From assembly GCA_024277285.1 (NCBI GenBank), contig JAJRVM010000056.1:1-42217 (forward strand): a stretch of 42,217 nt of DNA. The letters run 5' to 3'. Both the position numbers and the translations under genes were made by a program. The stretch comes from Planctomycetota bacterium. Its GTDB lineage: Bacteria > Planctomycetota > Planctomycetia > Pirellulales > Pirellulaceae. Below, piece after piece: positions 1-42,217 of this stretch. The notes below the pieces were generated by a model, which saw only the letters and a list, made by a program, of their open reading frames with translations, made no database searches and was not told the DNA's origin. Positions within the stretch are counted from its first letter, which is position 1, and each line of letters starts with the position of its first letter.

Positions 1-408
1 AACTCAGCCGCCAGATTTGCAGGTTTTGACGCATTCGCAAGGCTGAAACACCGTACAATACTTGCACGAATCGGACCTTCTGTATATTAATTCAATGGCT
101 GATCGGCTGGCACAATAGTCCTTACACTGGGCCTTAGCGTGACATTTTCGCGTGTGCCAAATGCGTTTTTTTGCTCCGTGTCAACGGCCAACGCCACCGA
201 ACGAGCCCAGTCGCGTTGCTGCCGCTCGGTGGTTGAGAACCGCAGGCACGGCAAAACACTAACGACTTCATCGCCGTAGTCGCAGGGCCGTCACAGGCCA
301 ACCAAGTCAGAGGGTTTCCAGCCCTCACTAGAAAAGGGCAAGAAACCTGATTGGAATGGCGCCGTTACCCAGACGTGAGGCGACCTAGTTAATCGAAAGA
401 GAAGACCC
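1..408. other. Intergenic lead-in, no gene seen
   Basis: No reading frame here has a plausible start, ribosome-binding site and protein-like composition. The short minus-strand frames run through it without a recognisable product. The last part presumably carries the promoter of the secreted protein that starts at 409; a purine-rich AGAGAAG lies just before that start. No convincing -35/-10 pair was found. Confidence 0.5.
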
Positions 409-1140
409 ATGAAGCGTTCACTGTACACCCTTCGTAGCGTCACTTTGATACTGTTGTCGGCAGGCATGGCACTGCTCGCCGCACCCGCCCACGGACAGAT
501 CGGCGGCCGAGACATTACCGATGCGAATTTGAACGATGCCGAACGGCGCGAGACAACCCTGTTGTGGCTCAATACGTTCCTGTCCGAGTCGGAATTGCTG
601 CGTCAAGAGGATATGGCGAAAATCCGGCAAGCGGTTGCGCAGATGTCGCCCAGCCAGCTCGCGCAATGGCTTGAGCAGACCAAGCAACTGCGGCAGTACG
701 TCGAAGGTGAAAAATGGCAGGAAACTAAACGCTGGTTGCGCGAATTCATGCGGGTGCAGGCGATTTATAGTGACAAAGAGCTGCAGAAGCTGCGCGACCA
801 AATCGTGCAGGCAAATGCCAACCAGATGCTGGCCATTCTCAAACGCATCCAGGCCAAACACGACTCGCTAGTGTGGATGCATCAAGCGGCTGAACGCAAT
901 CGGCAAGTCGAAGTGGACGAGCGCGACGCCTACGTTGCACAACAGGCCGCTGCCGCACAGGCAGCCCGCGGCGTGCCGGTCCCCAGTGCACCGCTCTACG
1001 GTGCCGGGATGGCCGGTGGATCTGGTCAGAAGCCGGGTAAGGGATACATGGTCCCCAGCCCCCTGATCAACTCGCGTGAGATGGCACGTGCCGCCGTTTG
1101 GTCGGAGCTTTGGGGCCCCGGCTGGTTGATCGGCTTCTAA
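409..1140 (+). CDS. Secreted helical protein of unknown function
   Basis: This 243-residue protein was not recognised as a named family. It begins with a clear Sec signal peptide: basic start (MKRS), a hydrophobic stretch to about residue 24 and a likely cleavage after AHG at about residue 29. The mature part to about residue 185 is charged, Gln-rich and Leu-rich, and looks almost entirely alpha-helical, possibly coiled coil. An Ala/Gln-rich segment follows, then a Gly/Pro-rich linker and a Trp-containing C-terminal tail ending GWLIGF. No Cys-rich motif, catalytic motif or membrane anchor is visible. AGAGAAG before the ATG supports the start. It stands alone, 410 bases ahead of the STAS gene. 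A periplasmic or envelope structural role is only a guess from composition. Confidence 0.8.
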   Translation: MKRSLYTLRSVTLILLSAGMALLAAPAHGQIGGRDITDANLNDAERRETTLLWLNTFLSESELLRQEDMAKIRQAVAQMSPSQLAQWLEQTKQLRQYVEGEKWQETKRWLREFMRVQAIYSDKELQKLRDQIVQANANQMLAILKRIQAKHDSLVWMHQAAERNRQVEVDERDAYVAQQAAAAQAARGVPVPSAPLYGAGMAGGSGQKPGKGYMVPSPLINSREMARAAVWSELWGPGWLIGF

Positions 1141-1549
1141 ATGGACCGGATGGCACGTCACCTCCAACAGGGAACCGACCGGTCCGCATCTCCTGGTCGC
1201 GTCTCCCGCTCGGCTGAACTCGACGATGACCGCGAGCCGACTGTGATGTAGAGCGTTGGCTGCGAAGTGAAAACGGTGCGATTCGGGCCGACGACGCCTT
1301 GCGGCCCATTCGCCTGCGTGGCGAGCAACGGCACCGCCAGTGGCCAACCAGCGGCGGCAACATCCTACCGGCACCGCGTTGCGGGGCTGCGGGCGGGCAT
1401 TTCACCATCTTCGGGGGACCAAGCGGCACTTGCAGGCCAATTGCATCGAGCGGGAAACCGTGCTAAGTTGGTGCGGAGGCACCCGTCAGCAGGGGGTCAT
1501 TCACGTTCCCGACCGACTGTTCTCTTGCCCGCTACAAGGGACTTATTCT
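1141..1549. other. Intergenic region, nothing recognised
   Basis: About 400 GC-rich bases between the secreted helical protein and the STAS gene. Frames run through it in several directions, including an upstream extension of the STAS frame, but none has a ribosome-binding site or recognisable protein. The STAS promoter should lie here; no clear promoter hexamers were found. Confidence 0.4.
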
Positions 1550-1918
1550 ATGGCATCGCTACGAACTCAAGAAACGGATGGCGTACTTGTCGTCTATTTT
1601 ACCGAGACGAAAATCTTAGATGAATCCAAGATCCAGAAGATCGGTACCGAATTGATCGCTGCCGCTGATAAGGCTGCTGCTGACAAACGTTTGCTGTTGA
1701 ATTTCACTGGCGTTGGTTTCATGTCGTCGGCAATGATCGGGAAGTTAGTGCTATTGAACAAGAAGTGCAAGACGGACGACATCGCGCTGAAGTTGTGCGG
1801 AATTGCGGGGAACGTCTCCGAAGTCTTCAAGATCATGAAGCTGAATAAGATTTTTCAGATATACAAGACGGAAGAGAAAGCATTAAAGTCCTTCGACAAA
1901 AAGGGCTGGTTCGGCTAG
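1550..1918 (+). CDS. STAS-domain protein, anti-sigma-factor-antagonist type
   Basis: This 122-residue protein is essentially one STAS domain (SpoIIAA/RsbV-like). Such proteins bind anti-sigma kinases or other partners in the cytoplasm and are switched by serine phosphorylation. The hallmark loop reads GVGFMSSAMIGKLVLL. Aligned with the SpoIIAA type F-M-D-S-S-G loop, the phosphorylatable Ser is kept but the preceding Asp is Ser. The frame is open upstream to 1340, but that extension is low-complexity and basic; the ATG at 1550 is preceded by AAGGG at suitable distance and begins at the first STAS strand (TDGVLVVYF). It is Lys-rich compared with its neighbours. No anti-sigma kinase or sigma-factor gene adjoins it, so the partner is unknown. 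The histidine kinase downstream is of a different class and need not be linked. Confidence 0.85.
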   Translation: MASLRTQETDGVLVVYFTETKILDESKIQKIGTELIAAADKAAADKRLLLNFTGVGFMSSAMIGKLVLLNKKCKTDDIALKLCGIAGNVSEVFKIMKLNKIFQIYKTEEKALKSFDKKGWFG

Positions 1919-2257
1919 AGACCGTAGGCAGGTTACCTCCCCCAGCTAGACGCCAGCGTGGGGCACGTGCTAGCCAACTTTGCCGTCCCCTGTTTTGCCG
2001 ACCCCTGTATGGCATGATTTTGGGCCCGGTTAAGTAGAGAGGTAACAGCGGAGTTAGAGGGGCTGCGAGGCATCACATCCGCATTGCGGCAGATACGCCG
2101 CGACACACCACATTCACAGAACATTTCCCGCAAAGCTGGTTGCCGTATTGGAGCAGGCCCTTCGGCGTAATGAGGGGTTCGTAATACGGCTTGGCCAGCG
2201 CGCGTATCGGGCACGTAAGGAACAGGTGGTCGTGCCGTGAATCCCGGAGGCCACGTT
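1919..2257. other. Intergenic region ahead of histidine kinase
   Basis: About 340 bases. Just after the STAS stop lies an imperfect hairpin (CCCCAGC ... GCGTGGGG, about 1939-1962) that could end STAS transcription, although it has no following T-run. A short tandem duplication with the core TTGCCG-CCCCTG occurs at about 1979-2007. No gene was recognised. Confidence 0.35.
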
Positions 2258-3679
2258 ATGTCAGAGCACAGTTGCACCGCTGTGCCGGGCGATGCCAGCT
2301 GGTTGAACTTGGTCCACGACGCGATACCTGGGCTGGTTTGGTCAACTGACACTGCGTTGCGCATTGCGACCTGCCAGGGGATGGAGGCGCAACGCATCTG
2401 TGCGCAGGGCAAGAAGCTGTGCGGCACGAGTCTCTTTGAGCTGTTTTCCACCGAGAACGTGGACTACGGTCCGATTGCCGCGCATCGTCGCGCATTGCGT
2501 GGCGAACGAGGCCCGATCGCTTTCTCGCTGGCCGACACTCCCTATCGCGGACTCGTCGCGCCGCTGCAAGTCGACGGCAAGATTGTCGGCAGCGTTACGA
2601 CCGCCTTTGTCCTCCCATCGTTCGAGTCACGTTGCGAGGCGATCGCCGCCACGACGGCCGACCTGATCCTGTTCTTACGTCCCGACGGAACGATTGAAGA
2701 CGTCAATCGAACGGCAACCGGTTCGCCACGAGAACGCGTGATCACCAAGACCATTTTTGAATTCACACCGCGGCGCGACCACGATCGCCTGCGTGAGACA
2801 ATCGACTCGGTCGTGCAAACGGGAAAAATGGCCACGCTCGATATTTGCTTCCCGAGGCGATTCGAGACCCCTGCTTGGCAAACGATGCGCATCGGACCTA
2901 TCCGAAAGGCGGGCGAGATCGTCGGCTTGGTCCTACTTGCCACCGATATTAGCCAACATAAACATGCCGTTGAAAAGCTGGAAGCCGAAGAAGTACTGCT
3001 GCGCGACCTGCTTGAACTGCAAGATCGCGAACGGCGTTTGGTAGCCTACGAAATCCACGACGGCTTCATTCAAGATGTCGTCGGTGCAAGGATGATCATT
3101 CAAGGGCTCCGCCAGACACTGCTCGACGTCGCTCCAGACCTCGATCAACGACTCGATACGACCGTCACGCTGATGGCTCGAGCGATCAATGAAGGGCGCC
3201 GTCTGATCAGTGAACTGCGACCAATGATCATCGATGAGATGGGACTAGTCGATGCCATCGATTACCTGATCAGCGAAGAAGAAGCGCGCAGCGATCTCGA
3301 CATCCACTTCACGCACCGCATGGAAATCGACCGCTTGTCGCCTCTTCTTCAAGCCACGATCTTTCGAATCATTCGTGAAGCCGTCACCAACTCGCGCCGC
3401 CATGGCCAAGCAACGAGAATCGACATCCGCTTGACACAAATCGGTTCCCAATATCTGCTCATCGAAGTCCAGGACGACGGCAAAGGATTTGATCCGGATG
3501 AGGTCCCCGCAGATCGCTATGGGCTATCCGGCATCCGCGAACGAGCTCGGCTCTTTGGCGGAGGATCGTCGATCGAGAGTTCTTCCGAATCGGGTACCCG
3601 CATCACCGTGAAAGTGGCCATCGCAGCGCCAAACGATCGCACTCAAAAGGATCAGCCCAACTGGACGTGGACTGTCTGA
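2258..3679 (+). CDS. Sensor histidine kinase, PAS + HisKA_3 + HATPase (NarL/DegS class)
   Basis: A 473-residue two-component sensor without transmembrane segments, so probably cytoplasmic. The N-terminal half holds PAS-like sensing regions (about 15-110 and 120-235; the second ends in the phrase GLVLLATDISQHK). A short coiled coil leads into a HisKA_3 dimerisation domain with YEIHDGFIQDV, where His267 is the likely phosphorylated residue. The C-terminal ATPase domain shows the N-box (REAVTNSRRHG) and G-box (DDGKGFDPDE at about 405, then GLSGIRERARLFGG). A GTG seven codons upstream (2237) is possible, but GGAGG sits seven bases before the ATG at 2258, so that start is preferred. This class usually phosphorylates a LuxR-type response regulator; none is next to it, so it is an orphan here. 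Its stop codon lies inside the first copy of a 16-bp tandem repeat. Confidence 0.9.
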   Translation: MSEHSCTAVPGDASWLNLVHDAIPGLVWSTDTALRIATCQGMEAQRICAQGKKLCGTSLFELFSTENVDYGPIAAHRRALRGERGPIAFSLADTPYRGLVAPLQVDGKIVGSVTTAFVLPSFESRCEAIAATTADLILFLRPDGTIEDVNRTATGSPRERVITKTIFEFTPRRDHDRLRETIDSVVQTGKMATLDICFPRRFETPAWQTMRIGPIRKAGEIVGLVLLATDISQHKHAVEKLEAEEVLLRDLLELQDRERRLVAYEIHDGFIQDVVGARMIIQGLRQTLLDVAPDLDQRLDTTVTLMARAINEGRRLISELRPMIIDEMGLVDAIDYLISEEEARSDLDIHFTHRMEIDRLSPLLQATIFRIIREAVTNSRRHGQATRIDIRLTQIGSQYLLIEVQDDGKGFDPDEVPADRYGLSGIRERARLFGGGSSIESSSESGTRITVKVAIAAPNDRTQKDQPNWTWTV

Positions 3680-3738
3680 GCGTATCCGGGTCTGAGCGTA
3701 TCCGGGTTTGAGTGCATCCGGGTTTGAGTGCATCCGGG
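3675..3738. repeat. 16-bp tandem repeat, four copies, spanning the kinase stop codon
   Basis: Four head-to-tail 16-bp units: two of TCTGAGCGTATCCGGG followed by two of TTTGAGTGCATCCGGG. The histidine kinase stop TGA (3677-3679) lies in the first unit, and every unit carries the same TGA. The two sub-variants suggest one old duplication of the unit followed by a local duplication of each variant. Confidence 0.95.
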
Positions 3739-4074
3739 GTTTCGGGGCCGGGCGTACCGTTTTGGTAGCCGTTCACGCGATCTTGCCACAGCGAGAAGAA
3801 AACCTCGGAATATCGAATATCGAGCAAGGAGTGCAGAAGGAAGAGCTGCCTGTTGTGATGGTAGTGGGACAAATTGCCGTTGACGGGTCAACGCCATGTC
3901 GCAGCTTCCGTGATTTAGCTCACATCCAGGTTGGTATTGGCTTGTTTCCTTCGGCCTTCTGCGGTTCGTTTTCTTCGTGACGTGTGAATTCTCGTGAACG
4001 GTTACCCGTTTTGCAACCGGCACGATCCACTCGATCACAGGAACGCCAGCGACTTTCAGCGTAACCGCTGCCAC
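3739..4074. other. Intergenic region between convergent kinase and moaA, with short repeat motif
   Basis: About 336 bases where the plus-strand kinase and the minus-strand moaA converge. It contains one copy of the GGTTaACCGTTCACGAGAA motif in reverse orientation at 3989-4006, and pyrimidine-rich runs around 3940-3975. No gene, and no clear intrinsic terminator was identified. Confidence 0.4.
3989..4006 (-). repeat. Short interspersed motif, copy 1 (GGTAACCGTTCACGAGAA)
   Basis: Read on the minus strand this is GGTAACCGTTCACGAGAA. It matches the motifs at 16582-16600 and 22161-22179 except at the bases around the TTAACC centre. All three copies lie in non-coding spacers. Function unknown. Confidence 0.6.
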
Positions 4075-5076
4075 TCACCCTCCCAGTTCGTACATGGGAC
4101 GTTCCGGACGGAGGAAATCGGGTGAGTCGATCCCGTGCCCCGTCTTCTTGGCCCCGACACACGCCTTGACCCACTGCGCCACCTCCTGGTCACTGGCGCA
4201 TCCGCGCAGCAGATTGCGCACGTCCCACTCTTCGGTCGAAAACAGGCAATTCCGCAGTTGGCCTTCGGCCGTGATTCGCAATCGATTGCAGTCCTTGCAA
4301 AACGGCTCGGTCACAGGATTGATAAAACCGATACGGCCGACGCCGTCTGCAAATTGGTAGTCGACCGCCGGCTGGCTGCGGTCAGGCCGAGCGGCCGGTA
4401 CCAGCGGCCCGAATTCGCGCTGCAGCACAGCACGAATCTCCTCACCCGACAACACCTGGTCGGATTGCCATTTTCGGTCGGCATCCAACGGCATGAACTC
4501 AATGAACCGCAACTCCAACAAACTCGCGCGCGCGAACCGGCCAAGTGGAATGATCTCCGGCTCCGTGATTCCGCGAATGGCAACTGCGTTGAGACGAATC
4601 TTCTCGAAACCAACTTGCTGCGCGGCCGCGATCCCGGCTAACACTCGATCGACACCCTGGCGGCGAGTCACGCGCGCAAACGTCTCTTCGCTCAAGCCGT
4701 CCAAGCTAATATTTACGCGACTCAATCCGGCGCGCCGCAATTCGACCGCCTGGTCGGCCAACAACAACCCGTTCGTCGTCATGGCCAAGTCGTCAATCCC
4801 GGGCACCTGCTTCAGCAACCGAACCAAGTCGGCCAAATCCGCGCGCACCAGAGGCTCGCCCCCGGTGATACGCACTCGGTTCACACCTAATTGAGCAACC
4901 ACACCCACAAACCGTTCGATCTCTTCAAACGAGAGAATTTCATGTCGCGGTTTAAACTGCACGTGCTCGTTCGGCATGCAGTAAAAACAACGAATATTAC
5001 AGCGATCGGTCACGCTCACGCGCAGGTTTGAATGCACACGTCCGAAACGATCGATCAGTGGCCCACGAATACTCAT
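4075..5076 (-). CDS. moaA: GTP 3',8-cyclase MoaA (molybdenum cofactor synthesis)
   Basis: A radical-SAM enzyme that, with MoaC, converts GTP to cyclic pyranopterin monophosphate, the first stage of molybdenum cofactor synthesis. The 333-residue form starts MSIRGPLIDRFGR and has the SAM cluster motif CNIRCFYC (Cys26, Cys30, Cys33), then TGGEPLVR for SAM binding. A second cluster of three Cys lies near the C terminus (KDCNRLR, then RNCLFS). It ends in the Gly-Gly pair usual for MoaA. An in-frame ATG at 5115 would add 13 residues and overlap moaE by 23 bases. The inner ATG at 5076 is preferred because family homology begins there and GAAGGGG lies 11 bases upstream; the outer start is not excluded. 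It is the last gene of a minus-strand cluster with moaE and moaD. No moaC is in the window. Confidence 0.96.
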   Translation of the reverse strand: MSIRGPLIDRFGRVHSNLRVSVTDRCNIRCFYCMPNEHVQFKPRHEILSFEEIERFVGVVAQLGVNRVRITGGEPLVRADLADLVRLLKQVPGIDDLAMTTNGLLLADQAVELRRAGLSRVNISLDGLSEETFARVTRRQGVDRVLAGIAAAQQVGFEKIRLNAVAIRGITEPEIIPLGRFARASLLELRFIEFMPLDADRKWQSDQVLSGEEIRAVLQREFGPLVPAARPDRSQPAVDYQFADGVGRIGFINPVTEPFCKDCNRLRITAEGQLRNCLFSTEEWDVRNLLRGCASDQEVAQWVKACVGAKKTGHGIDSPDFLRPERPMYELGG

Positions 5077-5092
5077 ATTATTTTGCACCCCT

Positions 5093-5530
5093 TCATCCAC
5101 ACGCTCCCTCACCATCCGGCAGTCCTGGATGCACCCACTGACTGGTCCCGTCCGTCCAATTCTCTTTCTTCCAAATGGGAACCGCTTCTTTGATCGTATC
5201 GATCAACCACTTGCCAGCTGCAAATGCGGCTTGCCTATGTGCCGAACTGACTGCGATCGCGATGCTCGCCTCCCCTAGCGGGAGATGGCCGACCCGGTGG
5301 ATCATGCAGACTCTTTCTAGCTCCCAACGCTGCTTTGACTCACGTTCTAACGCGGCCAACTTCGCGTGCGCCATTTCCGGATAGCACTCGTAATCTAACG
5401 ACGCTGTCTCGCGTCCTTCGGTGAATTGCCGCGTTGTACCAAGAAACAACACCACCGCACCCGCCCGTGGTGTTTGCACCTGGCTCAGCACGTGCTGAAC
5501 ATCGATTGCCTTTTCGGTTAACTCGATCAT
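5093..5530 (-). CDS. moaE: Molybdopterin synthase large subunit MoaE
   Basis: The catalytic subunit of molybdopterin synthase: it transfers sulfur from the MoaD thiocarboxylate onto cyclic pyranopterin monophosphate to build the dithiolene. It is 145 residues, usual for the family. The conserved core includes GAVVLFLGTTR near residues 24-34, YECYPEMA (47-54), HRVGHLPLGEASI (78-90) and the lysines of KEAVPIWKKE (Lys114 and Lys121), which match the active-site lysines of E. coli MoaE. The frame is open to 5749, but the ATG at 5530 is directly preceded by a GGGGGAGGGG Shine-Dalgarno, and family similarity starts at that Met. The 219 bases between it and the moaD stop hold no recognised gene or riboswitch. 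It is followed closely by moaA on the same strand. Confidence 0.95.
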   Translation of the reverse strand: MIELTEKAIDVQHVLSQVQTPRAGAVVLFLGTTRQFTEGRETASLDYECYPEMAHAKLAALERESKQRWELERVCMIHRVGHLPLGEASIAIAVSSAHRQAAFAAGKWLIDTIKEAVPIWKKENWTDGTSQWVHPGLPDGEGACG

Positions 5531-5749
5531 TCCCCTCCCCCATCGTTCCTCGCTACGCTGGCCACCGGTTGTCCAGCAACACGCCCCTTGCCGCCGGATC
5601 CCCGCAATGGCTGGCGCTCGAACGATCCAAGTCTCACGGCACCCGGCCACGCGCAATGCAGACGCGGCCGATCGCATTGTTCCCCCCACAACAGATGGGA
5701 TAAGAAAACCGAATCCGCCATGCGATACCCAAATTGCAACATGAGCCAC

Positions 5750-5995
5750 CTAACCGCCACTGACCGGTGGAAAACAGGCGATTTCCGCTTTCCCTGCCAA
5801 CGGCAGATCGTCGTCGGCAAACTGCTGATCGACGGCGAACAGCAGATAGGGGCCCAAGGGAGCGAGTGCGGGCCATTGATCGACCAACTGGCGACGGAGG
5901 TCCCCTACGCTTGCAGCATCCGCCAACGGCACCTCAGCCGTTTCCTGGCCAACCGCTTGGCGTGCGGCGGCAAACAATTTCACTTGCACTATCAT
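5750..5995 (-). CDS. moaD: Molybdopterin synthase sulfur carrier MoaD
   Basis: A small ubiquitin-like sulfur carrier of 81 residues. It begins MIVQVKLFAAARQAVG, the first beta strand and loop of the MoaD/ThiS fold, and ends FPPVSGG; the terminal Gly-Gly is adenylated and thiocarboxylated before docking into MoaE. Its ATG overlaps the stop of the FAD/Fe-S oxidoreductase upstream as ATGA, a four-base overlap that suggests translational coupling. The frame continues upstream to 6136 inside the oxidoreductase gene, but that extension has no MoaD similarity. The coupling to a large dehydrogenase rather than to another moa gene is unusual. Confidence 0.93.
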   Translation of the reverse strand: MIVQVKLFAAARQAVGQETAEVPLADAASVGDLRRQLVDQWPALAPLGPYLLFAVDQQFADDDLPLAGKAEIACFPPVSGG

Positions 5996-8946
5996 GTTAC
6001 CACGAGTTCCTCGCCACGCGCCGTCAAAAGTGCCGCCACCTCGGGCATGAGCCCGTACGAGAGCGCTAGGAGCTTGAGCGGATGGATGGTTGGTTTGGTG
6101 GTACCTTGCTCCATTTGGATTTTGCACGAACTGCATTCGGTGGTACCGATTTGGATGGTGGGAGCGCGGAGCGCGGAGATGAGTCCCCAGCCGGCGCGCA
6201 AGCTGCTTCGATAGCTCGATCGCTTCAAACCGAACGTGCCGGCCATGCCGGAACAGGCATGTGAGACTTGCTGGACGGTCATTCCGGGAACGAGTCGCAG
6301 CAAGTTAAACCCAGGCATCCCGACATCGAGCGCGCGTAGGTGGCAGGGGAGATGATAGCCAACCGAAGCATTCACCGGGTTGAGGTCGAGTTCGAGTTGC
6401 CCTTCCTGATGCAACTTCCATAGGTAGGAGCATGCTTCGCTCGTGTTTTCCGCGACGAGCCGCGTATCATCGTCATCGAACAGATTCAGGTACTCGTGCG
6501 TCAAGCAGAGTGCCGCTGCCGGCTCAGCCGTCACCACGTGGTATCCTTGTCGGACGGCTTCGGCCATCAGTTGGACATTGGTCGTCGCCATTTTGCGTGC
6601 AACATCAAGGGCCCCCATCGAGATCGCCCCCATGCCGGATTGCGTTTGCCCGGGCGGTACGTAGACGGCGATCCCGTTGTGCTCCAAGACCGCCACACAA
6701 GCCTCCGCCAATTGCACATCGCTCCAATTCGGATAGATGTCGACAAAGAACAAGACCTTTCGTCCAGTGCGGCGAGTTGGTCGCGTCAGCCTGCGTCGAT
6801 GCGCTTTGCGCAAGAAATTCCGGGGCGCGAATCGTGGCAGCTTACGTCCTTGCGCAATCCCAAGCGTCCGCTCGATCAACCACCGCATGGTTCGGTTGGC
6901 GATCGCCCAATTGGCAAATGGATGAAAAAAAGACCCCCACGCACAAAGCAAATCAAGGCGGGCCAAAAACCAATCGGTCGGGCGCAAGCCGTTCGTCAGA
7001 ACATACTGCGATTTGCATTCGATCATGAGTTTGGGAATGTCAACATGCGCCGGACATTCGAGCCGGCATTGGTGGCAGTTGACACACAAATCGGCCAAAC
7101 TCTTGAGCTCGTCCCCCTGCAACTCAATCGCTGCAAGTTTGCCGGTCAAGATAGCGCGCATCAAGTTCGCTTTCGCGCGCGGCGACGCCTCCTCGCGCGG
7201 TCCATAACGAAAGATCGGGCACATCCGCTCGCTGGCCAGCTGGCTACGGCAGTCACCGCAGCCATTGCACATCCGCGCCGCCAATTCCACCGGCGCGTCG
7301 TGCCATGCCAGCTGTAATTGCACGGGGTAGCTTTCCGACGGCGCGGCTTCGCTCGGCGGTGGCACCGCAACGCTGCGCAGGTTCGCTGTCAGCGGTTGCG
7401 GGGCATCGGCAACCACTTTTCCAGGGTTAAGAATATTGTGTGGATCGAACAGTTGTTTGATCTGGGTAAAGACATCGTAGAGTGGCCCGAATTGGCGTCG
7501 AAGGTACCACGTGCGACTCAGCCCGTCACCGTGTTCACCGCTGATCGTGCCCCCGACGTCCATGACTTTTTCGTATAAGTCGGCCGCGACATCTTGCATT
7601 TTCTGTACGCATTCCGCCGACGCGAGATCGAGGAACGGTCGCACATGCAATTGCCCGTGCGCCGCATGAGCGAACAAGGACGCCGTCACTTGATGCGACT
7701 TCAAGACGTTCTGCATTTGCACCAGAAACTCGGGCAGTTCCGTTGGCGGCACGGCGATGTCCTCCACAAACGGCAGTGGTCTTCCGACTCCTTTGAGACC
7801 ATATAAACAGGGCACCACGCGCCGTACCAGACGCCAAAACAACTCAACTTCCTCACTCTCCAGCGCCAATCGCGACTCGAATGCTAATCGCTTGCGACGT
7901 TGGATTCGCACCACCAGATTCTGCAAACGCTGCCGCACTTCATCTTGACTGTCCGCCTGCACCTCGACCAACAACATTGCCTCGGCATCGCGCGGGATCA
8001 AGAGATCGTAACGCACGTCGGCGTCGCGCGCGATACTCAGTAGGCGACGGTCCATCATGTCGCACGCCGACGTGTTCATCCCAGCAATTTCCAACGCGCC
8101 GCGTGCCGCCGACTCCAACCGATCGAAGAACAACAAAGCGACACCTTTGTGGACCGGCAGCGGCTGAGTCCGCACCGTCACCTCGGTGATCAGTGCCAGC
8201 GTCCCTTCCGAGCCGGCAACCAGGCGAGTCAAATCCAAGTGGCCGTCGCGCAAAATGCCTCGCAAGCGATAACCAGACCGATCAACGCGCGTCTTCGGCG
8301 TGTATTGGTCGATCACCGCACATTCGCGATTCACCACATTCGCGACGTCACGCACCAACGCCTGGCGTCGCGCCGTCGCCGCATCGTCGCTCACCGGATC
8401 ATCCACGGCATGCTTGCCCACCTCGATCACCGATCCGTCCGCCAACACCAACTGCATCGCGACAATCGCGTCACCGGCCGAGCCATATTGGAGCCAGTGG
8501 CTACCCGAGCCGTCCAAGGCGATGACTCCCCCCATCGTCGATACGCTGCTCGTTGCCGGATCGGGACCAAAGATCCGACCCCGATTCGCAAGATACCGGT
8601 TCAACTGAGACAGCACGACGCCCGGTTGGACGCGCACGGTATCGTGGTCAAATGCCAAGATGCGGCGCATGGAATGAGAAAAATCGAGAATCAATCCTGG
8701 GCCAAGCGATTCGCCGGCCAAACCGGTCCCCGCCCCTCGCGGGTGCAGCGGGATCTCATTCTCGAAAGCGTATTGGACCGATGCCACCACATCCGCCACG
8801 CTTCGTGGCCGAACGACCCCGAGAGGACGTATCTCGTAGATGCTCGCGTCCGTCGCGTACATCTGCACGAATACGTCGTCACAGCGGACATCACCGTCGA
8901 GCAACCCCCGCAAGTCGGCCTGGATCCGTTCTCGCTCTTGGTCCAT
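5992..8946 (-). CDS. FAD-linked oxidase / Fe-S / CCG-domain fusion (GlcD-DLD type), 984 aa
   Basis: A large fused oxidoreductase of the D-2-hydroxyacid dehydrogenase type (glycolate/D-lactate oxidation passing electrons onward). Domains in order: FAD_binding_4 at about 35-220 with the nucleotide loop HPRGAGTGLAGES (69-80); FAD-oxidase C-terminal domain to about 510, with GGTISGEHGDG; two 4Fe-4S motifs, CNGCGDC...CP near 559 and CVNCHQCRLECP near 620-630; then two cysteine-rich CCG regions, CHLRALD and CSGMAGTFG ... CSSCK near the C terminus. This matches fused GlcD+GlcF-like proteins of about 950-1000 residues. No signal peptide; probably on the cytoplasmic side of the membrane or soluble. 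The ATG at 8946 has only a weak ribosome-binding site. Its stop overlaps the moaD start. The substrate cannot be told from sequence. Confidence 0.92.
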   Translation of the reverse strand: MDQERERIQADLRGLLDGDVRCDDVFVQMYATDASIYEIRPLGVVRPRSVADVVASVQYAFENEIPLHPRGAGTGLAGESLGPGLILDFSHSMRRILAFDHDTVRVQPGVVLSQLNRYLANRGRIFGPDPATSSVSTMGGVIALDGSGSHWLQYGSAGDAIVAMQLVLADGSVIEVGKHAVDDPVSDDAATARRQALVRDVANVVNRECAVIDQYTPKTRVDRSGYRLRGILRDGHLDLTRLVAGSEGTLALITEVTVRTQPLPVHKGVALLFFDRLESAARGALEIAGMNTSACDMMDRRLLSIARDADVRYDLLIPRDAEAMLLVEVQADSQDEVRQRLQNLVVRIQRRKRLAFESRLALESEEVELFWRLVRRVVPCLYGLKGVGRPLPFVEDIAVPPTELPEFLVQMQNVLKSHQVTASLFAHAAHGQLHVRPFLDLASAECVQKMQDVAADLYEKVMDVGGTISGEHGDGLSRTWYLRRQFGPLYDVFTQIKQLFDPHNILNPGKVVADAPQPLTANLRSVAVPPPSEAAPSESYPVQLQLAWHDAPVELAARMCNGCGDCRSQLASERMCPIFRYGPREEASPRAKANLMRAILTGKLAAIELQGDELKSLADLCVNCHQCRLECPAHVDIPKLMIECKSQYVLTNGLRPTDWFLARLDLLCAWGSFFHPFANWAIANRTMRWLIERTLGIAQGRKLPRFAPRNFLRKAHRRRLTRPTRRTGRKVLFFVDIYPNWSDVQLAEACVAVLEHNGIAVYVPPGQTQSGMGAISMGALDVARKMATTNVQLMAEAVRQGYHVVTAEPAAALCLTHEYLNLFDDDDTRLVAENTSEACSYLWKLHQEGQLELDLNPVNASVGYHLPCHLRALDVGMPGFNLLRLVPGMTVQQVSHACSGMAGTFGLKRSSYRSSLRAGWGLISALRAPTIQIGTTECSSCKIQMEQGTTKPTIHPLKLLALSYGLMPEVAALLTARGEELVVT

Positions 8947-9009
8947 GGGCGGCTATGTTCACAAAAAAGTAGCAACGATGAATATCCAGGCCGATATCAA
9001 ATCGTCACG

Positions 9010-9047
9010 GGGCTATGACACTGGGCTATGACACTGGGCTATGACGT
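9010..9047. repeat. 13-bp tandem repeat, nearly three copies
   Basis: The unit GGGCTATGACACT occurs twice and is followed by a third, truncated copy. It lies about 65 bases upstream of the FAD/Fe-S oxidoreductase start (minus strand), so it may sit in that gene's promoter or leader. Confidence 0.9.
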
Positions 9048-9219
9048 CACTTTTGCACTGCCAGGGGCGTCGTGGGCACCAACCTCATCATAAGCGATAG
9101 CAAGGGGGGCAGGACAGTAGCAAGGGAAGGATTCGCTCGGCTTTTGCACACATTTCCGTCCGCTCGGACAGCCGCTTTCCCCAATTGCCGATTCCATGCC
9201 CAAGCGGCACGTCGGCCGT

Positions 9220-9897
9220 CTAATGGCGTGCACCATAAATCAACTGCAAGACTTCGGCACGTGTCGAAAGATTCGACCGAAAAATCCCTTTCAACGCGGA
9301 CGTCACACAAAGGCTCCCCGGCTTGCGCACACCGCGCACCGTCATACAGGTGTGTGTAGCTTCAATCACCACCGCCACGCCGCGCGCATCCAATTCGGAT
9401 ACCAACAGCTCGGCAATATCTTCAGTCATCCGCTCCTGGACCTGCGGACGCCGCGCCACGGCCTCGACCACGCGTGCAAGCTTACTTAATCCGATTACTT
9501 TTCCGGCTGGCATGTATCCGATATGCGCCTTCCCCATGAAGGGCATCAAATGGTGCTCACACACACTGCTGAACTCGATGTCACGCACCAAGACCACTTC
9601 GTCGTATTTTTCCGTGAAGAACTTTTCAAGATACACCCGGGGATCCGTATGCAAACCACTGAAAAGCTCACCGTACATGCGTGCAACGCGCGCAGGAGTC
9701 TCGAGCAACCCCTCGCGGTCCGGGTCGTCGCCTACTGCCGCCAAAATCTCACGCACAGCACGCTCGATCCGCGGCATGTCGACACCCACCCCGTGGCCGC
9801 CGGCGCGCTGGCTATCGGGCGCCTGGCTATCGGGCGCCTGGCTGTCGGGATGCTGGCTATCGGGCTGCTGGCTGTCGGGCTCGCCTTGGGATCCCAT
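9220..9897 (-). CDS. folE: GTP cyclohydrolase I with repeat-expanded N terminus
   Basis: Opens GTP to 7,8-dihydroneopterin triphosphate, the entry to folate or tetrahydropterin synthesis; cytoplasmic, normally a decamer. The 225-residue protein has the usual core from about residue 41 ([12 protein letters not shown]). It shows the zinc and active-site motifs CEHHLMPF and HTCMTVRG, plus [19 protein letters not shown] and [14 protein letters not shown]. The first 35 residues are a low-complexity tail containing five PDSQ units, encoded by a 15-bp tandem repeat. A start at the inner Met (residue 41) would give a normal-sized enzyme. However, GGAGAGGA lies just before the ATG at 9897 and the whole repeat is a multiple of three, so the tail is probably translated. 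Stand-alone; a DUF309 gene lies upstream on the same strand. Confidence 0.95.
9805..9879. repeat. 15-bp tandem repeat inside folE (five units)
   Basis: Five contiguous 15-bp units with the core CTGGCTNTCGGG on the plus strand. On the minus strand they encode PDSQ followed by a varying residue, near the N terminus of FolE. The first three bases of each unit differ most (gcg, cgc, cgc, atg, ctg), so the fifth residue drifts while PDSQ is kept. Confidence 0.95.
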
Positions 9898-9948
9898 CGG
9901 TCCTCTCCGTGCAATGCTTGATTGAAATCGTTCGTCTTAGAACGTGCT

Positions 9949-10347
9949 TTAAGCCAATTCCGTGCCGCACGTTTCCGCGAAATGAATGCGCGGCAGAAGC
10001 GTGCGGTCAAGTTGGGCTGCAGGCGTTTGCTCATCACTGGCAACCACTTCCGCCAGACAACGTTGTAGATCGTCGCGCAATCGAGCCAGATCGATCCCCA
10101 TAAACCAGGGTCCGTAATTGCCCAGATAACGTCCCGAGCTGTGAAACAATTTACGCGCCCCGCGTGTGTTGCCGTTGCCAAAATGATGCAGGCAGACGGC
10201 CACCTGGATCAAGCCCTGATAAAACAGTCTCGGTTCACCGTCGCATTGCATCCACACTTCTTCCCAGACTTCGTGCGCTTCAAAAAATTCGCCATCGTTA
10301 AAGTGACTTATTCCACGCAAATAGCGACCGTCATATGCGTCGGACAT
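9949..10347 (-). CDS. DUF309 domain protein
   Basis: A 132-residue protein with the DUF309 signature: YLRGISHFNDGEFFEAHEVWEEVW early on, with the EAHEVWE core, followed by a helix with FYQGLIQVAVCLHHF and a region ending in NYGPWFMGIDL. The family is a small all-helical, putatively metal-binding fold of unknown function, common in bacteria and chloroplast lineages. The frame is open to 10503, but the ATG at 10347 has GGAGG nine bases upstream and the family match begins a few residues later. It lies directly upstream of folE on the same strand (51-base gap) and could be cotranscribed. No functional link is known. Confidence 0.88.
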   Translation of the reverse strand: MSDAYDGRYLRGISHFNDGEFFEAHEVWEEVWMQCDGEPRLFYQGLIQVAVCLHHFGNGNTRGARKLFHSSGRYLGNYGPWFMGIDLARLRDDLQRCLAEVVASDEQTPAAQLDRTLLPRIHFAETCGTELA

Positions 10348-10539
10348 GGTGAGAGCCTCCATTGCGGAAGAATTGGGGCGAGATGAATGGAGCCATCGGG
10401 TATGCAGAAAACGAGACGCTCGGCCACGGAGAACTGCCGCAACCGAACTGGGCATCGGGCTGCGTCCCGACGCCCAACGGCCTAAACTCAACCCGAATCG
10501 CACTCGTTACGGGCGTCGTGACTTGCCATGAAGCCAGGC

Positions 10540-11280
10540 TCACCGGCGGTTCATCACCAGGATGAGAATGTACCAGAAGAGCAGTGCCACGGAGGCAAAC
10601 AGGGCAAGCGATGCTGCCACATACTGATCAAGTCGGTAGTGGTGCAGGATATTGCTCGTGTAGTACAGGATATACGCAGCCGCCAGTGCCACCAGCGCGC
10701 CTGCGAACCAGTTGCCGACGTCCATTTTGAACAGCACCGAGCAAACGATGAACCCGAACGCCACGATCATGGCCAACCCCAGGTAACGCCCTAACCAGGA
10801 GAAGTCGGCGCGGGTGGCGAAAACCAAAATAGTCAACCCACCAAAAACGACCGCCGTCATCACGCCAGCCGTGGCGATCAGATTCTCACCCAATGCCTGC
10901 CCTTTGATTTGTGCCAGAAGTAGCAAGGGAATAAAGATAACCGCCTCGCAAACCACATACAGTGCCAAGCCTGCATATTGCGTGCTCAGCGCAGTGGAAG
11001 AACGAGCCCACCGGTCCGCAATGACACTCACGCCCATGAATCCACCAATCACCAACAGCCAGTGCCAACCGCTGAACATCCACTGCGTCATGGCAGCCAA
11101 AGTCGATTGCGGCACCACGCTAAAAATAACCAATTCGAGCGCGATAAAGGCGAATACCGCACCGCCAAGGTGCAAATAGGTGCGTCGAATAAACGTCGTC
11201 CGTTCGGATTCCCCGGCTGTCGCCGCAAAACGGCTCACACCATAGTTCGTTTGATACGGGTTTTGATCTGCAAAACTCAT
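10540..11280 (-). CDS. Bax inhibitor-1 / YccA family membrane protein
   Basis: A 246-residue integral membrane protein. After an N-terminal cytoplasmic tail of about 50 residues (ending RRTYLHLGGAVFAF) there are seven hydrophobic segments, in the order and spacing of the BI-1/YccA/YbhL family, which is linked to membrane proteostasis (YccA inhibits FtsH) or ion leak. The last segment ends WYILILVMNRR. The ATG at 11280 (MSFADQNPYQ) has AAGGG eight bases upstream; an upstream in-frame Met at 11346 would add 22 unlike residues. The gene is divergent from nth. Function beyond the family is inferred. Confidence 0.9.
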   Translation of the reverse strand: MSFADQNPYQTNYGVSRFAATAGESERTTFIRRTYLHLGGAVFAFIALELVIFSVVPQSTLAAMTQWMFSGWHWLLVIGGFMGVSVIADRWARSSTALSTQYAGLALYVVCEAVIFIPLLLLAQIKGQALGENLIATAGVMTAVVFGGLTILVFATRADFSWLGRYLGLAMIVAFGFIVCSVLFKMDVGNWFAGALVALAAAYILYYTSNILHHYRLDQYVAASLALFASVALLFWYILILVMNRR

Positions 11281-11587
11281 CGGTTTGCCCTTACAATAGC
11301 TTGGAATTTCGCTAGTTTTGAAAGCGCGCGCCGCCACATAAAGCACGCTGTGGGCGCTGCTTAAGTCTAGGCCTGTCCTGTTGGATCGTCAACCTACTGC
11401 GAGCTTGCTCAGACCGACGCACTCCTGATCCGCATGCTTGACACAACCGATTTATTGCGTCCACAATTGGGGGCGATTTGGCGTACGCTAGCTCGAACTA
11501 CAAATATCGCCCAGCCGATTTTTGAAGAATCGAATTCGGCCCGCACGCTGCACAACCGCCCCAAATTTACCTGAAATACGGAAACGA
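11281..11587. other. Divergent spacer between YccA-like gene and nth
   Basis: About 307 bases that must hold both outward promoters. A TTGACA-like hexamer occurs at about 11439, but no matching -10 box was seen at the right spacing. The upstream extension of the nth frame (from 11522) lacks endonuclease III similarity. Confidence 0.4.
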
Positions 11588-12238
11588 ATGGCTTCCTCAA
11601 CTCCTGAGAAACGGCATGCCGCCAAGGTCTTGCGTCGATTATCCAAGGCCTATCCGGATGCCACGTGCGCCTTGAATTACGAATCTCCGCTCCAACTGCT
11701 CGTCGCGACGATTCTCTCCGCGCAATGTACCGACAAACGAGTTAATCTGGTGACGGCCGACCTGTTCAGAAAATACCCATCTGCGACGGAACTCGCCCGC
11801 GTCACTCTCACTAAGCTGGAAAAGGCCATCCAGAGTACCGGCTTCTTTCGTAACAAGGCCAAGAACATCAAAGCATGTTGCCAACAGCTGGTCGATGACT
11901 ATGATGGCGCAGTACCAGAAGACTTGGCGCGGTTAGTGACCTTACCCGGCGTTGGACGCAAGACAGCCAACGTTGTGATGGGAACTGCGTTTCACGTTCC
12001 GACGGGTGTGGTTGTCGATACGCATGTGGGTCGTAACTCCCAGCGTTTGGGCCTGTCATCCGAGTCGAATCCCGAGAAAATCGAACGCGATCTCATGCGT
12101 TTGCTGCCCAAGAGAGAGTGGATCGATTTCTCCCATCGGATGATCCTGCACGGGCGACAAGTCTGTAAGGCTCGCAAACCGGCATGCGAGAGTTGTTCAC
12201 TTAGCGACATTTGCCCACGAATCGGTGTTAAAGCCTAG
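11588..12238 (+). CDS. nth: Endonuclease III (DNA glycosylase / AP lyase)
   Basis: A base-excision repair enzyme that removes oxidised pyrimidines and cleaves at the resulting abasic site. The 216-residue protein has the helix-hairpin-helix-GPD core LPGVGRKTANVV with catalytic Lys125, the catalytic Asp144 in VDTHVGR, and the C-terminal 4Fe-4S loop with four cysteines spaced C-x6-C-x2-C-x5-C (CKARKPACESCSLSDIC). Length is usual for the family. An upstream in-frame Met at 11522 is possible, but the ATG at 11588 starts near the family N terminus; its ribosome-binding site is weak (CGGAAACGA). The stop codon TAG straddles the left edge of a MITE-like inverted-repeat element. Confidence 0.96.
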   Translation: MASSTPEKRHAAKVLRRLSKAYPDATCALNYESPLQLLVATILSAQCTDKRVNLVTADLFRKYPSATELARVTLTKLEKAIQSTGFFRNKAKNIKACCQQLVDDYDGAVPEDLARLVTLPGVGRKTANVVMGTAFHVPTGVVVDTHVGRNSQRLGLSSESNPEKIERDLMRLLPKREWIDFSHRMILHGRQVCKARKPACESCSLSDICPRIGVKA

Positions 12239-12336
12239 GCTTTGTCCCAAAACGTCTTTTCGCGCGGCAAAGCCATGCCCTTTTCAGCAGATTACGCGAA
12301 ACGCAAGGTGGTAAATACGAGTTTTGAGACGAAGCC
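12238..12336. mobile_element. Putative 99-bp MITE with TA flanks
   Basis: The ends are imperfect inverted repeats: GGCTTTGTCCCAAAAC on the left and, reversed, GGCTTCGTCTCAAAAC on the right (14 of 16 match). Both ends are flanked by TA, the target duplication typical of IS630/Tc1-mariner transposition. The interior (about 65 bases) has no reading frame. It abuts the nth stop codon, whose TA is the left flank. No transposase is in the window, so mobility is inferred from the ends only. Confidence 0.45.
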
Positions 12337-12428
12337 TAGAATCATCTGCAAGAACGTGGCTGCGGATTGCACACTTTGGTCGTAAGTGGTTGCCGTTTTT
12401 CTGGAAACCTGTGCATTGTGGAGTTACC

Positions 12429-12596
12429 ATGAAACCACGCCGAGTGGCAGGCGACGTGTCGCAATACGAGCATCACGCGATTCCAATTGCGAGCGGGTTT
12501 TGTGGTGCACGGCATCTGCTGGTGCAATTAGGGTGCGGTGACGCCGCAGTACAACCAGAACAATTAGCGGTCCATGACGGGAGCGACAGGCCATGA
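12429..12596 (+). CDS. Possible 55-aa leader ORF overlapping dcd start
   Basis: A short frame starting MKPRRVAGDVSQYEHHAI with GGAG a few bases upstream. Its TGA stop overlaps the dcd ATG as ATGA. The arrangement fits translational coupling to dcd, but the peptide has no recognised family and could be chance. The frame is also open upstream to 12324, into the edge of the MITE-like element. Confidence 0.3.
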   Translation: MKPRRVAGDVSQYEHHAIPIASGFCGARHLLVQLGCGDAAVQPEQLAVHDGSDRP

Positions 12597-13171
12597 TCCT
12601 CTCTGGCGAAATGATCCGTGAACGGATTGGCGACGACATCGTCATCGATCCATTTGACCCGCGCCACGTGAATCCCAACAGCTATAATCTGACGCTGCAC
12701 GACGAGCTATTGATCTACGAAGAAGTCGTACTCGACATGCGCAAGAGTAACCGCGTGCGGCGCATGACGATTCCCGATGGTGGTCTGGTCCTTAACCCCA
12801 ACCAACTCTACTTGGGACGCACGATCGAGCGGACCGAAACGCACAATCTGGTGCCGATGATCGAGGGGCGATCTTCGATCGGCCGCCTGGGGCTGTTCGT
12901 TCACGTCACGGCGGGATTCGGCGATGTTGGCTTCAGTGGCTACTGGACGCTCGAGATGTTTGCCGTCCAGCCCGTTCGAATCTACGCCGGCGTCCCGATC
13001 TGCCAAATCTTCTACCACCAGATTATTGGCGATATCCAGGAATACGCCAGCGACAAGTACCAGCACAATCGAGATATCCAGCCGAGCCTACTGTTCAAAG
13101 AACTGAACCCGGACGCCCAGCAGGACGACCCTCAGCTGACATTGGACTTCGGCACGGAACGATTTGAATGA
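12593..13171 (+). CDS. dcd: dCTP deaminase (possibly bifunctional dCTP deaminase/dUTPase)
   Basis: Deaminates dCTP to dUTP for thymidylate synthesis. The 192-residue protein has the conserved core PNSYNLTLHDEL near residue 28, EGRSSIGRLGLFVHVTAG in the middle and GFSGYWTLEM with the catalytic Glu. The segment HVTAGFGDVGFSG has Gly where monofunctional E. coli-type enzymes have His-Arg-Ile. That loop resembles the bifunctional enzymes of Methanocaldococcus and Mycobacterium, which also hydrolyse dUTP to dUMP. The bifunctional reading is inference from this loop. The start ATG overlaps the stop of a 55-residue frame. It converges with the AAA+ ATPase across a GC-rich tandem repeat. Confidence 0.93.
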   Translation: MILSGEMIRERIGDDIVIDPFDPRHVNPNSYNLTLHDELLIYEEVVLDMRKSNRVRRMTIPDGGLVLNPNQLYLGRTIERTETHNLVPMIEGRSSIGRLGLFVHVTAGFGDVGFSGYWTLEMFAVQPVRIYAGVPICQIFYHQIIGDIQEYASDKYQHNRDIQPSLLFKELNPDAQQDDPQLTLDFGTERFE

Positions 13172-13207
13172 CATGCACATGCTGCCACGCGTGGCTTGGG
13201 ATTCCAT

Positions 13208-13254
13208 CCCAGGCGTAGGCGGCCCAGGCGTAGGGCGGCCCAGGCGTAGGGCGG
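13208..13254. repeat. 15/16-bp tandem repeat between convergent genes
   Basis: Three units with the core CCCAGGCGTAGGGCGG; the first lacks one G. The array is flanked by GGATTCC upstream and GGAATCC downstream, which can pair as a short stem around it. It lies between the dcd stop and the AAA+ ATPase stop and could act as a structured 3' end for either transcript, but there is no T-run. Confidence 0.9.
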
Positions 13255-13322
13255 CCGCTGGGAATCCTATTGCGAACCCTTCCAACGCCGCGCACGTTCC
13301 GCAGCGGGGTGCTTGCGAACGG

Positions 13323-14828
13323 CTACATCACGGCAAAATAGCTCTCCACCGCGAAATCGAGCGCCTCGATCGAGAGTTCCGGATCCCGTTTTTCGTAACG
13401 ACAACGGTTCCGCACTTGCAGCAACAGGTCACGTGGTTGGCAGCAACGAAAGGGACGATCGATCGGTCGATAGTGCGTATCGATCAAGTGATCGATCGCC
13501 TGCTCGTCATATTCCATGTTGAGCGACGGGCACATCAATTGGAACAATTGGCGGAATTCATTCTCGTTCGGGTCCGTCACTTCGATCTTGTACGGAATAC
13601 GGCGAAGAAATGCGTCGTCGACCAAATCGCGCGGTTCCAAGTTCGTCGAAAAGATAATGAGCTGATCGAAAGGCACCTGGATTTTCTTGCCATTTGCCAT
13701 ATTGAGGAAGTCGTAGCGTTTTTCCAGCGGTACAATCCAACGATTCAACAGTTCGTCGGTGCTCATGCTCTGCCGGCCAAAGTCGTCGATTACCAACGTC
13801 CCACAGTTGCTCTTCAACTGCAGTGGCGCTTCGCTCGTTCCGGTCGAACGGTTCTGAGTCACTTCCAGATTGTCCATTGTCAATTCACCGCCGACCACGA
13901 TCGTCGGACGCCGAATTTGCACCCAACGTCGGTCAATGCCGGTACTATCGAGCAGTCCTTCTGATTTACTGGCCTCGAGCTCTTCGTGATTCATGGGATC
14001 AAACAAGCGCATGATTTCGCCATCCACGCCGATCGCGCGAGGGATCCAGATCGACTGGCCGAATGCGTCGGTCACGCGTTCAGCAATGCTCGTCTTGCCA
14101 TTGCCGGGGGCGCCGAACAAGAATAAGCCACGCCCCGAGTTGATCGCGGGGCCCAGCCGCGCGAGCATCTTTGGGTTGATGAGCAGGTCGTCGAAAGCAC
14201 GGCACAGGTCATCTTCGGTCGGGCGTTGTTTTTCGAGTGACTGTGCCTTGACGGCAGTGATATAGGACGCCAGCGTAACCGGCGCGGCACCGAAATAGCT
14301 ACAATGCTCCGCTTGCCGCCGAGCGCGCTCACGCCCCAAGTCGGTCAGCTGATACAAGTAGTCGTTCATGGCCGCCGAACTGCGGTAGACCACCAGTTGG
14401 TCGTGTTTCAGTTGCCGCAAGACCTCGTCAACCAGTACAAACGGCAAGCGAATATGGTCCGCAATATCGCGTCCTACCAAGTCGCCACGCGATAACATCA
14501 GCTTGAGCACCAGTGCTTCAACTTCACTTGCCGACAACCCAACCTCTTGAAGCGACTGCGGTTCGCGCGGGATGAACTCCACCTGTTGTTCACCCAACGC
14601 GCGCCCCTCGTGCAACTGGCTTGAGTCGCTTCCATTGGGCTGATCACTGCCGCCAGCCAGGCTATGAATCCGCTGGAGTAGGCCGTTGAGCTTGGAATCG
14701 TCGGACTCACCGTCATTGGCTTCGTGAGCTGGTCTGGTGGCCGCCAACGATTCCCACGCGTCCCCTCCCGCCGATTGCGCGCCGTCTTTGCCGACCAGCC
14801 GTGAGAGAATATCTGAGTCTGAAGACAT
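13323..14828 (-). CDS. AAA+ ATPase with N-terminal winged-helix-like region
   Basis: A 501-residue cytoplasmic protein. Residues 1-90 are low-complexity and acidic. Residues 95-175 look like a winged-helix/DNA-binding-like domain ([18 protein letters not shown] ... [17 protein letters not shown]). The rest is an AAA+ module: Walker A GAPGNGKT at 239-246, Walker B TLVIDDF at 344-350, sensor-1 IIFSTN at 391-396 and an arginine-finger segment [11 protein letters not shown] near 408. A Cys/Arg-rich CCQPRDLL lies near the C terminus. The family is seen as an ATP-binding protein in planctomycetes and some other bacteria; its substrate is not known to me. No secretion or pilus gene adjoins it. The ATG at 14828 (MSSDSD) follows a weak AGAAGC. 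Confidence 0.85.
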
Positions 14829-15151
14829 GACAAGCTTCTCTTTTTGAATGCGAACCGAGAATGGTGCCAGAAGAACGTACGAGCCGGGGAGACCTGCCCC
14901 TAGTTACAGCAAACCTAGGTCACCACCATTGGGTGGTCAAACAAAGGTACACCGCCCATGCGGTTTGGCGCGATCGTAGGGCCACAATTGCGGTCCGGCG
15001 GCGCACATTCGCCCCAAACCTCAACACGTTCCCGTCCCGCAGACACCCCCACACCAACCTGGCCAGCGCCCACCTAGCCGCCCAACGGCCGCCAATCAAT
15101 GACGAATGACGAAATACCCAACGACCTGGAAAAGGCGAATTCCGAAGCACG

Positions 15152-15237
15152 GTATCGGTTTAGCCGATTGCAGCGTTTGACTAAGTCAGGGCCCCCTACG
15201 GGCTTGCCCCGTAGGTGAACGAGTTTTGCCAGCTAAG
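15152..15237 (+). repeat. 86-bp REP-like palindromic element, copy 1
   Basis: This matches the element at 40936-41021, which is in the opposite orientation, over all 86 bases with only four differences. It contains TGACTAAGTCA, a short palindrome, and a central hairpin CCTACGGG-CTTGC-CCCGTAGG. The right end is GAACGAGTTTTGCCAGCTAAG. The fixed length and sharp ends suggest a discrete mobile palindromic unit. No transposase of the RAYT type is in the window. Confidence 0.9.
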
Positions 15238-15483
15238 TTTCTAGCCCAATAAACTTCTTCACCCACCGCACAAGGCGGTGGGGGTCGATCCCCAGCAATT
15301 GGGGCCCTTTGGCGTCCCTCTCCACCGACAGCGTCGGCCCGTGAACTATACTTGCGTGTGACTCGTCGCCGGCAAATGAGCGGAAGGCGAGACTGCGCAT
15401 GCAAACAACGGATGCCGGCGTGGGAGTCGTTATCGCCTGTCGCAACTGACGGTTACGTTTCGTGGCGTTCACGTCGCATTGCC

Positions 15484-15557
15484 CCAATCTGGACTGGGCC
15501 AATCTGGACTGGGCCAATCTGGACTGGGCCAATCTGGACGGGGCCAATTGGACGGGG
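15484..15557. repeat. 15-bp tandem repeat upstream of the HDOD gene
   Basis: Four units of CCAATCTGGACTGGG (the last with one change) plus a degenerate fifth. Read in frame on the plus strand the repeat would encode NLDWA units that mimic a pentapeptide repeat, but it lies about 125 bases ahead of the best HDOD start. Confidence 0.95.
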
Positions 15558-15680
15558 CCTAGCATGGGTCGAAACTGGACTGCGGCAGCGCACCCGGGCG
15601 AGGGTCGAAAAACGGCCATATCGTCCGACAAACCGCGCCACACACGTCGGCACTTGTGTGTCACGAAAGGTCGTTCAACA

Positions 15681-16577
15681 ATGCCATCTGCTCCGCGCAG
15701 CCTCAATACGCTGTTGAATCGCCCGATGGGCCGAGGCGCGGCACTGAAGCGACTGTTCGCGCGCATTGGCGACATGTCGAACCTGGCGATCGGCGCTCAA
15801 CAAATGGTACGTCTGACGCGTGAGTCGGCGAGTATCGAAGAACTACAGCAGCTAATCCAGACCGACCCATCACTCGTCGCTCAGATTCTGCGTCGCGTCA
15901 ACTCGCCCTACTATCACCTCGACGCGGAGGTCCACGAACTGACGGTTGCCGCGCGACTGTTGGGGTTTCGCGAGTTCAGTAACGTCGCATTCACTGTCTA
16001 TCTTTCACGCATGTTCTCGCCACCGATGGACTTTGGCACGTTCAGCATGGCGGGGCTATGGAGCCACAGCGTGGCCGTAGCGGTGGCCGCGCAGCTGGTC
16101 TCGCGTGTCTGCGGTTGCGCAACGCCTGCCGATGCGTTCACTGCCGGCTTGCTGCACGACATCGGCCTGTTGCTGACATGCCGGCAAATGCGGCGCCGGT
16201 TCATTCAAGTCGTGGAACGCATTCAGAACCGCGCGCCGACACCGGGCGTCGAGCGTCAGATCTACTCATTCGATCACGCTCAACTGGGCGCTCACATCGC
16301 CCGCACCTGGGAATTCCGCGACAACATCACCGATGCCATCGCGCACCACCACCAGGTGGAAAGCTACAGTGGTCCGCATAAACCACTGGTCTTCGTCGTT
16401 GCGACAGCCAACTACCTTTGCAGCCGTGCCGGTTGGACCTCACTGGGAGTACACAACGTCGAGCTCCCTCCGAACAACACCTACCGTGTTCTAGGGCTTG
16501 ATCAGATCGCGTTGAGCGTCATCTGGGATGAATTGGCCGACACGCTCGAAAACGCCACGTCACTGGCCGACGTATGA
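15681..16577 (+). CDS. HDOD-domain protein
   Basis: A 298-residue protein dominated by an HDOD domain (a degenerate HD hydrolase fold used as a protein-interaction module in signalling). Seen: an N-terminal helix LKRLFARIGDMSNL, then SIEELQQLIQTDPSLVAQILRRVNSPYY (a typical HDOD signature) at about residues 52-80, AARLLGFREFSNVAF, and AGLLHDIGLLL, which retains an HD pair. The C-terminal part is helical with AIAHHHQVE. The frame is open to 15462, but the ATG at 15681 (MPSAPRS) has AAAGG about ten bases upstream, and the upstream frame would translate a tandem DNA repeat. No GGDEF, EAL or receiver domain is attached. Stand-alone; partner unknown. Confidence 0.87.
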   Translation: MPSAPRSLNTLLNRPMGRGAALKRLFARIGDMSNLAIGAQQMVRLTRESASIEELQQLIQTDPSLVAQILRRVNSPYYHLDAEVHELTVAARLLGFREFSNVAFTVYLSRMFSPPMDFGTFSMAGLWSHSVAVAVAAQLVSRVCGCATPADAFTAGLLHDIGLLLTCRQMRRRFIQVVERIQNRAPTPGVERQIYSFDHAQLGAHIARTWEFRDNITDAIAHHHQVESYSGPHKPLVFVVATANYLCSRAGWTSLGVHNVELPPNNTYRVLGLDQIALSVIWDELADTLENATSLADV

Positions 16578-17295
16578 GAGCGGTTGACCGTTCACGAGAA
16601 TGAGGGCGCGAACAGCACACCCGAAAAGGCTCCGCTTATCAACGTTGCTAGTGCCGAATTATTCACGAGTGTTTCCGATATCCGTGTAACGATGGAATCT
16701 GTAGTGGCTTACGCGGATATCACCCAAGACACCGCGAGTTGGGCCGTGAATCATTCGCGTCTCGTTGCCCCATTCCGAATTCCGCATCCCCTATTGCGCA
16801 TTCCCTATTTCCGATCCTCATTGTCACTCGCTTCGACTTGGAAACTACGCCGGACTATTTCAATTTTGGAAACGGTACGTAGTCGTCTGTTCGGCATCAT
16901 CGTCGAGTATGAAGATCAGCATGATCATGCGGGCTTGTCCCTCTGCGGAGGCACGACGGGTCAGCTGCCCGCAACACGTCCTTATTCTTTCGTCGGTCGG
17001 ACGTAAGGTTTTCCCATGTTCGCCGGATTGTTGAGGCCGAACTGCGCACGTTCCGTGCCGGCCTCCAAAAACCTCCTCGGGTCTGGTCAGCGCGCCCGCC
17101 GATGCGTTACAATTCCGTTCGCAGTCCCGGCAGATCGCCGGGCCCTGGCAGGCGCGCACATGGGTGCGCGTGATTCTGCACCCGTACCAAACGAGAGGTT
17201 CAAGGCATCTTCAATGCCAAACCACGGGGCGCAGGCAGAATCGTCTTGTCCATCACGATCGCACCGGCACCGTAGCACTAGAAAACAGGAATCGG
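16578..17295. other. Long spacer between HDOD gene and acnA
   Basis: About 718 bases. It holds one copy of the 19-bp interspersed motif (16582-16600) and a stretch of degenerate short repeats built on ATTCCGCAT/CCCTATT around 16770-16820. A small hairpin GCGCAC-ATGG-GTGCGC occurs near 17155-17170. The acnA frame is open through the last part (from 17164), but that segment lacks aconitase similarity. No gene or RNA recognised. Confidence 0.4.
16582..16600 (+). repeat. Short interspersed motif, copy 2
   Basis: GGTTGACCGTTCACGAGAA, four bases after the HDOD stop codon. It differs at one base from the copy at 22161. Confidence 0.6.
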
Positions 17296-20010
<2,715 letters not shown>

Positions 20011-20444
20011 CACTCGGTGGAAGACCGGTCGTGGCTCGAACGGCATGCCACGTCCGCGGCGGTGTTTCCGCTGGGGCCTAGCCCCAGTGGGTAACGCTGT
20101 GCAGCATTTCTTCCCGCGCGTTACGAGTGCCATTCACGCCTGCCTCCGTTTTGGATAGATCACGCCTGGCTGCAGTCGCGTTGTCGCGTTCCAGTTGGGC
20201 CAGCGATTGCTGGTACGTGTCATACCAGAACGGAGGCAGGCGTCGTTCTTTCCCGGCCCAGGACAATTCCAAATGGGCCCTATTCCTTCTGGGGCCCCCC
20301 TTGGGTCCACGGAGTGAACATACGTTGTTCGAGCCGGCGGCGTCGAGTAGACTTCCAAGATCGGCTGCACCGGTCCGAATACCCCTTTGGTGTATGAGGC
20401 TGAAACTCGCATCGTTCACGCCGTGGCGGAGCAAATAGACAAAG
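20011..20444. other. Spacer after acnA with a large inverted repeat
   Basis: About 434 bases. The main feature is a 108-bp hairpin-capable inverted repeat at 20136-20243. Overlapping frames on both strands have no recognised product and were not called. The promoter of the GYF-domain gene should lie in the last part. Confidence 0.4.
20136..20243. repeat. 19-bp inverted repeat enclosing 70 bases
   Basis: The left arm ACGCCTGCCTCCGTTTTGG and the right arm CCAGAACGGAGGCAGGCGT are reverse complements except for one base. The interior is 70 bases and non-coding. This could be a MITE-like element or a long RNA hairpin downstream of acnA. Confidence 0.75.
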
Positions 20445-21179
20445 ATGCCTATCGAAACAATTTGCCAAGGATGTGCTCGTAAACTGCGTGTCCCGGATGA
20501 ACATGCGGGCAAGAAAGCTCGCTGTCCTCAATGCGGCATGATTTACGTCGTTCCCGGTTCGCCGGTCGCAGCGCCAACGAACGTCCCTGTCGATACGGCT
20601 GCGAAATCGCCCCCTCCAGAGCAGTCGAGCTCGGCACCTCGGCCAGCGTCTGATGGCGTGGGCGAACGCTGGCAGATGCGTACCACGGACGGGAGGGTGT
20701 GGGGCCCCGTTTCAAAACAAGAGTTTGATCAGTGGTATGCGGAAGGCCGAATTCCAAGCAATGCTACGCTACTGCGCGAAGGCGACTCGCAGTGGCGTTC
20801 AGCCACCGAGGTCTATCCGCAATTGGCCGGCAAGCGGCAGAAGCTCAACGAGCAGCATAATCCGTTTACCGAATCGCCCGGTGCCACGCCGTTTCATTCC
20901 GCATCGCGACCGCTTTACGATCAAAACGTTCACCGCGTACAGACCTCACACCGCGGCGGCCTGCTACTCACCTTGGCCATTCTTGGCTGGGTCATTTGCC
21001 CCGTCTTTGCGCCATTCGCCTGGGCCATGGGAAGTAGTGATTTGCAAGCGATGCGTCGCGGTCAAATGGACACTTCAGGGCAGTCGCTAACCCAGGCCGC
21101 CATGGTTCTGGGTGCGATCGAGACGGTGCTGACTGGCATCGCCATGTTCTTCATGTGTTTGGGTGGTGCGGTTGGGTAA
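20445..21179 (+). CDS. Zinc-ribbon / GYF_2 / DUF4190 membrane protein
   Basis: A 244-residue protein of a type frequent in planctomycetes. Domains: a zinc ribbon at the N terminus (Cys7, Cys10, Cys27, Cys30; CQGC ... CPQC); a Pro/Ser-rich linker (about 36-68); a GYF_2 domain (about 75-125) with WQMRTTDGRVWGPVSKQE and EGRIPSNATLLREGD; another linker; then a DUF4190-like pair of membrane helices from about 167 (GGLLLTLAILGWVICPVFAPFAW, then ALIET-like second helix) ending FFMCLGGAVG. GYF_2 domains are thought to bind proline-rich peptides, so it may be a membrane-anchored adaptor with the GYF and zinc ribbon inside the cell. Function is inferred. The nfo gene begins 74 bases after it. Confidence 0.88.
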   Translation: MPIETICQGCARKLRVPDEHAGKKARCPQCGMIYVVPGSPVAAPTNVPVDTAAKSPPPEQSSSAPRPASDGVGERWQMRTTDGRVWGPVSKQEFDQWYAEGRIPSNATLLREGDSQWRSATEVYPQLAGKRQKLNEQHNPFTESPGATPFHSASRPLYDQNVHRVQTSHRGGLLLTLAILGWVICPVFAPFAWAMGSSDLQAMRRGQMDTSGQSLTQAAMVLGAIETVLTGIAMFFMCLGGAVG

Positions 21180-21253
21180 TACGCCAAAGAAAACCAGCCT
21201 CGTTGCCCCTTCAACCGGCCCCCTTTAACCAACGTTGTTCTGACGATGCGAAA

Positions 21254-22132
21254 ATGCCCAAAGTGAAACCGATTCTTGGCGCTCACATGTCGATGGCGGG
21301 TGGCTTTGACAAAGCCATCGAACGTGGCCATGAAGTCGGCTGCCACTGCGTTCAGGTGTTCACCAAAAACAACAATCAGTGGCAAGCCAAAGAGCTGACC
21401 GACTCGATGGTCACCGCGTTGGATGAAGCTCGGGCACAGTATCAGATCGAACATGTGATCGCCCACAGCTCGTATTTGATTAACTTGGCGAGCCCGGATC
21501 GAGAGCTCTGGAAAAAGTCCATCGACGCGTTTGTGGTCGAACTGCAGCGCGCGGAACGACTGCGAATACCGTATGTCGTTCTGCACCCGGGAGCTTACAC
21601 GACCAGTACCGAGAAATCCGGACTGCGCCGAGTCGTCCGAGCCCTGAACGAAGTACATCGGCAGACACGCGACACCACGGCCCAATGCCTGCTCGAAAAC
21701 ACGGCAGGGCAGGGCACTTGCCTCGGTTGCCGGTTCGAGCATCTTGCCACCGTCCTCGACGGTGTCAAGGATCCAGAGCGGCTCGGCATCTGTTTCGATA
21801 CCTGCCATGCATTCGCGGCAGGTTACCCACTGCAAACCAAGCAGGAATATCTCGCCACGATGCGCTCATTGCAGCAACTCGTGGGCCTCGATCGAGTCAA
21901 AGCGTTTCACTTAAACGACAGTAAACGGGAACTTGGCGCGCGGGTCGACCGGCACGAACACATTGGCAAAGGCCATTTGGGGCCACAACCGTTCTCGCAC
22001 CTGCTGAACGACCGCCGCTTTCGCAACGTTCCGATGTATCTCGAAACCCCCAAAGGCGAAGATCCCAAGACGAAAAAGCCGTGGGATGTAGTCAATCTGC
22101 GACGCTTGCGGCGGCTGATCAAGCGATCGTGA
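21254..22132 (+). CDS. nfo: Deoxyribonuclease IV (AP endonuclease)
   Basis: Cuts DNA 5' to abasic sites in base-excision repair using three zinc ions. The 292-residue protein starts MPKVKPILGAHMSMAGG. Every metal-ligand motif of the Nfo TIM barrel is visible: AHSSYLINLA, VLHPGAYT, LLENTAGQGT, CFDTCHAFAAGY, FHLNDSK, VDRHEHIGKGHLG and YLETPK. The frame is open upstream into the GYF gene, but similarity starts at the Met at 21254. Closely follows the GYF-domain gene on the same strand and may share its transcript. Confidence 0.96.
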   Translation: MPKVKPILGAHMSMAGGFDKAIERGHEVGCHCVQVFTKNNNQWQAKELTDSMVTALDEARAQYQIEHVIAHSSYLINLASPDRELWKKSIDAFVVELQRAERLRIPYVVLHPGAYTTSTEKSGLRRVVRALNEVHRQTRDTTAQCLLENTAGQGTCLGCRFEHLATVLDGVKDPERLGICFDTCHAFAAGYPLQTKQEYLATMRSLQQLVGLDRVKAFHLNDSKRELGARVDRHEHIGKGHLGPQPFSHLLNDRRFRNVPMYLETPKGEDPKTKKPWDVVNLRRLRRLIKRS

Positions 22133-22160
22133 CGCGCGGGCCCGGTTCGATTATGCTAGA

Positions 22161-22179
22161 GGTTAACCGTTCACGAGAA
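22161..22179 (+). repeat. Short interspersed motif, copy 3
   Basis: GGTTAACCGTTCACGAGAA, 15 bases before the EboD-like start codon. It directly abuts the GGGAGTAGGA ribosome-binding region, so it is within the 5' leader. Confidence 0.6.
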
Positions 22180-22193
22180 GGGAGTAGGAAGCA

Positions 22194-23387
22194 ATGGATG
22201 ATTTCTGCGGAAAACGGGCACAAGATGTACCTTTCGTGGTGCCGTTTGTCCACCGCCTGCGTTTCACCACGGATGTATTTGGCCAGGACGCGCCGGTGTT
22301 GCTCGACCTGCTCGAATCATCGGAAAACGGACCGCCGCGCGTGCAATTCTGGGTGGACGAAAATGTCGCTCGGGAAGAAACCGCCACCGCCGCCCGCATT
22401 GATGCATTTTGTCAACAGTATCGCGACCATATCCAGCAGATCGGCACGATCCAACGTGTCCCTGGCGGCGAGCTTATCAAGAATGACATCCACATCCTCG
22501 AACGGATGTTGAAAGTCATGCACGCCGGCAATCTTGATCGCCGCAGCTACGTCGTGGTCATGGGTGGCGGCGCGGTGCTAGACGCCGTTGGATTTGCCGC
22601 CGCCATCGCACATCGTGGCATTCGACTCGTGCGGCTTCCAACCACCACTCTGGCGCAAGCCGACTCGGGAATCGGCGTGAAGAACAGCGTCAATTTGTTT
22701 CAAAAGAAGAACTGGCTCGGCTCGTTTGCCGTCCCGTGGGGCGTTGTGAATGACACGAACTTGCTCGCTTCGCTGAGTGATCGCGATTTCATTTGCGGCT
22801 TCTCGGAAGCCGTAAAGGTTTCATTGCTGAAGAGTCCTGCGATGTTCGCGCAATTGGAAGCGACCGCAACGGCGATCCGCCAGCGCGACCCGGCGGCCGC
22901 GAGTGAGATGATCCGCTGGTCGGCGCAATTGCATTTGGACCATATCACCAAAGGTGGCGACCCGTTTGAAGCCTTGGAAGCTCGGCCACTCGATTTCGGA
23001 CACTGGTCAGCACATCGCCTCGAATCGCTTTCCGATTTCGAATTACGGCACGGTGAGGCGGTCGCGATTGGCGTTGCCATTGACACCGTTTACGCTTCCC
23101 TAACACATGGATTGGACACCACGTGCGTTGATCGAGTCCTGCGATGTTTGCGTCAACTGGGCTTCACACTCTACCACGCCGTGTTGGAAGACATTGACGC
23201 GATCTTCGCTGGACTGGAGGAGTTTCGGCAGCATCTGGGTGGACGCCTTACGTTGACCATGATTGCCGACATTGGTCGGTCGTTTGAAGTACACGAGGTT
23301 GACCGGGAACAAATGTGCGTCGCCATCGGCAAAGTGGTCGAATTCGCCACGGAATCCGAAAACGTCTCTCGTGTCCAGCGCCCGTAA
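22194..23387 (+). CDS. 3-dehydroquinate synthase-like sugar phosphate cyclase, EboD type
   Basis: A 397-residue member of the dehydroquinate synthase fold (NAD-dependent sugar phosphate cyclases). The core reads [18 protein letters not shown] (NAD-binding glycines near 120), [43 protein letters not shown] and then the metal ligands [14 protein letters not shown] and [11 protein letters not shown]. The phrases around [21 protein letters not shown] resemble EboD of the ebo clusters of algae and bacteria more than AroB, which lacks the KN-x-KKN pattern. The 60-residue N-terminal extension also fits EboD. None of the other ebo genes is nearby. GGGAGTAGGA supports the ATG. The substrate is not known; AroB function is an alternative but less likely. 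Confidence 0.82.
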
Positions 23388-23570
23388 CTCGCCCTTCGCT
23401 GGAACACGAGTAGACCGCTGCCTCGTCGCACAGCGATCGCACGGCAACATGGGACGACGCACGAAAGGGCGAACCGCATTCTGCGGCGCGCGGTGTGCGC
23501 AGTGCGCCACTGCATGCTCGGACGGATTTCCCATTCCAACTGATCCGGCACTTCCAACCGCTCAACCATT

Positions 23571-23632
23571 ACACCGCCGCACACTGCACGCAGTGCGAAC
23601 CGGCTAGTCGGTTTCCAATGGCGGCTCGATTG
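23571..23632 (+). repeat. 62-bp palindromic repeat, copy 1
   Basis: Begins ACACCGCCGCACACTGC and ends GGCTCGATTG. It contains the short hairpin CACTGC-AC-GCAGTG and the imperfect palindrome AACCGGCTAGTCGGTT. It differs from copy 2 at three positions. Confidence 0.9.
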
Positions 23633-23635
23633 AAG

Positions 23636-23672
23636 GTTTCCAATAGATGCTCGATTGACGCTTCACACTGCT
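23636..23672 (+). repeat. Partial copy of the 62-bp repeat's right end
   Basis: GGTTTCCAAT-AGATGCTCGATTGACGCTTC-style sequence, directly after copy 1, matching the last part of copy 2 and its downstream flank (GACGCTTC-CAC-CTG). It lacks the palindromic half. Confidence 0.7.
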
Positions 23673-23803
23673 CAACTTGGCGTTTGCGTTTACGCGTCGA
23701 TTTATCGCTTTGTTGGGGGGTTGCAGTTAGAACACGTACGGAATGAGCAGTGGCACGGACGCTCGTACGAGTCTTACACTTCAATCGACTTATCACTACC
23801 AAC

Positions 23804-23865
23804 ACACCGCCGCACACTGCACGCAGTGCGAACCGGCTAGCCGGTTTCCAATGGTAGCTCGATTG
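23804..23865 (+). repeat. 62-bp palindromic repeat, copy 2
   Basis: Same orientation as copy 1, with the start 233 bases downstream of it. Here the central palindrome is perfect (AACCGGCTAGCCGGTT). Followed by GACGCTTCGCACGCTG, which the partial copy also carries. Confidence 0.9.
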
Positions 23866-24312
23866 ACGCTTCGCACGCTGGGAATCATAAACAGAAAACA
23901 GAGTCTGACCCCGCGCAGCTTGCGAGCCCTTACGCCGCCCCCCCCTCGTGCGATCGTCGGACGGTTTATGACGATTATTCTCGTCGGCCAAAATTGACGC
24001 TTCCCAGCGAGTTCAACGGCCGATGGTACTTGAACGCTGTTGCGGGTCGGATCTAGTGCATCGAGGCGCAGGACACTGGCGCAACGCCTTCCACACGCCT
24101 CACAAGTTGCAAGACACCATCGTTATCTATTACCATAGTGATGAACGGCCCTGTTAATTGGCGTTTCCGAACCCTGTTGGGAAGCAGCTCTCGAGTTTCG
24201 AGTTGCCAGACCGTTAGCTAACGCGTGATTATCGTGAAACGCTGGTATGCGCGGTCCCGGCGAGTGACCATTTCGGTAACATGTAGTTTTGCCGGTACCA
24301 CGGTAGAAGCGT

Positions 24313-24338
24313 CACGGCGAGCTTTTCGGCTCGTCGTG
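24313..24338. other. Stable 26-base hairpin upstream of the GNAT gene
   Basis: CACGGCGAGC-TTTTCG-GCTCGTCGTG: ten paired bases (one G-T) around a six-base loop, 72 bases before the acetyltransferase start. No T-run follows, so it is not a standard terminator. It may be a structured leader element. Confidence 0.55.
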
Positions 24339-24410
24339 CGGATAATTGAATGACCTGTTGACGTTGACGGGTCACACGTACAAAGCGATCGTTACCGCAC
24401 ATGAGGCGTT

Positions 24411-24971
24411 ATGGGTCTCACGTATTTCAAGCGTTACCGGCTGGAGATTCCTCTACAGGAGGCTCGTTTCGAGTTCCCAGCCCCCCCCGCTGGATATTCA
24501 TTGCTCGCTTGGCACCCCTCGCTCTTGGACGCGCACGCCGAGACGAAGCACCGGAGCTTTTGCTACGAGATTGATGCCGATGTTTTTCCTTGTCTCGGCG
24601 ACCGCGACGGCTGCCGTCGCCTGATGGGAGAAATCACGCGTCGCGACGATTTCGTAAAGGAGGCGACTTGGCTACTCGCTTACCAAGCTCCCGGGCAAAC
24701 GAGCCCCGAATACTGTGGCACGATCCAGGGCCTGCGCAGCCGCGAAGGCTATGGCGCCGTGCAGAACTTGGGCGTCACCCCCTTACATCGCTCGCGTGGC
24801 TTAGGTACGACACTCCTATGCCAAGCCTTGAATGGGTTTCGCAGAGCCGGTCTGCCTCGCGCCTACCTGGAAGTCACCGCCCAGAATACCGGGGCCATTC
24901 GGCTCTATCTGGCGTTCGGCTTCCGCCGCGTAAAGACGGTTTATAAGGCGGTCGAGGTTGCATACGCGTGA
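24411..24971 (+). CDS. GNAT-family N-acetyltransferase
   Basis: A 186-residue protein with a GCN5-type acetyl-CoA binding site: QNLGVTPLHRSRGLGTTLLCQAL at about residues 116-138, where R-x-x-G-L-G is the pyrophosphate loop, followed by YLEVTAQNTGAIRLYLAFGFRRVK, the usual C-terminal strand-helix with the N-x-x-A-x-x-x-Y-x-x-x-GF motif. The N-terminal part (1-80) is less typical and has FCYEIDADVF. Such enzymes acetylate amines on proteins, ribosomal components or small molecules; the substrate is unknown. GAGG just before the ATG supports the start. Stands alone. Confidence 0.85.
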   Translation: MGLTYFKRYRLEIPLQEARFEFPAPPAGYSLLAWHPSLLDAHAETKHRSFCYEIDADVFPCLGDRDGCRRLMGEITRRDDFVKEATWLLAYQAPGQTSPEYCGTIQGLRSREGYGAVQNLGVTPLHRSRGLGTTLLCQALNGFRRAGLPRAYLEVTAQNTGAIRLYLAFGFRRVKTVYKAVEVAYA

Positions 24972-25207
24972 ATTGGGCAGTAATCTCTACGATTTGCTGT
25001 CGACGCCTTTTGTCACAGCAGGTGGTGCTCCTTGATGGGACGTTTTGCTGCTCCAGATCGGCTCGGCGCTATCCTGCGAGCCCTTCACAAGAGTTGATTA
25101 GCGGATGAAATTGGCTGCGACGGGCTTTGCGTACCGATCATGGTGTGCCAAGTTTTTAAGATACGACCTCATTGGAAGCGAATCCCTTTGACGATGAAGG
25201 ATGACGT

Positions 25208-26443
25208 GTGACGAAGTCCATTCAAATACACCAATACGAAAACGGCTTGGTGCTCGTCACAGAGCGCATGGAGTGGCTTGAATCGGCCGCCTTCTCGCTG
25301 CTCGTTCCCGCCGGCTGTGCGCATGACGAGTCATCGAAGTTGGGGTTAAGCAACTTCACGTGCGAGATGATCCAACGTGGTTGTGGCGAGCGAGACAGCC
25401 GGCAGTTCATCAACGACTTGGAGAATCTGGGGGTTGATCACAGCGCGTCAGTGGCCAACGCTCACACGAGCTTCGGTGGCGCAATGCCGGCCGACAAACT
25501 AGCACTCGCCATCCCGATCTACGCAGATCTGGTCCAGCGTCCCCACCTGCCTGCCGAACAGGTCGAAGACGCACGACTGGCCTGCATCCAGGAGATCCGG
25601 GCACTCGATGACGACCTGGCGCAGCGCGCCATGCAGGAGTTACGACTGCGGCAATACGGTGACCCGCGAGGGCGCAACAGCCAGGGTACCCTCGAGTCGA
25701 TCGATCGCATCGGCTGGGACGATCTCCAGCAACATCATCAGAACCACTATCGCCCCAACGGCGCCATTCTGAGTGCGGCTGGGAAGATCGATTTCGAGCG
25801 GCTACGCGATCAAATCGGCGCGCAGTTCGGAGCTTGGCAGCCACGCAATGCCCCTGATCTAATCGAATCGCCAGGCGATCGATCGTACGTCCATATTCCA
25901 CACGAATCGAGCCAAACGCATATCGCAGTGGCGTTTCCGAGTGTTCCGTATGGCGATCCCGACTACTATCAAGCGCGTGGGGCGGTCGGCGTACTGAGCG
26001 ACGGCATGAGTTCACGTTTGTTCACCGAAGTGCGTGAAAACCGCGGGTTATGCTATGCCGTTTATGCCGTCTGCCACACGGTCAAAGATTGCGGGTGCGT
26101 GATCTGTTACGCGGGCACGACGACCGACCGCGCTCAGGAAACACTAAACGTTTTGCTCAGCGAATTGACGAAGCTACGCGAGGGCGTGCAACCGGACGAG
26201 CTGCAACGACTCAAGGCGCGGCTCAAGAGTGCCCTGATCATGCAGCAAGAATCGAGTGCCTCGCGCAGCGGCTCGCTTGCCGCCGACTGGTACTATCTGA
26301 ACCGCGTCCAGACACTCGAACAAGTCGGGCGCATCGTCGACGACCTGACGTGTGCCAGCATCAATCGATACCTTACAGAGCACCCACCGGCCGATTTCCT
26401 CGTCGTCACCTTGGGCCAACAACCACTGGAGATGCCCTTTTGA
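25208..26443 (+). CDS. M16-family peptidase homologue lacking zinc ligands
   Basis: A 411-residue protein with the M16B (processing-peptidase-like) two-domain fold: YENGLVLVTERM at the N terminus, NHYRPNGAILSAAGKIDFERL ending the first half, and the C-terminal inverted repeat with SSRLFTEVRENRGLCYAV. The zinc-binding H-x-x-E-H motif is replaced: the aligned residues are N49-F50-T51-C52-E53, so it should not be catalytic by itself. The GTG start has GAAGG upstream. Its stop overlaps the TTG start of the active M16 gene as TTGA, and the pair probably forms a heterodimer in which this subunit binds substrate. Comparable active/inactive M16B pairs are known. No signal peptide, so cytoplasmic if not exported otherwise. 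Confidence 0.9.
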   Translation: MTKSIQIHQYENGLVLVTERMEWLESAAFSLLVPAGCAHDESSKLGLSNFTCEMIQRGCGERDSRQFINDLENLGVDHSASVANAHTSFGGAMPADKLALAIPIYADLVQRPHLPAEQVEDARLACIQEIRALDDDLAQRAMQELRLRQYGDPRGRNSQGTLESIDRIGWDDLQQHHQNHYRPNGAILSAAGKIDFERLRDQIGAQFGAWQPRNAPDLIESPGDRSYVHIPHESSQTHIAVAFPSVPYGDPDYYQARGAVGVLSDGMSSRLFTEVRENRGLCYAVYAVCHTVKDCGCVICYAGTTTDRAQETLNVLLSELTKLREGVQPDELQRLKARLKSALIMQQESSASRSGSLAADWYYLNRVQTLEQVGRIVDDLTCASINRYLTEHPPADFLVVTLGQQPLEMPF

Positions 26444-27678
26444 AATTCCAAGAACATCGCCTCGACAACGGCTTGGAAATCATTGCCGAGTGTAATCCGG
26501 CGGCCTACTCTTCGGCCATCGCTTTTTTCGTGCAATCGGGTGCGCGCGACGAGACCGACGAGGTCTCTGGCGTAAGCCATTTCCTGGAGCATATGGCATT
26601 CAAGGGAACGCCGACACGCAGTGCCGCCGACGTGAATCGCGAGTTGGACGAAATGGGCGCCCACTCGAACGCGTTTACCAGTGAAGAACAGACCGTCTAT
26701 TACATCACCGTCCTGCCCGAATACCAGGACCGAGCGCTTGAATTACTCTGCGACATCATGCGTCCCTCATTGCGTGCGGACGACTTTGAGATGGAAAAAA
26801 AGGTCATCCTCGAAGAAATCGCGAAGTACGAAGACCAACCTCCCTTCGGTGCTCACGAGAAAAGCATGGCAGTCCATTTTCGCGGCCACCCGTTGGCGCG
26901 CAGTGTATTGGGGTCGATCGACAGCGTCACAGCACTCACACCCCAACAGATGCGATCGTACTTCGAGCGTCGCTATGCCCCCAACAACATGACACTCGCC
27001 GCCGCCGGAAACATCGATTTCCAACAACTTGTCAAAGTCGCTCTGGACCTATGTGGAAGTTGGGAGCAGCAGCAGGTCGAGCGTCTGACTCCACCAGCTC
27101 AACCCAATGCCGACTTTCAAGTAATTCCCAACGATATCGCCTCCTTGCAGTACGTGATCCAAATCGCCAATGGCCCGTCCGCAACCGATCCGTGTCGCTT
27201 CGCAGCGCGCGTGCTAGGCACCGTCGTCGGCGACGACAGCGGTAGCCGCCTGTTCTGGAAACTAATCGATACCGGCCGCGCGGAATGCGCCGCAATGGGC
27301 TCCTACGAGTATCAGGGAACGGGTCTCTTCATGTCGATGCTGTGCGGAGCCCCAGAAGAGACGAGCGATAATCTGCAGATGATCTTTGACACGTTGCGCG
27401 AAGTGGAAACCGACGGCATTACGGCAGATGAACTGTCCCAAGCCCAAAACAAAATCTGCTCGCAAGTCGTTTTGCAAAGCGAGCGGCCCGCCAATCGGCT
27501 TTTTTCCGTCGGTGATAATTGGCTCCAACGCCGCACCTACACTTCGGTGCGTGAGATGATTCAACACTACCAAGACGTAACTTGCCAAGGCGTTCGCGCG
27601 GTACTCCAGCAATACCCACTAACAACGCACAGCACCGTTGCCGTGGGACCGCTCCGCGAACTGAAACGGCCAACTTGA
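26440..27678 (+). CDS. M16-family zinc metallopeptidase, active subunit
   Basis: A 412-residue M16B peptidase. The inverted zinc motif HFLEH is intact (His47, Glu50, His51), with a distal Glu in EKKVILEEIAKYED near residue 127. The C-terminal homologous domain contains GDDSGSRLFWKLIDTGRAE and ends with the VAVGP phrase. The frame is open to 26050 inside the preceding gene. However, GGAG lies eight bases before the TTG at 26440 and family similarity (FQEHRLDNGLEII) starts there, so TTG is the start, with a four-base overlap (TTGA) with the inactive partner. No signal peptide. Likely function: degrading peptides of modest length in complex with its partner; the substrate is unknown. Confidence 0.93.
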   Translation: MKFQEHRLDNGLEIIAECNPAAYSSAIAFFVQSGARDETDEVSGVSHFLEHMAFKGTPTRSAADVNRELDEMGAHSNAFTSEEQTVYYITVLPEYQDRALELLCDIMRPSLRADDFEMEKKVILEEIAKYEDQPPFGAHEKSMAVHFRGHPLARSVLGSIDSVTALTPQQMRSYFERRYAPNNMTLAAAGNIDFQQLVKVALDLCGSWEQQQVERLTPPAQPNADFQVIPNDIASLQYVIQIANGPSATDPCRFAARVLGTVVGDDSGSRLFWKLIDTGRAECAAMGSYEYQGTGLFMSMLCGAPEETSDNLQMIFDTLREVETDGITADELSQAQNKICSQVVLQSERPANRLFSVGDNWLQRRTYTSVREMIQHYQDVTCQGVRAVLQQYPLTTHSTVAVGPLRELKRPT

Positions 27679-27885
27679 GCGACCTTTACCATCCTCACAA
27701 TTGCGCCAACACGGCATTCGCACTCGTGACTGGCCTCGTCGGCCCGGTCCGCTCGATGATAGTGAAGAGGTGGCGCCGGGTCGCCAGTCGGCCGATGCGC
27801 CACCCACACAGTCCACCTGCCAAGCAATTCCCCCCCACTCCAGCACACTCCCCCCCTCGCCGATCTGTTATTGGAGAAGTCAACC

Positions 27886-28299
27886 ATGTTACGGATGATC
27901 TGTAGCACCGCTGTCGCCATCACTGTCATGCTGTTGATCGCCACTTCCACTGCCCAAGCCAAACATCGGTACTTTGGCAATCTGCTGCCAGGCTCGAATT
28001 ACCTGAATCGGTGCCTCGGAATCGGCTGGAGCGACGGCTATCATGCCCACGGTGGTTGGACAACCAAACACGTACAGCACCCCCGTGCCCCCTATGCCAC
28101 GCCGGCCTACACGTACCCAATCGACAACGCCACCACCGCAACACCGACGCCGCAGCTCAACACGACTTTTGGCAATGTACGCCATGCCGTACCGCACGCC
28201 GTACCGCACGCCGTACCCGGCGCCATCGAATATGGCCAACCGACGCCCGTACTGACACCGCGGGGCCGCCCGCACGTCGCACCGCACGCCGTGCGGTAA
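27886..28299 (+). CDS. Small secreted His/Pro-rich protein
   Basis: A 137-residue protein with a signal peptide (MLRMICSTAVAITVMLLIA, likely cut after AQA at about residue 26). The mature part is Tyr/His/Pro-rich with no family recognised. It includes GWSDGYHAHGGWTTKHVQH, a PTPQLNTTFGNVR stretch and a short tandem HAVP repeat. GGAG nine bases before the ATG at 27886 supports this start over an in-frame TTG five codons upstream. Histidine-rich tails can bind metals, but that is only a guess. Confidence 0.75.
   Translation: MLRMICSTAVAITVMLLIATSTAQAKHRYFGNLLPGSNYLNRCLGIGWSDGYHAHGGWTTKHVQHPRAPYATPAYTYPIDNATTATPTPQLNTTFGNVRHAVPHAVPHAVPGAIEYGQPTPVLTPRGRPHVAPHAVR
28183..28218. repeat. 12-bp tandem repeat in the small secreted protein gene
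   Basis: Three units of CACGCCGTACCG (the first begins CATG, the last ends CCC). In frame they encode the repeating HAVP. A related HVAPHAV stretch lies at the C terminus. Confidence 0.85.
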
Positions 28300-28327
28300 A
28301 AGAGAGAGGCTTCCGTTCTTGTGCTGC

Positions 28328-28376
28328 GTTTCCGCATTGCGTTTGAAGTCGGGAAGACGACACCTAACCGCAAATC
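28328..28376. repeat. 49-bp interspersed repeat, copy 1
   Basis: About 80 percent identical to 36974-37022 in the same orientation. Shared cores are CCGCATTGCGTT, AAGTCGGGAA and ACCGCA. Lies in the spacer between the small secreted protein gene and ndk. Confidence 0.65.
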
Positions 28377-28467
28377 AGCAAGTCTTTGGCATCCCAGGAC
28401 GCGTCTCTCCAAGGCTATGGCTTGGGCGTAACACGTAGGACACCGTCATGTCCTATCGTCAGCCAGA

Positions 28468-28542
28468 CGCCGCGGAGCGGCATGCCACATTGCGTCTCCT
28501 TCACGCCGCGGAGAGAGCGTGGCACACTGCGTCCTCTTCACG
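28468..28542. repeat. Degenerate tandem duplication upstream of ndk
   Basis: Two units with a 36-base period, each beginning CGCCGCGGAG and ending TCACG, with the same internal order of CACA/TTGCGTC. Nearby, TAGGACA-CCGTCA-TGTCCTA (28436-28455) can form a small stem. The array lies within the ndk upstream region, before a GGGAG ribosome-binding site. Confidence 0.6.
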
Positions 28543-28621
28543 TTGCCTGCCGCTTCTTCTACAATCCGCTCCATTGGTTTTTTGGTTTGATGTGGAAAGA
28601 ATAATCGGGAGTCGACCGACC

Positions 28622-29080
28622 ATGCAACGCACGCTTATCTTGCTCAAACCGGATTGTGTCCAGCGCCGTTTGATGGGCAAAATTATCGCACGATTCGAGA
28701 ACAAGGGATTCAATATTGTCGCCATGAAGATGCTACGTGTCACGCCCGAGCTGGCGCGTCAACACTACGCCGAGCATGTCGACAAACCCTTCTATCCAGG
28801 GCTTGAAGCGTTCATTACGGGCGCCCCGGTGGTTGCCATGGTGCTGCAAGGTCTGGAGGTTATTCGGGTGGTACGCGAGATGATCGGCGCCACCAGTGGT
28901 TTGAAGGCCTCGGCTGGCACCATTCGTGGCGACTACAGCAGCAGCCGGCAGATGAACCTGGTCCATGCCTCGGACGGCGAAGAGGCCGCAGTCCGCGAAA
29001 TCAACCTTTATTTCGCAAAAGAAGAAGTTTGCGATTTCGAGCTTACTCTTTTGCCATGGCTCAAGGCCGGAGACGAGTAA
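28622..29080 (+). CDS. ndk: Nucleoside diphosphate kinase
   Basis: Transfers the gamma phosphate of ATP to nucleoside diphosphates through a phospho-histidine. The 152-residue protein starts MQRTLILLKPDCVQRR and carries RPFYPGL-like KPFYPGLEAF, GATSGLKASAGTIRGDY and the active-site NLVHASDG with His115. The frame is open upstream to 28448, but the ATG at 28622 has GGGAG about ten bases before it and begins at the family N terminus. Convergent with pyrF, with a seven-base gap between stops. Confidence 0.96.
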   Translation: MQRTLILLKPDCVQRRLMGKIIARFENKGFNIVAMKMLRVTPELARQHYAEHVDKPFYPGLEAFITGAPVVAMVLQGLEVIRVVREMIGATSGLKASAGTIRGDYSSSRQMNLVHASDGEEAAVREINLYFAKEEVCDFELTLLPWLKAGDE

Positions 29081-29087
29081 CCCCGTA

Positions 29088-30032
29088 TCAGGGCGACGCT
29101 TGCCCCAGACGGCCAGCCGGCGTCTCGGTGCGCAGCTGTTGGATCATATCGCACGTAGCCGCTTCCACGGCCTCTTGCCAGCGAGCGTCGCCGAGCGACT
29201 CACGGTACTCGGGACGGCGGTGCGCAAAGATGATGCCGCGCGAACTGTTGACGATCGCACCTAATCCTTGGTCCGCGAATGCATCTTTTACATCGCGCGC
29301 ACCCGCCCCTTGCGCTCCGAACCCTGGCACGAGAAACCAAGTGTTGGGCATCGCGCCACGCAGTGCCGCCAGCTGTTCGGGGTAGGTAGCGCCAACCACC
29401 GCGCCAACCGCCCCATAACGGCTCGCTCCCGCAGTTCGCTCTGCCCACTGCTGAACGAACGCCGCAACGTGTTCGTACAGTGGCTTTTGGTCGCATACCA
29501 AGTCCTGAAACAAGCCGCCACCTGGATTGGAAGTCTTGACCAAAACAAAGATCCCGGCACCACGCTCGGTCGCCGTTTCCATAAACGGCGCCAGACTATC
29601 GTCGCCCAGATACGGACTGACCGTTAAGGCATCCCCGCCCCAAGCGCTCTGGGACGCATCACCGAGATACGCTTGCGCGTAGGCGGTCGCCGTCGACCCA
29701 ATATCGTTCCGTTTGCCGTCGACAATCACCAACAGGCCCTTCTGGCGCGCATACTGAATTACATCGTATAGCGACTGCATACCCGCCGGCCCCAGTTGCT
29801 CGAAAAACGCCGCTTGCGGTTTGACCACCGCCACCAGCGGCGCGACCACGTCAATCACGCCCCGACAGAATACCGTGTATGCCTCGGCCGCCGCCTGGTG
29901 ATCGCGCGCAGCCAGCCCGTCGCGCAAGCCTGAAGGGAGGCTCTCCAGACGTGGATCGAGTCCCACCAGTACCGGGTTTCCACAACGTTGGATCGCCGCC
30001 GCCAATCGATCGGCAAAATGTTTCACCTTCAT
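29088..30032 (-). CDS. pyrF: Orotidine 5'-phosphate decarboxylase (type 2)
   Basis: Decarboxylates OMP to UMP, the last step of pyrimidine synthesis; cytoplasmic. At about 314 residues it is the longer, family-2 form. It has VGLDPRLE near residue 23, KPQAAFFEQLG and the catalytic VDGKRNDIGSTA (Asp-Lys pair), then VKTSNPGG and FLVPGFGAQGA before a C-terminal helix. The ATG at 30032 touches the GGGAG Shine-Dalgarno directly. A GTG two codons later (30026, starting VKHFADRL) has better spacing and may be the true start. Convergent with ndk. Confidence 0.95.
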   Translation of the reverse strand: MKVKHFADRLAAAIQRCGNPVLVGLDPRLESLPSGLRDGLAARDHQAAAEAYTVFCRGVIDVVAPLVAVVKPQAAFFEQLGPAGMQSLYDVIQYARQKGLLVIVDGKRNDIGSTATAYAQAYLGDASQSAWGGDALTVSPYLGDDSLAPFMETATERGAGIFVLVKTSNPGGGLFQDLVCDQKPLYEHVAAFVQQWAERTAGASRYGAVGAVVGATYPEQLAALRGAMPNTWFLVPGFGAQGAGARDVKDAFADQGLGAIVNSSRGIIFAHRRPEYRESLGDARWQEAVEAATCDMIQQLRTETPAGRLGQASP

Positions 30033-30166
30033 CTCCCAATTCGAACTTCGCCCGCAGACGAAAAAGCCCGTGTGTGGCTGGACCGAACCTATTACGCTTC
30101 ACACCTCACTCGGGCAAAACGCGCGGCGCAAGAGCAAATGACGATCACGCCCCACCGCGTGCTCCC

Positions 30167-31249
30167 TCACTCCTGCGGTTTGACCACGACGACGATCGAT
30201 TTCTCAGGCGAATAAAAGCGACGGAACGTCTCATGCACTCGTTTCGCGGTGATCGCTTGATACGCTCCGGCAATCGCGGCAATATCGTCCAGATTCCGAT
30301 CGTAGAAAGTCATTTCGGACAACCGACTAAGCCAAAAAACAGGGCTGCGCATCTGCTGCTCGATCGTCACCGCCACCTGTTTCTTGGCCACGGTCAGTTC
30401 TTCCTCGGTAACTCCGTCCGCGGCCATTTGGGCATACATCGCGGCGATCTTTTTGACCAGCTTACCGGCCTCGGCCGGTTTAGTCGGCGCTGCGGCAGAG
30501 ACCATACCGAAACCAGGATAGGTGGTCGCGGGCCGCGAACCAGCCTGAATGCTGTAGACCAACTGTTCCTTTTCGCGGATCTCCTTATTCATCCGTGTCG
30601 AGAGGGCAATGGCCGCGAGTGACAGTGTGCGCTTGTCCAGGACACTCGATTCGTCCGCACCATAGAAGCCGGAAAAGACAAATGCTTTCGGTGTTTCCGT
30701 TTTGATCGACTGCTCCACACGGCGTGGTCCCGCTGGACGTTTGAGTGTTCTTAGCTCACGGTAAAGTGACTTTGAAACTCGCGGCCGCTTGGAAAGCGAT
30801 CCGATGTACTGCGCGACCAGTTCCAAAGCGCGGTCTTTGGGCAAGTCACCCACAATCGCGACCTCGATGGGCGATTCGGCAATCAACTTGTCCAACCACG
30901 CCTGAACCGCAGCGGCATCGCCGACTCCATCGACTTGCGAAATCGTCAATGGTTGCGTGCGCACCGCCTCGGGCGGAAAAGCAACGCCTTGGGCCAACTG
31001 CATCCCGGTCATCATCGGGTCGGTCTGGGCCTGTTCGAGCATCAGACGCAGCATCGTCGTCAGCTGATTCAGCGCCACCGACTCAACTTTTGGCTCGGTC
31101 AGCAGTAGATGTGCCAATTGCATGCCAGCTTCCAAATCGTCAGGGCTCCCAGACACGCTCAACATGATCGAATCGGTGTTACCGTGCCCACCACCAGCGC
31201 CACGACCGCCACCCATGCCCGAGCCCACGTTGACGTTCTTGCCCGTCAT
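30167..31249 (-). CDS. C-terminal part of secreted M16 zinc protease (after in-frame stop)
   Basis: A 360-residue frame that continues the upstream M16 gene in the same frame, after one TAA codon at 31292-31294 and 14 further sense codons. It begins MTGKNVNVGSG and carries the end of the third and the whole fourth M16 domain, with TRMNKEIREKEQLVYSIQAGSRP (the R-x-x-x-Y-type substrate-binding region), FYGADESSVL and the final strand KSIVVVVKPQE. No Shine-Dalgarno is seen before the ATG at 31249, so it is unlikely to be translated alone. Either the gene is a fresh nonsense pseudogene, the TAA is read through, or there is a sequence error. The catalytic motif is in the upstream half. Confidence 0.75.
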   Translation of the reverse strand: MTGKNVNVGSGMGGGRGAGGGHGNTDSIMLSVSGSPDDLEAGMQLAHLLLTEPKVESVALNQLTTMLRLMLEQAQTDPMMTGMQLAQGVAFPPEAVRTQPLTISQVDGVGDAAAVQAWLDKLIAESPIEVAIVGDLPKDRALELVAQYIGSLSKRPRVSKSLYRELRTLKRPAGPRRVEQSIKTETPKAFVFSGFYGADESSVLDKRTLSLAAIALSTRMNKEIREKEQLVYSIQAGSRPATTYPGFGMVSAAAPTKPAEAGKLVKKIAAMYAQMAADGVTEEELTVAKKQVAVTIEQQMRSPVFWLSRLSEMTFYDRNLDDIAAIAGAYQAITAKRVHETFRRFYSPEKSIVVVVKPQE

Positions 31250-31291
31250 TAGAGCCCGAACGTCCGCCGACGTAAGCCGTTTGGTCGCAGG

Positions 31292-33127
31292 TTACATCCA
31301 AGCAATCATTGCTGCCTGAGTAATGCCGCGATTCTCCGCTGTTTCAAATAGCTCGCCACCCAACAACGAAATGCTGATCGTAACTTGGTTCTTATGCGTG
31401 TCCATGAACCGATAGTGAATACGTGCGTTGTTGGACATCCACCCAGACCATACGCCGGTCGACGTGTGCTCCGTCAGATCAAGCACCTTCCCCGATTCAG
31501 GCAGTTGTTCCATCAGCTGAGTCGCATGTTTCACGACCGCTTCGCGCGTCGGTTTCACCGCCAGTGCTTTGCGCGCGATCTCCAGAAGTTGCGATTCGGA
31601 AGGTACGTCATCGGCCGCCGGTAATACGGCAGTTACCGAAAAAACGTCGGGATTAAATTCTTTGGAAAATCGCTGCGATACTTCTTCCAACGTAATCTCG
31701 GGAAGCAATTTCTCGGTCAGATCAAGACGCTGCTGCGCTGACATGATCGGCTCGCCGGCCGCGATCGACCGGTTCATACGCGAAAGCAACGTGCGTGCTT
31801 CGCTTGTCGGCTCGCGTTGCACCGATCGTTTTGCACCGGCCAGGAACCCCTTTCGAGCGTCAGACACCTCTTGCTCGGCAAACCCGAACTTCCTCGCTCG
31901 TTGCAACTCCAACGCCAACTCTTGCAAAGCCGCTTTCCATTGCCCCGGCTTGGCCCGACCGCTTATCTCCGCCGTGTAGATCGTCCCGACCTGGTTGCCG
32001 GCCGATACATTGGCACTCAAATAACTGGTCCCACCTGCCGAAACCTTGTCGGAAAGGCGACGATTCAAGGCCCTGGTCCCCAACCGAACGACCAGATCGT
32101 CGCGTAATTGCGCCGCGGTGGTAGTCGGCGGGCGCACAGGTTCAAGTCGAGTAATCGTAATCTGCTCGGTCTTCACTTCGGGATCACTGGCCACAATGGC
32201 AAAGCTCTCACTGTACGGCTTGACGCCGGCGTCTTGGGGCTCTTGACGTGGTTTCTTGGGAGCATCACCGAAGTTCTTTTGGATCAGCTCGATCACTTGC
32301 TGCGGGTCGGTATCCGCTACCACCAGCAGCGTGACGTTCGACGCCACGTACCACTTCGTGTAATAGTCCACGAAATCAGGTCGCTGCACACTGTTGATCG
32401 TCTCCTTGGTTCCGATCGGAATGCGCGTGCCCAACAGCGAGCCCGGGGCCAGATGTTCGAGCACGTAGTACATCGTACGCTGGTCGCCCGAAAGGCTGCG
32501 AACCCGCTCCTGTTCAATGATCTGCCGCTCGTCTTCAATCTCCTTGGGAGGTAACGAAAGTCGGTACAAGATGTCGGCAAAAAAAGTCATTCCTTTGGTA
32601 ATGGTCTCGGGCTTGACGTCCGGAAGCGAGAGTTGATAGGTCGTCTGATTAAAACTGGTAAAAGCGTTCTGGTCTCGGCCAAACGTCATGCCCAGACTTT
32701 GAAAGAAAGGCACCACTGCTCCTGGTGGATAATTCTCCGAGCCATTAAATGCCATGTGCTCCAAGTAATGAGCCAGCCCACGCTGTCGATCGGTTTCGTT
32801 CAGCGAACCGGTATCGAGATGCATCCAGAGCGTCGCGCGGCCCGGCGGTAGCGCGTGCCGTCGGATCACATATTTCAGCCCATTGCCCAACTGGCCCGTC
32901 ACGAGCGCCGGATCGGTCGGTAAGGCCTGCGCCAAAGTCGAGGTCGCGTAGAAGCATGAGGCAACCAACGTCACCATCATCACGGTCGTCGCCCAATTCA
33001 GCCGCGCCACCAACGCGCCCCAATGGCCCCGCGAATCCAAGTGACTCGCAGCCTTGAGGGCCCGATCCTCGTGAAAAAAACAACAATACGACATGACGGT
33101 AGCGACACGCATTCTTTGAGCTCCCAT
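31292..33127 (-). CDS. N-terminal part of secreted M16 zinc protease, ended by in-frame TAA
   Basis: A 611-residue fragment of a large M16 (insulysin/PqqL-like) protease, usually about 930-990 residues. It has a hydrophobic export segment (WATTVMMVTLVASCFYATSTLAQA) and the intact zinc motif HYLEH with its distal Glu in the helix EIEDERQIIEQERVR. A second domain and the start of the third (ARIHYRFMDTHKNQVTISISLLGG) follow. It stops at TAA within AAMIAWM-stop-PATKR, where the sense frame continues without any frameshift for another 374 codons. The first Met (33127) lies 40 residues ahead of the signal-like segment and has no good ribosome-binding site; a TTG at 33169 or an inner TTG/GTG before LNWATT are alternatives. 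The protein without its C-terminal half should be non-functional. Confidence 0.8.
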   Translation of the reverse strand: MGAQRMRVATVMSYCCFFHEDRALKAASHLDSRGHWGALVARLNWATTVMMVTLVASCFYATSTLAQALPTDPALVTGQLGNGLKYVIRRHALPPGRATLWMHLDTGSLNETDRQRGLAHYLEHMAFNGSENYPPGAVVPFFQSLGMTFGRDQNAFTSFNQTTYQLSLPDVKPETITKGMTFFADILYRLSLPPKEIEDERQIIEQERVRSLSGDQRTMYYVLEHLAPGSLLGTRIPIGTKETINSVQRPDFVDYYTKWYVASNVTLLVVADTDPQQVIELIQKNFGDAPKKPRQEPQDAGVKPYSESFAIVASDPEVKTEQITITRLEPVRPPTTTAAQLRDDLVVRLGTRALNRRLSDKVSAGGTSYLSANVSAGNQVGTIYTAEISGRAKPGQWKAALQELALELQRARKFGFAEQEVSDARKGFLAGAKRSVQREPTSEARTLLSRMNRSIAAGEPIMSAQQRLDLTEKLLPEITLEEVSQRFSKEFNPDVFSVTAVLPAADDVPSESQLLEIARKALAVKPTREAVVKHATQLMEQLPESGKVLDLTEHTSTGVWSGWMSNNARIHYRFMDTHKNQVTISISLLGGELFETAENRGITQAAMIAWM

Positions 33128-33169
33128 GAAACACTCTTGCTTGCAACGAACGGCAAGGGACTTGGCCAA

Positions 33170-34047
33170 TGAATCGGCAAGTGAACCAATCCTTCAGTGT
33201 GATGCATCAATGCAGTTGCTCAGTGTAGTACACCCAGCGCGCTTTGTGCAGCGCCCGTGAAGGGATGGCTGCCGGTCCCGACAATCGCCCGACCGGTCGT
33301 CGCCCGCATACCTACGAAGCGGCCTGCGAGAGGATTCTGACGAGCCTTGCACATCTCGGCTGCCTTGGTTTCAGTCCAATCGCGCCAGCGCTGAAATCAA
33401 CGGGAAGAAAGGCGACAACGACGTCGCGCCAATGAGTACGTTGCGCGCACGGTGATCGCGCGTCACGAGGGTACAGCGACGCCGGTCAACGACAAAAATC
33501 AATTTTGAGGCCCCCCTTGCATGGTGGATACGCCTCAGAACCCTTAGAATGGAGTTGGGGAGGAGAATTGAAACCACCCCACCGGTGGCCTACTGAAGTA
33601 CTTGGAACGAGCGTGAGCAGGCATCTTTGCCCCGGACACGCCACGTGTGGCTAAGTGGGCCGAGGAACTGCGGTCGACCTACGCGGCGAAGAAACACCAA
33701 AACCTGGCTGTGTCACGCAGCGATTTAGAGTCGAGTCTTCAGAACCGAACTTGATAGTCTGAGGCTCCGGCCGCGATCCGTATCGTGCAATCGGTTCGTA
33801 CAATCGGTGGTACTGGCCAGTGAACCGAGCGGCCGAATCGGGTCGGATGTGGCGTCGCGCCCCGCTCGACTTGACACTCGGAAACTTTGTTGACCGGCAA
33901 CGCGTAGAAATGCAACGCGTACAAATGCATTGTGCGTGGTGGCGTCGCCAAGCGGATGCCACCGATTGAATAATTCGAGGACGTTCGAGATCGCTCTGGC
34001 ATGGACCGCAAGACTGACTACAAGAGCGAACCCTGAAAGGAAAACCT
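33170..34047. other. Long spacer upstream of FabZ-like gene
   Basis: About 880 bases, no supported gene. Possible structures: ACCACCCC-ACC-GGTGG near 33570-33590, and a two-unit 15-bp tandem repeat CAACGCGTAGAAATG / CAACGCGTACAAATG at 33899-33928. Frames in this region differ on all strands without a known product. Confidence 0.45.
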
Positions 34048-34539
34048 TTGCCCAAGACACATCCATCCAAGATTATTGATTTAGCCGCGTTAGACCTCGA
34101 CCGAGTTGTGGCTGATCAAGATGCGATTCGCAAATACAACCCACAACGTTTCGATATGGAGCAGATCAACGCGGTTGTGCGCGAGGACATCGAAAAGAAG
34201 ATCTGCGTCGGCTACAAGGATGTGCGGGAAGACGAATTCTGGGTCGCGGGGCACATGCCCGACATGCCTTTAATGCCAGGTGTTCTGATCTGTGAAGCGG
34301 CCGCGCAATTGGCCAGCTATTTTACGCTCAAGCACGACCTTCTGGGGGCCGAATTGATCGGCCTCGGTGGCATTGAAGACGTACGCGTCCGCGGCCGAGT
34401 CGTGCCGGGTGATCGGCTGGTGATCATCTTACAGCAGATCCGTGTGCGTCGCGGCGCGCTGATCCTCTGCCAATTCGAGGGATTTGTCAAGGAAACGCTC
34501 GTCGTCGAGGGCAAGATCATGGGCGTGCGACTCAAGTAG
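34048..34539 (+). CDS. 3-hydroxyacyl-ACP dehydratase, FabZ-like
   Basis: A 163-residue hot-dog-fold protein. The FabZ active-site core is present: FWVAGHMPDMPLMPGVLICEAAAQ, with His69 and Glu83 separated by 14 residues as in E. coli FabZ. It would dehydrate 3-hydroxyacyl-ACP in fatty-acid elongation. The N terminus (first 45 residues) is longer than in FabZ, and MPDMPLMPGV replaces the usual FPGxPVMPGV, so an ACP-linked specialised dehydratase is also possible. It starts with TTG, preceded by AAAGGA seven bases upstream; there is no nearby ATG. No other fatty-acid gene adjoins it. Confidence 0.86.
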   Translation: MPKTHPSKIIDLAALDLDRVVADQDAIRKYNPQRFDMEQINAVVREDIEKKICVGYKDVREDEFWVAGHMPDMPLMPGVLICEAAAQLASYFTLKHDLLGAELIGLGGIEDVRVRGRVVPGDRLVIILQQIRVRRGALILCQFEGFVKETLVVEGKIMGVRLK

Positions 34540-34645
34540 TGGCACTCGTCCAACCGTGTCCCGCCCCAGAGCGCAGACACTTCGCAAGAAAAAACGCGAC
34601 ATTTCGCCCGACGTCGCCAACACAACAACCCATGAGGAGACAACC

Positions 34646-34867
34646 ATGTTCTCACCCTCCGAGAAAGATGTGCTGGCCGTTTTTCGCAGCTACAAAGTGA
34701 CGCCCGGCGAATTGCTCTGCTTTAGCGAAGCCAACCTGCAGAAGCACAAGACGGGACTTCGAAAACTGGCCGCCCGAAAGATGCTGATCAAAGAACGATT
34801 CAAGAGCGCTTACTCGCTGACACCTTCCGGCTATGCGGCGATGGCCAATCCCGACCGCAAGAAATAA
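34646..34867 (+). CDS. Small winged-helix-like protein
   Basis: A 73-residue basic protein (MFSPSEKDVLAVFRSYKVTPGEL...). It has a pattern of three helices followed by a wing-like end (ARKMLIKERFKSAYSLTPSGYAAM), as in small MarR/PadR-type or archaeal-style winged helices. GAGGAGA nine bases before the ATG at 34646 makes this the start; the frame also runs upstream to 34484, over the end of fabZ. No family is recognised with confidence. It lies about 107 bases after the FabZ-like gene on the same strand. Confidence 0.6.
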   Translation: MFSPSEKDVLAVFRSYKVTPGELLCFSEANLQKHKTGLRKLAARKMLIKERFKSAYSLTPSGYAAMANPDRKK

Positions 34868-35240
34868 CTCGCCGTCAAACGACGTCCTACCGCGGCCAGT
34901 TGAGAAGAGCAAAGAAAATGACGGGCAAAAAACAGCGCGCGGTGGAACGTCTTCCGATCAGGTGGCCGTTTGCCATGCTTCGAGCTCATCGAGCGAAAAC
35001 TCGGGCCAAAAAGCGTCACGTCCGCGATGAACCGTTACCGGCTGTTGAACAGCCGGCGCCCCCTCGTGCCCAATCGACAGAAGGTATTCTGCAACAGCGG
35101 TTCGCCCAGGGAGGCCGACTCTCTGGTGTTCCCAAACGGCGTCAAGCCTGCAGATTAGCCAAATTGTCAGACACCTAATCCGGGACAAACTCGGTCAGAT
35201 AAGTCGGGACCTAGCAGCCCGGCCAGGGCAAGCCCGGCGG

Positions 35241-35280
35241 AGCGTCTATTCACCAGCGTCTATTCACCAGCGTCTATGCG
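35241..35280. repeat. 14-bp tandem repeat
   Basis: Units AGCGTCTATTCACC, AGCGTCTATTCACC and a partial third AGCGTCTATGCG, in the spacer between the small winged-helix-like gene and the PEP-CTERM gene. Confidence 0.9.
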
Positions 35281-35341
35281 CGTTTATTGGCGGTCCCTTC
35301 CTAAATATGCCAATCACGCCCTCGTTTCCGTTAGTGGTTAC

Positions 35342-35397
35342 AAAAAAAATGCTCTCAATTTGCCACTTCTCCCAAAGGGAGTAGCAAACCAAGAGCA
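35342..35397 (-). terminator. Intrinsic terminator of the PEP-CTERM gene
   Basis: On the minus strand a long stem (outer arms TGCTCT/AGAGCA, inner TTTGC/GCAAA and CTCCC/GGGAG with an AAA loop) is followed at once by eight T residues. It lies about 75 bases after the PEP-CTERM stop codon. Clear rho-independent structure. Confidence 0.88.
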
Positions 35398-35471
35398 CTT
35401 TGCAAACCTGAATTGAGTTACAAACTGCGGCTGGGCGACACGCTCATGGCGTCTCAGCCTCAACACGTCAA

Positions 35472-36278
35472 CTATCGCTGCTTTCGCCGTCGATAGCAAA
35501 CCGCCCCTAATCCCATCATGCCCGCGAACAACAGCAACGAACCTGGTTCCGGTACCGTTGATGCATTCACATATGACACATACGAGTCACTACCCGCCAA
35601 CGTTGAAATGTCGCCGAAACGGAACGTGTTGGCTCGATTGCCCGCAGTGTACTCGGCACCAAGCTTCAGCGTCAAAAGGGGATTCAAGCCGAAGTCAGCA
35701 TCGTCCGCCCCGGCAGTGAACAACTTGAATTCACTGTTCTGCGCGACGAGCTTGAATCTGTTGGGCGCCATCGGTGAAATCGTGTCTTCAAAGGAACTGC
35801 TTTCCGCATCTGCCCAATTGACGTTGTTCGTCGTCATGCGCACGCCATCGCTGCTGATACCGAGAATGATATGGCGATTGTTCATATCAGTCATTGCGAG
35901 CGTATAGCCAGCGCGCCAAACGCCCGATTCGGTATCATAATCCGATCCGTTGGTCGGATCGATCTGAAGCCCGGCTTCAAAGACCACCGCCTGCGAGCTA
36001 GTGAAATCGAAACCATTCATGGCTTCCGCTTTCCAACTCGCGATCGTATTAACATTCGCGATCGATACTTGATGCAGCGCTCGCGCATCACCTTCACCAA
36101 TCACTTCTATTGTCGCTGCGGTGTTCGCAGTTTCCTTTTCCCAACCTTGGACATCAGGCGTTGTTCCGTCCGCAGCACGATAGGTAAAGATCTCGGCCTG
36201 GGCAACGCTTGCTGATAAAACAGCAAACACCCCCACCAGCGTCAGTGTCAGTACAAGTTTTGTTCTCGAAACATTCAT
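35472..36278 (-). CDS. PEP-CTERM sorting-domain protein
   Basis: A 268-residue secreted protein. The signal peptide MNVSRTKLVLTLTLVGVFAV is cut near SVAQA (about 28). The middle is beta-rich, with a phrase GYTLAMTDMNNRHIILGI and Asn/Thr-rich loops, resembling a lectin-like or NPCBM-type sandwich, though no exact family is seen. The C terminus has the PEP-CTERM anchor: VPEPGSLLLFAGMMGLGAV and then CYRRRKQR. An exosortase, which cuts such proteins, should exist elsewhere in the genome. The start at 36278 has AGGGA about eight bases upstream, and this Shine-Dalgarno is one copy of a three-copy tandem repeat. Followed by a strong terminator. Confidence 0.92.
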   Translation of the reverse strand: MNVSRTKLVLTLTLVGVFAVLSASVAQAEIFTYRAADGTTPDVQGWEKETANTAATIEVIGEGDARALHQVSIANVNTIASWKAEAMNGFDFTSSQAVVFEAGLQIDPTNGSDYDTESGVWRAGYTLAMTDMNNRHIILGISSDGVRMTTNNVNWADAESSSFEDTISPMAPNRFKLVAQNSEFKLFTAGADDADFGLNPLLTLKLGAEYTAGNRANTFRFGDISTLAGSDSYVSYVNASTVPEPGSLLLFAGMMGLGAVCYRRRKQR

Positions 36279-36280
36279 GT

Positions 36281-36325
36281 TGGCGTTCCCTGTAGTGGCG
36301 TTCCCTGTAGTGGCGTTCCCTGAAA
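36281..36325 (-). repeat. 15-bp tandem repeat containing the Shine-Dalgarno
   Basis: Three units (plus strand TGGCGTTCCCTGTAG, the last ending AAA). Read on the minus strand each carries CAGGGAACGCCA, so there are three ribosome-binding-like sites in series ahead of the PEP-CTERM start; only the nearest is correctly spaced. Confidence 0.92.
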
Positions 36326-36508
36326 GTACATCTATTAAAATACACCAGTACTAATACCTATAACGGTCAGTTATACCCTCCCATCAGGTAAATGCAAGAG
36401 AGTGACACCGGATAAACAGCCCGCAACTATCCATTTTACGCAAAACTACTAATGCAAGTGGTTTACCAACAACACGTATTCCACGCAATTAGCCGTCTAA
36501 AACACCCT

Positions 36509-36564
36509 AACCCGGATTATTCACGAGCGATCTACTGCGACGAACTTCATGAATAATCCGGGTT
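36509..36564. repeat. 56-bp inverted repeat (MITE- or IS-end-like)
   Basis: The perfect 15-bp arms AACCCGGATTATTCA and TGAATAATCCGGGTT enclose 26 bases. AT-rich and non-coding. It may be a miniature element or the remnant end of an insertion sequence. Confidence 0.75.
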
Positions 36565-36640
36565 GAAGCTCAACTGCCCAGTTCGACAGAACGTCATGAA
36601 GATTCAGGTTGAATGCCAATGGCGTGACAGCGCATAACAA

Positions 36641-36682
36641 AAGCCCAAGTCATAACCGCAATAGCAGTAACCACTTAGGCTT
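36641..36682 (-). terminator. Likely terminator of tRNA-Pro
   Basis: Directly after the tRNA 3' end on the minus strand, AAGCCTAAGT and ACTTGGGCTT pair (one mismatch) around a 22-base loop, and the T-rich TTGTT follows. Confidence 0.6.
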
Positions 36683-36684
36683 AG

Positions 36685-36759
36685 TCGGGGTGAGAGGATT
36701 CGAACCTCCGACCTTTTGACCCCCAGTCAAACGCGCTAACCAGGCTGCGCTACACCCCG
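36685..36759 (-). tRNA. tRNA-Pro (anticodon GGG)
   Basis: A 75-base cloverleaf. The acceptor stem CGGGGTG pairs with CACCCCG, followed by discriminator A. The anticodon stem TTTGA/TCAAA holds the loop CTGGGGG, so the anticodon is GGG (reads CCC and CCU). The T arm GGAGG-TTCGAAT-CCTCT is normal, with one G-T pair. The 3' CCA is not encoded. No other tRNA is in the window. Confidence 0.95.
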
Positions 36760-36973
36760 CCAGAGTTAGATGCTGAGCCGCCAAGGCAGCCACCACACCG
36801 GCCTCTGGACACAGAATATCGCAGATCGGTTCGATTTAATCAACGGGGATGGTACAGATACCTCAAATTGCGGGGCACAGCGCCGATTCGTTAGATCGGA
36901 CATGCTGGGCGGCAAGAAAGTCGATCATTTTGGACCATCTTGCTGTTGGTAGTCGCGTCCGTTTTTGTTCCGC

Positions 36974-37022
36974 GTCCCCGCATTGCGTTCAAAGTCGGGA
37001 AAAGGACGCCTGACCGCAGATC
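36974..37022. repeat. 49-bp interspersed repeat, copy 2
   Basis: GTCCCCGCATTGCGTT ... GACCGCAGATC, about 80 percent identical to 28328-28376 with no gap. Both lie in spacers. Confidence 0.65.
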
Positions 37023-37115
37023 GCGTCTGGGGTGGTCCATTTCCGAAGTCGTTGTTGCTGCTTTTGTTGCGCTGCTTTTCTTTCACGACTTTTCTTTCAC
37101 TGGCTTCGGCCTGAA

Positions 37116-37313
37116 GGGCCGGCGCTATGATAGCCTGGGCCGGAACCCGCCCCAAGAAAAACACTCCTGCGGCCTGAAGGGCGCGTTAGACGTTTCCCGT
37201 AGCGCGGCCTTTCAGGCCTCCGAGGGTGTGCGGGGTGCCTGTCCTAGGGTTCCGCGAAGTCCGCCGCATTCGCGGCGACCTTGCTCCACCCTAGACTGTC
37301 ATAGCGCGCCCTT
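37116..37313. repeat. Inverted-repeat unit bounded by GCGCTATGAnAG
   Basis: The left end GGGCCGGCGCTATGATAG and the right end (read in reverse) GGGCGCGCTATGACAG are similar, about 170 bases apart. Inside, GGCCTGAAGGGC appears again, and GGCCTTTCAGGCC near 37206 pairs with it. This resembles an intergenic repeat family I recall as common in planctomycetes; that recollection is not backed by a search here. Confidence 0.55.
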
Positions 37314-37560
37314 GTCGGGGCTTTTCTTGCAGATACTTCCTTGATTCTGACGCAACAAACCAACCAGCATCTGGCAGCCCCCGTCCCCCCATTGTTCGGC
37401 TTTCTGATCAGCCCAGCCCACGGGCAGGCCCCCTTTTCCAATGTGGGGAGTTCGGGTTGAGTGCCACGTTTCGTCAATGTTTCAAGATACCGTCCTGTTA
37501 GCACAGGGCGTGCCGATCGCAGGCTGATGGACCCACCGTACTCACGGCCATTCCGTTCTA

Positions 37561-37606
37561 GCGCGAGGCCTTACACCACCGGGGTTTTTCTGTGTAAGAT
37601 GCGCGC
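37561..37606. promoter_or_regulatory. Candidate operator/hairpin ahead of bioA
   Basis: The inverted arms CTTACAC (37570-37576) and GTGTAAG (37592-37598) are separated by exactly 15 bases. Outer arms GCGCG and CGCGC lie at 37561 and 37602. The 15-base spacing equals that of BirA biotin operators, but the arms do not match the TTGTAAACC consensus, so a different repressor or an RNA hairpin is possible. It ends about 35 bases before the bioA ATG at 37641. Confidence 0.5.
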
Positions 37607-37640
37607 ATTGTGCTGCGAGGGCACAACTTGACGGCAATAC

Positions 37641-38945
37641 ATGCGAGCGGACATGGCAATCACCGACTCTAGCGATTTACTGAGATTCGACCGCCAACAC
37701 GTCTGGCATCCGTACACATCGATGACAGATCCCACCGGTGTCCATTGCGCGGTCGGTGCGAAAGGAGTCCATATCGAGTTGGCGGACGGTCGCCGCCTGC
37801 TTGACGGCATGGCCAGCTGGTGGAGTGCCATTCATGGCTACAATCACCCGGTGCTGAACGAAGTCGCACGCGTGCAACTTGACAATATGGCGCATGTCAT
37901 GTTCGGCGGCCTGACGCATGCTCCGGCGGTCGAGTTGGCAAAACGCCTACTGGATCTGGCGCCCGACGACATCGATTGTGTATTCCTTTGCGATTCTGGC
38001 TCAGTCGCGGTGGAAGTGGCGATGAAGATGGCCTTGCAGTATTGGTCCGCCAACGGCGTGTCAGGCCGCCAGCGCTTCCTTACCGTGCGAAACGGGTACC
38101 ATGGCGATACATTACACGCCATGAGCGTATGTGACCCAACGACCGGCATGCACCGGCTATTTGGCGGTGCACTGCCACAACAGTTGTTCGCCGACGCGCC
38201 GCCATTGGGTTATGACCGCCCCCTGGACGAAACAGACCTCAACTCGTTTGCCAGCCTATTGCACGACAACGTCGACGCGATAGCCGGTGTGATCCTCGAA
38301 CCGATCGTGCAAGGCGCGGGCGGCATGCGGTTTTACTCACCGCAATACTTACGGCGCGTCCGAGAACTGACCGCGGCGAGCGGGACCCTGTTGATTCTGG
38401 ACGAGATCGCGACCGGGCTGGGTCGCACTGGCCGGATGTTTGCTGCGGAACACGCTGGCATTTGCCCCGACATCATGTGCGTGGGCAAGGCACTCACCGG
38501 CGGCTACATGACACTCGGCGCTGCCATGACGACTCGCGACGTGGCTCAACGAGTCAGCGGCAATGGTCACGTGCTGATGCACGGTCCAACATTCATGGGA
38601 AACCCACTCGCATGTGCGGTCGCAAACGCCAGCATCGATCTACTGCTCGCATCGCCCTGGCAGCAGAACGTCCAGCGCATCGAACACGCATTATCCAAGG
38701 GACTCGCACCGTGCCGCGACCTTCCACACGTGGTCGATGTCCGCACACTCGGCGCAATCGGTGTGATCGAATTGGACCAACAGGTCGATGTGGCCGCCTA
38801 TCAACAAGCCTTCGTTGCGCGGGGCGTATGGGTCCGACCTTTTGGCAACCTGGTCTACGTCATGCCGCCCTATGTGATGCAGTCCCCCGACCTACAAGTG
38901 CTTAGCGATGTCATTGTCGAAGTCGTAACAGAACACCCGTTGTAA
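37641..38945 (+). CDS. bioA: Adenosylmethionine-8-amino-7-oxononanoate aminotransferase
   Basis: Converts KAPA to DAPA with S-adenosylmethionine as amino donor, the third step from pimeloyl-ACP in biotin synthesis. The 434-residue class-III PLP aminotransferase has HVWHPYTSMTDP near the N terminus, DGMASWWSAIHGYNHP, FCDSGS-like FLCDSGSVAVEVAMK, NGYHGDTLHAMS, LDEIATGLGRTG and the PLP lysine in VGKALTGGYMT. A second in-frame ATG four codons later (37653) is also possible; neither start has a strong ribosome-binding site. First gene of a five-gene biotin operon, preceded by a long palindrome. Confidence 0.96.
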   Translation: MRADMAITDSSDLLRFDRQHVWHPYTSMTDPTGVHCAVGAKGVHIELADGRRLLDGMASWWSAIHGYNHPVLNEVARVQLDNMAHVMFGGLTHAPAVELAKRLLDLAPDDIDCVFLCDSGSVAVEVAMKMALQYWSANGVSGRQRFLTVRNGYHGDTLHAMSVCDPTTGMHRLFGGALPQQLFADAPPLGYDRPLDETDLNSFASLLHDNVDAIAGVILEPIVQGAGGMRFYSPQYLRRVRELTAASGTLLILDEIATGLGRTGRMFAAEHAGICPDIMCVGKALTGGYMTLGAAMTTRDVAQRVSGNGHVLMHGPTFMGNPLACAVANASIDLLLASPWQQNVQRIEHALSKGLAPCRDLPHVVDVRTLGAIGVIELDQQVDVAAYQQAFVARGVWVRPFGNLVYVMPPYVMQSPDLQVLSDVIVEVVTEHPL

Positions 38946-38997
38946 CGCCGTACGCACACCGCACCGGCTCCATCGTTCTTTCATCCCAGGCGTTTTC

Positions 38998-40188
38998 ATG
39001 ACCGACCCGACTCCCTCTTGGCTTGCGGAAATAGCCAGCGACCTTGAGCGTTTGGAAACGCGCGGTCGCCAGCGGCAACTGCGGACGGTGTCGCCGCACC
39101 CGGCGCATCGCATCCAGGTCGACAATCGCAGCTACTTGAACCTGGCGTCCAACGACTACCTCGGTTTCGGCAGTAACTTGGCACTTCACCAGGAATTCGC
39201 CGAGGCATTGGCTGGCGAACAGTTGCTCGAACGCGTTTCGTTCACCGCATCGGCCTCGCGTCTCTTGGGCGGCGAGCATCCCGCCTTGGCGGCACTGGAA
39301 ACACTGCTCGCCGAATCATATGGTGCCAACCGCCGCGCGTTGGTGTTCAACAGCGGCTACCATGCCAACATCGGCATCTTGCCCGCGTTAACCGGCCGCG
39401 ACGACTGGATCTTGTCCGACCGACTCGTTCACGCCAGCCTGATCGACGGGATCAGGCTAAGCCGCGCGCAGTGGTCACGCTATCGCCACAATGACATGGA
39501 CCATTTGAGGGAATTGCTTGTCAAACGTTCCAAGAACGCGCGGCGTATTTTCATTGTCACAGAGTCGTTGTTTAGCATGGACGGCGACGCTGCCAACCTG
39601 GCAACGCTGGTGGATCTAAAACGCCAGTACGGAGCGATTCTGTACGTGGACGAGGCACATGCAGTCGGTGTGCGTGGTGCACAGGGCCTGGGATTGGCCG
39701 AAGAGCTGAAACTGGACAACGAAGTCGATATCCTGGTCGGCACGTTCGGCAAAGCGTTGGCGTCCGCCGGAGCGTTTGCCATCGTCGCCCCGACGGTGCG
39801 AGAGTACCTCATAAACACCGTCCGCTCGTTGATCTTCACGACCGCCCTGCCGCCCGTCACCGTGTGGTGGACCGTTTTCGTTTTGCGACGAGCTCTCGAC
39901 GCCAGCGACCGACGCGCACAGCTGCGCGACTCGGTGCATATCTTCCGTGAAGCGTTGGGGGCCGCCGGACCGGGCTCACACATCGTTCCGTTGGTCGTCG
40001 GCGAGGACCACGCGGCGGTCCTCCTTTCACAACGTCTGCGCGAACGGGGATATTGGGTCCCACCCATCCGCCCGCCAACGGTACCCGAAGGGACCGCGCG
40101 GCTACGCTTCTCGTTGGGAGCGATGATGAACTCGCGCGAGTTGGTCGAGTTGGCCACCGACACCTTGAAGCTGAAGGAAAGCATGTGA
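38998..40188 (+). CDS. bioF: 8-amino-7-oxononanoate synthase
   Basis: Condenses pimeloyl-ACP with L-alanine to give KAPA. The 396-residue fold-type-I PLP enzyme shows YLNLASNDYLGFGSN, GASRLLGG-like SASRLLGGEHPALAALE, FNSGYHANIG, YVDEAHAVGVRGAQG and the PLP lysine in LVGTFGKALASAGAF. Its stop TGA overlaps the bioG start as GTGA. The 52-base gap from bioA carries the ribosome-binding region (CCCAGGCG). Confidence 0.96.
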   Translation: MTDPTPSWLAEIASDLERLETRGRQRQLRTVSPHPAHRIQVDNRSYLNLASNDYLGFGSNLALHQEFAEALAGEQLLERVSFTASASRLLGGEHPALAALETLLAESYGANRRALVFNSGYHANIGILPALTGRDDWILSDRLVHASLIDGIRLSRAQWSRYRHNDMDHLRELLVKRSKNARRIFIVTESLFSMDGDAANLATLVDLKRQYGAILYVDEAHAVGVRGAQGLGLAEELKLDNEVDILVGTFGKALASAGAFAIVAPTVREYLINTVRSLIFTTALPPVTVWWTVFVLRRALDASDRRAQLRDSVHIFREALGAAGPGSHIVPLVVGEDHAAVLLSQRLRERGYWVPPIRPPTVPEGTARLRFSLGAMMNSRELVELATDTLKLKESM

Positions 40189-40901
40189 AGACCGTCTGGT
40201 TACAGCGCGACGATCGGCCGCAAGCACTCGTTTTTTTTGCCGGCTGGGGCATGGACATCCAGCCCTTCCAGCGTCTGACGAGCTCGGCATATGACGTGTG
40301 TGTCTGTTACGACTATCGGGTCAGCCAACCCCAGCCCCATGGAAACGCGCATCCCGACTCGATGTTGCCCGCGGATACGGCGAAGGAGACACTGACCACA
40401 TTGGGAGCGTACCGCGATATAACGGTCGTCGCATGGTCTTTCGGCTGCGCCATAGCCAATCAGATCATGGCGCGCAGCCATTGGCCACTACGCGACGCGG
40501 TCGCGATCAATGGCACCGTGACTCCCGAAGATGAACACATGGGCATCCCGAAACGCTGGCTCGACGCCACCGCCGCGAACCTGCACGAAGATGGGTGGAC
40601 GAAATTCGTGCGTCGCATGTGCCTTGGCAAAGCCGCTCGTCAGGACTTCTTCGACCACTCGCCCAAACGCGACTTGGCCAGTATCGTGGAAGAACTTGAC
40701 GACTTGCGACAACTGGCCACGCCACGCGAATGCCACTTTCGGCGGGCACTCATTGGCAGCAAAGACAGGATCATTCTGCCCGAAAACCAACAGCGTTGCT
40801 GGGAGCACTTTGGAATTCCCTTCCAGACAATCGCCGCATCACACTACCCCTTCCACGTGTGGAACTCGTGGGACGAGTTGCTGGCGACCGAACCGCAGTG
40901 A
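40185..40901 (+). CDS. bioG: Pimeloyl-ACP methyl ester carboxylesterase BioG
   Basis: Removes the methyl ester put on by BioC, releasing pimeloyl-ACP for BioF; it replaces BioH. The 238-residue DUF452-type alpha/beta hydrolase has VFFAGWGMDIQPF at the oxyanion-side start, VCVCYDYR, the nucleophile in VVAWSFGCA (Ser85), an Asp in GSKDRIILP and a His in ASHYPFHVW. A GTG at 40185 overlaps the bioF stop (GTGA) and has GAAGGA seven bases upstream; the longer frame from 40053 lies inside bioF and is rejected. Between it and bioC a palindromic element is inserted. Confidence 0.92.
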   Translation: MKTVWLQRDDRPQALVFFAGWGMDIQPFQRLTSSAYDVCVCYDYRVSQPQPHGNAHPDSMLPADTAKETLTTLGAYRDITVVAWSFGCAIANQIMARSHWPLRDAVAINGTVTPEDEHMGIPKRWLDATAANLHEDGWTKFVRRMCLGKAARQDFFDHSPKRDLASIVEELDDLRQLATPRECHFRRALIGSKDRIILPENQQRCWEHFGIPFQTIAASHYPFHVWNSWDELLATEPQ

Positions 40902-40935
40902 AAAAGGATGAGGTAGAAACGACACCTTCCCCCGT

Positions 40936-41021
40936 CTTAGCTGGCAAAACTCGTTCCCCTACGGGGCAAGCCCGTAGGGGTCCCTGACTTAGTCAAACGC
41001 TGCAATCGACTAAACAGATAC
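40936..41021 (-). repeat. 86-bp REP-like palindromic element, copy 2
   Basis: Opposite in orientation to 15152-15237 and identical at 82 of 86 bases. The central hairpin CCCCTACGGGG-CAAG-type stem is more perfect than in copy 1. It lies between bioG and bioC, within the biotin operon, where an RNA hairpin could stabilise or attenuate the transcript. Confidence 0.9.
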
Positions 41022-41123
41022 AAGAAGCCTACTTACGCTGTTTGTGCCATGCACCGCAACGAACCGTTTCAAGGCAATGCACGATTACGACTGGAAACGC
41101 TGGGCATCTAACAGCCGACTGCG

Positions 41124-41906
41124 ATGGACCAACCTTTGAGCGACAAGACACTGGTGGCAAGGCGATTCGCGCGCAGCACTGCGACGTATCATCGCGCGGC
41201 GATTGTCCAGCGTGAAATGGCCCAGCGTTTGGTGCAGTACGTCGCCGACGCGGCAACAACGCAGGCCTTTGACAACGTCCTGGAGTTGGGCTGTGGCACG
41301 GGCCTGCTGACAGACTTGCTGGTCCGTCAATTTGCCATCCGCCGGCTGGTCCTCAACGATATCGTACCCGACCTCGACGCGCTCGCAGCGCGTTGCGCCG
41401 GTGCCCAGCCAGAGCTGCAGATTGCTCGGCTCCCGGGTGATATGGAATCGGTCACCTTACCGGCCAATCAACACCTGGTCATCTCGAACGCGGTATTACA
41501 ATGGGCCGCCGATGCCGACACGATGCTCCGACGCATGATCGCTGCCGTTCGACCGGGCGGGCTTTTGGCGATCGCAACTTTCGGTCCAAGCAACTTGAGC
41601 GAGACACGGCAGCTCACCGGTACCGCACTACACTATCTTTCACTGAGTGAAATCGAAGCACAACTGGCAGCAGACACCAGCATTCTCGTGCGTGACGAGC
41701 GCATCCGCACAGTCTCTTTCAAAACCGCTTACGCCGTGCTACAACACTTGAAACGGACCGGTGTCAACGGTCTGCGACGTGGCTCTTGGTCACCGCGCGC
41801 GTTCCGCGAGTTTTGCGACCTCTATGAGTCTCGGTTTCGCGACGGCAACCGCGTTCCATTGACTTACCACCCCATCACTATCGTCGCGCGCCGACACAGA
41901 ACGTGA
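41124..41906 (+). CDS. bioC: Malonyl-ACP O-methyltransferase
   Basis: Methylates malonyl-ACP so that the ordinary fatty-acid enzymes can extend it to pimeloyl-ACP methyl ester. The 260-residue class-I methyltransferase has VARRFARSTATYHRAA near the N terminus (BioC typical), the SAM motif VLELGCGTGLLTDLL, DMESVTLP, LVISNAVLQWAAD and a C-terminal TGVNGLRRGSWSPRAFREF (matching the BioC T-G-x-N region). Separated by 222 bases from bioG, the gap being mostly the palindromic element. The ATG at 41124 has no strong Shine-Dalgarno. Confidence 0.94.
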   Translation: MDQPLSDKTLVARRFARSTATYHRAAIVQREMAQRLVQYVADAATTQAFDNVLELGCGTGLLTDLLVRQFAIRRLVLNDIVPDLDALAARCAGAQPELQIARLPGDMESVTLPANQHLVISNAVLQWAADADTMLRRMIAAVRPGGLLAIATFGPSNLSETRQLTGTALHYLSLSEIEAQLAADTSILVRDERIRTVSFKTAYAVLQHLKRTGVNGLRRGSWSPRAFREFCDLYESRFRDGNRVPLTYHPITIVARRHRT

Positions 41907-41932
41907 GCTGGGCACCGGGAGCGAACCTCGCA

Positions 41933-42217
41933 ATGCTGTATTTTGTGACCGGAATCGATACCGAGATCGGCAAGACCGTCACTACTGGAATGTTGGCCGC
42001 CTGGTTCCAAGAGCAAGGCTGTCGCACCATCACGCAAAAATTGGTTCAAACCGGCTGCGTAGGTGACAGTGACGATATTCGCGTTCATCGCCGCCTGATT
42101 GGATCGGAACTGCTGCCAGAAGATCTACAACAAACAACCTGTGGAGCGACGTACCCCTTTCCGGCATCCCCACACCTTGCCGCCTCACTCGCAGGCGAAT
42201 CTGTCGACATTGACCAT
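41933..42217 (+). CDS. bioD: Dethiobiotin synthetase, partial (cut by window end)
   Basis: The first 95 codons of BioD, which closes DAPA with CO2 and ATP to dethiobiotin. It starts MLYFVTGIDTEIGKTVTTG, where the phosphate-binding loop GIDTEIGKT (7-15) matches the G-T-D-T-x-V-G-K-T consensus with Ile for Thr. KLVQTG follows, the usual KPVQTG motif with a Pro-to-Leu change. The frame is open to the window edge. It lies 26 bases after bioC. No bioB follows within view. Confidence 0.93.
   Translation, partial: MLYFVTGIDTEIGKTVTTGMLAAWFQEQGCRTITQKLVQTGCVGDSDDIRVHRRLIGSELLPEDLQQTTCGATYPFPASPHLAASLAGESVDIDH

What the first reader, a model, noticed from the sequence alone, without database searches (positions are those of the whole stretch)
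30167..33127. Large secreted M16 zinc protease interrupted by one in-frame TAA, with the frame otherwise intact
The two frames 31292-33127 and 30167-31249 lie in the same reading frame. The only break is a TAA at 31292-31294 followed by 14 sense codons (PATKRLTSADVRAL) before the next ATG. Both halves look like normal M16 sequence, with no frameshift or degradation, and no Shine-Dalgarno precedes the downstream ATG. This means a very recent nonsense mutation, a programmed read-through, or an error in the sequence.
Basis: seen in the sequence. Interest (0 to 1): 0.7.

Follow-up and report, generated by a model that had tools for sequence, protein, structure and literature searches.

The report
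Protease gene broken by one stop
A gene for a large exported protein-cutting enzyme in a planctomycete-like bacterium carries a single premature stop codon that the relatives examined lack; this is most likely a recent loss-of-function mutation (or a sequence error) and is ordinary.

Summary
One minus-strand frame of 981 codons (ATG 33112 to TGA 30167) encodes an M16 zinc protease and is cut once, by TAA at 31292-31294, codon 607. Both pieces match M16 models. Of the 120 best relatives listed, 119 are full length (870-1044 aa); the other is this window's own 606-aa piece. At the site the 119 carry sense codons: 98 Arg, 12 Gln, 9 other. None of 28 distinct relatives whose DNA was read there has a stop. 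TAA ends six other ORFs in the window, so reassignment is unlikely. The break lies inside domain 3 of a well-folded model, and the C-terminal piece shows no obvious ribosome-binding site, so two working half-proteins are unlikely. Best reading: a recent, private nonsense mutation in an accessory protease gene. A consensus error cannot be excluded without reads. Read-through lacks support: the stop is not shared, and the downstream RNA fold is matched by 3 of 48 windows of the same gene. Ordinary; low interest.

The parts
31292..33127 (-). N-terminal piece of the M16 protease gene (606 codons from ATG 33112, 611 from ATG 33127): hydrophobic N-terminal segment, domain 1 with HxxEH (residues 115-119 counted from ATG 33112), domain 2, linker, start of domain 3
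31292..31294 (-). the in-frame TAA, codon 607 of 981; sense codon in relatives (98 of 119 Arg, 12 of 119 Gln, 9 of 119 other)
31250..31291 (-). 14 sense codons (PATKRLTSADVRAL) between the TAA and the next ATG; conserved M16 sequence in relatives
30167..31249 (-). C-terminal piece (360 codons from ATG 31249): rest of domain 3 and domain 4 with Arg846 and Tyr853

Best explanation
The gene is an accessory, PqqL-like, exported M16 zinc protease that has been inactivated recently by one nonsense substitution private to this organism or strain. Shown: one stop, an otherwise intact frame, full-length relatives without the stop, and like codon structure on both sides. Inferred: translation ends at codon 607. 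The 606-residue product keeps the zinc domain (D1) and D2 but loses most of D3 and all of D4, including the likely Arg/Tyr pair (assigned by recall of the motif), and is probably inactive and degraded. The change is young because the C-terminal piece has hardly decayed.
For: Full-length relatives are the rule: 119 of 120 listed, the other being the window itself. In a survey of 392 genomes of the phylum of G001, 69 matched at E <= 1e-50 and one listed match was reported with a stop (at most two candidates per genome were scored there). That stop, in G127, aligns at residue 32, before the mature protein. All 28 distinct relatives above 35% identity with readable DNA over site 607 have a sense codon there (30 rows, two places each listed twice). 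Third-position GC is 0.66 on both sides of the stop. Conserved-site deviations resemble the intact closest relative P0002: N 7/163 against 4/164, C 3/88 against 3/88. TAA ends six other ORFs of the window. The gene may be dispensable: in the order of G123, which has the closest aconitase in the phylum sample, only 5 of 396 genomes match at E <= 1e-60, at 24-26% identity; the window's own taxonomic place was not established. A review says both halves of M16 enzymes are needed for full function (PMC12731061, passages).
Against: No reads were available, so an error cannot be ruled out. No whole genome is held, so a suppressor tRNA or an intact second copy could not be sought. No DNA of the 77% relative was available, so dN/dS on the terminal branch was not measured. 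The C-terminal piece shows little decay, which read-through or an error would also predict.
Confidence: 0.62

Rival explanations
1. Consensus or assembly error, or a minority-strain base taken into the contig; the gene is intact in the organism.
For: The protein cluster holds one member on one contig. A single changed base would suffice, and both pieces look constrained. Interrupted fragments of this family, many with out-of-frame tails or possibly cut by contig ends, recur in the protein collection, so broken copies are common in such data.
Against: No other homology-supported interruption was seen in this 42-kb contig (20 proteins scanned, not every gene compared with relatives). Several breaks seen in relatives carry out-of-frame tails, unlike the clean substitution here.
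Confidence: 0.27
2. Functional stop-codon read-through giving both a 606-residue and a 981-residue protein.
For: The frame is intact downstream. The 105 nt from the stop fold more stably than shuffles (z -2.48, 4 of 200 shuffles as stable). A published survey argues that in-frame stops are widespread in bacterial genes and often read through (PMC7918605, passages seen).
Against: The stop is not shared by any relative examined. UAA is ordinarily the least leaky stop (recalled). The downstream fold is not special: 3 of 48 windows along the same gene are at least as extreme, and a fold centred on the stop has z -0.22. A search for Planctomycetes + stop codon + readthrough listed 4 papers, none on this topic by title.
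Confidence: 0.06
3. Two working genes, or two half-proteins assembling like the two-chain M16B enzymes.
For: Two-chain M16 proteases exist (PMC12731061, passages), and a separate pair of M16 genes lies at 25208-27678 in this window. Of 67 C-terminal fragments of the family, 15 (this one included) have an implied start at residues 590-640, some on contigs long enough to hold more of the gene (P0126, P0169, P0180, P0181, P0187), so breaks near here in other copies are not excluded. A sigma-70-like match lies just upstream, at 31404-31377 on the minus strand, but 2 matches were found where shuffles give 1.2.
Against: The break falls within domain 3, not in the D2-D3 linker at about 517-543. The C piece begins without a hydrophobic segment by eye, so the halves would lie in different compartments (inference; no predictor run). 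No Shine-Dalgarno precedes it. ORF starts near 622 are expected for any break upstream, because Met622 is present in 111 of 119 relatives.
Confidence: 0.03
4. TAA reassigned to an amino acid in this organism.
For: One in-frame TAA at a site that is a sense codon in relatives.
Against: TAA terminates six other ORFs of the window, including ndk and bioA (names recalled). Only one gene is seen to be affected.
Confidence: 0.01

Closest known systems
Porphyromonas gingivalis M16 peptidase (PDB 9ldy)
   Same: Best solved relative by sequence (E 2.1e-66, residues 61-960) and by fold (TM 0.86/0.92)
   Different: Solved as one long chain of 912 residues; 23% identical in the fold alignment
PqqL of E. 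coli (PDB 6ofs) and FusC (6b03, 6b05)
   Same: Single-chain M16 proteases with two joined halves; PqqL is periplasmic (PMC6793856 and PMC12731061 passages)
   Different: Intact. They are linked to TonB-dependent protein import; such a transporter was not noticed among the window's genes but was not specifically sought
In-frame stops in bacterial genes (PMC7918605; passages seen)
   Same: A sense-to-stop change inside an otherwise conserved gene
   Different: That study concentrates on stops shared by two or more species; here the stop is seen in one contig only

Membership tests
M16 peptidase, long single-chain PqqL/FusC type | M16 domain with HxxEH zinc motif | tested here: met
   Pfam PF00675; HYLEH at 115-119
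M16 peptidase, long single-chain PqqL/FusC type | Distal zinc-site glutamate | tested here: met
   E195 and E202 both present, each Glu in 119 of 119 relatives; which is the ligand was not resolved
M16 peptidase, long single-chain PqqL/FusC type | Four domains in two halves on one chain | tested here: not met
   The read-through model spans the whole fold, but under the standard code the chain ends in domain 3
M16 peptidase, long single-chain PqqL/FusC type | Arg/Tyr pair in the C-terminal domain | tested here: inconclusive
   R846 and Y853 are present in 119 of 119 relatives and encoded after the stop; their assignment as the pair rests on recall, not on a structural superposition
M16 peptidase, long single-chain PqqL/FusC type | Signal peptide and periplasmic location | tested here: inconclusive
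   Helix at residues 40-60 in the model, hydrophobic by eye; no signal-peptide predictor was run
Recent pseudogene (nonsense allele) | Stop absent from orthologues | tested here: met
Recent pseudogene (nonsense allele) | Stop is real in the DNA | not testable with these tools
   no reads
Recent pseudogene (nonsense allele) | Relaxed constraint after the stop arose | tested here: inconclusive
   Window branch somewhat faster in both pieces: 57-71 sites changed against 36-52 in P0002 over ten outgroups, p 0.01-0.31, outgroups not independent
Programmed stop read-through | Stop conserved across relatives | tested here: not met
Programmed stop read-through | Distinctive stimulatory RNA structure | tested here: inconclusive
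   z -2.48 downstream, but 3 of 48 windows of the gene as extreme and z -0.22 around the stop
Reassigned stop codon | TAA not used to end genes | tested here: not met
   six other ORFs end in TAA

The most novel reading that the evidence does not exclude
The stop is a recent, functional leaky switch: a lineage-specific read-through, for example through a suppressor tRNA elsewhere in the genome, that keeps a small supply of full-length protease while the main product is a zinc-domain fragment.
Probability: 0.04. Interest if true: 0.5.

Novelty: new member of a known kind. Interest (0 to 1): 0.12.

Why it matters
It matters little beyond annotation. The two pieces should be annotated as one interrupted gene, not as two proteases. 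If reads confirm the stop, it is a snapshot of loss of an accessory exported protease; if peptides crossed the junction, it would be a case of UAA read-through worth study.

Tried and rejected
Split gene as a family trait. Rejected. I placed 67 C-terminal fragments (the 22 remoter rows P0189-P0210 of the 89 rows were left out) and 119 N-terminal ones (119 of the 120 listed rows, 468 matched). Break points scatter, many with out-of-frame tails. Thirteen N-terminal pieces, the window's included, have an implied end at 585-650; only the window's ends in frame at 606. The nearest others are P0239 (implied end 607, but its match stops at 602 before a foreign tail) and P0213 (ends in frame at 614 on a 6,086-base contig; contig end not excluded). 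Fifteen of the 67 C-terminal pieces, the window's included, have an implied start at 590-640.

Other interrupted genes in the window. Open runs of 142 and 140 codons follow the HDOD gene and moaA, but neither has a Pfam match, and the domains of the genes before them are nearly complete.

Finding the DNA of the 77% relative. Not reached; the genome-contig scan gave 51% at best and genome surveys 58-61%. One search (plasmids) found nothing and only remote matches. The RNA fold after the stop looked promising until compared along the gene. Paper searches were seen as listings only; of three papers, PMC7918605, PMC12731061 and PMC6793856, passages were seen.

Full report
Observation. The minus strand from 33127 (or 33112) to 30167 is one reading frame broken by a single TAA at 31292-31294, codon 607 of 981 counted from ATG 33112. 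Fourteen sense codons separate it from the next ATG at 31249. The ATG at 33112 has GGGAG 8 nt upstream; nothing similar precedes the ATG at 31249 (by eye). Past the stop the frame stays open for 374 codons, more than after any of the other 30 ORF stops checked (next 218, 142 and 140).

What it encodes. Pfam finds the M16 and M16_C domains in the N-terminal piece and a second M16_C domain in the C-terminal piece. The best solved relatives by sequence are the M16 peptidase 9ldy and E. coli PqqL 6ofs. An AlphaFold2 model of the frame read through (mean pLDDT 86.8, pTM 0.84) matches 9ldy with TM-scores of 0.86 and 0.92. HxxEH is at 115-119; R846 and Y853, which I take from recall of the motif to be the Arg/Tyr pair, lie after the stop. 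In the model the two halves are joined at about 517-543; the stop at 607 lies inside domain 3, just after a short helix (603-606) and before the helix at 615-622. The only stretch near it with pLDDT under 50 is a glycine-rich loop at 633-644. In PreP, loss of either residue of the pair abolishes activity (PMC12731061, passage).

Relatives. A search of about 5.8 billion proteins gave 1423 matches at E <= 1e-3 among the 7995 candidates scored; 120 are listed. Of these, 119 are 870-1044 aa long and one is the window's own 606-aa piece. The closest, P0002, is 979 aa and 77% identical. At the column of the stop, the 119 relatives have Arg (98), Gln (12, including P0002), Ser 2, Asn 2, His 2, Thr 2, Ala 1. 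In the DNA of relatives above 35% identity, 30 rows (28 distinct; two places are each listed twice) cover the site and none has a stop (121 loci were given). In a survey of 392 genomes, 69 matched at E <= 1e-50, with at most two candidates per genome scored; 7 of the 69 matched at 50% identity or more. One match was reported with a stop, G127, but this aligns at residue 32, upstream of the mature protein; one genome, G173, shows an apparent frameshift near residue 349.

Selection. Third-position GC is 0.66 in both pieces. Residues never seen in the other relatives: window 2.0% (N) and 4.1% (C), P0002 1.8% and 3.8%. Deviations at conserved sites: window 7/163 and 3/88, P0002 4/164 and 3/88; the window's N-terminal figure is the highest of the 27 sequences compared, its C-terminal figure is not. 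A relative-rate count against ten outgroups gives 57-71 changes on the window branch and 36-52 on that of P0002, more on the window branch in every case, nominal p 0.01-0.31 over the whole protein; the ten tests are not independent. Q201 replaces a Glu found in 119 of 119 relatives, next to E202. So constraint was present until recently; weak signs of loosening exist in both pieces, not specially after the stop.

Alternatives. TAA ends six other ORFs of the window, which speaks against reassignment. The RNA from the stop onward folds at z -2.48 against shuffles (-2.37), but 3 of 48 windows tiled over the same gene are at least as extreme, and a stretch centred on the stop is ordinary (z -0.22). 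Read-through therefore lacks positive support, though it is not impossible: Belinky and colleagues argue that in-frame stops in bacterial genes are often read through, many for short periods (PMC7918605, passages). Two working halves are unlikely, because the cut is inside a domain and the second piece has no visible export signal. Family fragments found in the collections have scattered break points, though 15 of 67 C-terminal ones start at residues 590-640, as the conserved Met622 would lead one to expect. A promoter-like match just upstream of the C piece is within what shuffles give (2 against 1.2). Error versus real mutation cannot be decided without reads; no other homology-supported break was seen in the contig, with 20 proteins scanned.

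Setting. The contig looks planctomycete-like: its aconitase is at most 72% identical to any of 392 sampled genomes of the phylum of G001, and its closest M16 relatives with a name are from Pirellulaceae, Planctomycetaceae and Phycisphaerae bins. The M16 subfamily is patchy: 5 of 7 genomes in the order of G148 at E <= 1e-100, but only remote matches, 5 of 396 at E <= 1e-60, in the order of G123. This fits an accessory gene that can be lost, though the window's own order is not known.

Verdict. Observation confirmed; a recent nonsense allele of an accessory M16 protease gene is most likely, a consensus error second. Ordinary.

Noticed in passing
window 32510-32512: Residue 201 is Gln where 119 of 119 listed relatives have Glu, beside the conserved Glu 202 near the zinc site.
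   Followed up: partly
window 31181-31216: Glycine-rich loop at about residues 633-644, variable in length among the relatives aligned and of low model confidence.
   Followed up: no
window 25208-27678: A separate pair of adjacent M16 protease genes, each with both M16 domains by Pfam.
   Followed up: partly
window 37641-41906: Biotin-type cluster: BioG is supported by Pfam; bioA, bioF and bioC are named by recall from their sequences.
   Followed up: partly
window 4075-6136: moaA, moaE and a ThiS/MoaD-like gene side by side on the minus strand.
   Followed up: partly
window 35472-36278: Protein with a C-terminal tail resembling a PEP-CTERM sorting signal (recalled motif); no Pfam match.
   Followed up: no
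   Followed up: partly
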